A stretch of 64,000 nt of DNA from Gimesia fumaroli (GTDB lineage Bacteria > Planctomycetota > Planctomycetia > Planctomycetales > Planctomycetaceae): contig NZ_CP037452.1 in assembly GCF_007754425.1 (NCBI RefSeq), positions 3,261,164 to 3,325,163 on the forward strand, written 5' to 3'. Of this stretch, positions 1 to 64,000 are shown piece by piece; the stretch's first letter is position 1, and every line of letters begins with the position of its first letter. Below the pieces are notes generated by a model. It worked only from the letters and a program-made list of their open reading frames with translations. It made no database searches and had not been told where the DNA came from. A program made the position numbers and the translations under genes.

Positions 1-972
1 CGGAAATCAGGATGGGAGTCATTGCGTTTTGTCCAGTTTTTGTATCGATTTTATCCCTGGTTCTTGCTGCATCTGATTGCGGTCCCACTCGCATTGCTGG
101 CATTGAAAACGTACTGGAGCAATAGCAGGAATTCTGAAACGGACTTTCCGGCTGAACCGGGGCAGCGAGACTCGGTTCTTTTGGCTTTCATGTATCTGGG
201 TTGGTTATTTCAGTCGTTTGCGTTCCAGCATCTGTTTGATTATGTGCATCCCCCTTCCCATCTGTTGGCGATCACCGTCATTGGTGGTTATTTAGGAAGT
301 CGTTTTCAGGAATGCTCCTTATCCTGGGGCTGGAAAGGGGGAATGGCGTTTTTCCTGATGATGGTGGTGCTCTCTTGTCCGGCATTCAAGCCCGAGCGGG
401 CCAGATTGTGGAAGACCTGTGTCATGAATTCCAGTAATGCCCATTTAAAATCAAAATTGGCTTTATTGGTGCAGGTCGATTGGGAAGATCTGGAAGCTGT
501 CAAACAGTATTTGAAAACACAAGACTTAAAAGACGAAGATTTACATTGTTATAACAGCACCCTGGTGTATTTGTATCCAGAGCTCAGTGTAAAACCTGCA
601 ACACGATTTGTCTTTTTTGATTCGGTTTTGATCTTTTGTCCGAACCATCGAAACGAATTGTATGCCGCTGTGAAGGAAAGTCCGCAAAAATTTGTAGTCA
701 CGGATCTGATTGATAGTGGCTTCAACCGCGATTCTGCTTTGGCGAAATCGTCGAGTTCGGAGCAACTGACACCTCCACAATATCCTGTCAGTTTGAAAGG
801 TGCCTATCCCTGGTCGCATCCTGTTGTCTTTCGCTCAGGACGTTATCTGGTCCATAAAATCGAGCGTCCCATGGGAAAATTTATGGGAAGCGGAAAAGTG
901 CCCACTGAAGATCGAGTCCAGGAATTCTTTAAACGCCAGAAAAAACAGAATTCAGAGAAACCGTCTAGCTAG
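1..972 (+). CDS. Membrane protein of unknown function, 5' end outside window
   Basis: The reading frame is open from base 1, so the gene begins before the window; a TTG at 22 could be mistaken for a start. About 323 residues are visible. The first 120 or so hold three hydrophobic segments (near residues 15-40, 55-105 and 110-130 of the visible part), followed by a soluble tail of about 190 residues with no motif I recognise. The layout, membrane helices then a mixed alpha/beta C-terminal part, resembles the end of a GT-C type (ArnT/GT39-like) membrane glycosyltransferase or another polytopic protein, but nothing proves this. It converges with the minus-strand YfhO-like gene. Confidence is high that it codes, low for function. 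Confidence 0.75.
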   Translation, partial: RKSGWESLRFVQFLYRFYPWFLLHLIAVPLALLALKTYWSNSRNSETDFPAEPGQRDSVLLAFMYLGWLFQSFAFQHLFDYVHPPSHLLAITVIGGYLGSRFQECSLSWGWKGGMAFFLMMVVLSCPAFKPERARLWKTCVMNSSNAHLKSKLALLVQVDWEDLEAVKQYLKTQDLKDEDLHCYNSTLVYLYPELSVKPATRFVFFDSVLIFCPNHRNELYAAVKESPQKFVVTDLIDSGFNRDSALAKSSSSEQLTPPQYPVSLKGAYPWSHPVVFRSGRYLVHKIERPMGKFMGSGKVPTEDRVQEFFKRQKKQNSEKPSS

Positions 973-1124
973 TGCTTTGTCAAGCTGGAAATTGAGGGTG
1001 GGGAGTGTTGTTTACGTGCTCCGTTGTCGCACTCTCGTGAGATCCATTATTTCAAAATTGAAATATGATACTCCACTAGTCTCATTCTGAATCATGCCCC
1101 ATAACAGTGAGCAACCACTATAGG

Positions 1125-3587
1125 TTATTTGTTGACGTCGAGTACGTTTTCGTTTGTCTTGGTTGCTTTCTCAGAGCGAAACGGCATGAGCAATAAAATC
1201 AAAATGATGGCAAGGGTGGTCACTGTGATGATACACCCGATTTTGAATCCAGGAGGCTCATAAGAGAGTTGAACCTGATGTTTGCCAGCTGGTAGTGGAA
1301 TGGCTCGCAATGAAAAATCAGCAGGTAAAACAGGAACTTCCGCTTCTTTAATTCGTGCAGTCCATCCCGGGTAGAAAATATCGGAAAGAATGAGATACCC
1401 GGGGGCATCCAGTTCCGTCATAATTAGAAGCTGATTGGGAGAGGCGTTCGATATTTCAGCCTTCTTGTAAGTTTGACGTTTCCCTGCAGGAAGAACATCC
1501 TGCGACAAGAGGACTTCTTTCCGCGGCTGCACGTTGGCAATCGAATCAACAATTTGTTTGCTTTGCTCATTGGGATTTAACGGTTTCGCCATACCGGTCA
1601 AAAATGTCCTTGGAAGCGGATCAGTATTTTCCAGAATCAAGTAAGGGATTAGGGCTGGTTCAGAGTTTCGGAACGCAAACTCTTCTGGAATGGTTCCCTG
1701 TTCAACTATTTTCCAGCCAGCGAGTTCGATCTTTTGATCGGTTTGCAGGATCGCGTATTTGATACTCATTAGATTCAGCAGTGGCTGTCTTGCTGTGTTG
1801 AGTTGGGGTTCAGCATAGCCTGCCATCATCAGCGAAGCGTCAGGTTGAGGGAATGTAGCCGCTGCCAGCAGGCCGAGGCGGACAAGCGGCACTGGCTCAT
1901 ATCCCTGTACTTTCAGAATCTGATGTTTCCATGCTTCCCGGTCGCTCAGCAGTTTCTGGCCAACCAGGACGCGATGCTGTCCCTGATTCTCTTTTAAGAA
2001 ATCGACGATCTTGGTGCCCTCACGAAATGAGGTCTGAGGAATGGTTCTTAAAATCTGCGCGCTATGTAGAGAAAGTTCCCAGGTACAGAGGATGCACAGC
2101 AGAATCAGGCCGCTGATTGCTGTCTTACGAGAAAGACACGCCGAGAAAATCGCTGCAGCAACTCCCATGACTGCAATCGTGATTGAGACCAGCTGCAGTT
2201 TCATGATTTGTCCCGGGTTGAGGCTCAGAGAAACCAGTCCTCCAGAAGAGATCATCAGACTTGTCAGGCAAACTAAACCTGCGGCGAAACAGATAAGGGA
2301 AAGATTGCGAAATTTTTTTCTGCTTGAATTTAAGAAGAGAGAGCCGATAGTTTCACAACCAAAACCGGCCAGCATGGCAATTACCAGCGAGCAAATCCAC
2401 ATGAGTCTCGCGGGAATACGAAACATGGAAAAGCCGGGGATAACATTATAGCAGAGCGTGTAAAAAGGGAGATGGGGGCCGAATGCGAGTAAGAAGGCCG
2501 CGAATCCAATCAAAGTAAGTCGGAGAACCGTTCGGTTTCGAATGGATGTTACGCAACCCAGACACGCAAGTATTAGTGGCAGGCATCCAAAATAGCAAAC
2601 CGTTTCCCAGTAATAGCCGCCTGGTCCCTGGTATTGATCTGGCCCTCCCCAGACAAACGGGTCCAGTAACTGTATCAGACTGGGAACAGCAAGGCTGCCG
2701 CTTTGTAGCGCTTTCAGGTCAATTCCCCCTGATCTGACTGCTTGTTGAGTATAAATCGAAACAGGAATCAGATCGATGGCAACCAACCCAATCGTCAGCA
2801 GTCCAGCGAAAAACCAGCCTCGGCTGATACTAACTGCTGAGACTGGAGTATACGAAGTCACAAGTTCGTTTTCTTGACTTAAAGTTTGATCAGGCTGTCG
2901 CGTCTTATTATTCTGTATCAAGGCCATCAATGACTCAATTACGATTGCAGATGTAAGAAATAGAAGCAGGTAATACAGTTCCTGAACATGTCCACAGAAA
3001 AATGCCAGAGAAATGAGAAGTGTCAGAATGGGAACCGCTTTTTTGCGTCGTTCAATTAAAAGTTCATAACCATATAAGATCCAGGGGAACCAGGCGATTT
3101 GCGTGATCGACGTGTAATGTCCTTCTCCCGTTTTTGCGACAAAATAAGGCGCTGCCAGAAAAATAATGCCCGACAAAAGACAACTGAAGAAACAGAGTTT
3201 ATATTTTCGACCGAGTAAATAAGCGCCCCAGCCAGCCCACCAATGATGGAAAACCAGCATCCAGCTGATAGTGGTTAATGCATTACTGAAAAAGAAGACC
3301 CAGTTTGGTGGATAGAACAGTGATGATTGCGGGGATCCCAGCCAGGGCATGCCAAGGAGTGAATAAGGGTTCCAGAATGGAAATTGATCATGCTGCTCAA
3401 AACAGATCTTTTGGTAACTTTTGAAGGCGATAAATTGATTCGTGGTGTCGTTGTGACCGTGATCCTGAGAGCCAACCAGAACATCAGTCGGATTGAGCAC
3501 GAGAGCCTGAAAGCAGATCGCGGAGACGATGGCGAGTACCAAAGCTGCGATCAGATTTTGAAACAGTCTGGAACTCATTTGCATCAT
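1125..3587 (-). CDS. YfhO-family polytopic membrane protein
   Basis: About 820 residues with many transmembrane helices and a C-terminal soluble domain ending in another helix. Near the N-terminus it has a first helix, then an outward loop containing DHGHNDT and FPFWNPYSLLGMP followed by FYPPNW. This is the typical first loop of YfhO/GT-C membrane proteins, where acidic residues form the presumed active site. Members are thought to transfer sugars from polyprenyl-phosphate donors to cell-surface polymers, but the substrate here is unknown. The frame can be extended to a TTG at 3653. ATG codons at 3587, 3584 and 3578 sit just before the first helix and are better starts, though none has a clear ribosome site. 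It may pair functionally with the partial membrane protein at the window edge. Confidence 0.8.
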   Translation of the reverse strand: MMQMSSRLFQNLIAALVLAIVSAICFQALVLNPTDVLVGSQDHGHNDTTNQFIAFKSYQKICFEQHDQFPFWNPYSLLGMPWLGSPQSSLFYPPNWVFFFSNALTTISWMLVFHHWWAGWGAYLLGRKYKLCFFSCLLSGIIFLAAPYFVAKTGEGHYTSITQIAWFPWILYGYELLIERRKKAVPILTLLISLAFFCGHVQELYYLLLFLTSAIVIESLMALIQNNKTRQPDQTLSQENELVTSYTPVSAVSISRGWFFAGLLTIGLVAIDLIPVSIYTQQAVRSGGIDLKALQSGSLAVPSLIQLLDPFVWGGPDQYQGPGGYYWETVCYFGCLPLILACLGCVTSIRNRTVLRLTLIGFAAFLLAFGPHLPFYTLCYNVIPGFSMFRIPARLMWICSLVIAMLAGFGCETIGSLFLNSSRKKFRNLSLICFAAGLVCLTSLMISSGGLVSLSLNPGQIMKLQLVSITIAVMGVAAAIFSACLSRKTAISGLILLCILCTWELSLHSAQILRTIPQTSFREGTKIVDFLKENQGQHRVLVGQKLLSDREAWKHQILKVQGYEPVPLVRLGLLAAATFPQPDASLMMAGYAEPQLNTARQPLLNLMSIKYAILQTDQKIELAGWKIVEQGTIPEEFAFRNSEPALIPYLILENTDPLPRTFLTGMAKPLNPNEQSKQIVDSIANVQPRKEVLLSQDVLPAGKRQTYKKAEISNASPNQLLIMTELDAPGYLILSDIFYPGWTARIKEAEVPVLPADFSLRAIPLPAGKHQVQLSYEPPGFKIGCIITVTTLAIILILLLMPFRSEKATKTNENVLDVNK

Positions 3588-3839
3588 TTCGAAAAAGACA
3601 GGATATGTGATCTTCCGCCAGTAATCGTGTTGGTTGTTCAAATATTGATACAAGTTGGCTCAAAATGTATGGAATCAGTAACATCATTTTGGTTGCCTGT
3701 GATTTCTGAAAGCGAAGCACCTATCTAAAAATAGAGAGTGGCGATTGCTTGAGATCGCATTATAACAGCACAGATTGTGCCAAAAAAGAGTTTATTGTGC
3801 TTCTCAGATCGATTGTTTTTGCAAGACAACTTTGGCACT

Positions 3840-4688
3840 TCAGTCACGATGAGGCGGTTGCAATCCATGCGGCTCAACAATTTTCGCATACATTTCAGGG
3901 CGTCGGTCAGCCATGCGGTCAATCACGTGTTTATCGGGGACTCGGTCTACCCTTTTGTTACGTGAGATGGCAGGATCGATTGTCGCGTAAAGAATTTCTT
4001 CGTCTGTTCCGGAGGCACTCGCTAATGTCTCTCCGGAAGGCGAACAAATGCGGCTTTTGCCGATAAATTGAAACCCGCGCTCATGTCCAACTCGATTGAT
4101 CGCACAATAATAAATTCCGTTTTCCATTGCGCGCATATTGACTCCATGCTCTGCCATACACTCTGCACCTGAAGGCCAGTTTGTAGGGAGCGCGATGAAA
4201 TCAGCACCTTGAAGCGACATGATGCGGGACGATTCCGGGAAGGCACTGTCGTAGCAGATATTGAGGCCAATATTCGCCTGGGGGTGTTCGAAGACGGCAA
4301 ATTCTCGATTGCCGGGAGTTGCAAACCGATCTACTCCCAGATAAGGCAAGTGTATTTTGCGATAGCTGCCCATAACTCCTTGAGGAGTGATGAGAACAGC
4401 AGCGTTATAGACGCCTTGTGCCGCATGTTCCAGCATCCCCACTACAACCGAGAGCTTCAGTTCGCGACATATTTGCTGCAACCGGTTTGTAGAAGGACCA
4501 GGGATCGTTTCTGCAAAAGGGATCGCCTCTTCCAGACTGGCAAAGCAGTAACCGGTGATTACACATTCCGGGAATACTGTGAGATCTGCTCCCGCGCCAG
4601 CTGTCACATTCATTTTTTCTATGATGCGCGCGAGGTTCTCTTCTTTTGACATCAGAGAAACATCCATTTGTACGCCGGCAATTTTCAT
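3840..4688 (-). CDS. Carbon-nitrogen hydrolase (nitrilase superfamily)
   Basis: About 282 residues, the usual length of a single-domain nitrilase-superfamily amidohydrolase. The catalytic triad is visible: Glu41 in FPECVITGY, Lys111 in YRKIHLP and Cys145 in NICYD. The family hydrolyses or condenses amides (omega-amidase, N-carbamoyl-putrescine, ureidopropionate types); the exact substrate cannot be read here. I start at the ATG at 4688 because the protein begins MKIAGVQMD, the standard first beta strand of the family, and a CAGGAT sequence lies just upstream. An in-frame ATG at 4718 would add ten residues. The protein is cytosolic. Its neighbours are on the same strand but separated by about 100-250 bases, so operon membership is uncertain. 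Confidence 0.9.
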   Translation of the reverse strand: MKIAGVQMDVSLMSKEENLARIIEKMNVTAGAGADLTVFPECVITGYCFASLEEAIPFAETIPGPSTNRLQQICRELKLSVVVGMLEHAAQGVYNAAVLITPQGVMGSYRKIHLPYLGVDRFATPGNREFAVFEHPQANIGLNICYDSAFPESSRIMSLQGADFIALPTNWPSGAECMAEHGVNMRAMENGIYYCAINRVGHERGFQFIGKSRICSPSGETLASASGTDEEILYATIDPAISRNKRVDRVPDKHVIDRMADRRPEMYAKIVEPHGLQPPHRD

Positions 4689-4813
4689 ATCCTGATATCC
4701 TCTGAAATGACGATCCATGAAAGACGCAATTCAAACTCGAACCACGAAATGGAGTTCGATTATAAAGGGCCGGCTATCGGGATTCTATTGCTTGCTGTCG
4801 ATTAACAAGAAAT

Positions 4814-5533
4814 TCAAAAGCGTTCCGTTGTTTTGAACGGAGATGCCTGTTGGATGGGAGGTGGAGCTTGTTTCGTGGGAGCCACTTGTTGCGGTGGAAC
4901 CAGGACACCTGATTCCACCAAAGTGATATAGGTCATTGTCAGTAAGATCGCATATGCGACAGCATTTCCAAACAGACCTTTACCGAACCACTTCAGTGCG
5001 CTGCCAGAAGATTTTTTCAAACGGAGTATCACTCCCTTGCGTTCTACGCTATAGACTTCATCAAGTACCAGGTGAGAGAGGAATCCGAGTGAGATTCCGC
5101 CCGCCATGAGAAATTTGACGGCGTAGGAATCACTGGTATAGGTTAAAAATACGGCCTCACCGGCAATCATCAACGCAGGCAGGCTGTGAAACATTCCGCG
5201 GTGAACAGCAAATTTTCCTAGAATAAAGGAACCGCCATATCGAACCGCTGCATAGGTCACGACGGCGACCAGGATGGCGGTATCAGGATCAGTGCTGACG
5301 CGGATCATACTCCGCATCGCGACAAATGAAGCAATAGCAGCTGTCAGGCTGAATAGCTCTTTAATCGGGCGTCCTGTTTCTGAGTCCAGATCGGGCAGCA
5401 TACCACCGATCCAGCACAAGACACCCGATAGAACTCCCTGAGTGGGAGTGAAACCAAAGAAGAAAGTGGAAACCGTACCGTATCCGATTCCCAGTAAACC
5501 ACTGACGCTGATATGTTCCTTGTAACCGGCCAT
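4814..5533 (-). CDS. DUF457/YdjM-type membrane protein, predicted metal-dependent hydrolase
   Basis: About 239 residues with several hydrophobic helices. It contains the family signature region: an early KEHISVSG (His), then GGMLPDLDS with two acidic residues, then HRGMFHSLPA and a later SHLVLDE. Histidines and aspartates at these points form the presumed metal site of the YdjM/DUF457 family of inner-membrane hydrolases; YdjM in Escherichia coli is SOS-regulated, but no such role can be claimed here. The ATG at 5533 is preferred over a longer frame reaching 5608, because AGGGA lies 11 bases upstream and the family usually begins right before the first His segment. The C-terminus is Pro/Gln-rich. 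Confidence 0.8.
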   Translation of the reverse strand: MAGYKEHISVSGLLGIGYGTVSTFFFGFTPTQGVLSGVLCWIGGMLPDLDSETGRPIKELFSLTAAIASFVAMRSMIRVSTDPDTAILVAVVTYAAVRYGGSFILGKFAVHRGMFHSLPALMIAGEAVFLTYTSDSYAVKFLMAGGISLGFLSHLVLDEVYSVERKGVILRLKKSSGSALKWFGKGLFGNAVAYAILLTMTYITLVESGVLVPPQQVAPTKQAPPPIQQASPFKTTERF

Positions 5534-5669
5534 ACGTATTCTTCCCTGAAGTTGCGGTACAATTCTGGAATCTGTGAGGCGAAATCCTTTCACCTGAGAT
5601 CGTAGCAAACAATGGGGACTCGGATCAATGGGACTTCAAATAAGGCCGATTCCAGTCAAAAAATCCGAA

Positions 5670-6473
5670 TTATTGGGAAATGATCTGCAGGACCTCGTCT
5701 TTCAAGGCTGCATTGACGGCCATACCATTGCCCGTGTAAATCGAAGGATTTCCGTCAAAGTCGATCCAATGTCCCCCTGCTTCTTCCAGAATCGGTACCA
5801 ATGCCGCTGCATCCCAGGGGCTCAGAACCGGATCTATCATGACTTCGGCACGTCCAGTTGCCACTAGCATATGGCCGTAACAGTCGCCCCAGCCCCGTGC
5901 CAGGTAGGAATTACGGCAAAGATACTCATACGCCTTCTGTTTACCAATCGTTTCCCAGCGGGTCATGGTTGTCGTGCAAAAGACAGATTCCGACAGTTTT
6001 GATTTGTCAGAGACTTTGGCGCGTCGTGGTTCCTGATTTCTAATTTTCCACCACGCACCATCACCTTTGATGGCATAGACAACTTCATCCAGTGCAGGGA
6101 AGCGACAGACTCCCATGACCAGCTTTCCATTTTCTTCCAGTCCCAGCAGGGTTCCAAATAATGGGACCCCTTGAGTGTATGGTTTGGTTCCATCGATTGG
6201 GTCCAGAATCCATTTGAATTCATTGGTGCCTTCAACGGCCGGCAATTCCTCTCCCATGATACTGTCATCTGGAAACGCAAGCGTGATTTCTGCCCTTAGG
6301 ATTTCTTCAGCACCCCGGTCTGCAATTGTCACAGGAGAGTCGTCGCTTTTGCGATCGACCTGAAGATCAGGAGACTGGTAATGTTGCAGAATCAGATCAC
6401 TGGCTTTTTCGGAAGCCAATAAAGCCATTTCTAAACGTGCTTTTAATTCAAATTGTTCTGAATGGATAGGCAT
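5670..6473 (-). CDS. Inositol-monophosphatase-family phosphatase, histidinol-phosphatase-like
   Basis: About 267 residues, standard for the inositol monophosphatase superfamily. Metal and phosphate-binding motifs are present: GEE at residues 74-76, WILDPIDGTK with Asp91 and Asp94, and SPWDAAA with Asp221. The close grouping of WILDPIDGTKPY with a following G-P-L-F-G resembles the HisN-type histidinol-phosphate phosphatases rather than true inositol phosphatases or CysQ, but this is a family-level judgement. The ATG at 6473 is chosen over one at 6515 because homologues start shortly before the first helix and GAAGACGA lies upstream. No other histidine biosynthesis gene is nearby. The enzyme should be cytosolic and Mg2+-dependent. 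Confidence 0.85.
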   Translation of the reverse strand: MPIHSEQFELKARLEMALLASEKASDLILQHYQSPDLQVDRKSDDSPVTIADRGAEEILRAEITLAFPDDSIMGEELPAVEGTNEFKWILDPIDGTKPYTQGVPLFGTLLGLEENGKLVMGVCRFPALDEVVYAIKGDGAWWKIRNQEPRRAKVSDKSKLSESVFCTTTMTRWETIGKQKAYEYLCRNSYLARGWGDCYGHMLVATGRAEVMIDPVLSPWDAAALVPILEEAGGHWIDFDGNPSIYTGNGMAVNAALKDEVLQIISQ

Positions 6474-6555
6474 AATTTCGTCTTCAATTTTTTTGATTTT
6501 AAGTCTGATAACCAATTAGAAAATCATAATAGCGATTAGTGATATTGAGAGCAGG

Positions 6556-7800
6556 TTACTCGTTTTCCAGGCGGTAAAGGTGCTCCCCTGCTTTTCGGAC
6601 AAGAAGAATCCCTTCCTCTTCCCGATTTGCAAATGATTCAATATCAATGCTGTTGGGATCCCGGTAGCCAAGATTAATTTTCTGACAGAGTTCCGGTGGA
6701 ATTTGTGAGGCCAGAGTCACTTGTACTCGAGGATATTCAACGCCGTCTTCAAACGTTCCAGTTCCTCTGACATGGGTCGAGTGTGCCAGAATTCCCCAGG
6801 GGTAATCCTTGAACTGATCCCACTGTTTCGTGAAATAATCCCGAACATGATAGCCGACTTCTTCAATCAGCTTTCCGTGTGTGATGGATATTTCTTTCAT
6901 ATGTGGGGCGTAGATAATTAATTCACCACCATCTGCGACAACCGGTTCCAGCTTGTACATACATTTTCCGGCGACCCATAATTCATCGTACATTAGCGGG
7001 GCGCAAGACAGAACCTGCTTGAATGGTTGCGGCTTGCGTTTGATATGAATCTGGCCGGATAGATCAGCCGCAGATTCCCAGGCTGCTTCCGGCGTGCCAT
7101 AAAACAGACCATACAGCGAACTATCTGGTGCAACGACAAAAGTGATGCAGCGCTTTTCGTTCGGGATCATAGAAGCCGAGCGATTGACAACATCACGAAC
7201 TGGAGTCTGTTTGACTCCAATGATTCCGACATTTGTAATCAGGGCGCCAAGCCAATGAAAAAAGTTCAATAGATCCGGACCAGAAATTCCGGGGAAAAAA
7301 TACTTACTACCACCCGAAAAGCCGACAACTTCATGCGGGAAAACGGGTCCCATGATCTGCAGAATGTCATAATTCTTAGTGCGCGCATTGATCGTGACGG
7401 GGACTTCCATTTCCAGAAGTCCTGAGGAAATCTCTGATGTCTGCTGTTTAGTGAGCGTTCCGATTTCGGTGAGTCTGTCAGGATTGTCCCACTCGTGGTT
7501 ATAAAGCCCGACATCTTTGTACTCGGTTTGTCTGGCACTCTCGGAAATTCCGAGTAAGCGGCAAATGTCTGCTTCGGGCATCGGGGGGTGTGTGCCTAGA
7601 GCGACCAGAATGTCAATCCGTTTAGCGACGGGACTGAGTATGCGATGGAACGTAGAAAAAAGTAGCGGCAGCGGAGCAGTACGAGTTGCATCTGGAACGA
7701 TCAGCAGAATACTTTTGTTTCGATAGTCCTCAACAGGAAGATTTAATTCAAACCACTGAATCACTTCCTGTTCGCTGAGAGTTTGGTGAAGATTTTCCAT
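6556..7800 (-). CDS. LarA-like (DUF2088) nickel-pincer family protein
   Basis: About 414 residues, the size of lactate racemase LarA. N-terminal DATRT, then ALGTHPPMP, then PHEVVGFSGGSKYFFPGISG carrying a His (about residue 156) and a Lys (about residue 166). In LarA the equivalent histidine binds nickel and the lysine is the thioamide attachment point of the pincer cofactor. This supports a 2-hydroxyacid racemase or epimerase of the LarA superfamily, substrate unknown. None of the cofactor makers (larB, larC, larE) is in the window. The ATG at 7800 is used; a TTG at 7806 gives only two more residues. It ends 83 bases before the phosphatase on the same strand, so the two may be co-transcribed. 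Confidence 0.85.
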   Translation of the reverse strand: MENLHQTLSEQEVIQWFELNLPVEDYRNKSILLIVPDATRTAPLPLLFSTFHRILSPVAKRIDILVALGTHPPMPEADICRLLGISESARQTEYKDVGLYNHEWDNPDRLTEIGTLTKQQTSEISSGLLEMEVPVTINARTKNYDILQIMGPVFPHEVVGFSGGSKYFFPGISGPDLLNFFHWLGALITNVGIIGVKQTPVRDVVNRSASMIPNEKRCITFVVAPDSSLYGLFYGTPEAAWESAADLSGQIHIKRKPQPFKQVLSCAPLMYDELWVAGKCMYKLEPVVADGGELIIYAPHMKEISITHGKLIEEVGYHVRDYFTKQWDQFKDYPWGILAHSTHVRGTGTFEDGVEYPRVQVTLASQIPPELCQKINLGYRDPNSIDIESFANREEEGILLVRKAGEHLYRLENE

Positions 7801-8303
7801 TGACAATCATGCTTTCAGATGAGCCCGCGCCAGGCTGTTGAACTTCGAAATTTGGACGAGCTAACAATGAAAACTAATTATATAAATATGTTTTGCAAAA
7901 AGTGAAACGACTTGGTGTTCTGTGAAAGTCGTATATCACACTTTTTATGATTCGCCTAGTCTCAAGGGGGTGAACTTCAGAGACTCCTTAAGATAATGGA
8001 ATGTTCACATTCTTTTTTCATGGAAGTCGAAAATTCATGAGAAATCCGACCAGATTGACTGGTCAAAAGCAGCGTGGATCTAGTAACCTCGTAAGATGCG
8101 CTTTGGTGGGGAGTTGAGGGGAGATCTCTCAGATTTCTCTCACAGGCCTTTTTGACTTTTTTTGTGAAAGTCAAAAGATCAGAAATTTATGTTCCGACCG
8201 ATAATATCGTTGGTCCAAGATCGATTCAGGACTGACTTATGCAGATAAATGAGAGAGTCTCAAGAATGCGAATTGCGTTTTGGGATCAGGCAGGAGGCCG
8301 TCC
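7801..8303. other. Intergenic region between divergent genes, with two inverted repeats
   Basis: About 500 bases separate the LarA-like gene and the SNF2 gene, which diverge, so promoters for both must lie here; I cannot place them by eye. Two perfect inverted repeats stand out: GACCAG-N5-CTGGTC at 8048-8064, and TTTTGACTTT-N7-AAAGTCAAAA at 8150-8176. The second could form a 10-bp A/T-rich stem in the leader of the SNF2 gene or serve as an operator. A 65-codon minus-strand frame here has no ribosome site or recognisable features and is not called. Confidence 0.5.
8150..8176. promoter_or_regulatory. 10-bp perfect inverted repeat upstream of SNF2 gene
   Basis: The arms at 8150-8159 and 8167-8176 are exact reverse complements with a seven-base spacer, about 130 bases before the helicase start. 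There is no GC-rich stem plus T-run, so a rho-independent terminator is unlikely. A protein-binding site or mRNA hairpin is possible; the role is inferred only from symmetry. Confidence 0.35.
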
Positions 8304-11300
8304 ATGACGTTGGCAGAGTTGCTTGAAAATCAATTTCGTGCAGATATCCGTTTTCGCGGTGCCGCATATATTGAAGCGGAACGCGTTGAACTCACTCGTA
8401 TTACAGCTGATCATATCTTTGCTGTCGTCCGTGATGGTGTCGAATATCAGACACAGTTATCACGCGATGATGGTAACCTGAAGACCTATTGCACCTGCGA
8501 TCAGTTTCAGAAATTCAATGTCTGTAAACATCTCTGGGCTTCGATTCTGGCCGTCGATGATGCTGGTTATCTCACCGGGGCTGTCAAGCCAGGCTACATT
8601 CCCCCGTTCATCATTGAGAACGCGCCACTCTCATTTGATGACGAAGCGGATGATTTAGACTTTACAATGCCAGCAGACTTTGAGATCGGAAGCCCGCGCT
8701 CAAGGAAATCAAAATCTGGCAGCAGCCAGTCGACAGCGGTTAGCTCAAAGCCTCGGCTGCGTGAATGGGAATCGCGGTTAGTGGAACTCAAGAATGAGTT
8801 TGCCATGGCGCCGGTTCTCTCGAAGACAACACAACAGGAACGTGAAATCTTCTATGAGATTGATGTCGAGGAGAGTCAGGAATCAGGGCAGCTTGTGGTT
8901 CAGACTTCCCAGCGCCAACGCCGGGCAAATGGTCAGTGGGGCAAACTTAAACCACTCAAGCTGAAAGCAGGCCAACTGCAGGAAGTTGAACACGAAGACG
9001 ACCGCCGGATTCTGGCTTATCTTTCCGGAGGGACTCCGGAAAGAACAAATTGGCGGGCACAACAAACAGAAACACAGGTTGCTGCCTTTCGGTATCGGAT
9101 TCCCTTTGAATTATGCGAGTTAATCTTGCCCCTGATGTGTGGAACAGGGCATGTCCGCTACATGGATCGTCAGCCTGATGATGTTGATTCTCTGGTCTGG
9201 GATGGTGAAAACTCCTGGGAATTCTGTATGGGGGTCGAGCACGACAGAGATGAATCCAATTGGAAGTTAGGCGGTCATTTAAAACGCGGCGATGAGGTTC
9301 TGGAAATCTCATCGGCTCGATTGATCGTCGCTGGTGGTCTGGTCTTAACTCACGATAAGATTACTCCACTGGAAGATTACGATGCGTTTCCCTGGATTAA
9401 AATGATCCAGCATAACCAGACAATTGAAGTTGATGATGGAGAACAGCAGGAACTGGTTGATCGATTGTTGGATATGCCGGTTTTGCCTAGACTGGAATTA
9501 CCGGATGAATTGCATCTGGAAGAAGTGACCTGTGACCCTCTTCCGGAATTGTTAATTCATTCTCCTCAGAAAAAACGTTGGCAACAGGATCGCCTGTACG
9601 GCGAAGTACATTTCAATTACCTGGAGCATTTGGTCTCAGGGTCAAGTACACAATGGGCCATTGTGGATCGCGAAGAAAAACGATGTATTCTTCGTGATCG
9701 GGAAAAGGAATCGAAGGCCTGGACTCTGCTGCAGGACAGTGGTTTCCGCCGATTATTAGATCGTCGGATTCAGGGGCGCGACGTTGAAATCTCTGCACGC
9801 GACCTGGGCAATGCGGTTCGTGATTTGATCAAAGAAGGCTGGGCAGTCCGGGCAGATGGAAAACAGGTTCATCAGCCGACCGAGATGCTCTTTAAAGTTC
9901 AGTCTGGTATTGACTGGTTCGAGTTACATGCAGATATCGATTTTGAAGGCCAGACTGTTCAGTTTCCGGAACTACTCTCTGCATTGGCACGCGGTGACTC
10001 CTCTATCCGACTCGACGATGGTTCTCTGGGGATTCTTCCTGAAGAGTGGATCGAACAGTATGGGATTCTTGCCGGAATTGGTGTGACCGATGAAGACCAT
10101 CTTCGCTTTGCACCTAATCAGGTTGCTTTGCTGGATGCCCTGCTCAATGCCCAGGAATTCGTCGAAACTGATGAAAAATTTGATGAGATCCGTGAAAAAA
10201 TTCATTCCTTCTCCGGTATTTCCATCGATAAAGAACCTGAGGGATTTGAAGGTGGATTACGTAAGTATCAGCTTGAAGGTTTAGGTTGGCTCCAGTTTTT
10301 ACAGGATTTCCATTTTGGTGGTTGTCTGGCTGATGACATGGGGCTGGGTAAAACCGTTCAACTGCTTGCCCTATTACTAAGACGCAAAAAGGCACGCGAG
10401 GAGCATCTTCCTTCATTGGCTGTCGTGCCGAAATCGCTGATGTTTAACTGGATGCAGGAAGCTTCCAAGTTTACTCCTGAACTGAAGGTGATTGAATACG
10501 CAGGTGGCGATCGCAGTAAGCTGGTAGAGCAGCTAACCGATTACGACCTGGTATTAACAACCTATGGAACAATGCGTCGGGATATTACGCAAATTAAAGA
10601 TATCCAGTTTGACTACGCTGTTCTCGACGAAGCCCAGATGATCAAGAACTCTGGCTCACAGGTTGCGAAAGCGTCGCGCCTGCTTCAGGCAAAGCACCGG
10701 CTTGCTTTGAGCGGTACACCTGTTGAGAATCATTTAGGTGATCTCTGGTCAATCTTTGAGTTTCTGAATCCGGGGATGCTGGGACGCAGTTCTGTATTTA
10801 AAGCTTACACCAATGATATTGAAGACAAAAATGCACGCGTATTGTTGGGAAATGCACTTCGGCCATTCATCTTAAGGCGAACCAAAGAGCAAGTGGCCAA
10901 CGAGTTGCCTGAAAAAGTTGAACAGACTTTGTATTGCGATATGGGTAAGGATCAATCCCGGCTTTACGATGAACTCAGACAACACTACCGAGACTCGATT
11001 CTGGGTATGGTCGAGTCAAAGGGCCTGGGTAAGACCAAAATTCATGTACTGGAAGCATTGTTGCGTCTGAGGCAGGCAGCCTGTCACCCTGCTCTTCTGG
11101 AGCGTGGTCAGGCTCTGGATGCCTCTGCAAAAATGGATGTATTGATTCCACATCTGGAAGAATTGATTGAAGAAGGCCACAAGGCACTGGTCTTCTCACA
11201 ATTTACCAGCATGTTGTCTATTGTTCAGGAACATCTGGATCAGAAAAATGTTGTCTATGAATACCTGGATGGGCAGACTCGTGACCGCAAGGAACGCGTC

Positions 11301-11630
11301 GATCGGTTTCAGACGGATAAAGACTGTGGTGTCTTCCTGATTAGTTTGAAAGCTGGAGGCTTGGGGTTGAATCTGACTGCCGCCGACTATGTGTTCATTC
11401 TCGATCCCTGGTGGAATCCAGCTGTGGAAACCCAGGCTATCGACCGGGCACACCGCGTCGGGCAGACAAAACGTGTCTTTGCTTACAAGCTGATTTGTCG
11501 GAATACCGTCGAAGAAAAGATCACCGAACTTCAACAACAAAAACGGGAACTGGCAGATGCGATCCTGGAAGAGAACCAGAGCGTTCTGAAGAACCTGTCG
11601 AGTGACGATCTGGAACTGCTCTTGTCATAA
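8304..11630 (+). CDS. SWIM zinc-finger SNF2/Rad54-family helicase
   Basis: 1108 residues. The N-terminus has a SWIM zinc finger, Cys63-x-Cys65 and Cys74-x-His76. A long middle region of unknown fold follows, then the SNF2 ATPase: Walker A in DDMGLGKT near residue 680, DEAQ box near 773, SGTPVEN motif III. The C-terminal helicase lobe follows (FSQFTSM, SLKAGGLGLNL, DRAHRVGQ) near 960-1060. Proteins of this family (bacterial HepA/SNF2 with SWIM) are double-strand DNA translocases that remodel protein-DNA complexes. The start is ATG 8304, with a perfect AGGAGG six bases upstream; a TTG at 8280 is not supported. It ends five bases before the convergent low-complexity gene. Confidence 0.93.
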   Translation: MTLAELLENQFRADIRFRGAAYIEAERVELTRITADHIFAVVRDGVEYQTQLSRDDGNLKTYCTCDQFQKFNVCKHLWASILAVDDAGYLTGAVKPGYIPPFIIENAPLSFDDEADDLDFTMPADFEIGSPRSRKSKSGSSQSTAVSSKPRLREWESRLVELKNEFAMAPVLSKTTQQEREIFYEIDVEESQESGQLVVQTSQRQRRANGQWGKLKPLKLKAGQLQEVEHEDDRRILAYLSGGTPERTNWRAQQTETQVAAFRYRIPFELCELILPLMCGTGHVRYMDRQPDDVDSLVWDGENSWEFCMGVEHDRDESNWKLGGHLKRGDEVLEISSARLIVAGGLVLTHDKITPLEDYDAFPWIKMIQHNQTIEVDDGEQQELVDRLLDMPVLPRLELPDELHLEEVTCDPLPELLIHSPQKKRWQQDRLYGEVHFNYLEHLVSGSSTQWAIVDREEKRCILRDREKESKAWTLLQDSGFRRLLDRRIQGRDVEISARDLGNAVRDLIKEGWAVRADGKQVHQPTEMLFKVQSGIDWFELHADIDFEGQTVQFPELLSALARGDSSIRLDDGSLGILPEEWIEQYGILAGIGVTDEDHLRFAPNQVALLDALLNAQEFVETDEKFDEIREKIHSFSGISIDKEPEGFEGGLRKYQLEGLGWLQFLQDFHFGGCLADDMGLGKTVQLLALLLRRKKAREEHLPSLAVVPKSLMFNWMQEASKFTPELKVIEYAGGDRSKLVEQLTDYDLVLTTYGTMRRDITQIKDIQFDYAVLDEAQMIKNSGSQVAKASRLLQAKHRLALSGTPVENHLGDLWSIFEFLNPGMLGRSSVFKAYTNDIEDKNARVLLGNALRPFILRRTKEQVANELPEKVEQTLYCDMGKDQSRLYDELRQHYRDSILGMVESKGLGKTKIHVLEALLRLRQAACHPALLERGQALDASAKMDVLIPHLEELIEEGHKALVFSQFTSMLSIVQEHLDQKNVVYEYLDGQTRDRKERVDRFQTDKDCGVFLISLKAGGLGLNLTAADYVFILDPWWNPAVETQAIDRAHRVGQTKRVFAYKLICRNTVEEKITELQQQKRELADAILEENQSVLKNLSSDDLELLLS

Positions 11631-11635
11631 GAGTT

Positions 11636-14600
11636 CTATTGGTCGGATGCTTTTTTCTCAGCCAAGCCTCGCGTAAATGCCTCATAGGCTTCGCGGTATT
11701 CTTCGGGAACAGGCAGACGGCGGGGACCAAGACTCTCGTTGGTCTGTTTTCGCGTACTTGTTCGCTTGCGTTGTGTTGCACGGGAAGCGGGTTTGAGTGA
11801 TTTTAGCATCTCTTCAAACTGACGCTTCCGAGCCAGTGATTCGGGTGACAGTTGGTCGTTGTCCGGTGTTTGGAGTTGTTTTTGCAGCCGTTCAGAAAAT
11901 TTCTGCATTTCATCTTTTGTCCAACCCAGTTCATTCAACAAATCCTGATCGACGTTTTTACGTTTTAGCTCATCCTTAATTCGTTTCAGAACCAGATTAG
12001 CAGCTTCCTTTCCATATTCCAGATTGGCTTCATCAGCTTCTGGAAGACTGGTACTCTGTCCTGAACTCGCATTCGAATCACCTTCGGCACTGCTTTGTCC
12101 TCCATTGGTTGCACTGCTTCCTTGTGGATCATTGGATTTCGAACCAGTGCTGGAACCGACTCCTGGCTTCGGATCACTTTTGGATTTTCCAGACCCCTGC
12201 CCGTGGGAAGAACCACCCTTCTCACTGGATTGAGAGCCTTTTTGGCCTGCTCCGGATTTGCCTTTCCCCGCGGATTTCTGTCCTCCTTTTTTGCCGGACT
12301 GGTTTTGGTTTTGATCCATAGACGGTTTAGAGTCGGATGCCTGTTTTTTTGAGCTCTGTTCCTGACTCCCTTTTTGGCCGGTGGAATCACCTTTGCCTGA
12401 CTGTTTACTGCCGGACTGTCCCTGGTCATTCTGCGAACTGTTACCGCTTTCCCCATCCTGAGGCCGTTTAGATTTTTGATCGGTGGGATTGTTATTGCCT
12501 TTTGGTGGGGCATTCGAACCATCGGGTTGGTCCTGCTTTTGTTTGGATGAATTCTGGTTCGATGGTTTTTGCTGACCTGAAGGTGACGGATTTTGATTCG
12601 AATTCGCTGGCTTTTTCATTCCGTCTTGAGGTTTGTTCTCTGTTGGATCGCCGGGTTTTGGGGTTGAAGGGTTTTGATTCCCATCCGGATTGGGTTCTTG
12701 TTGAGACTCATTTTCAGGAGACTTATTTTTATTGCCAGGGCGCATCGCAGGTTTCTTTTTGGGGTCACGTTCAACATTCTGACTGCTCTTCTCAGGCTTG
12801 GCATCGGGATCGTGTTGGGGTGTGCCTTTGCCTTTGTTCTCTCCGTCCGATTTGGTTTTCTTTGCATCGTTCGAGGGGGCAGACGGTTCTTTTTTCCCTT
12901 GGGGGATCGAGTCGCTTTGGTTAGGCTTTTGTTGTCCTTTGGGGTCCTGGTCCAGCTTGTTTGACTTGGATGAAGGTTGTGCTACGGAATCCTTGCTTTT
13001 TGAGTCATTGGGAGTGCCTTGGGAATTCTCAGCCGCTTTTGAAGGAGATTGATTTGGGTTTTGAGAAGAATTTGACGATTTCTGGTCCTGCATTTTCTGG
13101 TCTGATGATGGATCACCAGAGTCTGACTTTTCGGAACCGGGCTGTTTCTGATCAGAACCGGACTCTGGTTCCTGTCCTTCTTTTTTCAGCTTTTCCAGGA
13201 TTTTCTTAATTGCTTCCTGATCGTCTTTGCCACTGCTGTCTAAACCCTGCTTCTCTTCGGGTTTTTGTGGATCCTTTGAATCTGATTGCTGCTGGCCTTG
13301 TTTATCTTGTTTCTTCTGGCCCATTCCTTCTTTGCTTTGATTCTCTTCTTTTGTACCCTCTTCTCCGTCCTTTCCTTTCTCTCCCGGGTCAGGCTTTGGC
13401 TGGGAAGCAGGGTTATTTCCGGACTCTGATTCTTTACTGTCACCTTGCTCCGGCTGCTTCTTTTGTTGTGAATCTGGTTTTTGTTTTTGCTGCGCGTTTT
13501 TTTGTTTCTGTTCCTCAAGTTGTTTTTTGGCTTCTTCTCGTGAAACAGGCTCTAATATTTCGATTTTGATTTTCGGTGTGTTTTTGCGGTTTCCAGAAGG
13601 GTGTTTGTTGTCACGGGCTTCTACCCAGAAGTAAATGGTGTCACCCGGAGTGAGTCGCAGTGGCTCCAAGGCGAAATCTTGATTCAGGCTGACACTCTGC
13701 TGAGAACCTTCAAAAATAGTTCTATCCAGAATCCGGATCTGTTCTTTATCGACCCTGAGGTTAAGATAGCGGATTTTAAAATCCGGATCTTCTGCTACGA
13801 CAGATATGGGGACCGTGCCATTAGTGGGAAGTTTTAAATCCTGTTTGGGAGAAAGCAGAATGATTTCCGGTGGTAAATCACGCCGAATGACCAGCGGATA
13901 GACGGTGGGGGAAAGCGTTGTCTGGCCTGCTTCATTCCGGCATTTGATTTGATAGAATCGCGGGAAGCTGCCATCAGCACGTAGCTTTAGTTTCCAGGAT
14001 GCTGTAATCGTGTTCTTTTCAATGGTTTTCTGAATCTGAAATTCTTCCAGTAAGGACTCAGAATCCTCTTCATCCGAAAATAGTACTTCGAATGATGTGA
14101 TGGGCATATTTGTTGTTGCATCGACCGTGACCTTCGTCCCTTCCCAGGCGTCGATGGCTCCGCCGGGCTGTTCAACCGGTGCGAGATTCATGTATTGCGG
14201 GTATTCATACCGCACCGAATGGATAGTCGCAGACGGTGGTTGGATCACTTTTACCTGATACTCATCGGAAACGGCATCACCGGCTTCGACATGGTAATTT
14301 AATTCCTGTCGAATTCCCCGTCCATTCACACCTACAATCACGCCTTGATATCGCTTTAAGGTATCGTCCATCGAACGCAGGGTGACTGGTTCATTCACCC
14401 GGCCCTGGTCACTGGATGTGTAGTAGAGTATGACTTTGTCTGGGACTTCGCCGCGCAGATCAACGATCACTTCCAGTTGGCTACCTGAGAGGACTTCCGT
14501 ATTGCCTGGCGTCACGGAATTGATTTGGGTCTGTGTGGCAAATTCTCTTTGTGGAGAAAATGACATCGCTGCGGAAAGTGAAGGCCAGATCTCCTTGGGG

Positions 14601-15160
14601 GAGAACAACGCGTAGAAGCATAAGAGCGCAACCACCGCGAGCAGCCCGTAAGAAAGCTTCATTAAGGGACGACGATCAATGGCCTGTTCGGTATCCGTTT
14701 TGGAAAGCGTCAACGCGGCTTTCTTTTCCAGCGAGTTGATAATTTCCGGATTTACAGGGCGATTTGATTTTTTCAAATCGATCAGATTCAGGAGTGAGCC
14801 TTCCATCTCTTCGGATGTCTGTTCCAAAGCATGGGCCGAATAAAGTCGGGTCACTTTTTTGAAATACGGCAGGACAAGTTTCCAGACTGCCCAGCCGAGG
14901 CAGGCGATTACGACTCCAGCCAACATCAAAAGACGGGAAGTGTGCCCAAAGCCACCTTTGATAAGCCAATGATCGCAGACCACAAAAATCAGCAGGTAGG
15001 CGAGAAAAATAGTTGAAATTCCGACAGCCGTGGTCAGCAGGTCATTGGCTTTGATATGTGAGCCTGTTTTAGCAACCTGAAAATCTACGTATTCATCGAA
15101 CTTGGCATAATGACCTGCTCGGTCTTCTGTTGATGATGACGATTCAGATGCCGTTGACAT
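11636..15160 (-). CDS. DUF4175-like membrane protein with about 500-residue low-complexity region
   Basis: 1174 residues. Three membrane helices lie near residues 45-65, 78-98 and 168-188. A beta-rich outward part to about 530 follows, including a domain whose wording (DTIYFWVEARD) resembles Ig-like folds. From about 535 to 1040 the protein is almost entirely Lys, Ser, Gln, Pro, Gly, Asn, Asp and Glu, surely disordered. A conserved-looking end follows: a helical stretch (EYGKEAANLVLKRIKDELK) and PVPEEYREAYEAFTRGL. This matches DUF4175-type proteins found at the end of planctomycete BatA/VWA clusters; function is unknown. GGAAGCAGG lies just upstream of ATG 15160. It is last in a run of four minus-strand genes, 155 bases behind the VWA/GATase gene. 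Confidence 0.85.
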   Translation of the reverse strand: MSTASESSSSTEDRAGHYAKFDEYVDFQVAKTGSHIKANDLLTTAVGISTIFLAYLLIFVVCDHWLIKGGFGHTSRLLMLAGVVIACLGWAVWKLVLPYFKKVTRLYSAHALEQTSEEMEGSLLNLIDLKKSNRPVNPEIINSLEKKAALTLSKTDTEQAIDRRPLMKLSYGLLAVVALLCFYALFSPKEIWPSLSAAMSFSPQREFATQTQINSVTPGNTEVLSGSQLEVIVDLRGEVPDKVILYYTSSDQGRVNEPVTLRSMDDTLKRYQGVIVGVNGRGIRQELNYHVEAGDAVSDEYQVKVIQPPSATIHSVRYEYPQYMNLAPVEQPGGAIDAWEGTKVTVDATTNMPITSFEVLFSDEEDSESLLEEFQIQKTIEKNTITASWKLKLRADGSFPRFYQIKCRNEAGQTTLSPTVYPLVIRRDLPPEIILLSPKQDLKLPTNGTVPISVVAEDPDFKIRYLNLRVDKEQIRILDRTIFEGSQQSVSLNQDFALEPLRLTPGDTIYFWVEARDNKHPSGNRKNTPKIKIEILEPVSREEAKKQLEEQKQKNAQQKQKPDSQQKKQPEQGDSKESESGNNPASQPKPDPGEKGKDGEEGTKEENQSKEGMGQKKQDKQGQQQSDSKDPQKPEEKQGLDSSGKDDQEAIKKILEKLKKEGQEPESGSDQKQPGSEKSDSGDPSSDQKMQDQKSSNSSQNPNQSPSKAAENSQGTPNDSKSKDSVAQPSSKSNKLDQDPKGQQKPNQSDSIPQGKKEPSAPSNDAKKTKSDGENKGKGTPQHDPDAKPEKSSQNVERDPKKKPAMRPGNKNKSPENESQQEPNPDGNQNPSTPKPGDPTENKPQDGMKKPANSNQNPSPSGQQKPSNQNSSKQKQDQPDGSNAPPKGNNNPTDQKSKRPQDGESGNSSQNDQGQSGSKQSGKGDSTGQKGSQEQSSKKQASDSKPSMDQNQNQSGKKGGQKSAGKGKSGAGQKGSQSSEKGGSSHGQGSGKSKSDPKPGVGSSTGSKSNDPQGSSATNGGQSSAEGDSNASSGQSTSLPEADEANLEYGKEAANLVLKRIKDELKRKNVDQDLLNELGWTKDEMQKFSERLQKQLQTPDNDQLSPESLARKRQFEEMLKSLKPASRATQRKRTSTRKQTNESLGPRRLPVPEEYREAYEAFTRGLAEKKASDQ

Positions 15161-15315
15161 GGAAAGCCTGCTTCCAGATAGAAATGCCTGCGTGTTCTCC
15201 CCTACCCATTATAGAATGATCGACGCTGAGAGTGGTATTAATGTTCCAGAAATTTTCATGAGATTCCTTTTTACTGTTTTTTTCGAGAGAAATGTAAACA
15301 AATCCTCAAACACAG

Positions 15316-17601
15316 TTAAACCAGTCCCTTCTTTTTTCGCAAAAACCATTCTCCGGTCAGCATCAGTACGAACAGGCCTAGGAAATACCAGTTGTCCCAG
15401 AGTGATATTCGTCTGTACCTTACCAGGGTTTTGTTCCATGATTTCTCTTTATTCATTCGCGTCAGAAAGCTCTCTAATTCTTCTGGCGGGAGTGCACTGC
15501 CCCCGGACAGGGAAGCAATCGTTTCCAACAGAGAATAGTCGGCCGCAGGGTTATCTAGTTCCAGATCACGGGGATCGACAATGAATCTGGTTGTGGCGTC
15601 AAATCCCAGGGAGTTGCCATTTTTTTCGGCATGCACGGTGACCCAGTAATCGCCTGGTTCCTTTGTTTTTGAAAATGTGGTTGATGAAGAATCACCTGTG
15701 CCCATCGATTCCATCTGATTGGATTTTCCGGAAGGACCTTTTACCTGGACGGTAAATTTGACGTCCGAAACAGGTTTACCTTCAGCATCACGGGCACCAT
15801 ACTGAATCGGAACGTGCGTTCCAGGGGGGACATTTCTGGGGGAGACGCGTGCCCAGATGCTCTGTTCGGTATCATTTTCTTTATGCGCCAGCCAGAGAAT
15901 CGTCTGTCGCCAGAATCGTTCGTGCTCCCTGCGATTGCCTGAGAGGAACCATTGAAAAGTGGTGTCTCCGGCAAATGCTATTACCCTCACGCGCCCGCCT
16001 ACGACTTCAGAGGCAAACAGGAGCGGTACTGCTTCGTTCCCTGCAGATTGAGCTAGAATTTCCACCAAGTCGTGTTTTTTTCTTAACCGATTTGCCCCTT
16101 TGAGGGGAGCCAGAGAATTCCACATACGCTGATTGGCAGCGGCAGAACTGTCCAGCTGCATCACATATCGCTGTAAGCCTAATGAAGTTGGAACCATTTT
16201 CAGGTCCTGGAAATGATGCAAATCTTTGGCAATATTATTTCCCACCTGTTTTTCACTGGTGCGCAACTGGACCGGGATGAAAGTTTCCAGCGGCGTGTCT
16301 GCATAACCTCCCGGGCCAAAACTGTGGTAACCGCCTGTCATCAACAGGCCAGCGCCCTGCTCGACCCGGTTCGCAATTTTACGGAGTGCAGTCGGTCCAA
16401 GAAGATCGGCGGGAACATCTCCAATGATAAAGACATCGTATTTCGAGAGATCCTTCAAGTCAGGACGGGAGTTTTTGGCGCTGTTAGAAAATCCGCTACC
16501 AATGGGGAAATAGTCCAGTTGAATCTTAGGATCATTCATTGAGCGAATGAATTTCTGTTCGGGCCGGAGTGAATCAAAATAAGCGACCTGCAATCCCCCC
16601 TTTTGTACGGTGACAATCGTTTCCAGGCGGTTATTGGTCTGCTTAATTTCGCCCTCCAGAGGAACAACTTCGACAGCAATCTTATATTCTCCCGGTATCT
16701 CAGGAGTCCAGAAGAGTTCAACCGTGTTGAGCTCATTATTTTGCGTAGGATGAATCTGTGTCACCACACGTGAATTACTATTGCTCGGCGCAGGAATCAT
16801 TTTTCCTGCTTCCCCGTTTTTCTTTCCCGTGCGATCTTCTACCAGCAGACGGACCGTCAGGTCACGGTTTGCAGCACCGAGACTGCGTACTTTCACACTG
16901 ATGGGAGTGCTCTTTTTTTCAAATACCAGCGGATCAATAACCAGAGTTTCCAGTACCAGATCCAATGACGAGTCCTGCAGAGTCGATGAACCAAAGCCGA
17001 TGGTATAAATCGGGATGCCTGAATCACCAAAGTAACTGGCCTGAGATCTGACGTCGATGTCATAGGGAGGAAGTGTTCGTTCCGCACCATCTGAAAGTAA
17101 AAGCAGGCCAACAAGTTGCTCTTGTTGTAATTGTGAAGAAATCGTCTCCAGTGAATAACCGATGGCTGTCTGCTCTCCAGATGCCTCTTCCGTAAATTTG
17201 TCGACGGGAACAAGTTCTTTTGAGAAATCAAAACGTTTGATTCCAATGTTTTCATCCATGTTTTCAAGCAGCGGATTGACTGTTGTCAGTGTTTTTATCA
17301 GTTCATGTCGCCGCGTGACACTTCCCGGACCGTCTTCTGTCTGCATGCTGCGACTGGAATCAGCAAGAATATATAACCAGGATTGTCTGGTTGTTTTATC
17401 TGTCAGTTCAATTGCGGGACGTAGTAGCATGAAAGCAAGCAGTAATACAGTCAAGAGCCGCAGGCCGATTAATGACCTCCTTAAGAGTGGGTTGAAGTGT
17501 TTTACCCGTGGGGGATAAGTAACCAGAACTAATGAGATCAGCGCAATGATGATGAGGATCATCACGGGCCAGGACCAGATTGGTTCAAAGATTGGTTTCA
17601 T
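15316..17601 (-). CDS. Membrane VWA protein with glutamine-amidotransferase-like domain
   Basis: 761 residues. Two N-terminal helices (about 10-27 and 45-63), then a von Willebrand A-type domain with a MIDAS-like DSSRS near residue 82. A middle beta-rich part follows, then a region with MTGGYHSFGPGGY typical of the class I glutamine amidotransferase-like fold attached to such proteins, without an obvious catalytic Cys-His pair. A last helix lies just before a basic end. It lies 50 bases downstream of the BatA/VWA gene and is probably co-transcribed. In this family, VWA-BatA clusters are usually linked to MoxR AAA ATPases and DUF58 proteins, but neither is in this window. The role is presumed envelope-associated complex assembly; no direct evidence. 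Confidence 0.85.
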   Translation of the reverse strand: MKPIFEPIWSWPVMILIIIALISLVLVTYPPRVKHFNPLLRRSLIGLRLLTVLLLAFMLLRPAIELTDKTTRQSWLYILADSSRSMQTEDGPGSVTRRHELIKTLTTVNPLLENMDENIGIKRFDFSKELVPVDKFTEEASGEQTAIGYSLETISSQLQQEQLVGLLLLSDGAERTLPPYDIDVRSQASYFGDSGIPIYTIGFGSSTLQDSSLDLVLETLVIDPLVFEKKSTPISVKVRSLGAANRDLTVRLLVEDRTGKKNGEAGKMIPAPSNSNSRVVTQIHPTQNNELNTVELFWTPEIPGEYKIAVEVVPLEGEIKQTNNRLETIVTVQKGGLQVAYFDSLRPEQKFIRSMNDPKIQLDYFPIGSGFSNSAKNSRPDLKDLSKYDVFIIGDVPADLLGPTALRKIANRVEQGAGLLMTGGYHSFGPGGYADTPLETFIPVQLRTSEKQVGNNIAKDLHHFQDLKMVPTSLGLQRYVMQLDSSAAANQRMWNSLAPLKGANRLRKKHDLVEILAQSAGNEAVPLLFASEVVGGRVRVIAFAGDTTFQWFLSGNRREHERFWRQTILWLAHKENDTEQSIWARVSPRNVPPGTHVPIQYGARDAEGKPVSDVKFTVQVKGPSGKSNQMESMGTGDSSSTTFSKTKEPGDYWVTVHAEKNGNSLGFDATTRFIVDPRDLELDNPAADYSLLETIASLSGGSALPPEELESFLTRMNKEKSWNKTLVRYRRISLWDNWYFLGLFVLMLTGEWFLRKKKGLV

Positions 17602-17651
17602 ATCAGATTTGAGATATATCGGACTATAATATGAGAAGACTGCTGCTGAAT

Positions 17652-20132
17652 TCAGGAAGAGACTTCTGCGGATTGATCCACTTCATAAAAAAAGTTTGCA
17701 GTAAAATGTTCCAGACAGAAAAAAATCAATAGAATGGTAGTCAAAAGTGGAAAGACTTCGACTCCCAGTCGCCCGGTTCGAATGGTTCGTTTAAGCCCTT
17801 CCATATCACGCGTAAGGCTATAGCGATCTTTACCGAGAATCTGATCAAGTTCTTCCGTAGTGAGCGGACGAAAATTACTTTCTCTTGAGGAGACATTCAC
17901 ACTGAACCCTGTCGATAAGCGGGTCTGGTTACTGAAATTATCGCTCAGTTGATAATGGCCGACAATTTTAGTTTCAGGAATGGAAACCTGATGAGCGCCC
18001 GGTTTGACTTCGATCGGCAGTTGTTTTAAATCGGGAGTTCTCAATAAAAATGCCTGCGGTGAAGAAACGGAAGCAGCCCATTGATAACTGGCAACTTCTC
18101 CGGCAAGATAGTTCGTTCTATTTGACTTTGAGTGAATGAGATACCGAGTCAATTGATCGGCGAATGCCAAATAGGACCAGCGTGCGAATAACAGCTGGCT
18201 CCAGCCTTTGGAATCTACTCCCGTCGTAATGACAACCACTTTCCCCTGTCCTAGTGGCTGTTCGACAATCGCAGGCGAATGCCTGGAGTCAGTATAAGTT
18301 GCAATTACCTGACCCCGGTTTGTTGGTTGAACACGCCAGAAGCGGCTGACTTCCATTGAGGAGAGCTCAGCGGTCCCCCCCAAGTTCTGAAAATAGGAAA
18401 ACAGCGTATGTTTATTGTTTTCCAGATCTAAAAATTCCGGAGGGATGAATTTGAGTGAACCCAGTAATTCCAAGGGGAGAAGTTTCTGGGCTGGCTCTGA
18501 GTTAAACGAGACGATCATTGATTCTGGCGCGTCATCATCGTTACCTAAAATGAAACAAATGCCACCTCCATTTTCGGTATATTCTCGAAAGAGTCGCCAG
18601 CTGTTTGCCGGTAACGCTGGAATATTAATCAGGTAGATGGCTGCATATTGTTCTAGCGAGAGCGTTTCAATTTCACTCAGTGAAGCCACCTGGCACTGGT
18701 ATCGATTTTTCTTAAGAGCAACAAGCTTTTCCGGGGCTAAGGCGTCGCTCCATATTTGCGCTGAATTGGCATCGGGACTGACGACCAAAATTTTTGGCGG
18801 AGGTTCTGCGATAATTGTAAAGTAACGCACATCATCTGGAAGATAAGGGTCAGATGATGTAATTCGTAATTCCCCCTGCGTAATGTGTTGGCTGATGTTG
18901 GGAATATTCATTTCCAACTGCGATCCTCGGTTTAATGCCGAGGAGTTATTCTCTCCTGCAGAGTCTGATGAGGAACTCACTGTTGACAGTGGCCTTTGGT
19001 CCCGTTTGATTAACTGGTCTTTTTCATTTTGAGTAAAGAGTTCCAAGAGTATGTTTTCAGCGGTAATCCCGGAAGAAACGATTTCCGTTTTTAACGAGAC
19101 GGAATTTCCGAACGTGACAGATTCACGCGAGAGTTTGATTTGTGAGATGCCAATATTTTGTGGGCTCGTGACTCCGACATCGATGACGTAAATTCCCAGC
19201 CACTTCAGTTTTTCCAGTTGCTGTCTGATTAATTGTGAAGGTTGGCTTCTCCAGGCGGAACGGGCAAGATCGGTGTAGAGATAAATTTCTCTGATGTATT
19301 GGTCTGAACCTGAAGCGGAAGACTGTTGCTCAGCCTGGCTGCGTTTAAAGTCGTCTTCCTGGCGATTGATGGCGGTGCGCAAGCGGTCGTCCAGGAAGAG
19401 TGAATAGGCAGAGGTTTTCAAAGATTTGATTCTGGATTGAACGGCTGCCAGATCAGACTGGTAGGGAGAGATGTCTTCATTGCTACTATCCAAAACCGAG
19501 ACGCGGCTTTGTGATGGTAAATTACTCAAGTGCTGGCTGGCGATTTCTTTTGCCTGATCCAGGCGGGAATGATTTTCCTGTCGGTAATCCATGCTCAGGC
19601 TGGTATCAAACAGGAAGACAGCAGTCACCGGAATATTTTCCGCGACAGCAGGTAGCGGTTCTGATATTTCGGCGAAGATACGACGCTGGTATGGCCAGAA
19701 GACAAGTAAGAGCAATAGCAGAAATGCAATCGCACCTACTCCACCTCTCAAATAGGTGCGTTTCGTATTTAAGGATTGTTGAGAGAGCCGCTGTTCCTGA
19801 AAGCGTCGCATCAAGAAGGCGTATGTCAGAACCGCAATCAAGGTGATCGTCAGCAGCATTATCAGTTCGTACGTCGAAAAATTGTAATTGGCGGGGGGAA
19901 GTGCAGGTCTGGCCAATGCAATCACAATGGTCGCAATCACGAGAATTCGTAATAATAATAGCCACAAATGCCGTAACTTCAGCCGCCGGGAGTTCTGGAC
20001 TTTTCGCCGCTGCAACAATGCCAGCGCAGGGAATATTAGTTTTTTGGGTTTTGATCGGAGTAGAAAATGTAAAATCACCGGGATTATTGCCAGAAAGATT
20101 CCAAGTAATAAACCAGGGTGAATTAATGACAT
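17652..20132 (-). CDS. BatA-domain membrane protein with VWA domain
   Basis: 826 residues. The N-terminus is a textbook BatA (Aerotolerance regulator N-terminal) module: a helix at 5-25, the basic KPKKLIFPALALLQ segment, and a second helix ending in ALARPALPP near 77. More helices at about 88-108 and 130-148 precede a VWA domain with MIDAS DTSLSM near 174. The middle of the protein has a beta-rich segment and a flavodoxin/amidotransferase-like stretch, and a last helix lies near the C-terminus. The start ATG at 20132 fits the BatA beginning. It follows a lipoprotein gene by 90 bases and precedes the second VWA gene by 50. Bat proteins were linked to oxygen or stress tolerance in Bacteroides; the role in planctomycetes is not known. 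Confidence 0.88.
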   Translation of the reverse strand: MSLIHPGLLLGIFLAIIPVILHFLLRSKPKKLIFPALALLQRRKVQNSRRLKLRHLWLLLLRILVIATIVIALARPALPPANYNFSTYELIMLLTITLIAVLTYAFLMRRFQEQRLSQQSLNTKRTYLRGGVGAIAFLLLLLLVFWPYQRRIFAEISEPLPAVAENIPVTAVFLFDTSLSMDYRQENHSRLDQAKEIASQHLSNLPSQSRVSVLDSSNEDISPYQSDLAAVQSRIKSLKTSAYSLFLDDRLRTAINRQEDDFKRSQAEQQSSASGSDQYIREIYLYTDLARSAWRSQPSQLIRQQLEKLKWLGIYVIDVGVTSPQNIGISQIKLSRESVTFGNSVSLKTEIVSSGITAENILLELFTQNEKDQLIKRDQRPLSTVSSSSDSAGENNSSALNRGSQLEMNIPNISQHITQGELRITSSDPYLPDDVRYFTIIAEPPPKILVVSPDANSAQIWSDALAPEKLVALKKNRYQCQVASLSEIETLSLEQYAAIYLINIPALPANSWRLFREYTENGGGICFILGNDDDAPESMIVSFNSEPAQKLLPLELLGSLKFIPPEFLDLENNKHTLFSYFQNLGGTAELSSMEVSRFWRVQPTNRGQVIATYTDSRHSPAIVEQPLGQGKVVVITTGVDSKGWSQLLFARWSYLAFADQLTRYLIHSKSNRTNYLAGEVASYQWAASVSSPQAFLLRTPDLKQLPIEVKPGAHQVSIPETKIVGHYQLSDNFSNQTRLSTGFSVNVSSRESNFRPLTTEELDQILGKDRYSLTRDMEGLKRTIRTGRLGVEVFPLLTTILLIFFCLEHFTANFFYEVDQSAEVSS

Positions 20133-20222
20133 ATGTTAGATAGATCTATTGGAAAGACTCATCTTGAAATCAGAAATGGACGGAGAATTCAGTTGGCACT
20201 GAATCAATTAATCAGTTTCTAC

Positions 20223-21053
20223 TTAAAACTTACTACTTCTCGCTGCGGAATCGGATCGGCCACTACCGGATTGAGGTGACACGAATTCGACAGTCTCCAG
20301 ACTATACTTCATCTGCTCATTGATTTGAGATCGGCCTGTAATGTTTTCAGGGGCTACGAGCAGAATCACCAACTGATTATTACCACTTTCAACCTGGAAA
20401 ATCTGGAATTGATACGGGACTCCGTCAATTGGCATTTCAGGTTTGAATTTCCCAACATTAAATGATTTCGGCTCAATGTATCCTTTTCCTTCTGGATAGC
20501 GTTCTATTTTAAAATCTTCATTATTGATGAATTGATTAAATGTACTGGCGATTTGGTTATTTAAATCTTCGAAGAAGTGAAGCGCAGCATCCATGTTTTT
20601 TTCCTTCAGCAGGCTGTAGTTGCTAAGGACATACAGGTAAGCAGGACGATCAACTATTTCCTTTTCGTACTCTACGGGAACCTCCACGCGCCAGGCACCT
20701 TCCAGACCAGGTAAAACAAGGTCTACATAGTCGGGCTGTCTGGGGTCAACAGTTGGGGCCGGCTCGGGGACTTCTGTTTCAGAATTTTCTGAAGCAGCAG
20801 GAGCCGCTGGTGGGCCACTGATCTGTTTAAATTCGACGGGAACCCGCATGCTGACTGAGGGAGAAGACCACGTATCGGAGAGTGCCTGATTTCGGGTGTC
20901 TTCATAAGCGAAATACTGAGCCGTTTCATTAAGTCGTTGCTCGTATGTTTCTGCTCCGCAGCCATTCAACATCAGAGTGGCTAATACCAACAGGCAGCCG
21001 GAGACGTGGATTCTTTGCAGGAAATGATTACAAATCAATAATTTGTTTTGCAT
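20223..21053 (-). CDS. Secreted lipoprotein of unknown function
   Basis: About 276 residues. The ATG at 21053 gives a signal peptide with a hydrophobic core and a lipobox LNGC, with Cys32 as the lipidation site; a TTG at 21065 adds four residues and is less likely. A Pro/Glu-rich linker follows (about 85-110), then a domain of about 150 residues with no motif I recognise and a Ser/Arg-rich tail. It is first in the four-gene minus-strand cluster with the BatA/VWA proteins and may be the envelope-side component of that cluster. The gap to the next gene is 90 bases. Confidence 0.8.
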   Translation of the reverse strand: MQNKLLICNHFLQRIHVSGCLLVLATLMLNGCGAETYEQRLNETAQYFAYEDTRNQALSDTWSSPSVSMRVPVEFKQISGPPAAPAASENSETEVPEPAPTVDPRQPDYVDLVLPGLEGAWRVEVPVEYEKEIVDRPAYLYVLSNYSLLKEKNMDAALHFFEDLNNQIASTFNQFINNEDFKIERYPEGKGYIEPKSFNVGKFKPEMPIDGVPYQFQIFQVESGNNQLVILLVAPENITGRSQINEQMKYSLETVEFVSPQSGSGRSDSAARSSKF

Positions 21054-21356
21054 AGTGAAAATCAAGTTCTGTCATGAATAAAGGTTTGAGGTCTTTATTA
21101 TCTGGTTTTCGGATTCCTTCTCATTATCCTCATTTTATCTGAGAATGAAAAGCAAGCTTATCATTGAGGTGATGAAAGATAGTGTGTAAGAATCTGCAAA
21201 AGTATAGCGTTTAATCAGAAAAGATTGACCCCGAACCCGGCTTAATTGAAGAGTTTTCAGGAACCATTGAAGCAATCAGCATACCATAGAGGTTGCTTCT
21301 ATTGTCAATGATACTAAGGGGAACGTCAACTTTGATCAATTTGTGTGTCGAAGTTT

Positions 21357-22637
21357 TTAATTTTCTGCTCGATAGCGGACTTCACCGGAAACAATGACGA
21401 TTTCCGCCCTGCCTTGCAGTTCTTTTCCCAGAAAGGGGGTATTTTGGCTGGATGATTTCAGGTGAGCCGGCTCCAATATGTATTGAATTTCCGGATTGAT
21501 CAGAGTGAGGTCTGCGTCGGCTTCAGGTAGCAGCGTTCCTTTTGAGAGGCCCAAAATCTTAGCCGGGCCACGCGTCAGCTTGCTGATGAGTTCCGACCAG
21601 GATAGATGCCCTGGAATGATCAGGCTCTGAATGCAGACTGGAAGCAAAGTTTCCAGGCCGATAATTCCGAAGTCGGCTCCCAGGATTTCATCGGTCTTTT
21701 TCTCAGAAGCATGCGGCGTATGGTCCGAGCAAATTGCGTCAATTGTACCATCTTTGAGACCCTCGATCAGGGCGTCGATGTGTTCCTGAGAACGCAGGGG
21801 AGGCAGGACTTTGTAGTTTGGATCGTAGGTTTCCAGCATCTGGTCTGTCAGTGTCAGATGGTGAGGGGTGACATCGGCAGTCACCTGTATGCCCGCCTGT
21901 TTTGCACGGCGAATCTGGGAGACACTATTTTGTGTTGAAATACACATCAGGTGGATGCGTCCCTGAGTCAGCTCAGCCAGTGCAATATCGCGATTGACCA
22001 TGATTTCTTCTGCCGCCGCGGGGATTCCCTTTAATCCCAGGACCGTAGAATGAAATCCTTCATGCATTTGACCTTTATCGGTCAATTCGGGCACTTGGGG
22101 GCGATTCAGAATTGGACGGTCGAACATCCGCGTATATTCCAGAGCACAACGCATGATCTCGGCGTTTTCAATGGGATGGTCTGCATCTGTGAAGCCGACG
22201 GCTTGGCCGGCAACCAGTTGTCCGATTTCCGCGAGCTCTTTTCCTTCGTTGTTTTTGGTTGCTGCGCCAAGAGGGAAGACATTGCAATTGGCGGCACGTG
22301 CAGCCTGTAGCAGAATGAATTCTGCAGAAGAACGATCATCTACTACAGGAGAAGTATTTGGCAGACAGCCCAGGGAAGTGACACCACCTGCCAGAGCGGC
22401 TGCAGTACCACTTTCAATCGTTTCATCCTCTTCGAATCCGGGTTCACAGAGAGAAACATGGATATCAATTAAGCCCGGGCTGACGATCAGGCCTGTGGCA
22501 TCGATGACTTCGTCAGCAGTCGTTGTCGCTTGACACAGGCCTTTGATTTTACCATCTTCAATCAGTAAATTGCCCTGCACATCCAGATTTTGTGAAGGAT
22601 CAATGATGTGGCCATTTTTGATAAGGATCGATTTCAT
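21357..22637 (-). CDS. pyrC: Dihydroorotase homologue lacking metal ligands (pseudo-dihydroorotase)
   Basis: 426 residues, full length for class I dihydroorotase. The fold is recognisable throughout: [43 protein letters not shown]. But key residues are changed. The HxH metal motif is His60-Val-Ser62, and the substrate-binding Arg two further on is Cys64. The His of the usual H-x-E-D motif is replaced in ILNRPQ (about residue 178), and the His before the I-S-T stretch is Cys232. Asp305 and the Asn of PNT are kept. The reading frame is intact, so this is not decay. Catalysis is unlikely; a structural role with aspartate carbamoyltransferase, as in known inactive PyrC homologues, is inferred. 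It overlaps pyrB by an ATGA, meaning coupled translation. Confidence 0.9.
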
Positions 22638-23614
22638 CCCGGAATTCCCAAGGAAGCTGTACGCTGTAGATGGAGTAGATAGAGACAGGCCATACGAATG
22701 ATTAAACCATTACTGACCTGCCCCAGAATGACAGAATGTGGGCCGTCAGCTACGTCAGGGGTGATTTCAACGCCGCGGTTGATTGGTCCTGGTGCCAGGA
22801 TTAGTACATCATCTTTGGCTTTGCTGATTCGCTGTTTGTTCATTCCAAACAGGTGCGCGTATTCACGGATCGAGGGGAAAAAGTGTCCTCGTTGTCGTTC
22901 AAACTGGATTCTTAACAGATTCAGACAGTCTGTGCGATCGATAACATCGTCGAGATTATGGGAAACTTCGACATCCAGGCGGGACAGTTCACTGGGCATG
23001 AGGGTAGTCGGTCCACAGACGATGACGTGGGCGCCTAGTTTTTTGAGTCCCCAAATGTTGGAACGGGCGACCCGACTATGGAGAATATCGCCGACCAATG
23101 TCACTGTCAGGCCTTCAATCTTTCCAAAGTGTTCTCGGATCGTAAAAATATCGAGTAAAGCCTGCGTAGGATGTTCATGAGTGCCGTCGCCGGCGTTTAG
23201 AATATTGGCGTTGAGATGTTGGGCCAGGAGTTGAGGGGCGCCGGGAGTTTTGTGTCTGACAACAACGTAAGAAACGCCCATGGCTTCGATCGTTTTGGCT
23301 GTGTCGACAAAACTTTCCCCTTTCGAAAGGCTGCTGCCAGATGCGGTAAAGTCGACCGTATCTGCACTCAATCGTTTTGCAGCCAGTCCAAAGCTGATGC
23401 GGGTTCTGGTCGAGGGCTCGAAGAATAAATTTGCAACCACTGTTCCGGCGAGCGGAGTTAATTTCGTCTCACCAATCGCAGCTAAGCGTTTGAATTCTGC
23501 AGCCTGGTTAAGAATGATATTGAGTTCGTCTTTGGTAAGGTCCTGCAGTCCTAAAATATGTTTACGCGTCCAGCCGCTGGAAATGTCTGTTCGATACTCA
23601 TGGTCGATATTCAT
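22634..23614 (-). CDS. pyrB: Aspartate carbamoyltransferase catalytic subunit
   Basis: 326 residues, standard for the family. It catalyses carbamoyl phosphate plus aspartate to carbamoyl aspartate, the first committed step of pyrimidine synthesis. The carbamoyl-phosphate loop STRTR is at 68-72, Arg120 in VRHK, HPTQ at 148-151, later HSRVARS, and APGPINRG binding aspartate. The ATG at 23614 is chosen because the family core begins with KHILGLQDL about 17 residues later. The frame stays open to a TTG at 23737, giving 41 extra, unlikely residues. No regulatory subunit gene (pyrI) is visible. The stop overlaps the start of the pseudo-dihydroorotase gene by four bases, consistent with a PyrB-PyrC complex. 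Confidence 0.94.
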
Positions 23615-23769
23615 AGTCACATCAGATTTGAACGTGTGCGTGTTCAGATCGGGAGATTCCAAATTTGGTTGATCCCGACTGAGAGATATTGCTACAGGAC
23701 TTGAAGAGATGTTATCAATCTCCCCTGCTCGCTTCAAGGAGTGTACTCAGAGATCTTCCTGACTGATTC

Positions 23770-26163
23770 TTAGTTTTTCAGAGTTTTCAGACGAGACAGA
23801 AAATCAGGGAAATATTCTGCCTGAATGCCGGGGAGATGTGCCGATTTTCGAGGAACCTGCGCTTCGGTGATCACGGAGTCAGCCGGCGTGAGACTCAGCG
23901 GAGCTGCATATATAAATTTTCCGGTAGACAGCCCTTCGATCAACATACTGGTCGTATTTAGTTCTTCAAACGGTTGTTTGATAGCAGTCTGCCACCCTGC
24001 AATCTGAATGTCTGAGGAAGCGACCGAACCTTCTCCAGCCAGATCGACTGAAGAAAGCCAGTTTTCGGGCGGTTTCGAACCCAGAACCTGAATCAGGGCC
24101 GATTGTGCTAAGTCGAAAACACAATCCTGGCTTTCAATTTGAATGGCCCCCGGAATAATTTTCTCATCACGCCAGTGAAACAAGAGTAGCGGGCCTGACT
24201 TACGCAGGGTGACATGTTTCAGGCTGATGCTGATTTGCTGGTCAACTTCGGGTGGCTGTTCGAAAAAAAGCGTGGAATGTGAAGTGATGTTCAGACAGTT
24301 GCTTAAAGAAATGCTATGAGGACTTTGAGTCAGGTAAATCGCATGCTTGGGGACTGCAAATACGGTATTATGAATTTCTATTTGGCATCCCGTGCGTTGT
24401 TGGGAATCGATGGGTTTCCAGTAGATAGCACTACGGTTAATTGATGTGGCGGACTCGCGTTGATCGTCCAGTTGTGCAAAGAAACAGGATTTGAGAGTCA
24501 AGCCCTGAACGCTTACGTTTAAAAGTGTGGCAGGCTGTTTTTTTTCTGCAGGATTGGTTGGGAGTTGGGGATCACTGGAGTGGTTAATGAGCATCACATT
24601 TTCCAGATGCAATTGCTCTGCCACAACGCTGAAAGCTTCGTTCTCTACATGAATGATCGCAGGGGTATCAGCAGTTCCTCTAATCGTCAGTGGACCTACG
24701 GTAGTAATTTTTGTCGATTCATAAGGAGTTGATAAATCTAATTGGATGATTCCATTTTCGTCGGGGGGCGGAATCAATTGTTTGCTGATCTGCTCAGAGT
24801 CAGCGGGACTGTCGTCCCGCGCAACTGCGGGCATTGATGGATTCTCAGACACAGTCTGTTGATTGAATGAAACCTGAGAGGTGATTTTTAATAACTGGTT
24901 ACGCGCTCCTTCATCAAGGAGCGTCAGAGATAAACCGGAAAGTACAAAAATCAGTGCTGCAATCAGTGGTAATCGGCCTGTTTTCCCAGACGTTGAATCA
25001 GCTTGTACTCGGGGTGTCTGGTTCTGGAAAGAGGCGTGGAATTTCATTAAAGGCTTGCGTGCAGACTGGGGCTGAGCCGGCCAAAGCTTAAGTGCCTCTT
25101 GCATGTTAGCGGGACGCTGCTGTGGATCTGAAGAAACAAACTTCGTCAGTGCCTCGGCGATCGCTATAGGAGTTTCCGGTGCCCATGAACGAATATCGGG
25201 TACGGTTTTGGTTTGATGACAGGCGAGTTTGGCAAGAGGGTCTCCGGTTGTAAAGGGAGGTCGTCCTGCCAATAGTTCCCAGAGTAAGCAGCCTAAGGCA
25301 TACAGATCACTTTGTGAATTCGGGTGATGGCCCGTACCGATCAGCTCTGGGGCAATTCCATCATAACAGCGCGGCGGAAGAGAAGCATGAATAGTGAGCT
25401 CGGGTGAGAGGATCGGTTCGAGTCCTGTATCGACGAGGGCAGCAGTTCCGTCGGCAGCAAGTCGCACATTCCAGGGACGGATATCGCCGTGAATCACATT
25501 CCGTTTTTCCAGCATCGTTAATGCATCGAGTAACTGAGCACCAATGGCGAGTACGACCTGTACGGGAAATCGGCCTCGACGGATCAGCAGCTCAGAGACT
25601 GTGGTTGAGGGAAGATAACGGCTGATGATCACGAACTGCTGTGGGAGTTGTTTGATGATTCGTGGCAGAATCAGAGAGGGGTGCTGCGCACCCTGCAGGC
25701 GTTTCAACAGGTTCTGAAAGTTTTGCTGGATTTGAGTCAGATTATCAGTTTGGGGTCTGGTAATTTTTAACACGCAATTTTCTGTGCTCTCGGGGGCACT
25801 GGCTACAAAGCTACTGGATTTATGGCTGTGGCCTAACTCCGAAATTAATAAGTAGGGACCAACGGCCAAGCGTTCAGGCGTGTCTGATTCCAGTGTGCGC
25901 GCCTGGAAAGGAGTGATTTTTTGTGCCTGGACAAGTGCATCAATCCAGACGGAGTCGAACGCAGGAATTCCCCGGGCTAATTTCTTGACGCGCCGCCGAC
26001 AACGCCTCAGATCTGCTGCTGTGCAGAGCTTGAGCTTTGTTAAACGCTGTAACAGCTCTTGGGAGGGAGGGTCGAGCAAAGTGAAGAAATCCTTTTCTAC
26101 GTCAAAATTGCTGCAGGTGTAACTACTTGTGGTGTCTAATTCTTCTGGCGGCAACCATTCCAC
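23770..26163 (-). CDS. Divergent Ser/Thr kinase-like protein with C-terminal beta-rich domain
   Basis: 797 residues. A helical N-terminus of about 100 residues precedes a kinase domain (about 100-370). The ATP lysine is present (CVLKITRP, about 131). The catalytic loop reads HGDIRPWN, keeping Asp and Asn but with Arg for Lys; DFG is DTG; APE is present. The glycine loop is degraded (LGHSHKSSS). It may therefore be weakly active or a pseudokinase. A membrane helix lies near 400. The outward part (about 470-760) has short beta repeats of right-handed parallel beta-helix style. The start is GTG 26163; no good ribosome site is seen and no better start exists. It lies upstream of pyrB on the same strand, 155 bases away. 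Confidence 0.8.
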   Translation of the reverse strand: MEWLPPEELDTTSSYTCSNFDVEKDFFTLLDPPSQELLQRLTKLKLCTAADLRRCRRRVKKLARGIPAFDSVWIDALVQAQKITPFQARTLESDTPERLAVGPYLLISELGHSHKSSSFVASAPESTENCVLKITRPQTDNLTQIQQNFQNLLKRLQGAQHPSLILPRIIKQLPQQFVIISRYLPSTTVSELLIRRGRFPVQVVLAIGAQLLDALTMLEKRNVIHGDIRPWNVRLAADGTAALVDTGLEPILSPELTIHASLPPRCYDGIAPELIGTGHHPNSQSDLYALGCLLWELLAGRPPFTTGDPLAKLACHQTKTVPDIRSWAPETPIAIAEALTKFVSSDPQQRPANMQEALKLWPAQPQSARKPLMKFHASFQNQTPRVQADSTSGKTGRLPLIAALIFVLSGLSLTLLDEGARNQLLKITSQVSFNQQTVSENPSMPAVARDDSPADSEQISKQLIPPPDENGIIQLDLSTPYESTKITTVGPLTIRGTADTPAIIHVENEAFSVVAEQLHLENVMLINHSSDPQLPTNPAEKKQPATLLNVSVQGLTLKSCFFAQLDDQRESATSINRSAIYWKPIDSQQRTGCQIEIHNTVFAVPKHAIYLTQSPHSISLSNCLNITSHSTLFFEQPPEVDQQISISLKHVTLRKSGPLLLFHWRDEKIIPGAIQIESQDCVFDLAQSALIQVLGSKPPENWLSSVDLAGEGSVASSDIQIAGWQTAIKQPFEELNTTSMLIEGLSTGKFIYAAPLSLTPADSVITEAQVPRKSAHLPGIQAEYFPDFLSRLKTLKN

Positions 26164-26333
26164 TCAGAACAGAGTGATTTATGGCAAAAAATGGCAGTTT
26201 TCGCAAGAGAGATCTGGCTTGAGTGATCTTAGATGGATTCCAAGAGCGGGCTTTTCTTCAAATGGTAATTTAGGGTATAAAGCTGGTCGAAAGTGAATGT
26301 TGGTGTGCTTTTTTTACAAGAAACTATTGGCCG

Positions 26334-27143
26334 ATGAATAATTCTCCACGGAAAATGGTGCTGATTATTGGGAACGATCAAACCAATGAAATGCGCCCTG
26401 TTCTGGATGCGGTACATGAAATCTGCACCGAAGCGCAGATCATCTCGTTTATCGATTTGCAGGCAATTCCCAATAAGGTCGCTTTTCCCGATTTAATCTT
26501 GATCTGTCAGAACTGGCCGGATGAATTCTCACCAAATACTTTAAATGATCTGGTTAGCCGTTTTCCGATTTCCCGTTTTGTTTGCAGTTATAGTGCCTGG
26601 TGTGAATCCGATGGTCGGACCAGAACAATCTGGCCTTTAGGTATCCGCGTTCCTGCCAGGTCGGTTTTGACTCGTCTACAACTGGAATGGGACATTATCC
26701 AGGGAAATCAAGATGCATTTCCCCTGACGGCAGGTCGCGATGAGATTTTTCTGGTAGAAGCAATTGGCTCTGTACTTCAGCTCAATTCTGAAGGGAACAC
26801 TCCCCTGATCCAAGTCGATTCTGGTGACCGTGCATATCAATTGATGTTGGAAGAGATGATTGATTCCTGGGGGGGGCGGATTGCGCGGGGCTCCTGTAGC
26901 GATGAGGTGGATCTGATACTTGTTGATCTGGATCCGTGGGAACTGGTAGCGAGCCAGTTCGATTTGCAGGCTAAGTCGTCTCCGGTCATTGGGGTCATGG
27001 GCCTGGCGCACCCGGAAACGATCAGAGCAGCAACGCTGTTGGGCATTGATGCTGTGATCTGTAAGGTCGCACCAGAACAGGAATTGTTTCAGGCCGTCAA
27101 ACGCAGCTTGCAGACTAAGGCGATTCCGCAGGCAGAGTGCTGA
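26334..27143 (+). CDS. Protein of unknown function with receiver-like segments
   Basis: 269 residues, with no recognised family. It begins KMVLIIGNDQ and later has ILVDLDP, GVMGLAHPETI and IDAVICK. This strand-helix order resembles two flavodoxin-like or response-regulator-like lobes, the second ending with a lysine and a helix as in receivers. The usual phospho-acceptor set (paired acidic residues, central Asp, Thr, Lys) is not complete. There is no signal peptide, so it is probably cytosolic. An ATG at 26355 is an alternative start. Its last 29 bases overlap the convergent DUF1080 gene tail to tail. Function is unknown. Confidence 0.75.
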   Translation: MNNSPRKMVLIIGNDQTNEMRPVLDAVHEICTEAQIISFIDLQAIPNKVAFPDLILICQNWPDEFSPNTLNDLVSRFPISRFVCSYSAWCESDGRTRTIWPLGIRVPARSVLTRLQLEWDIIQGNQDAFPLTAGRDEIFLVEAIGSVLQLNSEGNTPLIQVDSGDRAYQLMLEEMIDSWGGRIARGSCSDEVDLILVDLDPWELVASQFDLQAKSSPVIGVMGLAHPETIRAATLLGIDAVICKVAPEQELFQAVKRSLQTKAIPQAEC

Positions 27144-28413
27144 TTTTCAAGTCTTTGAAATTCAGGTCTGTCGTTGGGTCGTGACCCTGCAGACTGATAT
27201 GCCCTGCTTTCAGCCGTAATCCTTTCCGAGGGTTCTCATCTGGTTTTCGGGTATCATTCCAGTCTGTGACCTGATAGCCATCAATCCAGACAGCGATATG
27301 CGAGCCATAGGCGGAAAGGGTTGTGGTAAACCATTCATGGTCATTCGAGACCACACGCCGGGCTTTGGATCTTCTGAAAATAGCACCTGTGCCTGCGTTT
27401 TCTGGTTTGGTACGGTCTTTGTCTTTGAATCCGTTATGGATTTGCACTTCATAGCCATTGGCCATGCCTTTCTCAGAGCCTTTGATGGCGCGAAAAAAGT
27501 AGCCACTGTTCAAAGCCGTGCCATTGGATTTAGCTGTTGCCTGGAAAAGAAAATTATCCCAAGTCTCTTCGGTTTCCAGATAGCCCTGTTTTTCGGCTGT
27601 TACGTGAATAGTACTGTCGACGACTTCAAACGTACTTTTTGACCCGGGGACCACGCGCCAACCAGCCAGATCAACTCCATTAAAAATGGTCGACATACGC
27701 AGAGGTTTCAAGTAAATCTTCCTGAATTCAATTGGACCTGCATTTTTTTGTAGACCGACAAAGCCGACTTTACGGAGATTCTTGGAGGTGTCTGTAAAGT
27801 TCAGAACTTCTTTACCATTGAGCGACGCTTGGATTTTAGGACCCTCCAGACGTACAACGAATGACTGCCATTCCTGGCTGGCGGGAACCGGCTTGGGGAT
27901 CTTACTGCGTCCAACTAAACTTCCGGTGGGGTATTCGGTTTTCTGATCACAGAGGTTCAATTCGTAACAATCTTTGACGGGGTCCTTAGGATCAAAAATT
28001 GTTCTAAGGAACACGCCGCTATTGGTTTCTGGTGTCAAACGAAAGTCAAATTTCAATTCATAATCAGCAAAAGGAGAGGTGGTCAACAACAGGCCGGGTT
28101 TTCCTGAATCTGCTTTGATCACACCTTGTTCGACGTGCCAGTTGACGTCGTTGTTGGCTTTCCAACCGTAGAGGCTGTGCCCGTCGAATAATGCGATCCA
28201 GCCTGCGGCAATTTCTTCGTCTGTCAGTCCGGTCTCAGGGATGAGATTTCCTGCTGGTTCGGTAGTGGCTTCCGGTTTGGCTTTTTCAGCCACCACTTCT
28301 TTTGCCTTAGGTTCTGCATTTGATTTTGCTGGAGGCGAAGGATGCTCGACTTTCAAGCAACCCGTCAGAAAAAAAGCACTTAAAAGGATGCAATTAACGG
28401 TTTTTCGCGGCAT
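27115..28413 (-). CDS. Lipoprotein with two DUF1080 domains
   Basis: 432 residues. Signal peptide with lipobox LTGC (Cys about 19), a Lys/Glu/Ala-rich linker to about 60, then two consecutive DUF1080 domains. The first begins WIALFDGHSLYGWK near 72, the second IFNGVDLAGWRV near 243. DUF1080 (3-keto-disaccharide hydrolase) has a concanavalin-like jelly-roll fold and is expanded in planctomycetes, where it is thought to act on sugar polymers at the cell surface. The start ATG at 28413 has GGAGGGAAC just upstream. The tail overlaps the convergent unknown gene by 29 bases. It is 51 bases downstream of prfB on the same strand, possibly co-transcribed. Substrate unknown. Confidence 0.9.
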   Translation of the reverse strand: MPRKTVNCILLSAFFLTGCLKVEHPSPPAKSNAEPKAKEVVAEKAKPEATTEPAGNLIPETGLTDEEIAAGWIALFDGHSLYGWKANNDVNWHVEQGVIKADSGKPGLLLTTSPFADYELKFDFRLTPETNSGVFLRTIFDPKDPVKDCYELNLCDQKTEYPTGSLVGRSKIPKPVPASQEWQSFVVRLEGPKIQASLNGKEVLNFTDTSKNLRKVGFVGLQKNAGPIEFRKIYLKPLRMSTIFNGVDLAGWRVVPGSKSTFEVVDSTIHVTAEKQGYLETEETWDNFLFQATAKSNGTALNSGYFFRAIKGSEKGMANGYEVQIHNGFKDKDRTKPENAGTGAIFRRSKARRVVSNDHEWFTTTLSAYGSHIAVWIDGYQVTDWNDTRKPDENPRKGLRLKAGHISLQGHDPTTDLNFKDLKISTLPAESP

Positions 28414-28464
28414 GATGTTCCCTCCAGTCTCAAAGTTTAAAACATGGCATTTTGCTGATGTTGA

Positions 28465-29575
28465 CTAATTTTCTGTCATACCCCAGCGGAGAAATGATTC
28501 CAGAAACCCATCCAGATCTCCGTCCAAAATGGGGCCAGGATTCCCGGCTTTGTATCCGGTGCGAGCATCTTTGACATACTGTTCCGGGTGTAAAACATAG
28601 TTGCGAACTGTTTGGCCTCCAAATCCAATTTTGGATTTACCGCCTCGTTTCGCTGCCAGTTCTGCGTCCCGTTTTTCCTGTTCAATCTGAAACAGTTTTG
28701 CCTTGAGCATTTTGCGGGCTTCCGCCCTGTTTTTGTGTTGGCTGCGGTTGTTCTGGCACTGTACTACAACATTTGAATCAAGATGTGTCAGACGAATTGC
28801 AGAGTCCGTTTTATTAATATGTTGCCCCCCCGCACCACTGGCTCGATAGGTGTCTTCACGAACATCTTGATCCCAATTGATTTCGATTTCAGCGACTTCC
28901 CCCATGTCCGGAGAGACGTCGACTGCTGCAAAAGACGTATGGCGTCGACCAGCAGAATCAAAAGGACTGATGCGGATTAAACGATGGTTACCGGTTTCGC
29001 CTTTGAGATAGCCATAAGCGTAGTCACCCTCAATGCGAATTGTCGCACTGCGGATTCCGGCTTCTTCTGCATCAGATCGATCGAGGAGTTCGACACTAAA
29101 GCCGCGACGTTCGCACCAGCGCAGGTACATGCGCAGCAGCATCTCTGCCCAGTCAGACGAGTCCGTTCCCCCTTCTCCTGCCTGGATGCTGAGGTAGGCG
29201 GCCGAACCGTCTTCAGGAGCCGACATCATTGCCTGAAGTTCCAGTTGATCGAGGGATGATTCCAATCGATCGGCTGTTGTGGAAAGCTCTGGAATGCTTT
29301 CTTCGCTGCCCTCTTCTTCAATGAATTCCAGCAGCACTTCGAGATCTTCTGCACCGCTGATCAATTCAGTTAAGGGCTTCACGATCAATTGCAGTTGACG
29401 CATTTCCGTCACCAGCGCCTGTGCCTTTTCCTGGTTATCCCAGAAGCCGGCAGCGCCCATCAATTCATTGATTTCAGTAGCGCGTTCTTTCTTGGCAGCA
29501 TAGTCAAAGAGAGTCTCGTAGTTTGACGATGCGATCCATAATTCCCGTACATTTGTCTTTCAGTTCGTGATCCAT
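28465..29575 (-). CDS. prfB: Peptide chain release factor 2, with programmed +1 frameshift
   Basis: RF2 ends translation at UGA and UAA. Translation starts at ATG 29575, reads 23 codons to Leu (CTT, 29509-29507), then meets an in-frame TGA (29506-29504). Skipping T29506 restores GAC and the frame that runs to 28465, giving about 369 residues, the normal RF2 length. Codons after the shift encode [13 protein letters not shown], matching the RF2 N-terminal helix. The SPF anticodon-like motif (ISPFDSAG) and the GGQ motif ([10 protein letters not shown]) are present. An annotation that starts at the ATG of 29463 would miss the first 37 residues. The usual AGGGGG stimulator three bases before CTT is replaced by CGAGAC. 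Confidence 0.95.
29503..29509 (-). promoter_or_regulatory. RF2 programmed frameshift site CTT-TGA-C
   Basis: On the minus strand the sequence reads CTTTGAC, identical to the classical autoregulatory slippery site of bacterial prfB, in frame with ATG 29575 before and with the main frame after a +1 shift. Low RF2 lets the ribosome slip at UGA and make more RF2. The Shine-Dalgarno-like enhancer is weak here (CGAGAC in the place of AGGGGG). Confidence 0.95.
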
Positions 29576-29692
29576 ACTGTTTTCTTTCAGGAAGTTTCCA
29601 GGCAAGGCATTATTCGTTTTCAACGAAATTGAGCCCAGTTGGATTGTAAGTGGTTTGAGAATTGTTTGCCAGCAATCAGATACGTCTTGGAC

Positions 29693-31012
29693 TCATGATT
29701 TGTCTTTGACAGAACTGAGTCCGATTCCAAAGTATTCGATTCCTTTTTGCGTCATATTTTCTGGATCGTATAAATTACGCCCATCAAAGATTACAGGGGT
29801 TGTCAGCTTGTGGAGTATGTAGTCAAAGTCAGCGTGCCGGAATTCATTCCATTCTGTAACAATGACTAACGCATCCGCATCATCAAGCGTATCATAGTGA
29901 TGATCAAAGTAGGAAAGTTGCTCTCCATATTTCGCTTTAACGTTCTCCATTGCGACAGGATCATGAACTTTCAGGCTGGCTCCTGCTTCTAATAACTGAT
30001 CGATCAGGACAAGTGAGGGAGCTTCTCTGATGTCATCTGTTTTAGGTTTGAACGCCAACCCCCAGATAGCGAAAGTTTTTCCCTTCAGGTCGCCTTTAAA
30101 GTAGCGATTGATTTTTTCAAACAGGACTCTTTTTTGAGAGGTGTTTACCTGGTCAACGGCATTCAGGATCGTAGGCTCCATCAATTGGTTTCGAGCGACC
30201 GAGATTAAGGCGGATACATCTTTGGGGAAGCAGGATCCCCCATAGCCAACTCCCGGGAACAGAAATGAAAACCCGATCCGCTGGTCGTGACCGATGCCAC
30301 GACGTACCTGATTGATATCGGCTCCCACGCGCTCACAGAGGTTGGCCATTTCATTGATGAAACTGATTTTCGTTGCCAGCATGCAGTTGGCGACGTATTT
30401 CGTCATCTCTGCACTTTCCAGTTCCATTGACAGAAACGGGTGTTCTGTCCGTAGAAATGGTTTGTAGAGTTCGTGTAAAACCTCGGAAACCTCAGGTCGT
30501 GAAACGCCGACGACAACGCGATCCGGTTTGGAAAAATCATCGATCGCGGCGCCCTCTTTTAAGAATTCCGGATTCGATGCTACATCGACTTCTCTGCCTG
30601 TCAGTGATTTCAGTTGCGCGGCCAGTTTCCGGTTAGTGCCAACTGGAACCGTGCTTTTAATAATGACAATTGCCTCTTTCGATAAGAGAGGGGCCAGGGT
30701 TTCTGCCACTTTCCAGATACTATCCAGGTTGGCAGAGCCATCTTCTGTTTGCGGTGTTCCTACGGCGATAAAGATGCATTTTGCTTCAGGGATTGCTTCT
30801 TCATAGTTGGTTGTAAAAAATAGCCGTCTCGCTTTGATATTTCGCTTAACCATTTCTTCCAAGCCAGGTTCATAAATCGGAATTTCTCCGGACCGTAGTT
30901 TTTGGACTTTTGTTTCGTCGATATCGACACAGGTCACATCGTTTCCGCTCTCGGAAAAACAAGTCCCTGTCACCAAGCCAACATATCCTGTACCAATGAC
31001 TGCAATTTTCAT
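29693..31012 (-). CDS. ugd: UDP-glucose 6-dehydrogenase
   Basis: 439 residues. It oxidises UDP-glucose to UDP-glucuronate with NAD+. N-terminal Rossmann motif [10 protein letters not shown]; substrate loop [10 protein letters not shown]; catalytic Cys near residue 260 in GGSCFPKD; C-terminal UDP-binding domain with [13 protein letters not shown]. The start ATG at 31012 has GAGAG upstream. It lies 94 bases downstream of the dTDP-glucose 4,6-dehydratase-like gene on the same strand. Together they provide nucleotide sugars for surface polysaccharide. A GDP-mannose dehydrogenase is less likely given the motif set. It should be cytosolic. Confidence 0.93.
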
Positions 31013-31106
31013 AATGCTCTCAAGTTTTTCTACTTCAGCCGTGATTTTCGGACAGTGATCTTTTATTCGCGCTGTTTGTTATTCCAGGTTCACACGAAGT
31101 AAACTG

Positions 31107-32129
31107 CTAGGTGTTTAAACGGTTTCCGTATTGTTGTTCGTAATACTTCAGGTATTTACCAGAGCGAATTCGATTTACCCAGTCCCGATTTTCCTGATAC
31201 CAAGTGATTGTGGCTTTTAAACCGGCATGGAATTCCGTTTCTGGTTTCCAGCCTAATTCTGATTCTGCTTTTCGACAGTCGATGGCATATCGCAAATCAT
31301 GTCCCGGGCGGTCTTTGACATGTTGAATCAGCGTTTCTGGTTTTCCTAGTAATTTGAGCAGCAAGCGTGTGATTTCTATGTTTTGCATTTCCGCATTGCC
31401 GCCGAAGTTGTAAACCTGGCCTGCTTCTCCTCTTCTCATCGCGGCATCGATACCCCTGCAGTGATCGAGAACATGGATCCAGTCACGGACATTTTTCCCT
31501 TCACCGTAAATCGGCAATGGTTTCTCTTCCAAGGTATTAGAAATGAAAAGCGGGATCAGTTTTTCCGGGAACTGAAATGGGCCATAATTATTAGAGCAGC
31601 GGGTGATAATTGCCGGCAGGTTAAAGGTTTTGACATAACTTCTCACCAGCAGATCTGCGGATGCTTTCGATGCGGAGTAAGGACTGTTGGGAGCAAGAGG
31701 GGTCTCTTCTGTAAACAAACCCTCCGCGCCCAGACTACCGTAAACTTCATCCGTGGAAATCTGAAGAAACCGATTGATCTTCTGCTTGCGAGCTGCATCC
31801 AGCAGGACTTGAGTGCCTACGATATTAGTCTGGATAAAGGGACTAGAATCAAGGATGCTGCGATCAACGTGTGATTCCGCAGCGAAGTTAATAACAGCAT
31901 CAAAGCTGGTAGATTTCAATAGAGATTCAACAAGATCCTGATTGGCGATATCGCCTTTGACAAAATGATATCTTGAGTGTGATTCAAACTCTTTCAGGTT
32001 TTCCAGGTTGCCGGCGTAGGTCAACTTGTCAAGGTTTGTAATTGATTGTCCCGGGTACTCTGAAAGTTGATACCGGATAAAGTTCGATCCGATAAACCCG
32101 CAACCACCGGTTACTAATATCTGCTTCAT
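31107..32129 (-). CDS. rfbB: dTDP-glucose 4,6-dehydratase
   Basis: 340 residues, extended short-chain dehydrogenase. NAD-binding GGCGFIGSNF; NLDKLTYAGNLENL, specific to the RmlB/RfbB group; catalytic STDEVYG (Thr-Asp-Glu); and YSASKAS with the Tyr-Lys pair. It converts dTDP-glucose to dTDP-4-keto-6-deoxyglucose, the route to rhamnose and other deoxysugars. The rest of the rhamnose genes (rmlA, rmlC, rmlD) are not in the window. It lies 54 bases downstream of gyrA on the same strand and upstream of ugd, so read-through from gyrA is possible. Confidence 0.93.
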   Translation of the reverse strand: MKQILVTGGCGFIGSNFIRYQLSEYPGQSITNLDKLTYAGNLENLKEFESHSRYHFVKGDIANQDLVESLLKSTSFDAVINFAAESHVDRSILDSSPFIQTNIVGTQVLLDAARKQKINRFLQISTDEVYGSLGAEGLFTEETPLAPNSPYSASKASADLLVRSYVKTFNLPAIITRCSNNYGPFQFPEKLIPLFISNTLEEKPLPIYGEGKNVRDWIHVLDHCRGIDAAMRRGEAGQVYNFGGNAEMQNIEITRLLLKLLGKPETLIQHVKDRPGHDLRYAIDCRKAESELGWKPETEFHAGLKATITWYQENRDWVNRIRSGKYLKYYEQQYGNRLNT

Positions 32130-32183
32130 TGCAATCTCTATTCTTATCAGGAACTACAAACGCCATCTCCTGGATGCAAATAA

Positions 32184-34973
32184 TTATTCCTGGTCCGATG
32201 TCGGATTATTTTCTTCGGTTGTCGAGTCCTCGTTAGTTATTGTGCCTTCTGTCGCAGATTCCTCGGTTATGTTTGTGGGAGTCGTTGTTTCTCCATTTTC
32301 CGATTCATCGACGATTTCAGCTGGAATTCGTGCCAGTGAGACGAGTTTGTCGTTTTTATCCAGTTTGATTACGCGCACTCCTTGTGTGTTGCGACCAACC
32401 TGACTGATTTCTCGTCCTCGAACGCGCTGGATGATCCCATTTGAAGTCACCATGAGAACTTCATCATCTTCAGCGACAGACAGGATATCTACAACTTGAC
32501 CGTTTCTGGCAGAGGTGCGAATGTCCCGAATTCCCTTGCCTCCCCGCTTTTGACGGCGGTAGTGCATGCCGCTTCGAGTTTCCTGTTCTCCATCTGTCTC
32601 TTCTTCCACGTCGCTGTCGCTGGCGGAGACCTCTTCTTCTGTTTCAGGTAATTCTTCATCCGTTTCTTCCGATGTGGGGATGAAGCCAAAGGGAGTCCGT
32701 TTACCATACCCATTTTCACAGACTGTTAATAAGCAGTTTTCAGGATCAGCAATCACCATACCGATCACGTGCCCTGATTTGGAGAGCTTGATTCCTTTCA
32801 CGCCACGGGTATTGCGGCCCATGCTGCGGGCGTCAGATTGAGCAAAGCGAATCGACATTCCTTCTGAAGTCGCCAGCAGCAGGTCTTCGCCTGGGGATAC
32901 GATCATCGCTTCGACCAGTTCATCATCGTCGTCGAGTTTGATGGCGATGATGCCGCCGCGCTGTACTCGACTGTAGGCAGAAAGCGGTGACTTTTTTATG
33001 ATGCCATTTTGCGTTGCCATGACGAGGAATCGCTCTTCATCAAACTCCCGTACGGCAACACAATTGGAAACGGTTTCGTCTTCCTGAAGGGAGAGCAGAT
33101 TGACTAGCGCACGTCCTTTGGCAGTACGTCCTTGCAGCGGGAGGTCATAGACCTTAGACCAATAGACGCGTCCCCTGTTGGTGATAAACAACAGGTAGGA
33201 GTGTGTGCTGGCAACAAAGAGATGCTCTATTGGATCTTCTTCGTCCGTTTTAGCTCCTTTGATACCTTTTCCGCCCCGGTTTTGTGCCTGGTAGGTATTG
33301 AGTTGGGTACGTTTGACATAACCTCGTTGTGAGAGAGTCACGACCATGGGCTCTTCTGTAATCAGATCGTCCCGGTTGACATCGGTCAATTCATCATCGT
33401 TGATATCGGTGCGCCGTTTGTCAGCGTATTTGCCTTGGAGGTGCAACATATCATCACGAATGACAGCACGGATGTGATCTTCGTCAGACAGTAGGTATAG
33501 ATATTCCGAAATGGCTTTAAGCAGTTCTTTATGTTCATCGCTTAATTTTTCGCGTTCCAGGTTTGCCAGTGAACCTAATTGCATTGAGACTATGGCTTCA
33601 GCCTGATTTGCTGACAGAGAGTAATATTCATGAACTCCCTGTTCGTTCTGGTATTCCTGAAATCCGTCATCTCCCAATGCGCGTTCGATTAGCTTACCAT
33701 CAACCTGCATGCCTTGTAGACTGACTTTGGCTTCAGCTCGGCTGGGGGAATTGCGGATCGTTTTGATGACTTCGTCGATATCAATCTGCGCAATCATCAA
33801 GCCTTCGACCGTGTGTTTTCTTTTGCGTGCCTCGGCAAGCAGAAATTCGGTTCGTCGGCGGATGACGTCAATGCGATGCAGGATAAACTGCTGAATTAAT
33901 TCTTTGACAGACAGGGTTTCCGGTCGGTTTCCTACCAGAGCCAACAGAATAATGCTGAAGGTGCTTTGCAGCGGAGAAAATTTGAATAACTGTGCCAGCA
34001 CGACTTCTTTGTCGGCATCCCGTTTCAGAATGATCTGCAGGTGAACTTTCCAGGGGGGGACGTTACGGTCTGTCAGGTCGACAATGCGCGAGATTCCTTT
34101 AACGCGATCATCGCGAACCAGGGTTTCCAGTTTTTCCCGGATTCGGTCACGCGTTTCCATGTAAGGAATTTCAGTCACGACGATGACATCGGACTGTTTT
34201 TCCGTCTCGAAGTGAGTGCGGGCACGGAGTGTGATGGTCGATCGCCCTGTTGCGTAACCTTTTCTGATTCCGTAGCGACCACAGATAATGCCGCCGGTGG
34301 GAAAGTCCGGACCAGGCATGATCTGCAGAATGTCATCAATGGTCGCTTCGGGATGATCGATCAATAGTGTGACCGCTTCACAGACTTCTCCCATATTCTG
34401 AGGGGGAATGCTGGTAGCCATACCGACCGCGATCCCACTGGAACCATTGACCAGCAGGTTGGGAAACTTGGAAGGGAGAACAACGGGCTCATCATTTCGC
34501 TGGTCGTATGTCGGAACAAAATCAACCGTATTCCGATTGATGTCGTCCAGCATTTCCGCAGCGACGGGAGAAAGTCGTGCTTCCGTGTAACGCATGGCTG
34601 CGGGAGGTAATCCAGCCAGAGACCCAAAGTTCCCCTGTTTGTCAATCAAGACGTTGCGCATCACCCAGTCTTGTCCTAAGCGGACCAGTGTTGGGTAAAT
34701 TGATCCGTCACCATGAGGGTGGTAGTTACCACTGGTGTCACCGGAAATCTTTGCGCATTTTACCCGTGATGAACTCGCTCCGAGGTTCAAATCGTTCATG
34801 GCGACAAGGATTCGGCGTTGTGATGGTTTTAATCCGTCACGTGCATCAGGTAAAGCGCGGCTGATAATCACACTCATTGCATAAGTGAGATAGCTGTCGC
34901 GCATTTCGTCCTGGATATCCAGGTATTTAATATTTGCATCAATTTTCGGCTCTTCGCCGTTGTCGCTAGCCAA
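32184..34973 (-). CDS. gyrA: DNA gyrase subunit A
   Basis: 929 residues. Catalytic Tyr in [11 protein letters not shown]-terminal [18 protein letters not shown]; and GyrA-box [10 protein letters not shown] marking gyrase rather than topoisomerase IV. The start is a TTG at 34973, supported by AAGGAG eight bases upstream; the next in-frame Met is at residue 24, inside the conserved core. Two extra acidic stretches are present: about residues 760-800, Glu/Asp-rich between blades of the C-terminal beta-pinwheel, and a Thr/Glu-rich tail after about 890. The enzyme introduces negative supercoils with GyrB, which is not in the window. It lies upstream of rfbB and ugd on the same strand. Confidence 0.95.
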
Positions 34974-35473
34974 TCCTTGTTCTCCTTAAGGAATTTAACT
35001 ACTGATAGTATTTGGTTTTAGTGGTTATTTGATTGCGATTAGCTCTTAATGTGCATGCCCAGTGAGAGCGGTCACTATGGAAGACGCATCGCGAACTAAC
35101 TTAGAAACTTCAGAAACGGTTCAACTCTGTTGAAATGGAAGCCCGTTTCATTGAAACAAGCTCGATATTGGGTGAGCCGTTTTCTCTCAAAACCAAGTTG
35201 AAAAGCTGAGTAATTCGTTACAGAATTCCAGTCCTTAAAACATCTACAAATTGTAGTCAAATTCATGCAAATTCACAACTAACAGGGACCTGAATTTTAC
35301 AGCCTTCTAAGGGAGAAAAACCTTGAAAATCAATAAGTTACGTTATCGAATTAATCATTGAGGGGAACACGTTTGTTGCATAGAATAGAGAAAGTCTCCT
35401 TGCGTGTTTCCAGACTGATTTCACGCAGGGAATTTCCTTCCGGAAGCAGGGTTTATTTAAGCTGTTTTTCCCT
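34974..35473. other. 500-base divergent intergenic region with nested hairpin
   Basis: This lies between gyrA (minus) and the kinase-Cache gene (plus), so it should hold promoters for both. I see no ORF with coding features. The main structure is the nested inverted repeat at 35113-35149. The remainder is A/T-rich without confident -10/-35 pairs, so no promoter is claimed. Confidence 0.5.
35113..35149. promoter_or_regulatory. Nested inverted repeat (possible structured leader)
   Basis: Outer arms GAAACGG (35113-35119) and CCGTTTC (35143-35149) enclose a perfect inner hairpin TTCAAC-TCT-GTTGAA (35120-35134), with an eight-base bulge on the right side. Thirteen base pairs in a 37-base span is unlikely to be chance in ordinary sequence. 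There is no T-run, so it does not look like a terminator. It lies about 325 bases before the kinase-Cache gene and 140 bases upstream of gyrA. Confidence 0.45.
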
Positions 35474-37720
35474 ATGAATGAATCAGAACCACCAGAAAAT
35501 AGACCTCAGCCAGCGAAGGGAGCCATTTCTGGTCAGACGCACCAGGGGGTAGAACGCGACGATCTAGAATCGCTGGAGGGAACTCTGAAACAATCACCTG
35601 AGGAGCAGGTGCATGCGGCTCATTTGAGCAAAGACAGATTCTCGCTTCCCACAAAAGTTCCCGGTTTTGACATGATACGGTCTCTGGGAGAAGGCTCTTA
35701 TGGCTCAGTGTGGCTGGCTCAGGAAGAAAATACGGGTAAGTATGTCGCGATTAAGTTTTATACCTATCGCCGGGGGCTGGACTGGTCGCTATTGAATCGG
35801 GAAGTAGAGAAGCTGGCGGAGTTGTATACATCCCGCCATATTATCAGTTTGCAGGGGGTTGGCTGGAATAGCGATCCTCCCTACTACATGATGGAATATC
35901 TGGAGAACGGCTCTCTTTCTTCCTTTTTGGATGCAGGGCCTTTACCAGTTTCTGAAGCGGTGCGAATTGCCAAAACGGTTTTACTGGCACTGGTACACGC
36001 GCATGGTCGAGGGATTTTGCATTGTGATTTGAAGCCGGCGAATATTCTGCTTGATGCCAATTTTGAACCGCGGCTTTGTGATTTCGGGCAGTCCCGTCTT
36101 TCAGACGAACAAAGCCCTTCTCTGGGGACATTGTATTACATGGCCCCCGAGCAGGCTGATTTGCAGGCGGTTCCAGACTCGCGGTGGGATGTTTATGCGC
36201 TGGGTGCCCTGCTCTATCATATGTTGTGTGGGAAGGCTCCCTATCGTACGGCGGAAAATGAACAGGCCATCCGTAATTTGAATTCGCTTGAAGAAAAATT
36301 GGAAGCCTATCGTGATCTGATTCGAACATCTCCACGTCCTGCTGAACACCGCAAGGTCTCCGGAGTCGACCGGCGTCTAATTGAAATTGTTGATCGTTGT
36401 CTGGAACCAGATCCGAAAAAGCGGTTTCCTAATGCTCAGGCTGTGCTGAGCAGTTTGCTTCAACGAGAGCAGCATCGGGCTCGCCGACCTTTAATTGCAT
36501 TAGGGATCATCGGACCTCTTTTGTTGATTTTAGGCTTGATACCAGTAGCGGGAGCAGCCGTCAATCAAATGGTTCATAAGTTTCGGGAAAATTTGACGGC
36601 GCGGGCACTCAGCAGTGATTTCATTTCTGCGAATTTACTGTCTCAATATATGGAACGGGATCTTCAGGATCGCAAAGAGCAAATGGTTGACCTCTCTACC
36701 AGAACATTATTACGGCAAAATCTTCAAAAGTTTCAGGATAAAGAGCAACCAGAGGAATCCACGCTGCAGGTGATATCTGAGTATTTGAATCAAGAGAAAG
36801 AAATTGTTGATAAAAAACGAGCCGAATTAAAACGAGAGCAAGATACAAGTTGGTTTCTTACCGATGCAAATGGAACACAAATCTGGCGCGATCCGGTGAG
36901 ACCTACGATTGGGCAGGATTTCTCTCATCGAGACTACTTTCATGGACATGGGTTGGAGTATCCAAAGGGTAAGGCTCCTAAAGGTATTAAGCCGATTACC
37001 GAACCATATATTTGTCAGGTTTTTAAAAGTGATGCGACCAATCAATGGATGGTGGCAATTGCGGTTCCCGTTTGGGATTTAAAAGAGGAAAAGGTGCTGG
37101 GAGTTTTAGCTAGAACTACGCATCTGGATCAGTTACTGACGGGATTTGATGAAAGTATCCGTGGTAACTCTGAACGAATCGGAGATCGTAAGATTGCGCT
37201 GATTGACAACCGTGATGGAAAAGTGTTGGCACATCCGGAAATGACAGCGAATTACCTACGGAAAATGAATCGTGGAGAAGTGGATCGTTTGGTTCTCAAG
37301 GAAAAGCATGTTAATCAATTGCAATTATCCAGGTTAGCACAACAGAAAAATCAGTCTGGTGCTCTGCCCGCGGTGGTGAACGACTATCATGATCCAGTCG
37401 AAGCCGTACTCTCTGATGATGATCAGGATAATGTCTGGTTGGCAGCTTTCTCGCCCATCGGTACGACGGGATGGACGGCCGTCGTTCAGGAACGGCGAAG
37501 TATGGCTTTGCGTCCTGTAGCGGAGATGCGCAGCTGGCTCATTGAATATGGGATTATTGTACTGGTAACGAGTTGCCTGTTAATTTTCACTGTCTGGTAT
37601 TTTGTCATGAGAGTTTTAACGGAACGGCGTGGATGGGACTGGTCTCGCCAGCAGTCTGAGAAGCGTTCCGATCAAGGCTCTACCTCAGCGAGTTGGCCCA
37701 GTCATCCGCATGGTTCCTGA
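35474..37720 (+). CDS. Membrane Ser/Thr kinase with extracytoplasmic Cache sensor
   Basis: 748 residues: kinase, helix, sensor, helix. The kinase (about 65-330) is canonical: glycine loop GEGSYGSV, Lys93 in AIKFY, HCDLKPAN near 182, DFGQS near 203, APEQ. A helix near 345-365 leads to a region of about 290 residues outside the cytoplasm. It has a long helix and the double-Cache signature WFLTDANGTQIWRD...DFSHRDYF. A second helix follows near 695-720, with a short tail. Cache domains bind small ligands. The protein is therefore a one-component receptor that should phosphorylate Ser/Thr when its ligand binds. The ATG at 35474 is clear. It is 33 bases upstream of the FHA-cyclase gene, so one operon. 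Confidence 0.9.
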   Translation: MNESEPPENRPQPAKGAISGQTHQGVERDDLESLEGTLKQSPEEQVHAAHLSKDRFSLPTKVPGFDMIRSLGEGSYGSVWLAQEENTGKYVAIKFYTYRRGLDWSLLNREVEKLAELYTSRHIISLQGVGWNSDPPYYMMEYLENGSLSSFLDAGPLPVSEAVRIAKTVLLALVHAHGRGILHCDLKPANILLDANFEPRLCDFGQSRLSDEQSPSLGTLYYMAPEQADLQAVPDSRWDVYALGALLYHMLCGKAPYRTAENEQAIRNLNSLEEKLEAYRDLIRTSPRPAEHRKVSGVDRRLIEIVDRCLEPDPKKRFPNAQAVLSSLLQREQHRARRPLIALGIIGPLLLILGLIPVAGAAVNQMVHKFRENLTARALSSDFISANLLSQYMERDLQDRKEQMVDLSTRTLLRQNLQKFQDKEQPEESTLQVISEYLNQEKEIVDKKRAELKREQDTSWFLTDANGTQIWRDPVRPTIGQDFSHRDYFHGHGLEYPKGKAPKGIKPITEPYICQVFKSDATNQWMVAIAVPVWDLKEEKVLGVLARTTHLDQLLTGFDESIRGNSERIGDRKIALIDNRDGKVLAHPEMTANYLRKMNRGEVDRLVLKEKHVNQLQLSRLAQQKNQSGALPAVVNDYHDPVEAVLSDDDQDNVWLAAFSPIGTTGWTAVVQERRSMALRPVAEMRSWLIEYGIIVLVTSCLLIFTVWYFVMRVLTERRGWDWSRQQSEKRSDQGSTSASWPSHPHGS

Positions 37721-37753
37721 AACCATACACTTGGAATATGAGGGAGAATTTCC

Positions 37754-39538
37754 TTGTTGGAATTAATGATCTATGGAGCGGACCCTAAGAATTCCTGCAA
37801 AGTCAGCTTGGAGCCCGGGCAGGAACTTGAGTTGGGACGGTCGCAGGATACTCCGGTTTCGGTCCCTTGGGATGATCGGATTTCCAGAAAGCATGCGCTT
37901 TTGACCGTGCAGCAGAAGCAGGTTTTCGTGAAGCGATTTCCATCTGCAGGGAATCGGATTTTTGTCGCTGGTATGGAGCAGGATGAATTCCTGCTGAATC
38001 CCGGGAGTGCATTTGTAATTGGTACCACAACGTTCCAGCTGATGGATTCGGTTTCCAGCTTTGCCTCACCGCGAGAATCTCCCTTAGAAGAGGTGACTTT
38101 CAAACCCAATGAGTTATTAAAGGTCAGGTATCGTGATGCCGACCAGCGAATTGATGTTTTAGCACACCTGCCAGACTTGATTATGGATGCGCGAAATGAG
38201 GCAGATCTGTATCATCGGCTGGTAACAATGTTATTGTCGGGGGTAAAGCATGCCGATGCTGTCGCGGTTGTTCGCTTAAATGCTGAAGATCGAGTAGAGG
38301 TTCCCTTCTGGGAGCGTAGACGACAGACCCAGGGAAATTTCCACCCCAGTGGGCGGCTGGTACAGGAAGCAGTAAAAAAGAGTAGACGGAGTGTTTTGCA
38401 TGTCTGGGCGTCCAAAGAAGATGCTCAAGACGAGGATGATTATACAGCTGTAGCTGAATTTGACTGGGCATTTTGCACACCGATTGAAGATGGTGACTCG
38501 ATTCGGTGGGGATTGTATGTAGCAGGCGAATTGAACCACCCCTATCAGGCATCTATTCCTCAAGGGACCAGTGGAATTGATCTTCAGGCAGACGTGAAAT
38601 TCACGGAATTGGTTGCATCCATTGTTAAATCGGTCAGACGTCTGAATCAACTGGAACGGCAGCAGGCAGGTTTGAGACAATTCTTTGCTCCTCCGATTCT
38701 GGCTGCGATCGGAGACAATCTGAATACAGAAATATTGGAGCCTCGAGAATGTGATGTGACGGTCCTGTTTTGCGATTTACGAGGCTTTAGTCAGCACGCA
38801 GAGGATTCATCCGAAGACTTGATTGGTTTGCTGGATCGAGTCAGTCAGGCGTTAGGGATCATGACCTCGCATATTCTTGAGTTCGGAGGTGTAACCGGTG
38901 ATTTTCAAGGGGATGCTGCATTAGGATTTTGGGGGTGGCCCTTCTCTTCAGATTTGGCACCATTGGATGCTTGCCGTGCCGCTCTAGCGATTCGTGCTGC
39001 TTTCGAAGAGATCAAGCTGCAGCCTGATCACCCGCTTTCCGATTTCCGCATGGGGATCGGGATTGCCCATGGAAGAGCTGTTGCTGGAAAGATTGGGACC
39101 AGTGAGCAGGTCAAGGTCTCTGTCTTTGGTCCGGTGGTCAATCTTGCCAGCCGCCTGGAGGGGCTGACGAAACATCTGAGAGTGCCGGTTTTAATGGATG
39201 AAGCGACGGCACAAATTGTCAGGAGTAAGCTGGATCAGCAGGAAGGACGCGTCCGGAAGCTGGCTCGAATTCTCCCCTACGGTATGGAAAGGTCTGTCAT
39301 CGTTAGTGAACTGGTTCCTCCAGAGAGGCAGGCTGAAACCCTTACGAATGAACAAATTATGTGCTACGAAACAGCTGTTGACTGTTTTATTGAAGGCCAA
39401 TGGGAAGAGGCATTTCGGTTGTTGCATGACATTCCTCCTTCAGATAGAGCCCAGGACTTTCTGGCCTTGCAAATTACCCGTACAAATCGAATCGCTCCAG
39501 CCGATTGGGATGGGACTATCAGGTTTGATAGTAAGTAG
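37754..39538 (+). CDS. FHA-GAF class III adenylate/guanylate cyclase
   Basis: 594 residues in three parts. FHA domain (about 3-95) with LELGRS, SRKH and the folded beta core; it binds phosphothreonine peptides. GAF-like domain at about 135-300. Class III nucleotide cyclase at about 330-500: metal Asp in LFCDLRGFS, second Asp in FQGDAALGF, transition-state Asn/Arg in VNLASRLEG. A helical tail follows. The product is likely cAMP, but guanylate specificity cannot be excluded. The start is TTG 37754: AGGGAGAA lies seven bases before it, and the FHA domain begins at once, while the next ATG (37766) is too far from that site. It follows the kinase by 33 bases; the kinase may create the phosphothreonine that the FHA domain reads. 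Confidence 0.9.
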   Translation: MLELMIYGADPKNSCKVSLEPGQELELGRSQDTPVSVPWDDRISRKHALLTVQQKQVFVKRFPSAGNRIFVAGMEQDEFLLNPGSAFVIGTTTFQLMDSVSSFASPRESPLEEVTFKPNELLKVRYRDADQRIDVLAHLPDLIMDARNEADLYHRLVTMLLSGVKHADAVAVVRLNAEDRVEVPFWERRRQTQGNFHPSGRLVQEAVKKSRRSVLHVWASKEDAQDEDDYTAVAEFDWAFCTPIEDGDSIRWGLYVAGELNHPYQASIPQGTSGIDLQADVKFTELVASIVKSVRRLNQLERQQAGLRQFFAPPILAAIGDNLNTEILEPRECDVTVLFCDLRGFSQHAEDSSEDLIGLLDRVSQALGIMTSHILEFGGVTGDFQGDAALGFWGWPFSSDLAPLDACRAALAIRAAFEEIKLQPDHPLSDFRMGIGIAHGRAVAGKIGTSEQVKVSVFGPVVNLASRLEGLTKHLRVPVLMDEATAQIVRSKLDQQEGRVRKLARILPYGMERSVIVSELVPPERQAETLTNEQIMCYETAVDCFIEGQWEEAFRLLHDIPPSDRAQDFLALQITRTNRIAPADWDGTIRFDSK

Positions 39539-39702
39539 TTTCATCAATCTGGGGGGATGTTATTGGTGGAGGGATTTGCCTTGCTGTTCGGGTTTTACTG
39601 GCTGGGTGGAATACTGAAGTGAAGCAATCTGTTTCTATACAAAAATTATCAGAAACATCTGCCAGCCGGATAAAGCTGACCTATTTTTTATCAACGGACA
39701 TC

Positions 39703-39720
39703 ACATAAGTGGATATGTGA
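39703..39720. promoter_or_regulatory. Inverted repeat CACATA-N6-TATGTG before small gene
   Basis: The arms at 39703-39708 and 39715-39720 are exact reverse complements with a six-base spacer, in the 230-base gap between the cyclase gene and the 53-codon gene. It could be an operator. It is not the usual CRP arrangement, which has TGTGA on the left and TCACA on the right. The role is inferred from symmetry and position only. Confidence 0.3.
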
Positions 39721-39769
39721 TCTGGTCCTTTACCACTTGGGTTAGTCAGAACAGGCGAGAGATTTTGCC

Positions 39770-39931
39770 ATGAGTAATGCAGAACTATTAGTCAAGTCGG
39801 ATTCAGAGTTAACAGATCAAGAATTTAAAGTGAGTGAGAAAGTTGAAATTGAAATCGATAACCGCTCTCAAGAGATGTTACTTGTCTTAAACGAAGTCTT
39901 TGATTCCATTATTCCATCGTCCCAATCTTAA
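39770..39931 (+). CDS. Small protein of unknown function, 53 residues
   Basis: ATG 39770 to TAA 39929-39931. The protein is acidic with alternating charged residues (SEKVEIEIDNRSQEM) and a hydrophobic end (LLVLNEVFDSII). There is no signal peptide or membrane helix. GGCGAGAG lies upstream of the ATG. It is immediately upstream (30 bases) of the response regulator and downstream of the cyclase, so probably part of the same unit. No family is recognised, and it is shorter than most automatic cutoffs. Coding is supported by the clean frame, biased codon use and position rather than by homology. Confidence 0.5.
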   Translation: MSNAELLVKSDSELTDQEFKVSEKVEIEIDNRSQEMLLVLNEVFDSIIPSSQS

Positions 39932-39961
39932 GTAATGATTTATAGGTAGTAGGTTCCTCTC

Positions 39962-40588
39962 ATGCTACATGCATCAGAAAAATCAAGTGCCCGCGTCCTG
40001 GTAATTGACGATGACCCGCTCTTTCGTAATTTGATGGTTTCATTTTTGCGGAGAGAGTACATTGTTTCTGTTGCCAGTGATGGTTCGGAAGGATTTTACA
40101 AGGCACTCGAATACCCTCCAGATATTGCCATTGTCGATGTGCAGATGGCGGTATGGGACGGTTTACAAACGCTGAAAGCCTTCCGCTCACATCCGGTGTT
40201 GAGTCAGACGAAAATTATCATGTTAACCTCTGATGCCAGCAAAGAAACCGTGGTTGCTGCTATTCAAGGTGGGGCCAATGACTATATTATTAAAACCAGT
40301 TTTTCCAAGATGGAATTTTTGGAAAAAGTACGGAAATTTACTCAACCTGGCAGTGCAGGAGTTGCGAATACTCCCAATTCTTCTAAAAGGCAGCATTCAG
40401 CATCTACACCTGTCGCTGCTGCTGCAGCCCTCCGTAATGTAGACCGGCGGGACGCTGGGAATTTAACTTCGAACACCGGTAACAGCGCAAGTACAAAACC
40501 CAGTTCGGTTGAAGATCAGCTATCGGGCCTGACACTCGATAAAACCGAAGAAGAGGCGTTGGAAGAAATGATGGACGACTGGGATTGA
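39962..40588 (+). CDS. Response regulator with receiver domain and Ser/Ala-rich tail
   Basis: 208 residues. The N-terminal receiver (about 8-128) is complete: paired acidic residues in VIDDDPLF, phospho-acceptor Asp in IAIVDVQM, Thr/Ser in MLTSDA, and Lys in YIIKTSF. The remaining 80 residues are rich in Ser, Ala, Asn and Thr, with an acidic end (EEEALEEMMDDWD) and no DNA-binding or enzyme domain. So it is a single-domain, protein-interaction type regulator. No histidine kinase is in the window; the partner may be elsewhere or the receiver may be modified otherwise. It is the last gene of the 35.5-40.6 kb plus-strand group and is followed by a strong terminator. Confidence 0.9.
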   Translation: MLHASEKSSARVLVIDDDPLFRNLMVSFLRREYIVSVASDGSEGFYKALEYPPDIAIVDVQMAVWDGLQTLKAFRSHPVLSQTKIIMLTSDASKETVVAAIQGGANDYIIKTSFSKMEFLEKVRKFTQPGSAGVANTPNSSKRQHSASTPVAAAAALRNVDRRDAGNLTSNTGNSASTKPSSVEDQLSGLTLDKTEEEALEEMMDDWD

Positions 40589-40662
40589 ATTTGATCTTGA
40601 GGTCAAGTCTCCCATAAACATTTTCCACTAGTAAGTCATCGTCGATTGGTAATAGGAAAAAT

Positions 40663-40698
40663 AAAAAACCACACAGAATAGAGCCTGTGCGGTTTTTT
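40663..40698. terminator. Bidirectional rho-independent terminator
   Basis: Arms AAAAAACCACACAG (40663-40676) and CTGTGCGGTTTTTT (40685-40698) pair with one mismatch around an eight-base loop, with A and T runs on both sides. It sits between the convergent response regulator (ends 40588) and the minus-strand gene ending at 40723, so it can terminate both. Confidence 0.85.
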
Positions 40699-40722
40699 AT
40701 GTTTTTGTCCTAAGGCAATTGC

Positions 40723-42372
40723 TTAGAGTGTCTCTTTGGAAAATTTAGCAATGATATTACCGATGAGTCTTAAAATTCCCTTATCGAGTTTTGCCTTTCC
40801 GTCGATGGTGTCCTCTTCCCGCTTCATCACTAAAGTGAAAGTGTCGTCAGTGCTGGTCAGAGATTTTAATGCCATGTCACGGAGTTCCTGGTTCCCTTTT
40901 TGATTCCGAATTTTGTTGAACAGTTTCAACCAGGGAAGAGACTTCACATTCAGCTCAATTACATTGGGGCTGATCATTTCGGGTGGTGCTTCTGTGACTG
41001 TTTTAGCTGCCGTTTTAATTCGTTCAACCGCATCAGAACCAGCGGCCATCCAGAGTGCCTCAGGTGTACTGCCCACATAGAGTGCTTCTCCGTCTCCAAA
41101 CAGTTCATAAAATCCGGCTTGTTGTTTTTCTACAATATTGATTTTATGAATTTTGAGCGACTCTTCATTGACCACATCAAGCTCAATTGTTTGTCCCACG
41201 ATCAGTTTCGGCAGGAGCTCGACAACTTCTTTGAGCTTAGCACCATCTGTTGATCGGATTCCTCCGAGCATCACGTATTTATCACCATCTGCGTTAGTAT
41301 CAATGAAGCCATCAATTAACGATGTTTCTTTACCGGCGTCCAACATTTCAATCACGAGTTCAGCGACTTTACTGCCAGCCGATTTTTGTTCGTCTGTCAG
41401 ATTTTTATTATTCGTAATTCGTTCTTTAAGTGTGGGGAGGAGCAATTTATAGAATGTCGTAATATTTGTTTTACGCATTTCATCAAGAGGATGATTAATT
41501 CTGCCGTTAAGAATACCGTCCTGTTTGACTGGGACCTTGGCAAAATAGCTTGGTTTTATAGCAAACTGCTTTATACTTTCATCCAAAGACGTACCAGCGA
41601 TTGCTTTGAGGGTAAAATCGAGACGGCCTTCATGCTCTGCAGCATCGGTCGTCCAGCCGATGACCATCTTTTGTGATTCTGCAAAAAGTCGCTCGACTTC
41701 ATCCATCTGGTGGGTGAAGGCCAGTTTTCTCAGTTCGTATGCATTTTCCGACTCATCCCGCTTTTTCTTGACAGCTGCCAGCAACTGTTTGCGGGTGTTA
41801 TTCATTGATTTTTTACGGGCATCGACCCCTTCTTTTTCATTAGTAATCAAGGCACTAAAATCATATTTTTGATTTAACAGTTCCTGGACCCGTTTCAGCG
41901 GATCTTTGATTGCCTCTACTTCAGAGAGTTTTTCAGATATGACGACATACTTAGAGTCCTGCAGGTATTTCATAAATCCCTGGAAAAGGTTCCCCAGAAT
42001 ATAAGGTCCTTTTCGTTGTTTTTTTACAGAGATTTCGAAGACTTCTAATGCTTCGCGAAATTTTCCGAGATCATCAACGGGGAGAATTAACCGATACCGT
42101 TCCTGTTGATTTTCTCCCAGTAAAATATCGATTCGCATGGGACGCTGTTTATCGATCCCTTCCAGAAAAGTCGGTAACAGTTCATCGAGATTTCTCCAGC
42201 CTTTTTTGTCATCAGCCAAGTCGAGAACCAGATATTTCAGGTCTGCAATCATACCCTCGGCGTTGATCTGGACTAGCGAGATATTCGGAGCAGAATTGTC
42301 TTCGGCAACAACTGCTTTGGGAATAGAAATTCCGAGCAACAGGATTAAGGCAACATGAGCAATGCGGCTCAT
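40723..42372 (-). CDS. Secreted protein of unknown function (planctomycete-type)
   Basis: 549 residues. Signal peptide (about 1-23, cleaving near AVVA-E). The rest is an alpha/beta, Lys- and Glu-rich protein with no enzyme motif that I recognise. A helical, highly charged central part (about 170-240) is likely coiled coil. The start ATG at 42372 is well supported by GGAGGAACTGT directly upstream. It is exported to the periplasm-like compartment. It is alone in its transcription unit, with a 380-base gap upstream and a terminator downstream. No function can be assigned. Confidence 0.8.
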   Translation of the reverse strand: MSRIAHVALILLLGISIPKAVVAEDNSAPNISLVQINAEGMIADLKYLVLDLADDKKGWRNLDELLPTFLEGIDKQRPMRIDILLGENQQERYRLILPVDDLGKFREALEVFEISVKKQRKGPYILGNLFQGFMKYLQDSKYVVISEKLSEVEAIKDPLKRVQELLNQKYDFSALITNEKEGVDARKKSMNNTRKQLLAAVKKKRDESENAYELRKLAFTHQMDEVERLFAESQKMVIGWTTDAAEHEGRLDFTLKAIAGTSLDESIKQFAIKPSYFAKVPVKQDGILNGRINHPLDEMRKTNITTFYKLLLPTLKERITNNKNLTDEQKSAGSKVAELVIEMLDAGKETSLIDGFIDTNADGDKYVMLGGIRSTDGAKLKEVVELLPKLIVGQTIELDVVNEESLKIHKINIVEKQQAGFYELFGDGEALYVGSTPEALWMAAGSDAVERIKTAAKTVTEAPPEMISPNVIELNVKSLPWLKLFNKIRNQKGNQELRDMALKSLTSTDDTFTLVMKREEDTIDGKAKLDKGILRLIGNIIAKFSKETL

Positions 42373-42754
42373 ACAGTTCCTCCATGATGTATTTCTAGGG
42401 ATCGATGGTGATCAACAATAGTTACCAGAGTCAGAAATTGACGTTAGGGATTGGCTGCCCTGGCTCAAAACGTTTCACTGGCGGATGTTAGTTTATAATA
42501 AAAGTGGTGAATAGGGAACTCTGGTTGAAGAAATAACTAAAGTCCGAAATCGTTAAAACTCACATCAAGTAGAATAGGCGGATCTGGGGTAGAGGTGCCG
42601 TTTGTACATGTCTTCCGCGTGGTTGGAATACCTAAGCCAATACAAAATAAAAATTCGGCGGACACTCCGGGGAATAATTAAGAATGTTCAACACCATTTG
42701 AAAAAAAATGCGAACTGGGGTCTAACATCCAGAACAATCGATCTGGGGCGAACC
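42373..42754. other. Intergenic stretch, nothing recognised
   Basis: About 380 bases between two minus-strand genes. I see no hairpin with T-run, no ribosome site before a plausible frame and no RNA-gene motif. It must contain the promoter of the gene that starts at 42372 on the minus strand. Confidence 0.5.
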
Positions 42755-45247
42755 TTACAGGTTTTTGGGTTGTTCCTTTGAGGGAGTTGTACCAGGCTGC
42801 TCTATTTTTTCAGCAGCCTGAATTCCACTGATCAGTCCCAGGTAACCTGAGATTCTTTCAGTGGGAGTATAGGGGGCGCTTTTCAGCAGTTTATTCACGG
42901 TGGCGATTTCCCCTTGAAGTGCAGAGACAGCTCCAATGGTAGTCAGCATATCTTCCCGTAAGACGGGGTCTTTGATCGCCGTTGTGAACTGAATTGCCTG
43001 ATCCAGTTTAGACTGATTCAACAAAGTGGAGAGCAATTTAAGGGAAAGCCGTCCTTTCCATGCTTTTTTCAAATCTGACTGGTTAATTTCATACGCGGCT
43101 TGTTCCGGTTTTCCATTCTTCACCAGCAAAGTTGTCTGCTGAATTAAGGAATCCTCTTTTGATAATCCGGGGATCGATTGGTTCAATGTTGCTTTAATCT
43201 GTGTCTTCAGGTCGTTATTTTTTTGATCAACAGATTCGAGGATGACGGCTGGCAAACTGGTCTTCAGCAGTGAGTCTTTCAGGTTTTCGTTGGTTGCCTG
43301 TTGACTTTTTGAGGCGATCTTCCACACTTGTGCAGCTAGCTGGGAACGAGCCGCTTGTGAAAGCAGTTTGACTAAAAGTGCCTCCCGGTTTTCCGCAGCC
43401 GCCTTCAGGTTTCGCAATTGCTTTTTATAGTTAGTAATTCCCCTGCGAAGACGATCACTCGAGTCCAGATTCAGGGCTTCTTTAATTTGTTCCTGGAAAT
43501 TAAAGTTGGATGCTTCATTATTTTTGGCTTGGACCTCAGCCATACTGGGGGCGATGGCACGAATTGTCTGCACGGTATTATTTAGAAATTTGACTGCTTC
43601 TGCTGATTCACCCAGCTCCGATTCAGCGCAAGCGATTTGAAGGTAGGCCTGAGCCAGTAATTCCAGTGGTGCTGCAACCGGTAACGTCATTTCGCTGATC
43701 GCTTTGATATTACCCAATGTGATCGGATTGGGAACTGGTTTGTCTGATAAAAACGAGATTGCTTTGGTCAGGAAACTACGAGCTGTTTCCGATTGTTTCA
43801 GGGAAATCAGTTTTCTGGCACAACGGGCATACATCAAAGCGTTGCCGGTGGGGGACAACTTCTTTTCTGCAGTTTGAATACTTGTGATTTCCGGTTTCTG
43901 CTTCTGTCTGACAGACTGTTCAATCTCTGCAAGTGACCATTGAGTGACTGCTTCTGTTCGTTCCATTGAATCTGAGGCTGAAGCTGCCCAATTCAAGGCT
44001 TCTTCTGGATAGCCATGAGCAATCAGAAGCAATGTTGTCGCAACCCACTGGGGTGAATCCCAGCGGTGATGTAGATCGATCATTGACTCAAAATCATATT
44101 GAGTAGTTTCATGAGCAATCTGCAGTGAGGCGGAGAGCTGTGCGAGATTGTTTTCAGCCTGATATTTGTTAATCAAATCGACTGCCAGATTTTCTTTGCC
44201 TGCTGCGACCCAAAATGCTGCCAGACGAGCGATCAGGTCGAGGGAATCGCGCCCGCCAAATTCAGGAATTTGTTTTGAAAGTTGAATCGTCTGATCCAGA
44301 GTTTCTTTCAATTCTGGCCCAGATTTCTGCTTTAACTGAATCCAGCCAATTTTGATCAGGGGAAATAGTTTATAGAAAGGGAGTGGTGGACTGACTGCAT
44401 CAATTCGATCAATCTGTTCCCGCGAGGATTCGATATCACCTGTCATTGCATAGGCCTCAGCAGCCAGGCGGCGGCTGAACGGTTTGCTGCGGTTTTCTCT
44501 GGAACGTGAAAGCTCAACAATTGCTTCGAGTGCCTCTTTTTGAACTGTGTCGGTGGAGAGAGGAGAGACTTTGTTTTTGCTGGGTGTTTTCTGACTCTCC
44601 TGGGAGTTCTTATCCAGAGGATTGACTTTTGGCTGATCCTGGTCACGCTGGAATCCTGTTTTTGATGCGTCGGAAATTGCTGGTAGATCAAATGGTTTTG
44701 CCAGATCTGAACCATCCGGGACCCGGGTTAATTTATAGTAGCCGCCGCCCAAACCTGCGATGACGACGACGAGCACTATGATTAGAGGCAGTTTTGATTT
44801 TCTCTTTTCCTGTGGTTTATCTTGCTCAGCCTTTTTTTGTTCCTTGGCTTCCGTGTCGGGAACTAAAAAGATCGGGGCCAGGCATTCCGGGTTACGGCAT
44901 TTGACTTCTTTTCCGACCACCTTGGAGGAAGAGAAGCCTGGAGTGTCACACATGGGACACACGACCCGAAACATTTTCCCTTTCACTGGTTTACGTAACA
45001 ATGGGATCGCTTTGCCAGACTGTTTTTGACGTTCCAGTTCAAAGGGGTCATCATCAGAAACGGTTTCCCTTTTCGGGCGTTTCGTGAGTTGTGGTTTCTG
45101 TTCCGGAGCGTCTTTAGAAGGAGGATTCTTCCCGGCAGCAGGTTTTCGAGAAGAAGATGCAGACATTGACGCACCGCAGAAGGGGCATTCTGTTGCGTCC
45201 TCATCAAGAACTGACGCTCCGCAAGCTGGGCAAGTTGGAAGATCCAT
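42755..45247 (-). CDS. Zinc-ribbon membrane protein with long helical repeat region
   Basis: 830 residues. The N-terminus has a zinc ribbon (CPACG ... CPFCG, Cys6, 9, 21, 24) and a second zinc-binding pair around residues 96-117 (CPMC ... CRNPEC). A hydrophobic helix near 153-173 follows. The rest, about 600 residues, is helical with repeated Ala/Leu patterns of tetratricopeptide type (for example WVAAGKENLAVDLINKY, EEALNWAA). So the zinc ribbons should be cytoplasmic and the helical repeats outside the membrane. Similar zinc-ribbon plus membrane proteins are common in planctomycetes; function unknown. The start ATG at 45247 has no clear ribosome site. Confidence 0.8.
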   Translation of the reverse strand: MDLPTCPACGASVLDEDATECPFCGASMSASSSRKPAAGKNPPSKDAPEQKPQLTKRPKRETVSDDDPFELERQKQSGKAIPLLRKPVKGKMFRVVCPMCDTPGFSSSKVVGKEVKCRNPECLAPIFLVPDTEAKEQKKAEQDKPQEKRKSKLPLIIVLVVVIAGLGGGYYKLTRVPDGSDLAKPFDLPAISDASKTGFQRDQDQPKVNPLDKNSQESQKTPSKNKVSPLSTDTVQKEALEAIVELSRSRENRSKPFSRRLAAEAYAMTGDIESSREQIDRIDAVSPPLPFYKLFPLIKIGWIQLKQKSGPELKETLDQTIQLSKQIPEFGGRDSLDLIARLAAFWVAAGKENLAVDLINKYQAENNLAQLSASLQIAHETTQYDFESMIDLHHRWDSPQWVATTLLLIAHGYPEEALNWAASASDSMERTEAVTQWSLAEIEQSVRQKQKPEITSIQTAEKKLSPTGNALMYARCARKLISLKQSETARSFLTKAISFLSDKPVPNPITLGNIKAISEMTLPVAAPLELLAQAYLQIACAESELGESAEAVKFLNNTVQTIRAIAPSMAEVQAKNNEASNFNFQEQIKEALNLDSSDRLRRGITNYKKQLRNLKAAAENREALLVKLLSQAARSQLAAQVWKIASKSQQATNENLKDSLLKTSLPAVILESVDQKNNDLKTQIKATLNQSIPGLSKEDSLIQQTTLLVKNGKPEQAAYEINQSDLKKAWKGRLSLKLLSTLLNQSKLDQAIQFTTAIKDPVLREDMLTTIGAVSALQGEIATVNKLLKSAPYTPTERISGYLGLISGIQAAEKIEQPGTTPSKEQPKNL

Positions 45248-45563
45248 AATCAGTCGTCCGATATATTGTAGTTTTCAGAGAGATTGAATGTGTACGAATC
45301 ACAAATATGATCGATTGGATTGTGAGTACCGTATTTGTATGATCACGCGCAGAAATGAGTTTTGATTTCACTGTCTCGAAAATAGTGAGGTAAACCCATT
45401 GTATACGGTAGATAACGTTCCCTTCAAGGATTATCTATATATAGCATCTGGCATATCAGGTCAAAGGATCTCATTTGCTTGCTTGCAGATGCCTTTAATT
45501 TAGGTAGCTAACGTGGGTTGAGAGACTTGTGAACTGGTAAAATTGGAATCAAACTGAAGATCA
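45248..45563. other. Divergent intergenic region, nothing recognised
   Basis: About 315 bases, A/T-rich, separating a minus-strand and a plus-strand gene, so both promoters are expected here. A run of TATATATAG near 45438 could be part of a -10 region, but no matching -35 is convincing. No hairpin or RNA gene is seen. Confidence 0.4.
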
Positions 45564-46094
45564 ATGGATTGGAGTAGATCGGTGGCAGACACGCAACAAG
45601 TGAAAGAAATCCTGGCCCAGCTCGAAAAGTTTTTACAAGAGAGAGAAACTATTTCTCCTGTTTTAGACCGAATTATGGGAGATTTAGGCGGTAGGGCCAT
45701 CGGGCTATGGCGGTGTGAAACAGGGAAACTGATTCAGGTTGGATTTCGAGCTGTCCCCGAAATGGATGAACAGGTAAGTAAACAATTTGCATCCTTTACC
45801 CGGGAAGTATCTTTGCAAAATACCGGTTTAGGGATTGTGAAGGCCATTGTAGAGCGAACTCCAGCGATTGGCACGTTGCGAGGAGAGGAATCCGGGCTTC
45901 AAGGCTCTTCGGAATGGCTCCAAAAGTTTGGTGCTCAGCAATCTTACGCGGTTCCTGTCTTAGAAGGCGACCAGGTAGTGGGAGTCTTGGCCATTTCGAC
46001 GAATTGCGTTCATCAGTCAGGAGATCCGGAATGGGAAATTCTGACAAAAATTGCCGTAGGGATTGGTGAGAAAAAACTTTTGGGGATGTTTTAG
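45564..46094 (+). CDS. GAF-domain protein
   Basis: 176 residues, almost entirely one GAF-like domain: an N-terminal helix (VKEILAQLEKFLQERET), central beta strands (AIGLWRC, IQVGFRAV) and the typical later segment SYAVPVLEGDQVVGVLAIST. GAF domains bind cyclic nucleotides, chromophores or small ligands; no specific residue set identifies the ligand. The ATG at 45564 is used. A GTG at 45582 has GGAG seven bases upstream and may be the true start, which would remove six residues. It lies 180 bases before the M50 protease gene on the same strand. A role as a sensor or regulator partner is inferred. Confidence 0.75.
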   Translation: MDWSRSVADTQQVKEILAQLEKFLQERETISPVLDRIMGDLGGRAIGLWRCETGKLIQVGFRAVPEMDEQVSKQFASFTREVSLQNTGLGIVKAIVERTPAIGTLRGEESGLQGSSEWLQKFGAQQSYAVPVLEGDQVVGVLAISTNCVHQSGDPEWEILTKIAVGIGEKKLLGMF

Positions 46095-46277
46095 CGGGTT
46101 GAATTGAGTATGATTTCTTAAGTGCAAAAGAGTAGAATTGCCAATGGTTTCTCCAGTGTATAACATACAGGTGTGAGCAGGACCCGCAACTTGGGAGTCG
46201 CTTTGTGTTCTGGACCAAGCTGGAATCAGGCAGTCTCTCAGGTTTTTCAGTGACTAAATTCTTCAGGTCTTCGTAAA

Positions 46278-47273
46278 ATGAGTCGTTCGAACCCATTGCA
46301 CTGGTCATTCCCAATCGGAACCTGGTTCCTGACCCAGGTCCGTGTCAGTATCTTTCTGCCAGTATTACTGCTGGTTTTCTGGGCGCATTACTCATTAGGG
46401 CTGGGGATTCTCTTATTTTGCATCCTCTTTTTAAGCGTTTTTCTACATGAAATGGGACATGTCGTCGCTTGCCGTATGGGAGGCGGAGAAGCAGATCAGA
46501 TTGTGCTATGGCCTTTAGGCGGTCTCGTTCCCTGTAGTCCGGGACGTTCTGTCTCTGCCAGGGTGATGACCGTTCTGGGGGGGCCTGCTGTCAACCTGCT
46601 GCTCTGTGCCATTACGATCCCTGCCGTCATCTGGTCAGGACATCTGTCAGAGTCTTTGAATCCAATCAAGTTACCCGCTGTTGACCTTAGCAATAATCTG
46701 GGGCAGGCCGTTTTATTGATGATTTTCAACATGAACTGGCTACTTTTATTGATTAACCTGATCCCCATCTTGCCGCTGGATGGTGGCAAAGTACTGCAAA
46801 TAATTCTCTCGCGTCGTTTTGATGAAACCGTCGTACACATGATTCTGTTCAATGTCAGTTTCTGGATTGGCGGTCTGGGAATGGTCATTGGTTTGTGTAG
46901 TTCCAGTGTGTGGGTGGTCTTTTTTAGCGCGTTGTTACTGATGCTCAATTTAATTGAGTTTACATCAGCTCATCGAGAAGATTCATTTGATGATTCCATC
47001 TTCGGTTATGATTTCTCACAGGGGTATACCAGTCTAGAGCGATCCAGCAGCCAACTGGTTGAGAAACAGGCTGGATTTTTCCAGCAATGGCGAGAAAAGC
47101 GGAAACTTCAAAAACAAATTCGGGAGCGAGAGAAGAATCGGGACGCCGAAAAGCAACTGGATTTATTGCTGCATAAGGTTCACGAGTTTGGTTTAGAGTC
47201 TTTGACACCCAAAGAACGACAGCAGTTGAATCAAGTGAGTGCCAGATATCGTAAAAGCGATTCTGATCCCTAA
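46278..47273 (+). CDS. M50 (site-2 protease-like) membrane metalloprotease with C-terminal tail domain
   Basis: 331 residues. Helices near 10-55, with the zinc motif HEMGH at 57-61 (FLHEMGHVVACR) in the second; then others near 100-150. The third metal ligand is in LPLDGGK near 168. This is a minimal site-2-protease core without a PDZ domain. From about 240 the protein is cytosolic, first basic and coiled, and ending in a 37-residue module (LDLLLHKVHEFG...SLTPKERQQL). The same module ends the rhomboid gene at 56079-56921. The family cleaves membrane-spanning regulators such as anti-sigma factors. The ATG at 46278 is preceded by AGG. Its substrate is unknown. Confidence 0.88.
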   Translation: MSRSNPLHWSFPIGTWFLTQVRVSIFLPVLLLVFWAHYSLGLGILLFCILFLSVFLHEMGHVVACRMGGGEADQIVLWPLGGLVPCSPGRSVSARVMTVLGGPAVNLLLCAITIPAVIWSGHLSESLNPIKLPAVDLSNNLGQAVLLMIFNMNWLLLLINLIPILPLDGGKVLQIILSRRFDETVVHMILFNVSFWIGGLGMVIGLCSSSVWVVFFSALLLMLNLIEFTSAHREDSFDDSIFGYDFSQGYTSLERSSSQLVEKQAGFFQQWREKRKLQKQIREREKNRDAEKQLDLLLHKVHEFGLESLTPKERQQLNQVSARYRKSDSDP

Positions 47274-47828
47274 AATCGGTATTTTCAGAATCAACTCACC
47301 CCCCTGCCTTCCCAGCCTCTCAACGTTCTGTCCATCATCTGCGCATTCATAATGATGGTTTTTGCATATTGGGTAATCATTTTACCTGAGAGGGGGCAGA
47401 TCCGGTTTCTTTTCTGCAACCGTCAAAACCCGACCTTCCGTAGTGAAAATTAAATGGAGCTGAGCCGCAAAGAGGTGAACACGTTCTATCAATTGCTTTT
47501 AAAGTTGTGTTTGAAAGGCGAGATGAACGTTCTGTGTTAAGTGCCTGTTTATCAATATCTTATGTGTATAGGATGATTCGTTGACCATACAACTTACACA
47601 AGAAAGGCCACGCGTAGCTGGTCTAGAATTGCCTAACCAATTTGTTGTTCACTATTCGAACAGAAAACCGTCTCTTTCCTCTGTTTCAACTCGGTTTTAG
47701 CATAAAAGTCCTTGTTTTCTTGACTGTTAAGGTATTTGACGTCCGGTTGTTAAAACTGATTTGCGAGCTGTAGTCTACGAACTAACTTTTCATTGGGAAT
47801 ATTCCTTTAGAAAGTAGAGAAGAGACTT
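47274..47828. other. Long intergenic region, nothing recognised
   Basis: About 555 bases between two plus-strand genes. I see no coding frame with ribosome site, no strong hairpin plus T-run and no riboswitch consensus that I can recognise. A TTGACG at 47738 might be a -35 element, but the expected -10 is not convincing. The length suggests a regulated promoter or a small RNA for the HD-GYP gene. Confidence 0.4.
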
Positions 47829-49487
47829 ATGGCATTAGGAACAACGGACTCATTAAAGAAGTTATCGAACTTCAGTAAATGTGGTGGCGAATGGGATCTG
47901 GACTTGCATCAAGATGCAAAGATCGATCTTGCAATCCGACGCATGAGACACATTGCGGAATTGACTGGTCTGACACTGTTTTGTTTCGATTCTAATAATG
48001 GAATCGTTCTGGACAAAACAAATGCGCAGTCACTCCCCTTCTTTCCGGTCGATATTCTCAACGAAATACAGCATGTTGATGGCTTAACGTTAATCGAAAA
48101 CACGAATGGAGTGACGCACTTTTTACTCCCGCTTGTCGAAGATGAAGCCCATAAAATTACAGCAGCCGGCTTTGTGTTTTCTAAAGAGAAACGCAAACTA
48201 ACCGAGATGGTTCTGACGGCAGTTCAACGAGAGTGGGCAGCTGAGGAACTGGATGCCTGGCTGGAAAATCAAAGAGTCCTGGATACGAAATCGCTGCATG
48301 CGTTATTAAGTCTGGCACTGCTTCACATTGAAGAAGAACAGCAACTTACTGTTTTGAATGAGGAAGTGGATAATCTATCAGAGTGTCTGGATGAGACATT
48401 TGAAGAAATCAGTCTGCTGCATGAAGTGGCCCAGCACCTCAAGATTTCCGAAAGTCCGGAACAACTGGGAAAATTGTGTCTTGATCGGATCGGGACTCTG
48501 ATTGAAGCGGAAACCAATATTATCTGGTTTGAAGGTCAGGGAAATACGTCTCAGTTTATGTCAGATAGTACATCTGGCTTTGATGAAGTGACTCTGGCCC
48601 GACTCGTCGCACAGTTTGACGGATTCAACTGGAATCAGCCACTTGTGATTAATCAGGTAGAAAGTTCATTGCTGTCACTCGAATTTCCTGATCTGCATAA
48701 TCTGGTGCTTGTTCCCATTTCAGACGGTTTCAATTCCTACGGCTGGATTCTCAGCTGTAATTTACTGAAAAGCGAGGAATACGGGACAATTCAGGCCAGC
48801 CTGCTGAATTCTGTGGCTTCTTTTTTAGGCACTCACCTGCGTAATATTGACCTTTATGCTCAGCAGGAAGAGTTGATGTTGAGTTTTGTCAAGTCGTTCA
48901 TCTCGACGCTGGATGCGAAGGATCCTTACACACGGGGTCACAGTGAACGGGTGGCTCTGATCGCACAAAAACTCGCCAAGCAGTTAGGGTATTCCGGGGA
49001 GTTCTTACAGAATATCTATCTTTCGGGGCTGTTGCATGATATTGGTAAGATCGGAGTCGATGATGGAATCCTCAGGAAAGAAGGGAAATTAACTGACGAA
49101 GAATTTGCTCAAATTCAGAAGCACCCGATGATCGGATATAAGATTCTTTCCGGAATCAAAAAGCTAAAGAATATTTTGCCAGGGATCCGAAATCACCATG
49201 AGCAAATTGATGGGTTGGGGTATCCCGATCGACTCAAAGGAACGGATATCCCTTTGATGGCGCGGATTATTGCTGTAGCCGATGCTTACGATGCGATGGG
49301 CAGTGATCGTCCTTACCGAAACGGTATGCCTCTGGAGCGATTGGAAATCATTTTCCGTGAAGGCAAAGGTTTCCAGTGGGATTCGGATGTCATCGATGCC
49401 TATTTTGAGATTCGAGATGAAATCATCCAGCTTTCTCAAAAGTATAACGATGATGCGGCAGCTCTGGTTGAGAATAGCCGGAATTGA
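47829..49487 (+). CDS. GAF/HD-GYP domain protein (predicted c-di-GMP phosphodiesterase)
   Basis: 552 residues. The N-terminal part (about 1-170) is of unknown fold with acidic helices. A GAF domain is at about 195-350. The HD-GYP domain follows at about 355-540: TRGHSERVA, the HD pair in LLHDIGKIG, NHHEQIDGLGYP with the diagnostic GYP, and later ADAYDAMGSDRPYR. All metal ligands are visible, so phosphodiesterase activity on cyclic di-GMP is likely. There is no membrane helix, so it is soluble. The start ATG 47829 has AGAGAAGAG just upstream. It precedes a lipoprotein gene on the same strand, but the gap of 76 bases makes operon membership only possible. Confidence 0.9.
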   Translation: MALGTTDSLKKLSNFSKCGGEWDLDLHQDAKIDLAIRRMRHIAELTGLTLFCFDSNNGIVLDKTNAQSLPFFPVDILNEIQHVDGLTLIENTNGVTHFLLPLVEDEAHKITAAGFVFSKEKRKLTEMVLTAVQREWAAEELDAWLENQRVLDTKSLHALLSLALLHIEEEQQLTVLNEEVDNLSECLDETFEEISLLHEVAQHLKISESPEQLGKLCLDRIGTLIEAETNIIWFEGQGNTSQFMSDSTSGFDEVTLARLVAQFDGFNWNQPLVINQVESSLLSLEFPDLHNLVLVPISDGFNSYGWILSCNLLKSEEYGTIQASLLNSVASFLGTHLRNIDLYAQQEELMLSFVKSFISTLDAKDPYTRGHSERVALIAQKLAKQLGYSGEFLQNIYLSGLLHDIGKIGVDDGILRKEGKLTDEEFAQIQKHPMIGYKILSGIKKLKNILPGIRNHHEQIDGLGYPDRLKGTDIPLMARIIAVADAYDAMGSDRPYRNGMPLERLEIIFREGKGFQWDSDVIDAYFEIRDEIIQLSQKYNDDAAALVENSRN

Positions 49488-49563
49488 TAAAATAACGCCT
49501 TGAAACGGTTATTTTCTTCTCAAACGGTGCGATTCCCAATACAGGGTGTCGCTGAGGCAGGCA

Positions 49564-50187
49564 ATGATTCAACAGCGGCCATCTTTTTACTCTATAATTG
49601 TACTTCTTTGCGCAGTCAGTTTTCATGGCTGTGGTTCAAAAGAAGGTGGATCGAATACCGATTTACCTATCCCGGAAGCAGAACCGCTGCATATTGAAAA
49701 TGCATTGTCCGATCAGGAAGGTCAGCAAGGATCCGGAGTCAAAGAGTTTGACGGGATTCAGTTTCATGTACCTGTGGGATGGAAGCAAGTGGCATTAACG
49801 CCGGCACAACAGGGAATGATTTCCGCCAGCTTTCAGATTCCTCAGGCAGGAGATGACGTGAAGTTGACTCTTTCCTCTGTGGGAGGTGGAATTGATGCGA
49901 ATCTTCAAAGATGGAAGGGGCAGTTTCAGTTGCCACCTGGAGAAGCCCCCCTGCAGGAAACGATTCGTGTGGATCATGTCGATGCCATCTGGCTTGATCT
50001 GAGAGGCACTTTTGATTCTGGACCTGCCATCAATTCCAGTGTGGCATCCGGTATGCGAATGATTGGTGTTGCAATCCCGCGCAGTCCTCGCGATTTTTAT
50101 CTCAAACTTACAGGCCCACGTGAGCAGTTGTTAAAAGCAGAAAAAGAGTTTCGCGAATTTGCCAAATCAGCCCGGTTTGTGCAATAG
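49564..50187 (+). CDS. Lipoprotein of unknown function
   Basis: 207 residues. The ATG at 49564 with GAGGCAGG upstream is preferred over a GTG at 49546. A signal peptide with a hydrophobic core ends in FHGC (Cys23), a slightly non-standard lipobox. After a Gly/Ser/Pro-rich linker comes a domain of about 150 residues with alternating hydrophobic beta pattern (IQFHVPVGWKQV) that resembles PsbP/LpqN-type folds, though not with confidence. It converges with the ketosynthase gene, nine bases apart. Function is unknown. Confidence 0.8.
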   Translation: MIQQRPSFYSIIVLLCAVSFHGCGSKEGGSNTDLPIPEAEPLHIENALSDQEGQQGSGVKEFDGIQFHVPVGWKQVALTPAQQGMISASFQIPQAGDDVKLTLSSVGGGIDANLQRWKGQFQLPPGEAPLQETIRVDHVDAIWLDLRGTFDSGPAINSSVASGMRMIGVAIPRSPRDFYLKLTGPREQLLKAEKEFREFAKSARFVQ

Positions 50188-50196
50188 TCAATCGTT

Positions 50197-51483
50197 TCAG
50201 ATCGTGGAATCCCATTTGCGGATCAGTCCGGCGACGAGGTGTCCTCCAAAACCAAACGACAGCTTTAGCGCGGTTTTGATCTCGTGGGAAACCGGTTTCA
50301 GTGGCGTATAATTGAGAGTGCATTCAGGATCGGGGGCTTGAAGATTGATTGTTGGCGGAACCAGATTATCGCGCATCGCCAACAGGGTAAAACCGAGTTC
50401 CACACTTCCAGCTGCTCCGAGTAAGTGTCCCATTCCCCCTTTTAAACTTGAGCAATGGACTCTGTTTGAATCAGGCCCCAGTGAATTTTGGATCGCGCGA
50501 GTTTCATAGAGATCATTGATCTGGGTTCCAGTGCCGTGCAGATTGATGTAATCTAGTTCGGCGGGAGTGACCTGAGATCGGTTGAGCGTATTGGTAATCA
50601 AGCGGGACAGGCTTTGTGCTGTCGGGTCAAATTGCATTAAGTGAGTCGAGTCAGAGCCAAGGCTCCCGGTTAGCCATTCTGCATACGGGATCGCGTTTCG
50701 CTTTAGTGCCTGTTCCAGCGATTCCAGGACTAGAATTCCAGCTCCTTCGCCGACGACAAATCCTTTGCGTTTTCGATCATAGGGACGGCAGGCTGAGCCG
50801 GCAGTTTCAAAGTCAGTCGCCAGAACTCCCATACGTTGGAAAGAGCCAATGACAGACGGCAGCAGAGACGCATCTGCACTACCAGCGAAAACGGTTTCAC
50901 AGACTCCTTCGCGAATTAAATCAGCCGCGCGCATGATACTGGAAAATCCAGTTGCACAGGCTGAGACTGGAGAGAGTGCAGCACCTTGTAAATTGTATTG
51001 TGCCGCAATAGAGTGGCTGGCAGCACTGGGATAACATTGATGCCAGAGCATGGAGGGAACGTGAGCAGCCTGTTCCTGGTTCATCCGCGATAGTTCAGAG
51101 ATTTGTGCAAAACCAGCCATTCCTCCCTTGCTGGAGCCGATGACGCAGCCTGCTGTTTCCCGGGGAAGCTGATTCATATCGAGCCCCGCATCCCGAATTG
51201 CTTCTGCGGTTGCATTCAAGGCTAATGTGATTGACGGCTCTTGTTGAAGTGGAAATTGATCCGACAGAGAGGACGATGAAAGTTGCCTGTTTGGGATGAC
51301 GCCTCCTGCTACAGGACGATTTAACTGGCGAGACAAGTCATCCAGCAGGCAGGTTGCCGATTGCCCGGTAAGCAATTTCTGCCAGGAAGCTTCTCGGCTT
51401 GTTGCATAAGGGGTGATTAAACCGATGCCCGTAATCACGACCCTGCGGGGAAAACGCTCAGTTACCGAAAGCTTTGGTCGCAT
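50197..51483 (-). CDS. Beta-ketoacyl-ACP synthase family (FabF-like)
   Basis: 428 residues, the length of a KAS II. Signature start VVITGIGLITPYA, then active-site Cys in SACATGFSSI, His in HGTGTQIND, Lys in SSLKGG and second His in GMGHLLGAAG: the full thiolase-fold Cys-His-His set. It should condense malonyl-ACP with an acyl chain. It is not certain whether it serves ordinary fatty acid synthesis or a specialised pathway, as no acyl carrier protein, fabD or fabG is adjacent. The start ATG 51483 has no clear ribosome site. A small membrane protein is encoded 43 bases upstream on the same strand. Confidence 0.88.
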   Translation of the reverse strand: MRPKLSVTERFPRRVVITGIGLITPYATSREASWQKLLTGQSATCLLDDLSRQLNRPVAGGVIPNRQLSSSSLSDQFPLQQEPSITLALNATAEAIRDAGLDMNQLPRETAGCVIGSSKGGMAGFAQISELSRMNQEQAAHVPSMLWHQCYPSAASHSIAAQYNLQGAALSPVSACATGFSSIMRAADLIREGVCETVFAGSADASLLPSVIGSFQRMGVLATDFETAGSACRPYDRKRKGFVVGEGAGILVLESLEQALKRNAIPYAEWLTGSLGSDSTHLMQFDPTAQSLSRLITNTLNRSQVTPAELDYINLHGTGTQINDLYETRAIQNSLGPDSNRVHCSSLKGGMGHLLGAAGSVELGFTLLAMRDNLVPPTINLQAPDPECTLNYTPLKPVSHEIKTALKLSFGFGGHLVAGLIRKWDSTI

Positions 51484-51525
51484 TAGAACTTAAAAGTTGC
51501 ATAGGAAGGGAGAGAAGGAAAGTGC

Positions 51526-51741
51526 TCAGGAACGATGACTGGTTCGACAGATGGCAAATAAAGCTAAGCCAAATAACACCGCTACCAGAATGTATTCGAA
51601 AATTGAAGTTTGCGACTGTTGCACCAAGCCACTTTTTTGTTCGCCCTCTTGTGCCAGTGACGTGGTCACAGAGACGAGTAATGCTCCGAAAACTGATACG
51701 AAACCAGTCAAGATTCTGAATATGTTTGGAGATCGCTTCAT
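51526..51741 (-). CDS. Small secreted or membrane protein, 71 residues
   Basis: 71 residues starting MKRSPNIF. The first 30 residues form a signal peptide, likely cleaved near SLA-Q, and residues about 48-65 a second hydrophobic helix (FEYILVAVLFGLALFAI), ending in a short basic tail. So it is either a one-helix membrane protein or a two-helix protein. It lies 43 bases upstream of the ketosynthase gene on the same strand. A plus-strand frame covering the same bases lacks these properties and is treated as its shadow. Small planctomycete proteins of this shape are common and uncharacterised. Confidence 0.65.
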   Translation of the reverse strand: MKRSPNIFRILTGFVSVFGALLVSVTTSLAQEGEQKSGLVQQSQTSIFEYILVAVLFGLALFAICRTSHRS

Positions 51742-51914
51742 AGTCGTTTAAATCTAAAAGCAGAGAAAGAACAAAAAGTTTTCAATTGGCTTATTGTATC
51801 AGCCTGACTCACAAACTGCATCAGGAAAAGCCGATTCCTGATGGAAACCTGGATGAAAAAATAGTGATTCTACCTCAATGAAGATCATTTCAGGTGTCAT
51901 GGTTGTATTCTATT

Positions 51915-52430
51915 TCAGCATTGAATGATCGCATCTACAGGTTGTCGCATTTCGTGAAAATCCTGCTGGTGCAGAAAGACGGTTCGCCAGCTGTGGGACC
52001 GCGATCGCATTTTCAAACGGTATTCATCGATTTTCACTACATAAAACGCATACAGGCTCCCTTTGTAGGGGAACAGGGTTTCCAGATTGTTCGACATGGA
52101 ATTCGGCGGGAGTTGATAGGCAAAGACTAAAGCCGAGATGAAGCCTTCCCCGAATAACTCCTGCCATTGCTGGAGCCCCTGGATATCTTCAATGGTAGCC
52201 CAGTTCTCCCAGCGGCGACTCTGTCGCTGGTCGGGAGAGATTTCTGTTCTGCCTTTGACATCCACCAGCAGGTTGGGACCTTGCTGCGAGTAGACAATAA
52301 AGTCGAGCGATTTGATGGAGGCGTTTTGCGCCAGAGCTCGGCGTTTCTCGTCAACTGCCACATAAGGGGCTTTTGCTGCACGAAGATAGTCTTCAAACGC
52401 GGCGTCGTAATGGTTGCGGCGGATGACCAT
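51915..52430 (-). CDS. HYExAFE-type protein with PD-(D/E)xK-like nuclease fold
   Basis: About 171 residues. It begins MVIRRNHYDAAFEDYL, the motif from which the HYExAFE family takes its name (here H-Y-D-A-A-F-E). Glu13 is in the first helix, Asp43 follows in SLDFIVY and Asp57-x-Lys59 in LLVDVKGR. This E...D...DxK spacing is that of PD-(D/E)xK nucleases such as restriction and Holliday junction enzymes, although activity is unproven. The ATG at 52430 is chosen; a GTG at 52457 would add nine residues, and GGGGAG sits about 12 bases before the ATG. There is no signal peptide, so it is cytosolic. It lies 112 bases or more from hisS. Family name is known, function is not. Confidence 0.75.
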   Translation of the reverse strand: MVIRRNHYDAAFEDYLRAAKAPYVAVDEKRRALAQNASIKSLDFIVYSQQGPNLLVDVKGRTEISPDQRQSRRWENWATIEDIQGLQQWQELFGEGFISALVFAYQLPPNSMSNNLETLFPYKGSLYAFYVVKIDEYRLKMRSRSHSWRTVFLHQQDFHEMRQPVDAIIQC

Positions 52431-52569
52431 GAGCCGAATATCTCCCCATGAATTCACAAGATGAGAACTGATCTTATGTAAATGGTATGGGGTTCTACTG
52501 TAAATGTCTATAGTGGCTGCGGGGTTTCAGGCATCCAGCGTTAGAATGTGGGGATTCGAGGAAGAGATG

Positions 52570-53892
52570 TTATTCGAGCAGTCCACGGACGAATTCGGTT
52601 AATTCTCCTTCTTTGACAGCGGTTTGAGTACCTTTCTGCAGTTCTTTGACTTGCCAAACCTGGTCTTCAAATTCATCCGTTCCTGCGATAATCACGATCT
52701 GGAATCCGTGCCGATTAGCATATTTGAACTGTTTTTTGATCGCTTTGGTGTCAGGATAGACTTCCACATTGAATCCGTTCAGGCGCAGTTCCCGGGCCAG
52801 TCTGAGGTATTCCGGCGTATAAGCCGCGTCCATTTGAGTCACCAGAATAGGAGCCGGAGTCGAGATATCCGGCAGCATGTTGAGTTCCTGCATTGCTGCC
52901 AGTAAACGGTCCAGTCCCAGGCTGGCGCCGACGCCCGGTAATTGTTGCGTCGTGAACAGCTCGGCCAGATTATCGTAGCGGCCGCCTGAGCAGACACTTC
53001 CTATGTTTGGTAACTGGTCCAGAAATGTTTCGTAAATGGTGCCGGTATAATAATCGAGTCCGCGTGCAATCGAAGGGTCCAGTACAACCCGATCGCTGGG
53101 AATGCCTGCTCTTTCTGTTGCTGTGAAGATTTCCCGAAGATACTGGACACCCTGCTCACCACACGCATTTCCGGTAAGTTGCTGTTCTAGAGAATCCAGA
53201 ATTTCGGATGTCGCACCTTGAACGGTCGTCAGCGAGATGATTTTTTCTGCTTGTTGTTGCGTCAGCCCCCCCTGCTCCTGCATTTCTTTGATGACCGCTT
53301 CCGGGCCGATTTTGGGAAGTTTATCCAGCGCTCTTAAAACGTTCGCTGATTGAGGCTGCAGTTCCAGAATTTCCAGCAGTCCATTCAGAATCATGCGGTT
53401 ATTGATGCGGATTTTGAATTCGGTAAAACCAATCTTGACCATCAGATCGTGAATGATAAACAGCGTCTCTATATCAGCTGAGTTGGAAGTCGTGCCGATG
53501 GTATCGAAGTCACATTGCATGAATTCACGGTAGCGTCCTTTTTGTGGTCGCTCGCCGCGCCAGACGGTTCCGACGTGATAGCGTTTAAACGGAGTTCCCA
53601 GCTCATTGATGTTCTGCGCAGCAAAACGGGCAAAGGGGACGGTCAGGTCAAATCGCATCGCGACATCACGACCACCTTGTTCGAAGCGAAACATCTGCTT
53701 GTCCGACTCTTCTCCCCCTTTTCCGGTTAAAATCTCAGTGTATTCCAGTGCGGGTGTATCGATGGGACGAAAGCCATAGCTGCGATAGACTGACTTAGCA
53801 GTCTCGATCAGTTGTTCCCGGGGAATCATGGCTGCAGGCAGATAGTCCCGAAATCCTTTGAGTGTCCGTGGCTCAATTAATGTTTTTTTCAC
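52570..53892 (-). CDS. hisS: Histidyl-tRNA synthetase
   Basis: 440 residues, class II synthetase. Motif 1 region GFRDYLP...YGFRPIDTPALE; motif 2 QPQ-like ERPQKGRYREFMQCDFD; histidine-binding LDPSIARGLDYYTG; and a C-terminal anticodon-binding domain starting near 340. It charges tRNA-His. The start is GTG 53892, followed directly by KKTLIEPRTLKGF; no Shine-Dalgarno sequence is obvious. Short gap to the cysteine-cluster gene upstream (80 bases). Confident assignment; HisZ is less likely, as all synthetase motifs are kept. Confidence 0.95.
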   Translation of the reverse strand: MKKTLIEPRTLKGFRDYLPAAMIPREQLIETAKSVYRSYGFRPIDTPALEYTEILTGKGGEESDKQMFRFEQGGRDVAMRFDLTVPFARFAAQNINELGTPFKRYHVGTVWRGERPQKGRYREFMQCDFDTIGTTSNSADIETLFIIHDLMVKIGFTEFKIRINNRMILNGLLEILELQPQSANVLRALDKLPKIGPEAVIKEMQEQGGLTQQQAEKIISLTTVQGATSEILDSLEQQLTGNACGEQGVQYLREIFTATERAGIPSDRVVLDPSIARGLDYYTGTIYETFLDQLPNIGSVCSGGRYDNLAELFTTQQLPGVGASLGLDRLLAAMQELNMLPDISTPAPILVTQMDAAYTPEYLRLARELRLNGFNVEVYPDTKAIKKQFKYANRHGFQIVIIAGTDEFEDQVWQVKELQKGTQTAVKEGELTEFVRGLLE

Positions 53893-53971
53893 AGTGGGTA
53901 CCGGCTTGGATCGAAAGTGATCTCTATATTGTTTTCAGATTTTAGATGTGAGGAGTTATTCAAGCAGAGTG

Positions 53972-54418
53972 CTAAATATGTACAACTGGTAGTTTTTGTG
54001 TGGCCGTTTCTGTCTCAGCCTTCTTTCGTTTCTTCTTTTTCGGTGGTAGAACAGCGTGGGCATATTCCCAGATTTGTTCCGGAGTTTCGAAGAGACGATC
54101 ATAAGTGCCATCATTGTCATATTCACAGTCATCTGTTGTGTAAGAACGGCAGATCTTGGGGCGATCTTCATAGTTACCACAACGGTAATCGGGCAGCAGG
54201 TATTTGCAGTCGCCATACACCATCAGGAACCAGGTATCTTCATCAACAAAAATGGCACAATGGCCGTGCATGATATACCATCGCATATGATCGAAATCCT
54301 CCCAGGTTTCCGGGGTTTCGATTGGCAAGGCAAAATAGCGACAACAACGTGCTGTGCAATAACTGCATAAAACTTCGCCAGCTTTGAGATCAGATCGTTT
54401 TACAGTGACCGTCGACAT
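53972..54418 (-). CDS. YkgJ-family cysteine cluster protein
   Basis: 148 residues with the cysteine set of the YkgJ family: LCSYCTARCCRYF near 16-28, then a C in GHCAIF, GDCKYLLPDYRCGNYEDRPKICRSY and DDCEYD. The YkgJ family (CxxxCxxCC-type) is expected to bind a metal or iron-sulfur cluster; its function is not established. AAGGGA lies seven bases before ATG 54418. A Lys/Arg-rich C-terminus follows the last cysteine. It is upstream of hisS on the same strand and may share its promoter. Confident on family, not on function. Confidence 0.85.
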   Translation of the reverse strand: MSTVTVKRSDLKAGEVLCSYCTARCCRYFALPIETPETWEDFDHMRWYIMHGHCAIFVDEDTWFLMVYGDCKYLLPDYRCGNYEDRPKICRSYTTDDCEYDNDGTYDRLFETPEQIWEYAHAVLPPKKKKRKKAETETATQKLPVVHI

Positions 54419-55096
54419 TGTCGTGTCCCTTGATGAACTATAATTAATGATGACAAATTTACAGAAAGGTTCGCGCTAGGGGAATCAATCAAAATTGAGA
54501 TGCGCGTTTGGTCAGACTCAAGCAGAAAATTCGAGGCGAATTTATTGACTCGATTCTTCCAGATCCATAATGAATCTGCATGTTTTATAAGTTATCTGGC
54601 CGGAAAATGCACGGAATCCAGGGACAGAAAGTTTGGGTTTTCAATCAGAATCGTGACTGGTTTACTGGTTCCCCTATTGCTGGGCGTCTGTTCCGGGCAT
54701 TGATTTGAACCGTTTTTCGATTCACATTTGTCGGTTTTAGCGATTATCCCGTCAGCTTAAGGTGTATAATTGCGGTTTCTGCTTGACCCTGATTTACAGG
54801 GGGACTTATCATTAAACTATTATCCTGCTTCATATTCATTCACATTCGTAGTGACACTTGCTTGTCTGATTCAGGATCTACACGAATAATTGATACTGCT
54901 GGATTTATTTTCGTTCTCAAAGTCCTTTGGGGACGATGTAATAATACAGGCTGCCGACGATGCTTCCTGACTCAGGAGAGCCTGAAAGTCAAACCTGAGT
55001 AATCCCGTAGAATATAACGATATTAAGTTTACCTAATACGAAATAGTAGATAACGAGGCAGACGCGCTCGTTCGATTCTATCAAGGTTTAAAGAAG
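54419..55096. other. Divergent intergenic region of about 680 bases
   Basis: It separates the YkgJ-like gene (minus) from the coiled-coil membrane gene (plus), so promoters for both lie here. One perfect five-base inverted repeat (CCCTG-N5-CAGGG at 54787-54801) was seen, but this is weak. A 67-codon plus-strand frame lacks a ribosome site and is not called. No tRNA or other RNA motif is recognised. Confidence 0.4.
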
Positions 55097-55984
55097 ATGC
55101 ATAAATCTGGAGTTGTCCTGGCTTGGGTAGTCGCTCTTGTGGCTGTAGGCGCTGTTCTACTGACATCGAAGATGCTGGATGTCCGTGGCAGTTGGTTGAA
55201 AGCTGTTGAAAATAACAAGTCGAAAATCCAAAAAAATGAGACGGAACTCGAAAACAAAGAGGATGAAAACAAAACACTTCGCGGCGATTTAACCCGGCTG
55301 ATGCTGGGCTGGGACCGTTATTGGGATGCGAATGTCACAGTCGCCAATCAGCAGACTGGTGAAATTCAGGTCAATATTGGTGGTAACCAGGGATTGGGGG
55401 CTGCCCAGCAGGGAGCTGATCCGGCTGCACAACCGGTTATATTTGCTTTTCAGCCCGATCAGAGTAAACCAAATGGTGTGAGTTATGTGGGGGCTTTTCG
55501 TGTGAATGCGTTGCAGCCCAATGGCGCGCAACTGATCGCAGTGAATCCACCTCGAGCAGGTGAAGTGGCGAATTGGAAGAATGGCACCTGGCGTTTGCGA
55601 GCACTGGTCCCACCCAACTATATTTCGACGATTAGAACATTGAGAGATAATCTGGTAGAGCGCGAACAGCAGTTCAAGCGGAAGCAGGACCGGATTCAGG
55701 ATTTAAATCGATTGCTGGCGTCAGCCCAGGAACGATTAGAAGCCAGAGTGGGGGAATTGACTGGTGCGGAGGATGCACCACAGGATGAGATTCTTCCAGT
55801 CGAGTTACGAAAAGGTCTGGTTGTCGGTCTGGAAGAAGAAGAACAATTGCGCAATCAGGAGTTCCAGGAAACAGATCGTTTACGACGTGATTTGTTGAAT
55901 GTCTATCAAAAACAACTCGAACTGGTGCAGGAAGTCAGTAAGTTGACCAAACAACTGCCGAAGCAGACCCCAGCAGGTTCATGA
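55097..55984 (+). CDS. Membrane-anchored coiled-coil protein of unknown function
   Basis: 295 residues. A hydrophobic helix at about 5-24 is a signal anchor. Residues about 35-75 are charged and helical, with heptad-like Glu/Lys/Asn, and a second coiled-coil region lies at about 185-290 (LVEREQQFKRKQDRIQDLNRLLASAQERLEAR). Between them is a beta-rich part (about 85-180) with Gly/Asn/Gln-rich loops. The ATG at 55097 follows AAGAAG. The form is that of an envelope-spanning scaffold protein; no enzyme motif. It is 94 bases before the rhomboid gene, so they may be co-transcribed. Confidence 0.75.
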   Translation: MHKSGVVLAWVVALVAVGAVLLTSKMLDVRGSWLKAVENNKSKIQKNETELENKEDENKTLRGDLTRLMLGWDRYWDANVTVANQQTGEIQVNIGGNQGLGAAQQGADPAAQPVIFAFQPDQSKPNGVSYVGAFRVNALQPNGAQLIAVNPPRAGEVANWKNGTWRLRALVPPNYISTIRTLRDNLVEREQQFKRKQDRIQDLNRLLASAQERLEARVGELTGAEDAPQDEILPVELRKGLVVGLEEEEQLRNQEFQETDRLRRDLLNVYQKQLELVQEVSKLTKQLPKQTPAGS

Positions 55985-56078
55985 GTTTTTGAGTAGCAGC
56001 TTTTGATTCGCATGGAAGGCGGGCGTAGACTCTCAGAACGCCCCTGATTACAAAAAGACAAGCAAGGATAGGTTGGCA

Positions 56079-56921
56079 ATGGGGATTGAGAGCCGGGATT
56101 ACCTGCGGCATGAAAGTGGTGGGGGAAGTTACGGTTCTTTCAGAAGGCCCTCTGGTGGTTGGGCCATCAAGTATCTGATCATCGCCAATGTCGCGGTATT
56201 TCTACTGGAGATATCGTCTCCCTCGATTCTTAATTTTCTGGCATTAAACCGGGACAGTTCCTTTCAGATCTGGCGATTCGTGACTTACGGCTTTTGTCAC
56301 TCTCCAGCTTCGCTGGGACATATCTTCTTTAATATGTTTGTGCTCTGGATGTTTGGTCGTTCGGTCGAGCCAATTCTGGGTTCACGGGAGTTTCTCGCAT
56401 TTTATATTGTGGGGATCGTGATCAGTGGTCTCTGTCATGTTGCCATCAGCCCCAATCCAGTAATCGGCGCTTCTGGCGGCGTCATGTCAGTCGTGTTTCT
56501 TACTGCAATGATCTTTCCCCGGATGACCGTACTGCTGATGTTCATCTTGCCGATTGAATTGCGCTGGTTGGCTGTGCTTTACGCTGCCGTTGATGTGTTC
56601 GGATTTATTAATCCTCAGACTGACGGTGTCGCTCACTTTGCACACCTGGGAGGCGCCGCATTTGGTATCGGGTATAAGTATTTTGGCTGGCATCTGACGG
56701 GAAACTTTCAACAGAAGTGGAATCGTTTTAAACTAAACCGCTCAGCCAGGAGTAAAAAACTGCGTGTCTATTCCGAGCCTGACGCAAAAATGTCCAAGGC
56801 TGGGTTGGACGAGAAAGTGGATGCGATACTGGAAAAAATCAGCCGCGAAGGAGAAGCCAGTCTGACTGAACAGGAGCGGGCGCTACTCAAAGAGGCTAGC
56901 AACAAATATAAAAAACGATAA
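56079..56921 (+). CDS. Rhomboid-family intramembrane serine protease with C-terminal tail domain
   Basis: About 280 residues. The rhomboid core is complete: first helix near 30-50, FFNMFVLWMFGRSVE in the loop-helix 2 region, catalytic GASGG with Ser132, and His189 in AHLGG. It cleaves membrane proteins within their helices. The C-terminus beyond about 205 is cytosolic, first basic and then the 37-residue module (VDAILEKISREG...SLTEQERALLKEASNKYKK) also found at the end of the M50 protease gene (46278-47273). The start is ATG 56079, with AGGATAGG nearby; TTG 56073 is less likely. It is followed by an ECF sigma factor gene on the same strand 92 bases on. Confidence 0.9.
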   Translation: MGIESRDYLRHESGGGSYGSFRRPSGGWAIKYLIIANVAVFLLEISSPSILNFLALNRDSSFQIWRFVTYGFCHSPASLGHIFFNMFVLWMFGRSVEPILGSREFLAFYIVGIVISGLCHVAISPNPVIGASGGVMSVVFLTAMIFPRMTVLLMFILPIELRWLAVLYAAVDVFGFINPQTDGVAHFAHLGGAAFGIGYKYFGWHLTGNFQQKWNRFKLNRSARSKKLRVYSEPDAKMSKAGLDEKVDAILEKISREGEASLTEQERALLKEASNKYKKR

Positions 56922-57013
56922 GCGGTCGAAGTTCGTCGTTGTCTTTTTCAGTTGAATTCGTTTGTGATCCGCCGCAGTAAACTCGCAGATAAGACCGGCT
57001 CCGAGGCGCAACT

Positions 57014-57625
57014 ATGTCTGAATCACAGTTTGAAGCACTGATAGAACGAGCCCGATCAGGGGACCGTGCTGCAGAGAACGAATTGCTGCAAAAATGCCGC
57101 AATTATGTCTCAATTATCGCCCGCGCTCAAATCGAAGGCTGGATGCGTACTAAGTTTGATGCATCAGATCTGGTCCAACAGACATTACTGGAAGCGCATC
57201 AGGGATTTGAGAATTTCAAAGGCCAGACAGAAGCTGAGTGGTTGGGTTGGCTTCGGGGGATTTTAAATCACAACACAATGGATTTTGCCAGAAAGTACCA
57301 GGGCGCTGCCAAACGCGATGTGAAACGGGAATTCTCGATCAATCAGGCGGGAGGAAATTCTGCTGCATCAACGCCTCTTAATTGGGACTTGAGAGATCAG
57401 ACCGAGACTCCCAGCCGCATTCTGTTGAACCGAGAGCAGGAAATTTTGATGGCAGAGGCAGTCGCACAGCTTCCCGCTGATTATCAGGAAGTGATTATGT
57501 TACGAAATCTGCAACGGCTCTCATTTAAAGAAGTCGCTGAACGCATGGATCGGAGCCCGGGCGCAGCTCAGATGCTGTGGTTGAGAGCCTTAAATCAGTT
57601 GCAGGAATTGATGCAACATGTGTGA
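57014..57625 (+). CDS. ECF-type RNA polymerase sigma factor
   Basis: 203 residues. Sigma region 2 (about 30-95) with FDASDLVQQTLLEAHQGFENF, and region 4 (about 145-200) with a helix-turn-helix LPADYQEVIMLRNLQRLSFKEVAERM. The spacing and the long linker between the two regions are those of planctomycete ECF groups that are found next to Ser/Thr kinases. GAGG lies upstream of ATG 57014. The neighbour, a canonical kinase with membrane helices 66 bases downstream, is likely the partner controlling this sigma factor by phosphorylation instead of an anti-sigma protein. No anti-sigma gene is seen. Confidence 0.88.
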   Translation: MSESQFEALIERARSGDRAAENELLQKCRNYVSIIARAQIEGWMRTKFDASDLVQQTLLEAHQGFENFKGQTEAEWLGWLRGILNHNTMDFARKYQGAAKRDVKREFSINQAGGNSAASTPLNWDLRDQTETPSRILLNREQEILMAEAVAQLPADYQEVIMLRNLQRLSFKEVAERMDRSPGAAQMLWLRALNQLQELMQHV

Positions 57626-57691
57626 ATTCATCAAGTGAATTGAACTACTGAATATTTTCAGCATGCAGAAACAGAGAGAGCAGGAATACCG

Positions 57692-59362
57692 GTGACAGGC
57701 AAGCAGGAGGATCAGTCAGAGTTAGTGATCGAAGTTTTGAATCAGTATCTCGATTACTTACAGAATAGCGACCAGGAAAGTTGTCACGGGTTACGCTCAG
57801 TGAATCCCGAACTGAAAAATCTGATGGCCTGTCTGGATTCACTGGAACGATTGGCGCCAGATACCGAAAACGCAACTCAAGAAACGCGTTCTCTGGGACC
57901 AGATGATGTCACACAGCTGGTTCCGGGCACTCCATTCAAGCAGTCTGAGGCTAAGCAGACTCCTGAATTCGGGAACTATGAGTTGCTGGAAGAACTCGGC
58001 CGGGGTGGAATGGGGGTGGTTTATAAAGCACGTCAGAAAGACCTTAACCGGATTGTTGCCTTAAAGACGATCTTAAGTAATCAGTTTGCATCCGAAGAAG
58101 AAGTGCGTCGGTTCTATCTGGAAGCCCAGGCCGTGGGGCGATTGCAGCATTCAAATATTGTTTCGATCCATGAAGTGGGCCAGTATCTGGGCCAGCATTA
58201 TTTCACGATGGATTACATTTCTGGCGGCTCATTAGCAAACTCGGGGCCGCAAACGTTTTCAGAGGCGCCTCAGGTTGATTTTATTCAGGTGGCCTCTCTA
58301 TTACAGCAGGTTTCCAAGGCTGTTGAGTATCTGCATTCTAAAGAAATTATTCATCGTGATTTAAAGCCGTCAAATATTCTGATTGATGAAAACGGGATGG
58401 CTTATGTCACCGATTTTGGTCTGGCGAAAGTGTTTGATGCAGTCCATCAGGATGCACACACACAAAGTGGGACGATCGTGGGAACGCCCGGCTATATGTC
58501 GCCTGAACAGGCAGCGGGACAGTTAGACGATATTTCGGTTCGTAGCGACGTCTTTTGTCTGGGGATTATTCTGTATGAACTTCTAACAGGCGTTTCACCG
58601 TTCAAACAGAATAGCCCATTAGAGTCACTGGTGTCCGTAATTGAAGGCGAACCCCCCCTGCCTCATTCGCTCAATCCAGAGATCCCCCATCCATTGGAAC
58701 TGATCTGTCTCAAATGCCTGGAAAAAGATCCGGAGCTGCGCTATCAGTCCGCTTTGGCTCTGGCCGAGGATCTGGAGCGTTTTATTGCCGGAGAACCGGT
58801 TCTTGCACAACCAGCCGGATTTCGTCATGCGTTTCAACGCTGGTTTCGCAGGCAGCCGGCTTTGGTTTCTCGTCTGTCTGCGATTGTGCTCTCAACGGGT
58901 GTTATTCAGACGGTATACTCAACGCAAGGCGTCGATTTCAATTATCATCTTAAGATCATGACCCTCTTTAGCTTGTGGGGAATTCTGGCGCTGTTTTTTC
59001 AGTGGTGCATGGATCATTTCAGGAACCAGGAAAAAGTGCGCTATTGTTGGGTGGCTGCCGATGTTTCATTGTTAACGGGGTTATTAATTCTAGCAGACTC
59101 TCCCATTGGCATTTTATTGATTGGTTACCCGATGCTGATTGTTTCCGCAGGACTGTTTTTTTATGTGAGGCTCGTGTATTTCACGACTGTATTATCCCTG
59201 CTTGCATTTGCGGTACTCGTGTTGGTGAGGCCGGAATTAACCGGGCTGTGGCAGTATCCCGTGATTTATGGGATGGTTCTGGCGATTCTGGGGATGATTA
59301 CCGCCTTCCAGATATATCGTGTTCGTGTCTTGAGCCGTTATTATGAATTGCGGCGGCCTTAA
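57692..59362 (+). CDS. Membrane Ser/Thr protein kinase
   Basis: 556 residues. An acidic N-terminus of about 95 residues precedes a canonical kinase domain (about 95-370): GRGGMGVVYKA, Lys in VALKTI, HRDLKPSN, DFGLAKV, PGYMSPEQ. From about 390 the protein has several closely spaced hydrophobic helices, with short loops and no extracellular domain, so sensing may occur within the membrane. The start is GTG 57692, with AGGAA just before it and no ATG that fits. It is linked to the ECF sigma gene 66 bases upstream, most likely one operon; the kinase should phosphorylate the sigma factor or an associated protein. Confidence 0.9.
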   Translation: MTGKQEDQSELVIEVLNQYLDYLQNSDQESCHGLRSVNPELKNLMACLDSLERLAPDTENATQETRSLGPDDVTQLVPGTPFKQSEAKQTPEFGNYELLEELGRGGMGVVYKARQKDLNRIVALKTILSNQFASEEEVRRFYLEAQAVGRLQHSNIVSIHEVGQYLGQHYFTMDYISGGSLANSGPQTFSEAPQVDFIQVASLLQQVSKAVEYLHSKEIIHRDLKPSNILIDENGMAYVTDFGLAKVFDAVHQDAHTQSGTIVGTPGYMSPEQAAGQLDDISVRSDVFCLGIILYELLTGVSPFKQNSPLESLVSVIEGEPPLPHSLNPEIPHPLELICLKCLEKDPELRYQSALALAEDLERFIAGEPVLAQPAGFRHAFQRWFRRQPALVSRLSAIVLSTGVIQTVYSTQGVDFNYHLKIMTLFSLWGILALFFQWCMDHFRNQEKVRYCWVAADVSLLTGLLILADSPIGILLIGYPMLIVSAGLFFYVRLVYFTTVLSLLAFAVLVLVRPELTGLWQYPVIYGMVLAILGMITAFQIYRVRVLSRYYELRRP

Positions 59363-59370
59363 AAACAGTC

Positions 59371-60471
59371 TTACGCTGCTTTCCCGGTTCTCTGTGTTGT
59401 TTGTCTGGAAATCAGGCGAAATAAAGCTTGCCAGACGCGGCCGATTTCCAGCTCTTCCATGCAGCACAAATTTTGTGGTCCACGCTTGGGACAACGTTTC
59501 TGGTAGCTGGCTGCGCAGTCAACATTGGTAGAAACGAGTTCGTGCTGCTCTCCTGGAGGTCCCGAACGAAGCGAACTGGTACAGGTGAAGATGCCTGTAA
59601 CGGGGGTTCCCAGCCCTGCAGCAAGATGCATGGGGCCGGAATCATTGGTCAGTAGAAAGTCTGATTCGATGAGCACTGCGGCCAGCTGTTTGAGGGTTGT
59701 TTCACCAGCCAGATTGAGTACATTGCCCGTGGGCACGAACTTATGCAACAATTGTTGGATATGATTGGTCAAAGGACGCTCATCCGCGGTTCCCACCAAG
59801 ACGATATTGCAGCGGAAGTGGCGGATTGCTTTTGCACCGACAGCGGCAAAACTTTCGGGCGGCCAGCGCTTGGTAATCCATTGGGCGCCCGCATGAATTG
59901 CTAGAGTGGGCGTCCTGTTTTCCTGAGGAGTGAGTTTGCTTTTTGCCCAGTTCATATCTTCTTTACTTAGAGCGATATCAGTTTGTCTTTGAGTTTCTCC
60001 CAGTCCCAGGGCATCTGCGACGCGCCAATATTTCAAATAGGCGGGGACCAGTCGCCCGGTATCAGGAATGGTCAAGTTGTACGCCAGATGCGACCCTTCA
60101 CGTGCGGCTTCAATGCCGATTCGCCATGGGGCACGTGTTGCCGTTGTCATGATGCCGGTTCTGAGTAATCCTTGCAGATCAAGAACAAGATCGAATTTTC
60201 GCTGATTCAAATCTTTCAGAAAATTCCACCAGTACCGCGCAGAAGAGCGTCGACTGAATGGAATGATGTGGTTGATGTGTGGGTGCCCTTCCAGAAGATT
60301 GGCAAAGCTGTCTCGAATGATCCACGAGATTTCAGAGTCTGGAAAGCGTTCTCGAAGGACTGGCAGGATGGGGAGCGTCTGCACGACATCACCCAGTGCA
60401 CTGGGTTTAATGAGACAAATCCGTTTGGCTTCAATCTGATTCAATTGAGATAAGGTATGCTGCGAACTCAT
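59371..60471 (-). CDS. Family 9 glycosyltransferase (heptosyltransferase-like)
   Basis: 366 residues. The N-terminal SALGDVVQTLP with Asp28 is the catalytic region of WaaC/WaaF-type heptosyltransferases, with RERFPDSEISWI following. The C-terminal lobe has NDSGPMHLAAGLGTPVTGIF, the nucleotide-sugar binding motif. The last 40 residues are cysteine-rich (CAASYQKRCPKRGPQNLCC), as in many GT9 members. It should transfer heptose or a related sugar to the lipopolysaccharide core, consistent with a planctomycete outer membrane. It stands alone on this strand, convergent with the kinase gene. Confidence 0.88.
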   Translation of the reverse strand: MSSQHTLSQLNQIEAKRICLIKPSALGDVVQTLPILPVLRERFPDSEISWIIRDSFANLLEGHPHINHIIPFSRRSSARYWWNFLKDLNQRKFDLVLDLQGLLRTGIMTTATRAPWRIGIEAAREGSHLAYNLTIPDTGRLVPAYLKYWRVADALGLGETQRQTDIALSKEDMNWAKSKLTPQENRTPTLAIHAGAQWITKRWPPESFAAVGAKAIRHFRCNIVLVGTADERPLTNHIQQLLHKFVPTGNVLNLAGETTLKQLAAVLIESDFLLTNDSGPMHLAAGLGTPVTGIFTCTSSLRSGPPGEQHELVSTNVDCAASYQKRCPKRGPQNLCCMEELEIGRVWQALFRLISRQTTQRTGKAA

Positions 60472-60757
60472 CGGAATTGTTTGTTGTCCAGGGATCAGGG
60501 TTTATTTGAACAGGCGGAGCCAACTGGTGACGCATCATAATCTTAGAGGCGGAATTGAAGCAAGATCAGCTTGAACAGCGAATATTGTGATTGGGAGCTC
60601 CCTTCACAGGAATTTCGTGTTGGAAAATAGCGCACCAGGTTTAATTTTTTGAGAAAACGCGAAACCAAATATTTCCGGATGAGTTAGATTTAGTGTGAAG
60701 TCAATCAGTTGCAGGAATAAGTTCCTGTTCTTTTTTAATGCATGAGGAGTAGTCTTG

Positions 60758-61384
60758 ATGAAAGTAAGCCTGTTAGGAGTATCAGCATTTGTATTGGGAG
60801 CGGCTGTTTTTTCTGGAAATTCAGTCACCCAGGCTGAGGAGGGGAAAAAAGGACAACGGCCGAATCGTGAAGAAATTCTCAAGAAGTTTGATAAAGACGG
60901 AGATGGTAAGTTGAGTGAATCGGAGCGTGCAGCAGCAAGAGCAGCACGACCCAAAGGAAATGGTCCCAAGGGGGCTGGTGGGAAAGGCCGTCCAGGCTTT
61001 AACCGGGAAGAATTCCTTAAAAAATTCGATAAGAATGGCGACGGGAAGTTAGACGAAACCGAACGAAAAGCGGCTCAAGCTGCGAGAGCAAAAATGGGTC
61101 AGCGGGGACCTCGGATGAGCCGCGAAGAAATGATCAAAAAGTTTGACAAAGATGGCGACGGAAAGTTAAGCGAAGCGGAACGCCAGGAAGCACGCAAGAC
61201 TTTGGGCCAGGGGCGCCGTCCTGGATTTAACCGGGAAGAAATGATTAAGAAGTTTGATAAAGACGGTGATGGCAAGCTGAATGAAGAAGAGCGTAAAGCT
61301 GCCAGAGCAGAAATGATGAAGAATCGCGTCAAGAAGGGAGCTGGAAAAGGTACTAAAGGTGGTAAAGGGAAAAAGAAGCCTTAA
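60758..61384 (+). CDS. Secreted EF-hand calcium-binding protein
   Basis: 208 residues. Signal peptide of about 25 residues (VLGAAVFSGNSVTQA) and then four EF-hand-like motifs. Each has a FDK(D/N)GDGK(L) loop followed by an acidic residue at position 12, near residues 45, 95, 135 and 175. They are linked by Lys/Arg/Ala-rich stretches with RAARP or RKAAR. Each loop keeps the Asp-x-Asp/Asn-x-Asp-Gly pattern, so calcium binding is expected. The C-terminus is very basic (GKGTKGGKGKKK). The ATG at 60758 has GAGGAG upstream; a TTG at 60755 is only one residue longer. It is likely exported. A strong terminator follows. Confidence 0.9.
   Translation: MKVSLLGVSAFVLGAAVFSGNSVTQAEEGKKGQRPNREEILKKFDKDGDGKLSESERAAARAARPKGNGPKGAGGKGRPGFNREEFLKKFDKNGDGKLDETERKAAQAARAKMGQRGPRMSREEMIKKFDKDGDGKLSEAERQEARKTLGQGRRPGFNREEMIKKFDKDGDGKLNEEERKAARAEMMKNRVKKGAGKGTKGGKGKKKP
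60865..61310 (+). repeat. Four tandem EF-hand coding repeats
   Basis: Near-identical DNA segments encoding REE(I/F/M)(L/I)KKFDK(D/N)GDGKL occur four times within the gene, about 105-150 bases apart. The two inner spacers differ in length. They come from duplication of one exon-like unit and could recombine with each other. Confidence 0.8.
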
Positions 61385-61447
61385 CTCAAAAACGAATCAT
61401 TGAAAACATTACTGTGGCTCGACAGGTCTGCCAGTGATGTGAACAAG

Positions 61448-61482
61448 AAAAGCCGACGGGATGTGTTTCAGTCGGCTTTTTC
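61448..61482. terminator. Strong bidirectional rho-independent terminator
   Basis: The 10-bp arms AAAAGCCGAC (61448-61457) and GTCGGCTTTT (61471-61480) are exact reverse complements around a 13-base loop, followed by more T. It lies between the EF-hand gene (ends 61384) and the minus-strand fabI (ends 61493), so it terminates both. Confidence 0.9.
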
Positions 61483-61492
61483 TTTTCCAGGA

Positions 61493-62290
61493 CTATGTTT
61501 GCTCTGATACGATTTCTTTGTCGAAATAATTAGTTCCCATTCCCGCATCAATGACAATTCCCTGAGAGTTGATGCCCGATGAGCGGGGGCTGAGTAAAAA
61601 TGCGACAGTATCAGCGACTTCCCTGGTCTGGACCGCTTCCTTGCGAAGCGTCGCCTTTTCTGCAAACAGGTAGCTGTCAACATATCCGGGGATGCCGGCA
61701 GAGGCAGACGTTTTCAGCAGGCCGGGACAGACGGCATTAAACCGGACTTTAGAGAAGTTGGAAAACGATTTGGCAAGAAAGCAGACCGAGGAGTCCAGCG
61801 CGGCTTTCACGGGAGCCATATAGCCATAGTTTTCGGCTGCCATGCGGGTGGTGGAGATGGAAATCGTGACCACACTCCCCTGCTCTGGATCAAGAAGTTT
61901 GCTGAATGCATTTGATAGTGCCGTCAATGAGAAGCAGGAAATATCGACTGCCTGCAGGAATGCAGCACGCGGCGTTTGATGGAACGGAAGCCAGCCCGCG
62001 GAATAGTCAGCAAAAGCGATCGAATGCACCAAGCCATGAATCGTGTCGTATTGTTGACTGATATCTACAGCTAACTGGTCAATTTCCTGCTGATGTTCTA
62101 CATCGCAGATAAAAATCGGGGCGTGTTTTAACAGCTTGGCTAATGAATCGCGGCGTGCTTCCGAACGAACGACATAAATGACTTCCGCCCCTGCTTCTTC
62201 CAGCACCTTGCCGCTCTGGTAGGCAACACTTTTTCGGTTGGCGACTCCAAAAATCAGAATCCGTTTTCCAGCCAATTGCAAAAAATCCAT
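61493..62290 (-). CDS. fabI: Enoyl-ACP reductase
   Basis: 265 residues. Rossmann motif [14 protein letters not shown] typical of FabI rather than other short-chain dehydrogenases; the catalytic Tyr-x6-Lys is in [13 protein letters not shown]. It reduces enoyl-ACP with NADH in fatty acid elongation. The ATG at 62290 ([15 protein letters not shown]) is chosen; GGAAAG lies upstream. A TTG at 62305 would add five residues. It stands alone on the minus strand and ends at a terminator shared with the EF-hand gene. The FabF-like gene at 50197-51483 is far away, so they do not form a unit. Confidence 0.93.
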
Positions 62291-62487
62291 CAAGCATCTT
62301 TCCAAAGATCGATAAAACTAAACAAATCCGGTCTACCGAGGGTTCACTCTGACAAATTTTCTTTTTTTTCGCAATGTGGAAGAGATTGTCACTCTCAGAT
62401 ATACCGTAATTCGCAATAATGAACAGTATCTCAAGATTTTCTTCGACATTCTGTCTGTTTCTTAACGAATCCCTGAAAGTTGTTTTC

Positions 62488-63531
62488 ATGTTTAGAGCAC
62501 GCGCTTCACTGAAATCATTATCGCTGTTTTGCCGATCATTGAGCACGATGCTGGAATCGGGAGTTTCGATTACCAAAGCATTTCAGTTAGCCGGGAAAAA
62601 GATGGGGGATCATCGCATGCAGCAATCCGTGCGAGAGATCACCGTCGAATTAAAATCCGGGAATGATGTCACTTCAGCCATGCGCAAACAGGGATCGTTC
62701 TATCCTGAACTGCTGGTAAATATGATCAGTGTGGCAGAACAAAGTGGTGGTTTGCCCGAAGTCCTGAAGGCGCTGGCAGATCACTATGAGCATCTCATGC
62801 AAATGCGGAAAAACTTTGTGCGGCTCATAGCCTGGCCTGTCTTTCAGTTTATTGTGGCGATTCTGGTGATCGCTTTGATGATCCTTGTTTTGGGCCTGAT
62901 CGCCAGCGGACAGGGCGGGCAGCCGATTGATGTGTTGGGGCTGGGGCTTTCCGGGCCGAGTGGTGCGATGATCTGGCTGACGTGTACGTTTGGTTCGATT
63001 TTTGTGTTGTTTGTTACCTATCAGTTAGTGGATCGCTTGTTCGGCGGGAAACGCTATTTTCACCGTCTGTTTCTGAGAATCCCTGTTATTGGCGGCTGTA
63101 TGCGATCGTTTGCGATTGCCCGGTTTTCCTGGGCATTTGCACTGACTCAGCAAGCGGGTATGAATATTCTTGATTCGCTGGACGCCAGTCTGAAAGCAAC
63201 GGGAAACGGGGCATTTATCGCTGAGATTCCCCAGGTCAATGGCGCAGTCAACGATGGGGAGCACCTTACCGAGGCCTTAGCGGAAACGCATCTGTTTCCA
63301 GAAGAATATATTCATATGGTGGATGTGGGAGAGACTTCAGGGACCGTACCAGAAACTCTGGAACGATTGAGCCCGCGTTTTCAGGAAGATGCCCAACGGA
63401 GTCTGGCGACATTAGCTGCGGTACTTGGCTGGTTGATCTGGGCACTGGTCGCTGCATTTATCATCTTCGTTGTCTTCCGGATCGCTTTCTGGTATCTGGG
63501 GATAATCAACGATGCATTGAAGCATGTCTGA
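62488..63531 (+). CDS. Type II secretion/pilus F-type inner-membrane protein
   Basis: 347 residues. Two copies of the T2SSF domain, at about 15-135 (FCRSLSTMLESGVSITKAFQLAG) and about 205-325 (RFSWAFALTQQAGMNILDSLDA), with helices near 140-165, 180-205 and 325-345, which is the GspF/PilC arrangement. Such proteins form the platform of type II secretion or type IV pilus machines. The ATG 62488 is chosen because the family begins right before the first F domain; the frame reaches 62419. No gspE, gspG or other machine gene is seen in the window. It is 64 bases before the tgt gene. Confidence 0.85.
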   Translation: MFRARASLKSLSLFCRSLSTMLESGVSITKAFQLAGKKMGDHRMQQSVREITVELKSGNDVTSAMRKQGSFYPELLVNMISVAEQSGGLPEVLKALADHYEHLMQMRKNFVRLIAWPVFQFIVAILVIALMILVLGLIASGQGGQPIDVLGLGLSGPSGAMIWLTCTFGSIFVLFVTYQLVDRLFGGKRYFHRLFLRIPVIGGCMRSFAIARFSWAFALTQQAGMNILDSLDASLKATGNGAFIAEIPQVNGAVNDGEHLTEALAETHLFPEEYIHMVDVGETSGTVPETLERLSPRFQEDAQRSLATLAAVLGWLIWALVAAFIIFVVFRIAFWYLGIINDALKHV

Positions 63532-63565
63532 ATCGCTGGGTTCCGCATCTTTTGAATAACGATAA

Positions 63566-64000
<435 letters not shown>

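Follow-up and report, generated by a model that had tools for sequence, protein, structure and literature searches.

A conserved gene pair in Gimesia fumaroli may couple a receptor kinase to an FHA-domain nucleotide cyclase

Results

Four same-strand genes at the Gimesia fumaroli locus

We analysed a stretch of 64,000 nucleotides from the Gimesia fumaroli genome (contig NZ_CP037452.1, positions 3,261,164 to 3,325,163; hereafter the window), in which four genes, here called KIN, CYC, MIC and REC, lie on the + strand at 35474..40588. A preliminary description had reported four same-strand genes in this order, and all four were confirmed in the sequence, which is that of a Gimesia-like planctomycete. 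The genes and their features are listed below in window coordinates.

35474..37720, +: KIN, receptor kinase of 748 aa (Ser/Thr kinase - TM - dCache - TM)
35582..35584, +: Thr37 codon (T-x-x-Q motif of the N-terminal KIN tail), candidate phosphosite for FHA docking (alignment)
35627..35629, +: Ser52 codon of KIN, 15 residues beyond Thr37, possible second phosphosite
35672..36445, +: KIN Pkinase domain, residues 67-324, with K94, D185 (HCD, non-RD) and D203FG (Pfam)
36629..37486, +: KIN dCache_1 sensor domain, residues 386-671, predicted to lie on the extracellular side (Pfam, hydropathy)
37754..39538, +: CYC, FHA - GAF - class III nucleotide cyclase of 594 aa
37754..38047, +: CYC FHA domain, with R29, S44, H47 and N67 kept (Pfam, alignment)
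38138..38653, +: CYC GAF domain (fold recognition alone)
38744..39193, +: CYC class III catalytic domain, with metal Asp 341 and 387, Asn463 and Arg467
38900..38902, +: Asp383 codon, substrate-selecting position of CYC (alignment)
39770..39931, +: MIC, micro-protein of 53 aa with core RxxExLxxLNxxFD (codons 39863-39904)
39962..40588, +: REC, stand-alone receiver with D59 acceptor, variable linker and C-terminal LxxhhDxW[DE] tail (40559-40585)
40661..40700, either strand: hairpin 3' of REC, with terminator-like sites on both strands (consensus scan only)

CYC and MIC are separated by 231 bases in the window; this gap contained no + strand terminator-like site, and promoter-like sites were not enriched in it (5 versus 7.7 in shuffles). 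No Rfam match exceeded its gathering score within 34970-40760. In Gimesia and at several other loci, KIN has a divergent DNA gyrase A gene upstream (32184-34973 in the window), which anchors the synteny. The window holds two more kinase domains (57977-58756 and 25093-25845), and a search for a cNMP-binding effector near the locus gave 8 match rows in the genome and none in the window. In several genera, CYC is followed by a Cys-rich protein (99-127 aa) and a staphylococcal-nuclease-like (SNase) protein (L067:7947-8753, L074:7585-8548 and others).

KIN carries an invariant threonine in a variable tail

KIN had been described as a full Ser/Thr kinase with an outside Cache sensor, and the domain matches bear this out. 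The Pkinase match (161.8 bits; Pfam cut-off 31.7) identified a Hanks-type Ser/Thr kinase, and dCache_1 (54.9 bits; cut-off 45) was placed between two transmembrane segments, with hydropathy peaks within 336-368 and 686-716. K94, D185 and D203 were invariant across 19 aligned proteins, and the HCD motif marks the kinase as non-RD.

We found Thr37 in the N-terminal tail of all 19 aligned KIN proteins, with Gln40 nearly invariant and the rest of the tail variable. Among 64 distinct KIN proteins, two of which (L176, L179) had no usable tail and were left out, Thr37 was retained throughout (62/62 tails) and was followed at +3 by Gln in 59 tails; the remaining three had Met (two) or Tyr (one) there, and most positions flanking Thr37 varied widely. 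The threonine was likewise present where KIN and CYC are unlinked (L080-L084). Ser52 was also invariant (63/63 aligned tails), so the conserved stretch of the tail exceeds one site.

The other kinases of the genome served as a control, for which 30 of its 34 Pkinase match rows were taken, 23 of these with the catalytic motif sought. Using T-x-x-Q patterns composed post hoc, after the alignment had been viewed, we found the stricter tail pattern in 47/62 KIN proteins and in 2/23 kinases of the Gimesia genome, one of the two being KIN itself. With T-x-x-Q alone, at any point of the tail region, 7/22 other kinases matched as well, and it is therefore the fixed position that counts. We consider Thr37 a plausible and good candidate for an FHA docking site. 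Another kinase of the same genome (L243) has a tail motif resembling that of KIN (ETIYQT) and is a second candidate FHA ligand.

CYC is probably active and has an acidic selecting residue

As described earlier, CYC starts with an FHA domain and ends in a class III cyclase with all catalytic residues. The FHA match stood at 22.6 bits (Pfam cut-off 20.7), and the domain fell below the cut-off in 4/7 CYC proteins scanned. The phosphothreonine motif of FHA domains comprises GR, SxxH and NG, according to the available part of PMC1262709; among 122 distinct CYC proteins, we found R29 in 122, S44 in 122, N67 in 121 and H47 in 120, with N67 preceding R, not G. These residues would fit phosphothreonine binding. 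No Pfam GAF family matched at E≤10 in 7 CYC proteins, and a fold comparison recovered the GAF fold at 38138..38653; L088 was dropped from the 26 rows of the GAF alignment. Both metal-binding Asp residues and the transition-state Asn and Arg were each present in 122/122 distinct CYC proteins, so the cyclase is probably active.

Class III cyclases differ at two substrate-selecting positions. In the available part of PMC4215837, the first is given as Lys in adenylyl cyclases and Glu in guanylyl cyclases, and the second as C, S, T, H, A or G in guanylyl cyclases, with Thr also found in some adenylyl cyclases. The first position of CYC was Asp in 120 proteins, Glu in 2 and Lys in none (n = 122), and the second was Thr in 115, Gly in 5 and Ser in 2, all within that guanylyl cyclase list. 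The pair was Asp and Thr in 113/122 and Glu and Thr in 2/122. Among PDB entries, the catalytic domain matched the guanylyl cyclase Cya2 (2w01) best by sequence, with the Cya2 Glu aligned to Asp383; adenylyl cyclases came a close second by sequence and first by fold.

The preliminary description had named cAMP as the product. As a firm assignment this finds no support in view of Asp383, since the Lys that reads ATP is replaced by Asp or Glu in every distinct CYC (122/122). KIN and CYC might still cooperate to make cAMP if Asp383 were no bar to ATP use, which we regard as unlikely but credible: the prevalent Thr at the second position and the top fold matches are compatible with an adenylyl cyclase, whereas the replaced Lys, at a position where guanylyl cyclases have Glu, argues against one. 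Because the acidic selecting residue is as in guanylyl cyclases, we favour a cyclic nucleotide product for which cGMP, or relaxed or mixed specificity, is more likely than specific cAMP.

KIN and CYC are retained together

We searched 294 genomes spread across the phylum, taking the best 4 CYC candidates per genome, and strong full-length CYC relatives were confined to the same class. Outside the class, the best CYC match had an E value of 1.4e-29 and most of the rows listed covered the catalytic part only; in three genomes (G017, G115, G233) the match ran from the FHA side through the cyclase at 25-27% identity. Outside the class, the Cache part of KIN gave only four weak matches. Of more than 542 loci, 80 were kept.

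Within the family, 134 genomes (≥90% complete; 50 genera) were searched with thresholds of E≤1e-60 for CYC (best 9 candidates per genome) and E≤1e-12 for the Cache part of KIN (best 13). CYC was matched in 130 genomes and KIN in 125, such that 125 had both, 5 had CYC only, none had KIN only and 4 had neither (Fisher's exact test, 9.8e-6, which ignores kinship, the four genomes with neither being from two genera). The preliminary description had proposed that conserved adjacency in other planctomycetes would support a unit, and that absence of a conserved neighbourhood would speak against one. Such an absence was looked for, and the pair proved to be conserved: KIN and CYC were adjacent on one strand in 52 family genomes (24/50 genera). 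In the phylum-wide set they were side by side in 6/6 genomes of the genus, in several genera of the family and in two other families of the class (G167, G205). The family linkage tally covers the rows listed, in which G335 is scored as adjacent through second, weaker copies and G296, G297, G309 and G408 count as KIN-only despite lower-ranked CYC matches. In linked pairs the gap between the matches ranged from -4 to 394 bases; the shortest, of -4 and 2 bases, are what leads us to suggest that KIN and CYC may form one operon.

Exceptions were also found. Good CYC matches occurred with no KIN match in G306, G321 and G406, and G366 had a normal KIN yet only a weaker, paralogue-like CYC; these genomes are evidence contrary to a strict KIN-CYC partnership. 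Weaker, paralogue-like CYC matches were likewise all that G332 and G333 held, with no KIN, and G345 held one together with a 50-bit KIN match, a pattern consistent with the pairing.

The Gimesia fumaroli genome encodes a second FHA-cyclase, 39% identical to CYC (L003:5383-7170). A kinase lies within about 6 kb of it (match rows G000:C1:2171480-2172379), such that the genome has two instances of an FHA-cyclase close to a kinase; in L086, L087 and L089 the kinase at the corresponding place carries TPR repeats. The gene order around the paralogue is largely common to these three loci and partly to L088. The paralogue region (L003:1-10443) corresponds to about 2171480-2182442 of G000:C1. Genes near the paralogue encode cytochrome c proteins, an ECF-type sigma factor and a protein that combines cNMP-binding with 4Fe-4S domains, which places a cNMP-binding effector close to this second cyclase; the region is possibly a cyclic-nucleotide-controlled respiratory module.

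The neighbourhood might reflect nothing beyond inherited synteny, with KIN acting on other substrates and the CYC FHA domain reading another phosphoprotein or CYC itself. Compatible with this are the 69 genomes that match both genes without having them side by side (on different contigs in 62, on the same contig in 7), and the number of Pkinase match rows in the genome offers other candidates. We nevertheless judge it unlikely, since both genes are kept after separation and are absent together, the KIN tail varies yet never loses Thr37, even in unlinked genomes, and the paralogue too has a kinase gene nearby. Adjacency and joint retention support the pairing of KIN with CYC.

MIC belongs to a protein family without annotation

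The 53-residue third gene of the preliminary description turned out to represent a real family with the core RxxExLxxLNxxFD. The window copy had no Pfam or NCBIfam match at E≤0.1, and one of 23 MIC members gave a single, chance-level match in each database. Its shortness and this lack of matches are what one would expect of a spurious or leader frame, an explanation that we hold to be very improbable on three grounds. Amino-acid change was below silent change among nine Gimesia copies (pN/pS 0.42 overall; 0.10 in the C-terminal part versus 0.64), and 32 database proteins matched MIC, labelled hypothetical where named. A profile from 12 seeds was also run against the window and the fetched loci, which had been chosen for holding CYC, KIN or REC (54,821 six-frame segments in total). 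Ten loci outside the seed set scored better than the best off-target hit (E 2.9), and each of them closely follows CYC or closely precedes REC; for three of the ten (E 0.21-0.29) and a fourth (E 2.2) the assignment rests on position. When the profile was iterated with these hits included, all loci at E<1e-3 lay in the expected places and the next match had an E value of 0.42.

The MIC alignment comprised 22 of the 33 listed MIC proteins and the window copy. Across 16 genus labels, Gimesia included, MIC was found beside CYC or REC. By its sequence conservation, we take MIC to be a genuine protein family without annotation.

REC has a conserved tail and is variably linked to CYC

The fourth gene had been described as a stand-alone receiver, in keeping with the phosphorylation residues retained among 40 distinct REC proteins: D59, K111 and D17 were each present in 40, and T89 in 37 with Ser in the other 3. 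The C-terminal end was W followed by D, E or N in 39/40; L188, the one exception, lacks the tail and terminates 24 bases short of a contig end. This tail, LxxhhDxW[DE], lies outside the Response_reg domain after a highly variable linker and looks like a short docking motif. The corresponding DNA pattern matched the genome at 5 sites, REC included, versus 1 site for the reversed pattern. A motif shared between the MIC core and the REC tail was considered and rejected: the MIC profile scored REC tails at -2.6 bits on average, below zero, a score reached by 1% of column-permuted tails in a register picked by eye, which leaves the likeness as an idea only.

REC was matched in at least 39/134 family genomes (E≤1e-25, best 23 candidates per genome) and in 29 of these 39 it followed CYC on the same strand at a distance of 385-865 bases, including one genome (G348) in which KIN is on another contig. 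The MIC seed pattern was found upstream of only 23/42 REC matches, so many receivers have no recognisable MIC. The receiver had been proposed as an input to CYC. Its position after CYC supports that role in part only: 95/134 genomes gave no REC match with those search settings, and at three loci (L213, L214, L221) MIC and REC occur together away from CYC or on another contig.

These three loci, the many genomes without a REC match compared with the 130 that have CYC, and the CYC-to-MIC gap in the window would also be expected if MIC and REC formed an independent two-component output module that merely adjoins the cyclase. That is quite possible, and we lean slightly against it: the spacing and strand of REC relative to CYC recur in most genomes with a match, G348 among them, and at six loci (L097, L125, L138, L175, L197, L210) MIC directly follows CYC with no REC match in the stretch. 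MIC and REC appear to be a semi-separate module.

Discussion

The simplest mechanism suggested by the invariant Thr37 and the retained FHA residues is that the autophosphorylated KIN tail is read by the FHA domain of CYC. An outside ligand, read by dCache, would change KIN activity, and KIN would autophosphorylate Thr37, in cis or in trans, within the conserved T-x-x-Q motif of its tail. The FHA domain, with its phosphate-binding residues kept, would then dock on pThr37 and bring CYC to the receptor, and docking would shift the GAF-linked class III cyclase into another state, and with it the cyclic nucleotide output. Given the acidic selecting residue, this output is more likely to be cGMP or a mixed product than specific cAMP. 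Where present, phosphorylated REC and the MIC helix may modulate CYC or have a partner in common with it, as their linkage weakly hints. Taken as a whole, such a phosphothreonine-gated cyclic-nucleotide pathway made up of KIN and CYC has in our view an even chance of being right.

A bolder version, which we consider unlikely, is that the pT-x-x-Q of the kinase tail recruits a guanylyl-cyclase-like CYC and that phosphorylated REC, through its tail, and the MIC helix, with its similarly spaced LxxLNxxFD, compete for one surface. If true, this would be a bacterial receptor-to-cGMP pathway that starts from Ser/Thr phosphorylation, with two-component and Ser/Thr signals meeting on one cyclase.

Several known systems share parts of this arrangement. 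In the Agrobacterium type VI secretion system (T6SS), as in the mechanism proposed here, a Ser/Thr kinase makes a phosphothreonine that an FHA protein reads (PpkA - Fha - TssL; PMC3953482, available part); there the reader acts on the secretion system, whereas CYC fuses FHA to GAF and cyclase domains. No T6SS gene was recognised among the five neighbouring genes scanned by Pfam, three of which could be assigned an identity. In PKN2 of Myxococcus xanthus (PMC1262709), a Hanks-type kinase is likewise coupled to a class III domain, whose selecting positions carry Glu and Thr, the pair seen in 2/122 CYC proteins. PKN2 is, however, a single polypeptide with a transmembrane segment after its guanylyl-cyclase-like domain, whereas KIN and CYC are two proteins, and the available portion of that paper mentions neither FHA nor Cache. 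Synechocystis Cya2 (PDB 2w01; PMC4215837, available part) resembles CYC in its acidic selecting residue but has a Glu-Gly pair where CYC mostly has Asp-Thr. Mycobacterial PknQ and MupFHA are a kinase and an FHA partner, as proposed here, with no cyclase output named in the available part of PMC4238996, unlike KIN and CYC. Kinase-to-FHA signalling is already known, and the cyclase output would be the variation here. Among the matches listed in a literature search, judged from the portions available, none described the KIN-CYC pair.

The Gimesia fumaroli genome contains many kinases and, to our knowledge, few outputs of planctomycete kinases are known. For one such kinase, the locus points to a likely partner, to one candidate phosphosite and to a product that can be measured, and the proposal is therefore testable with two purified proteins and one peptide. 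Bacterial guanylyl cyclases are few, and CYC would be a further candidate. MIC represents a micro-protein family that Pfam and NCBIfam lack, and the REC family defines a conserved receiver tail beyond the Response_reg domain.
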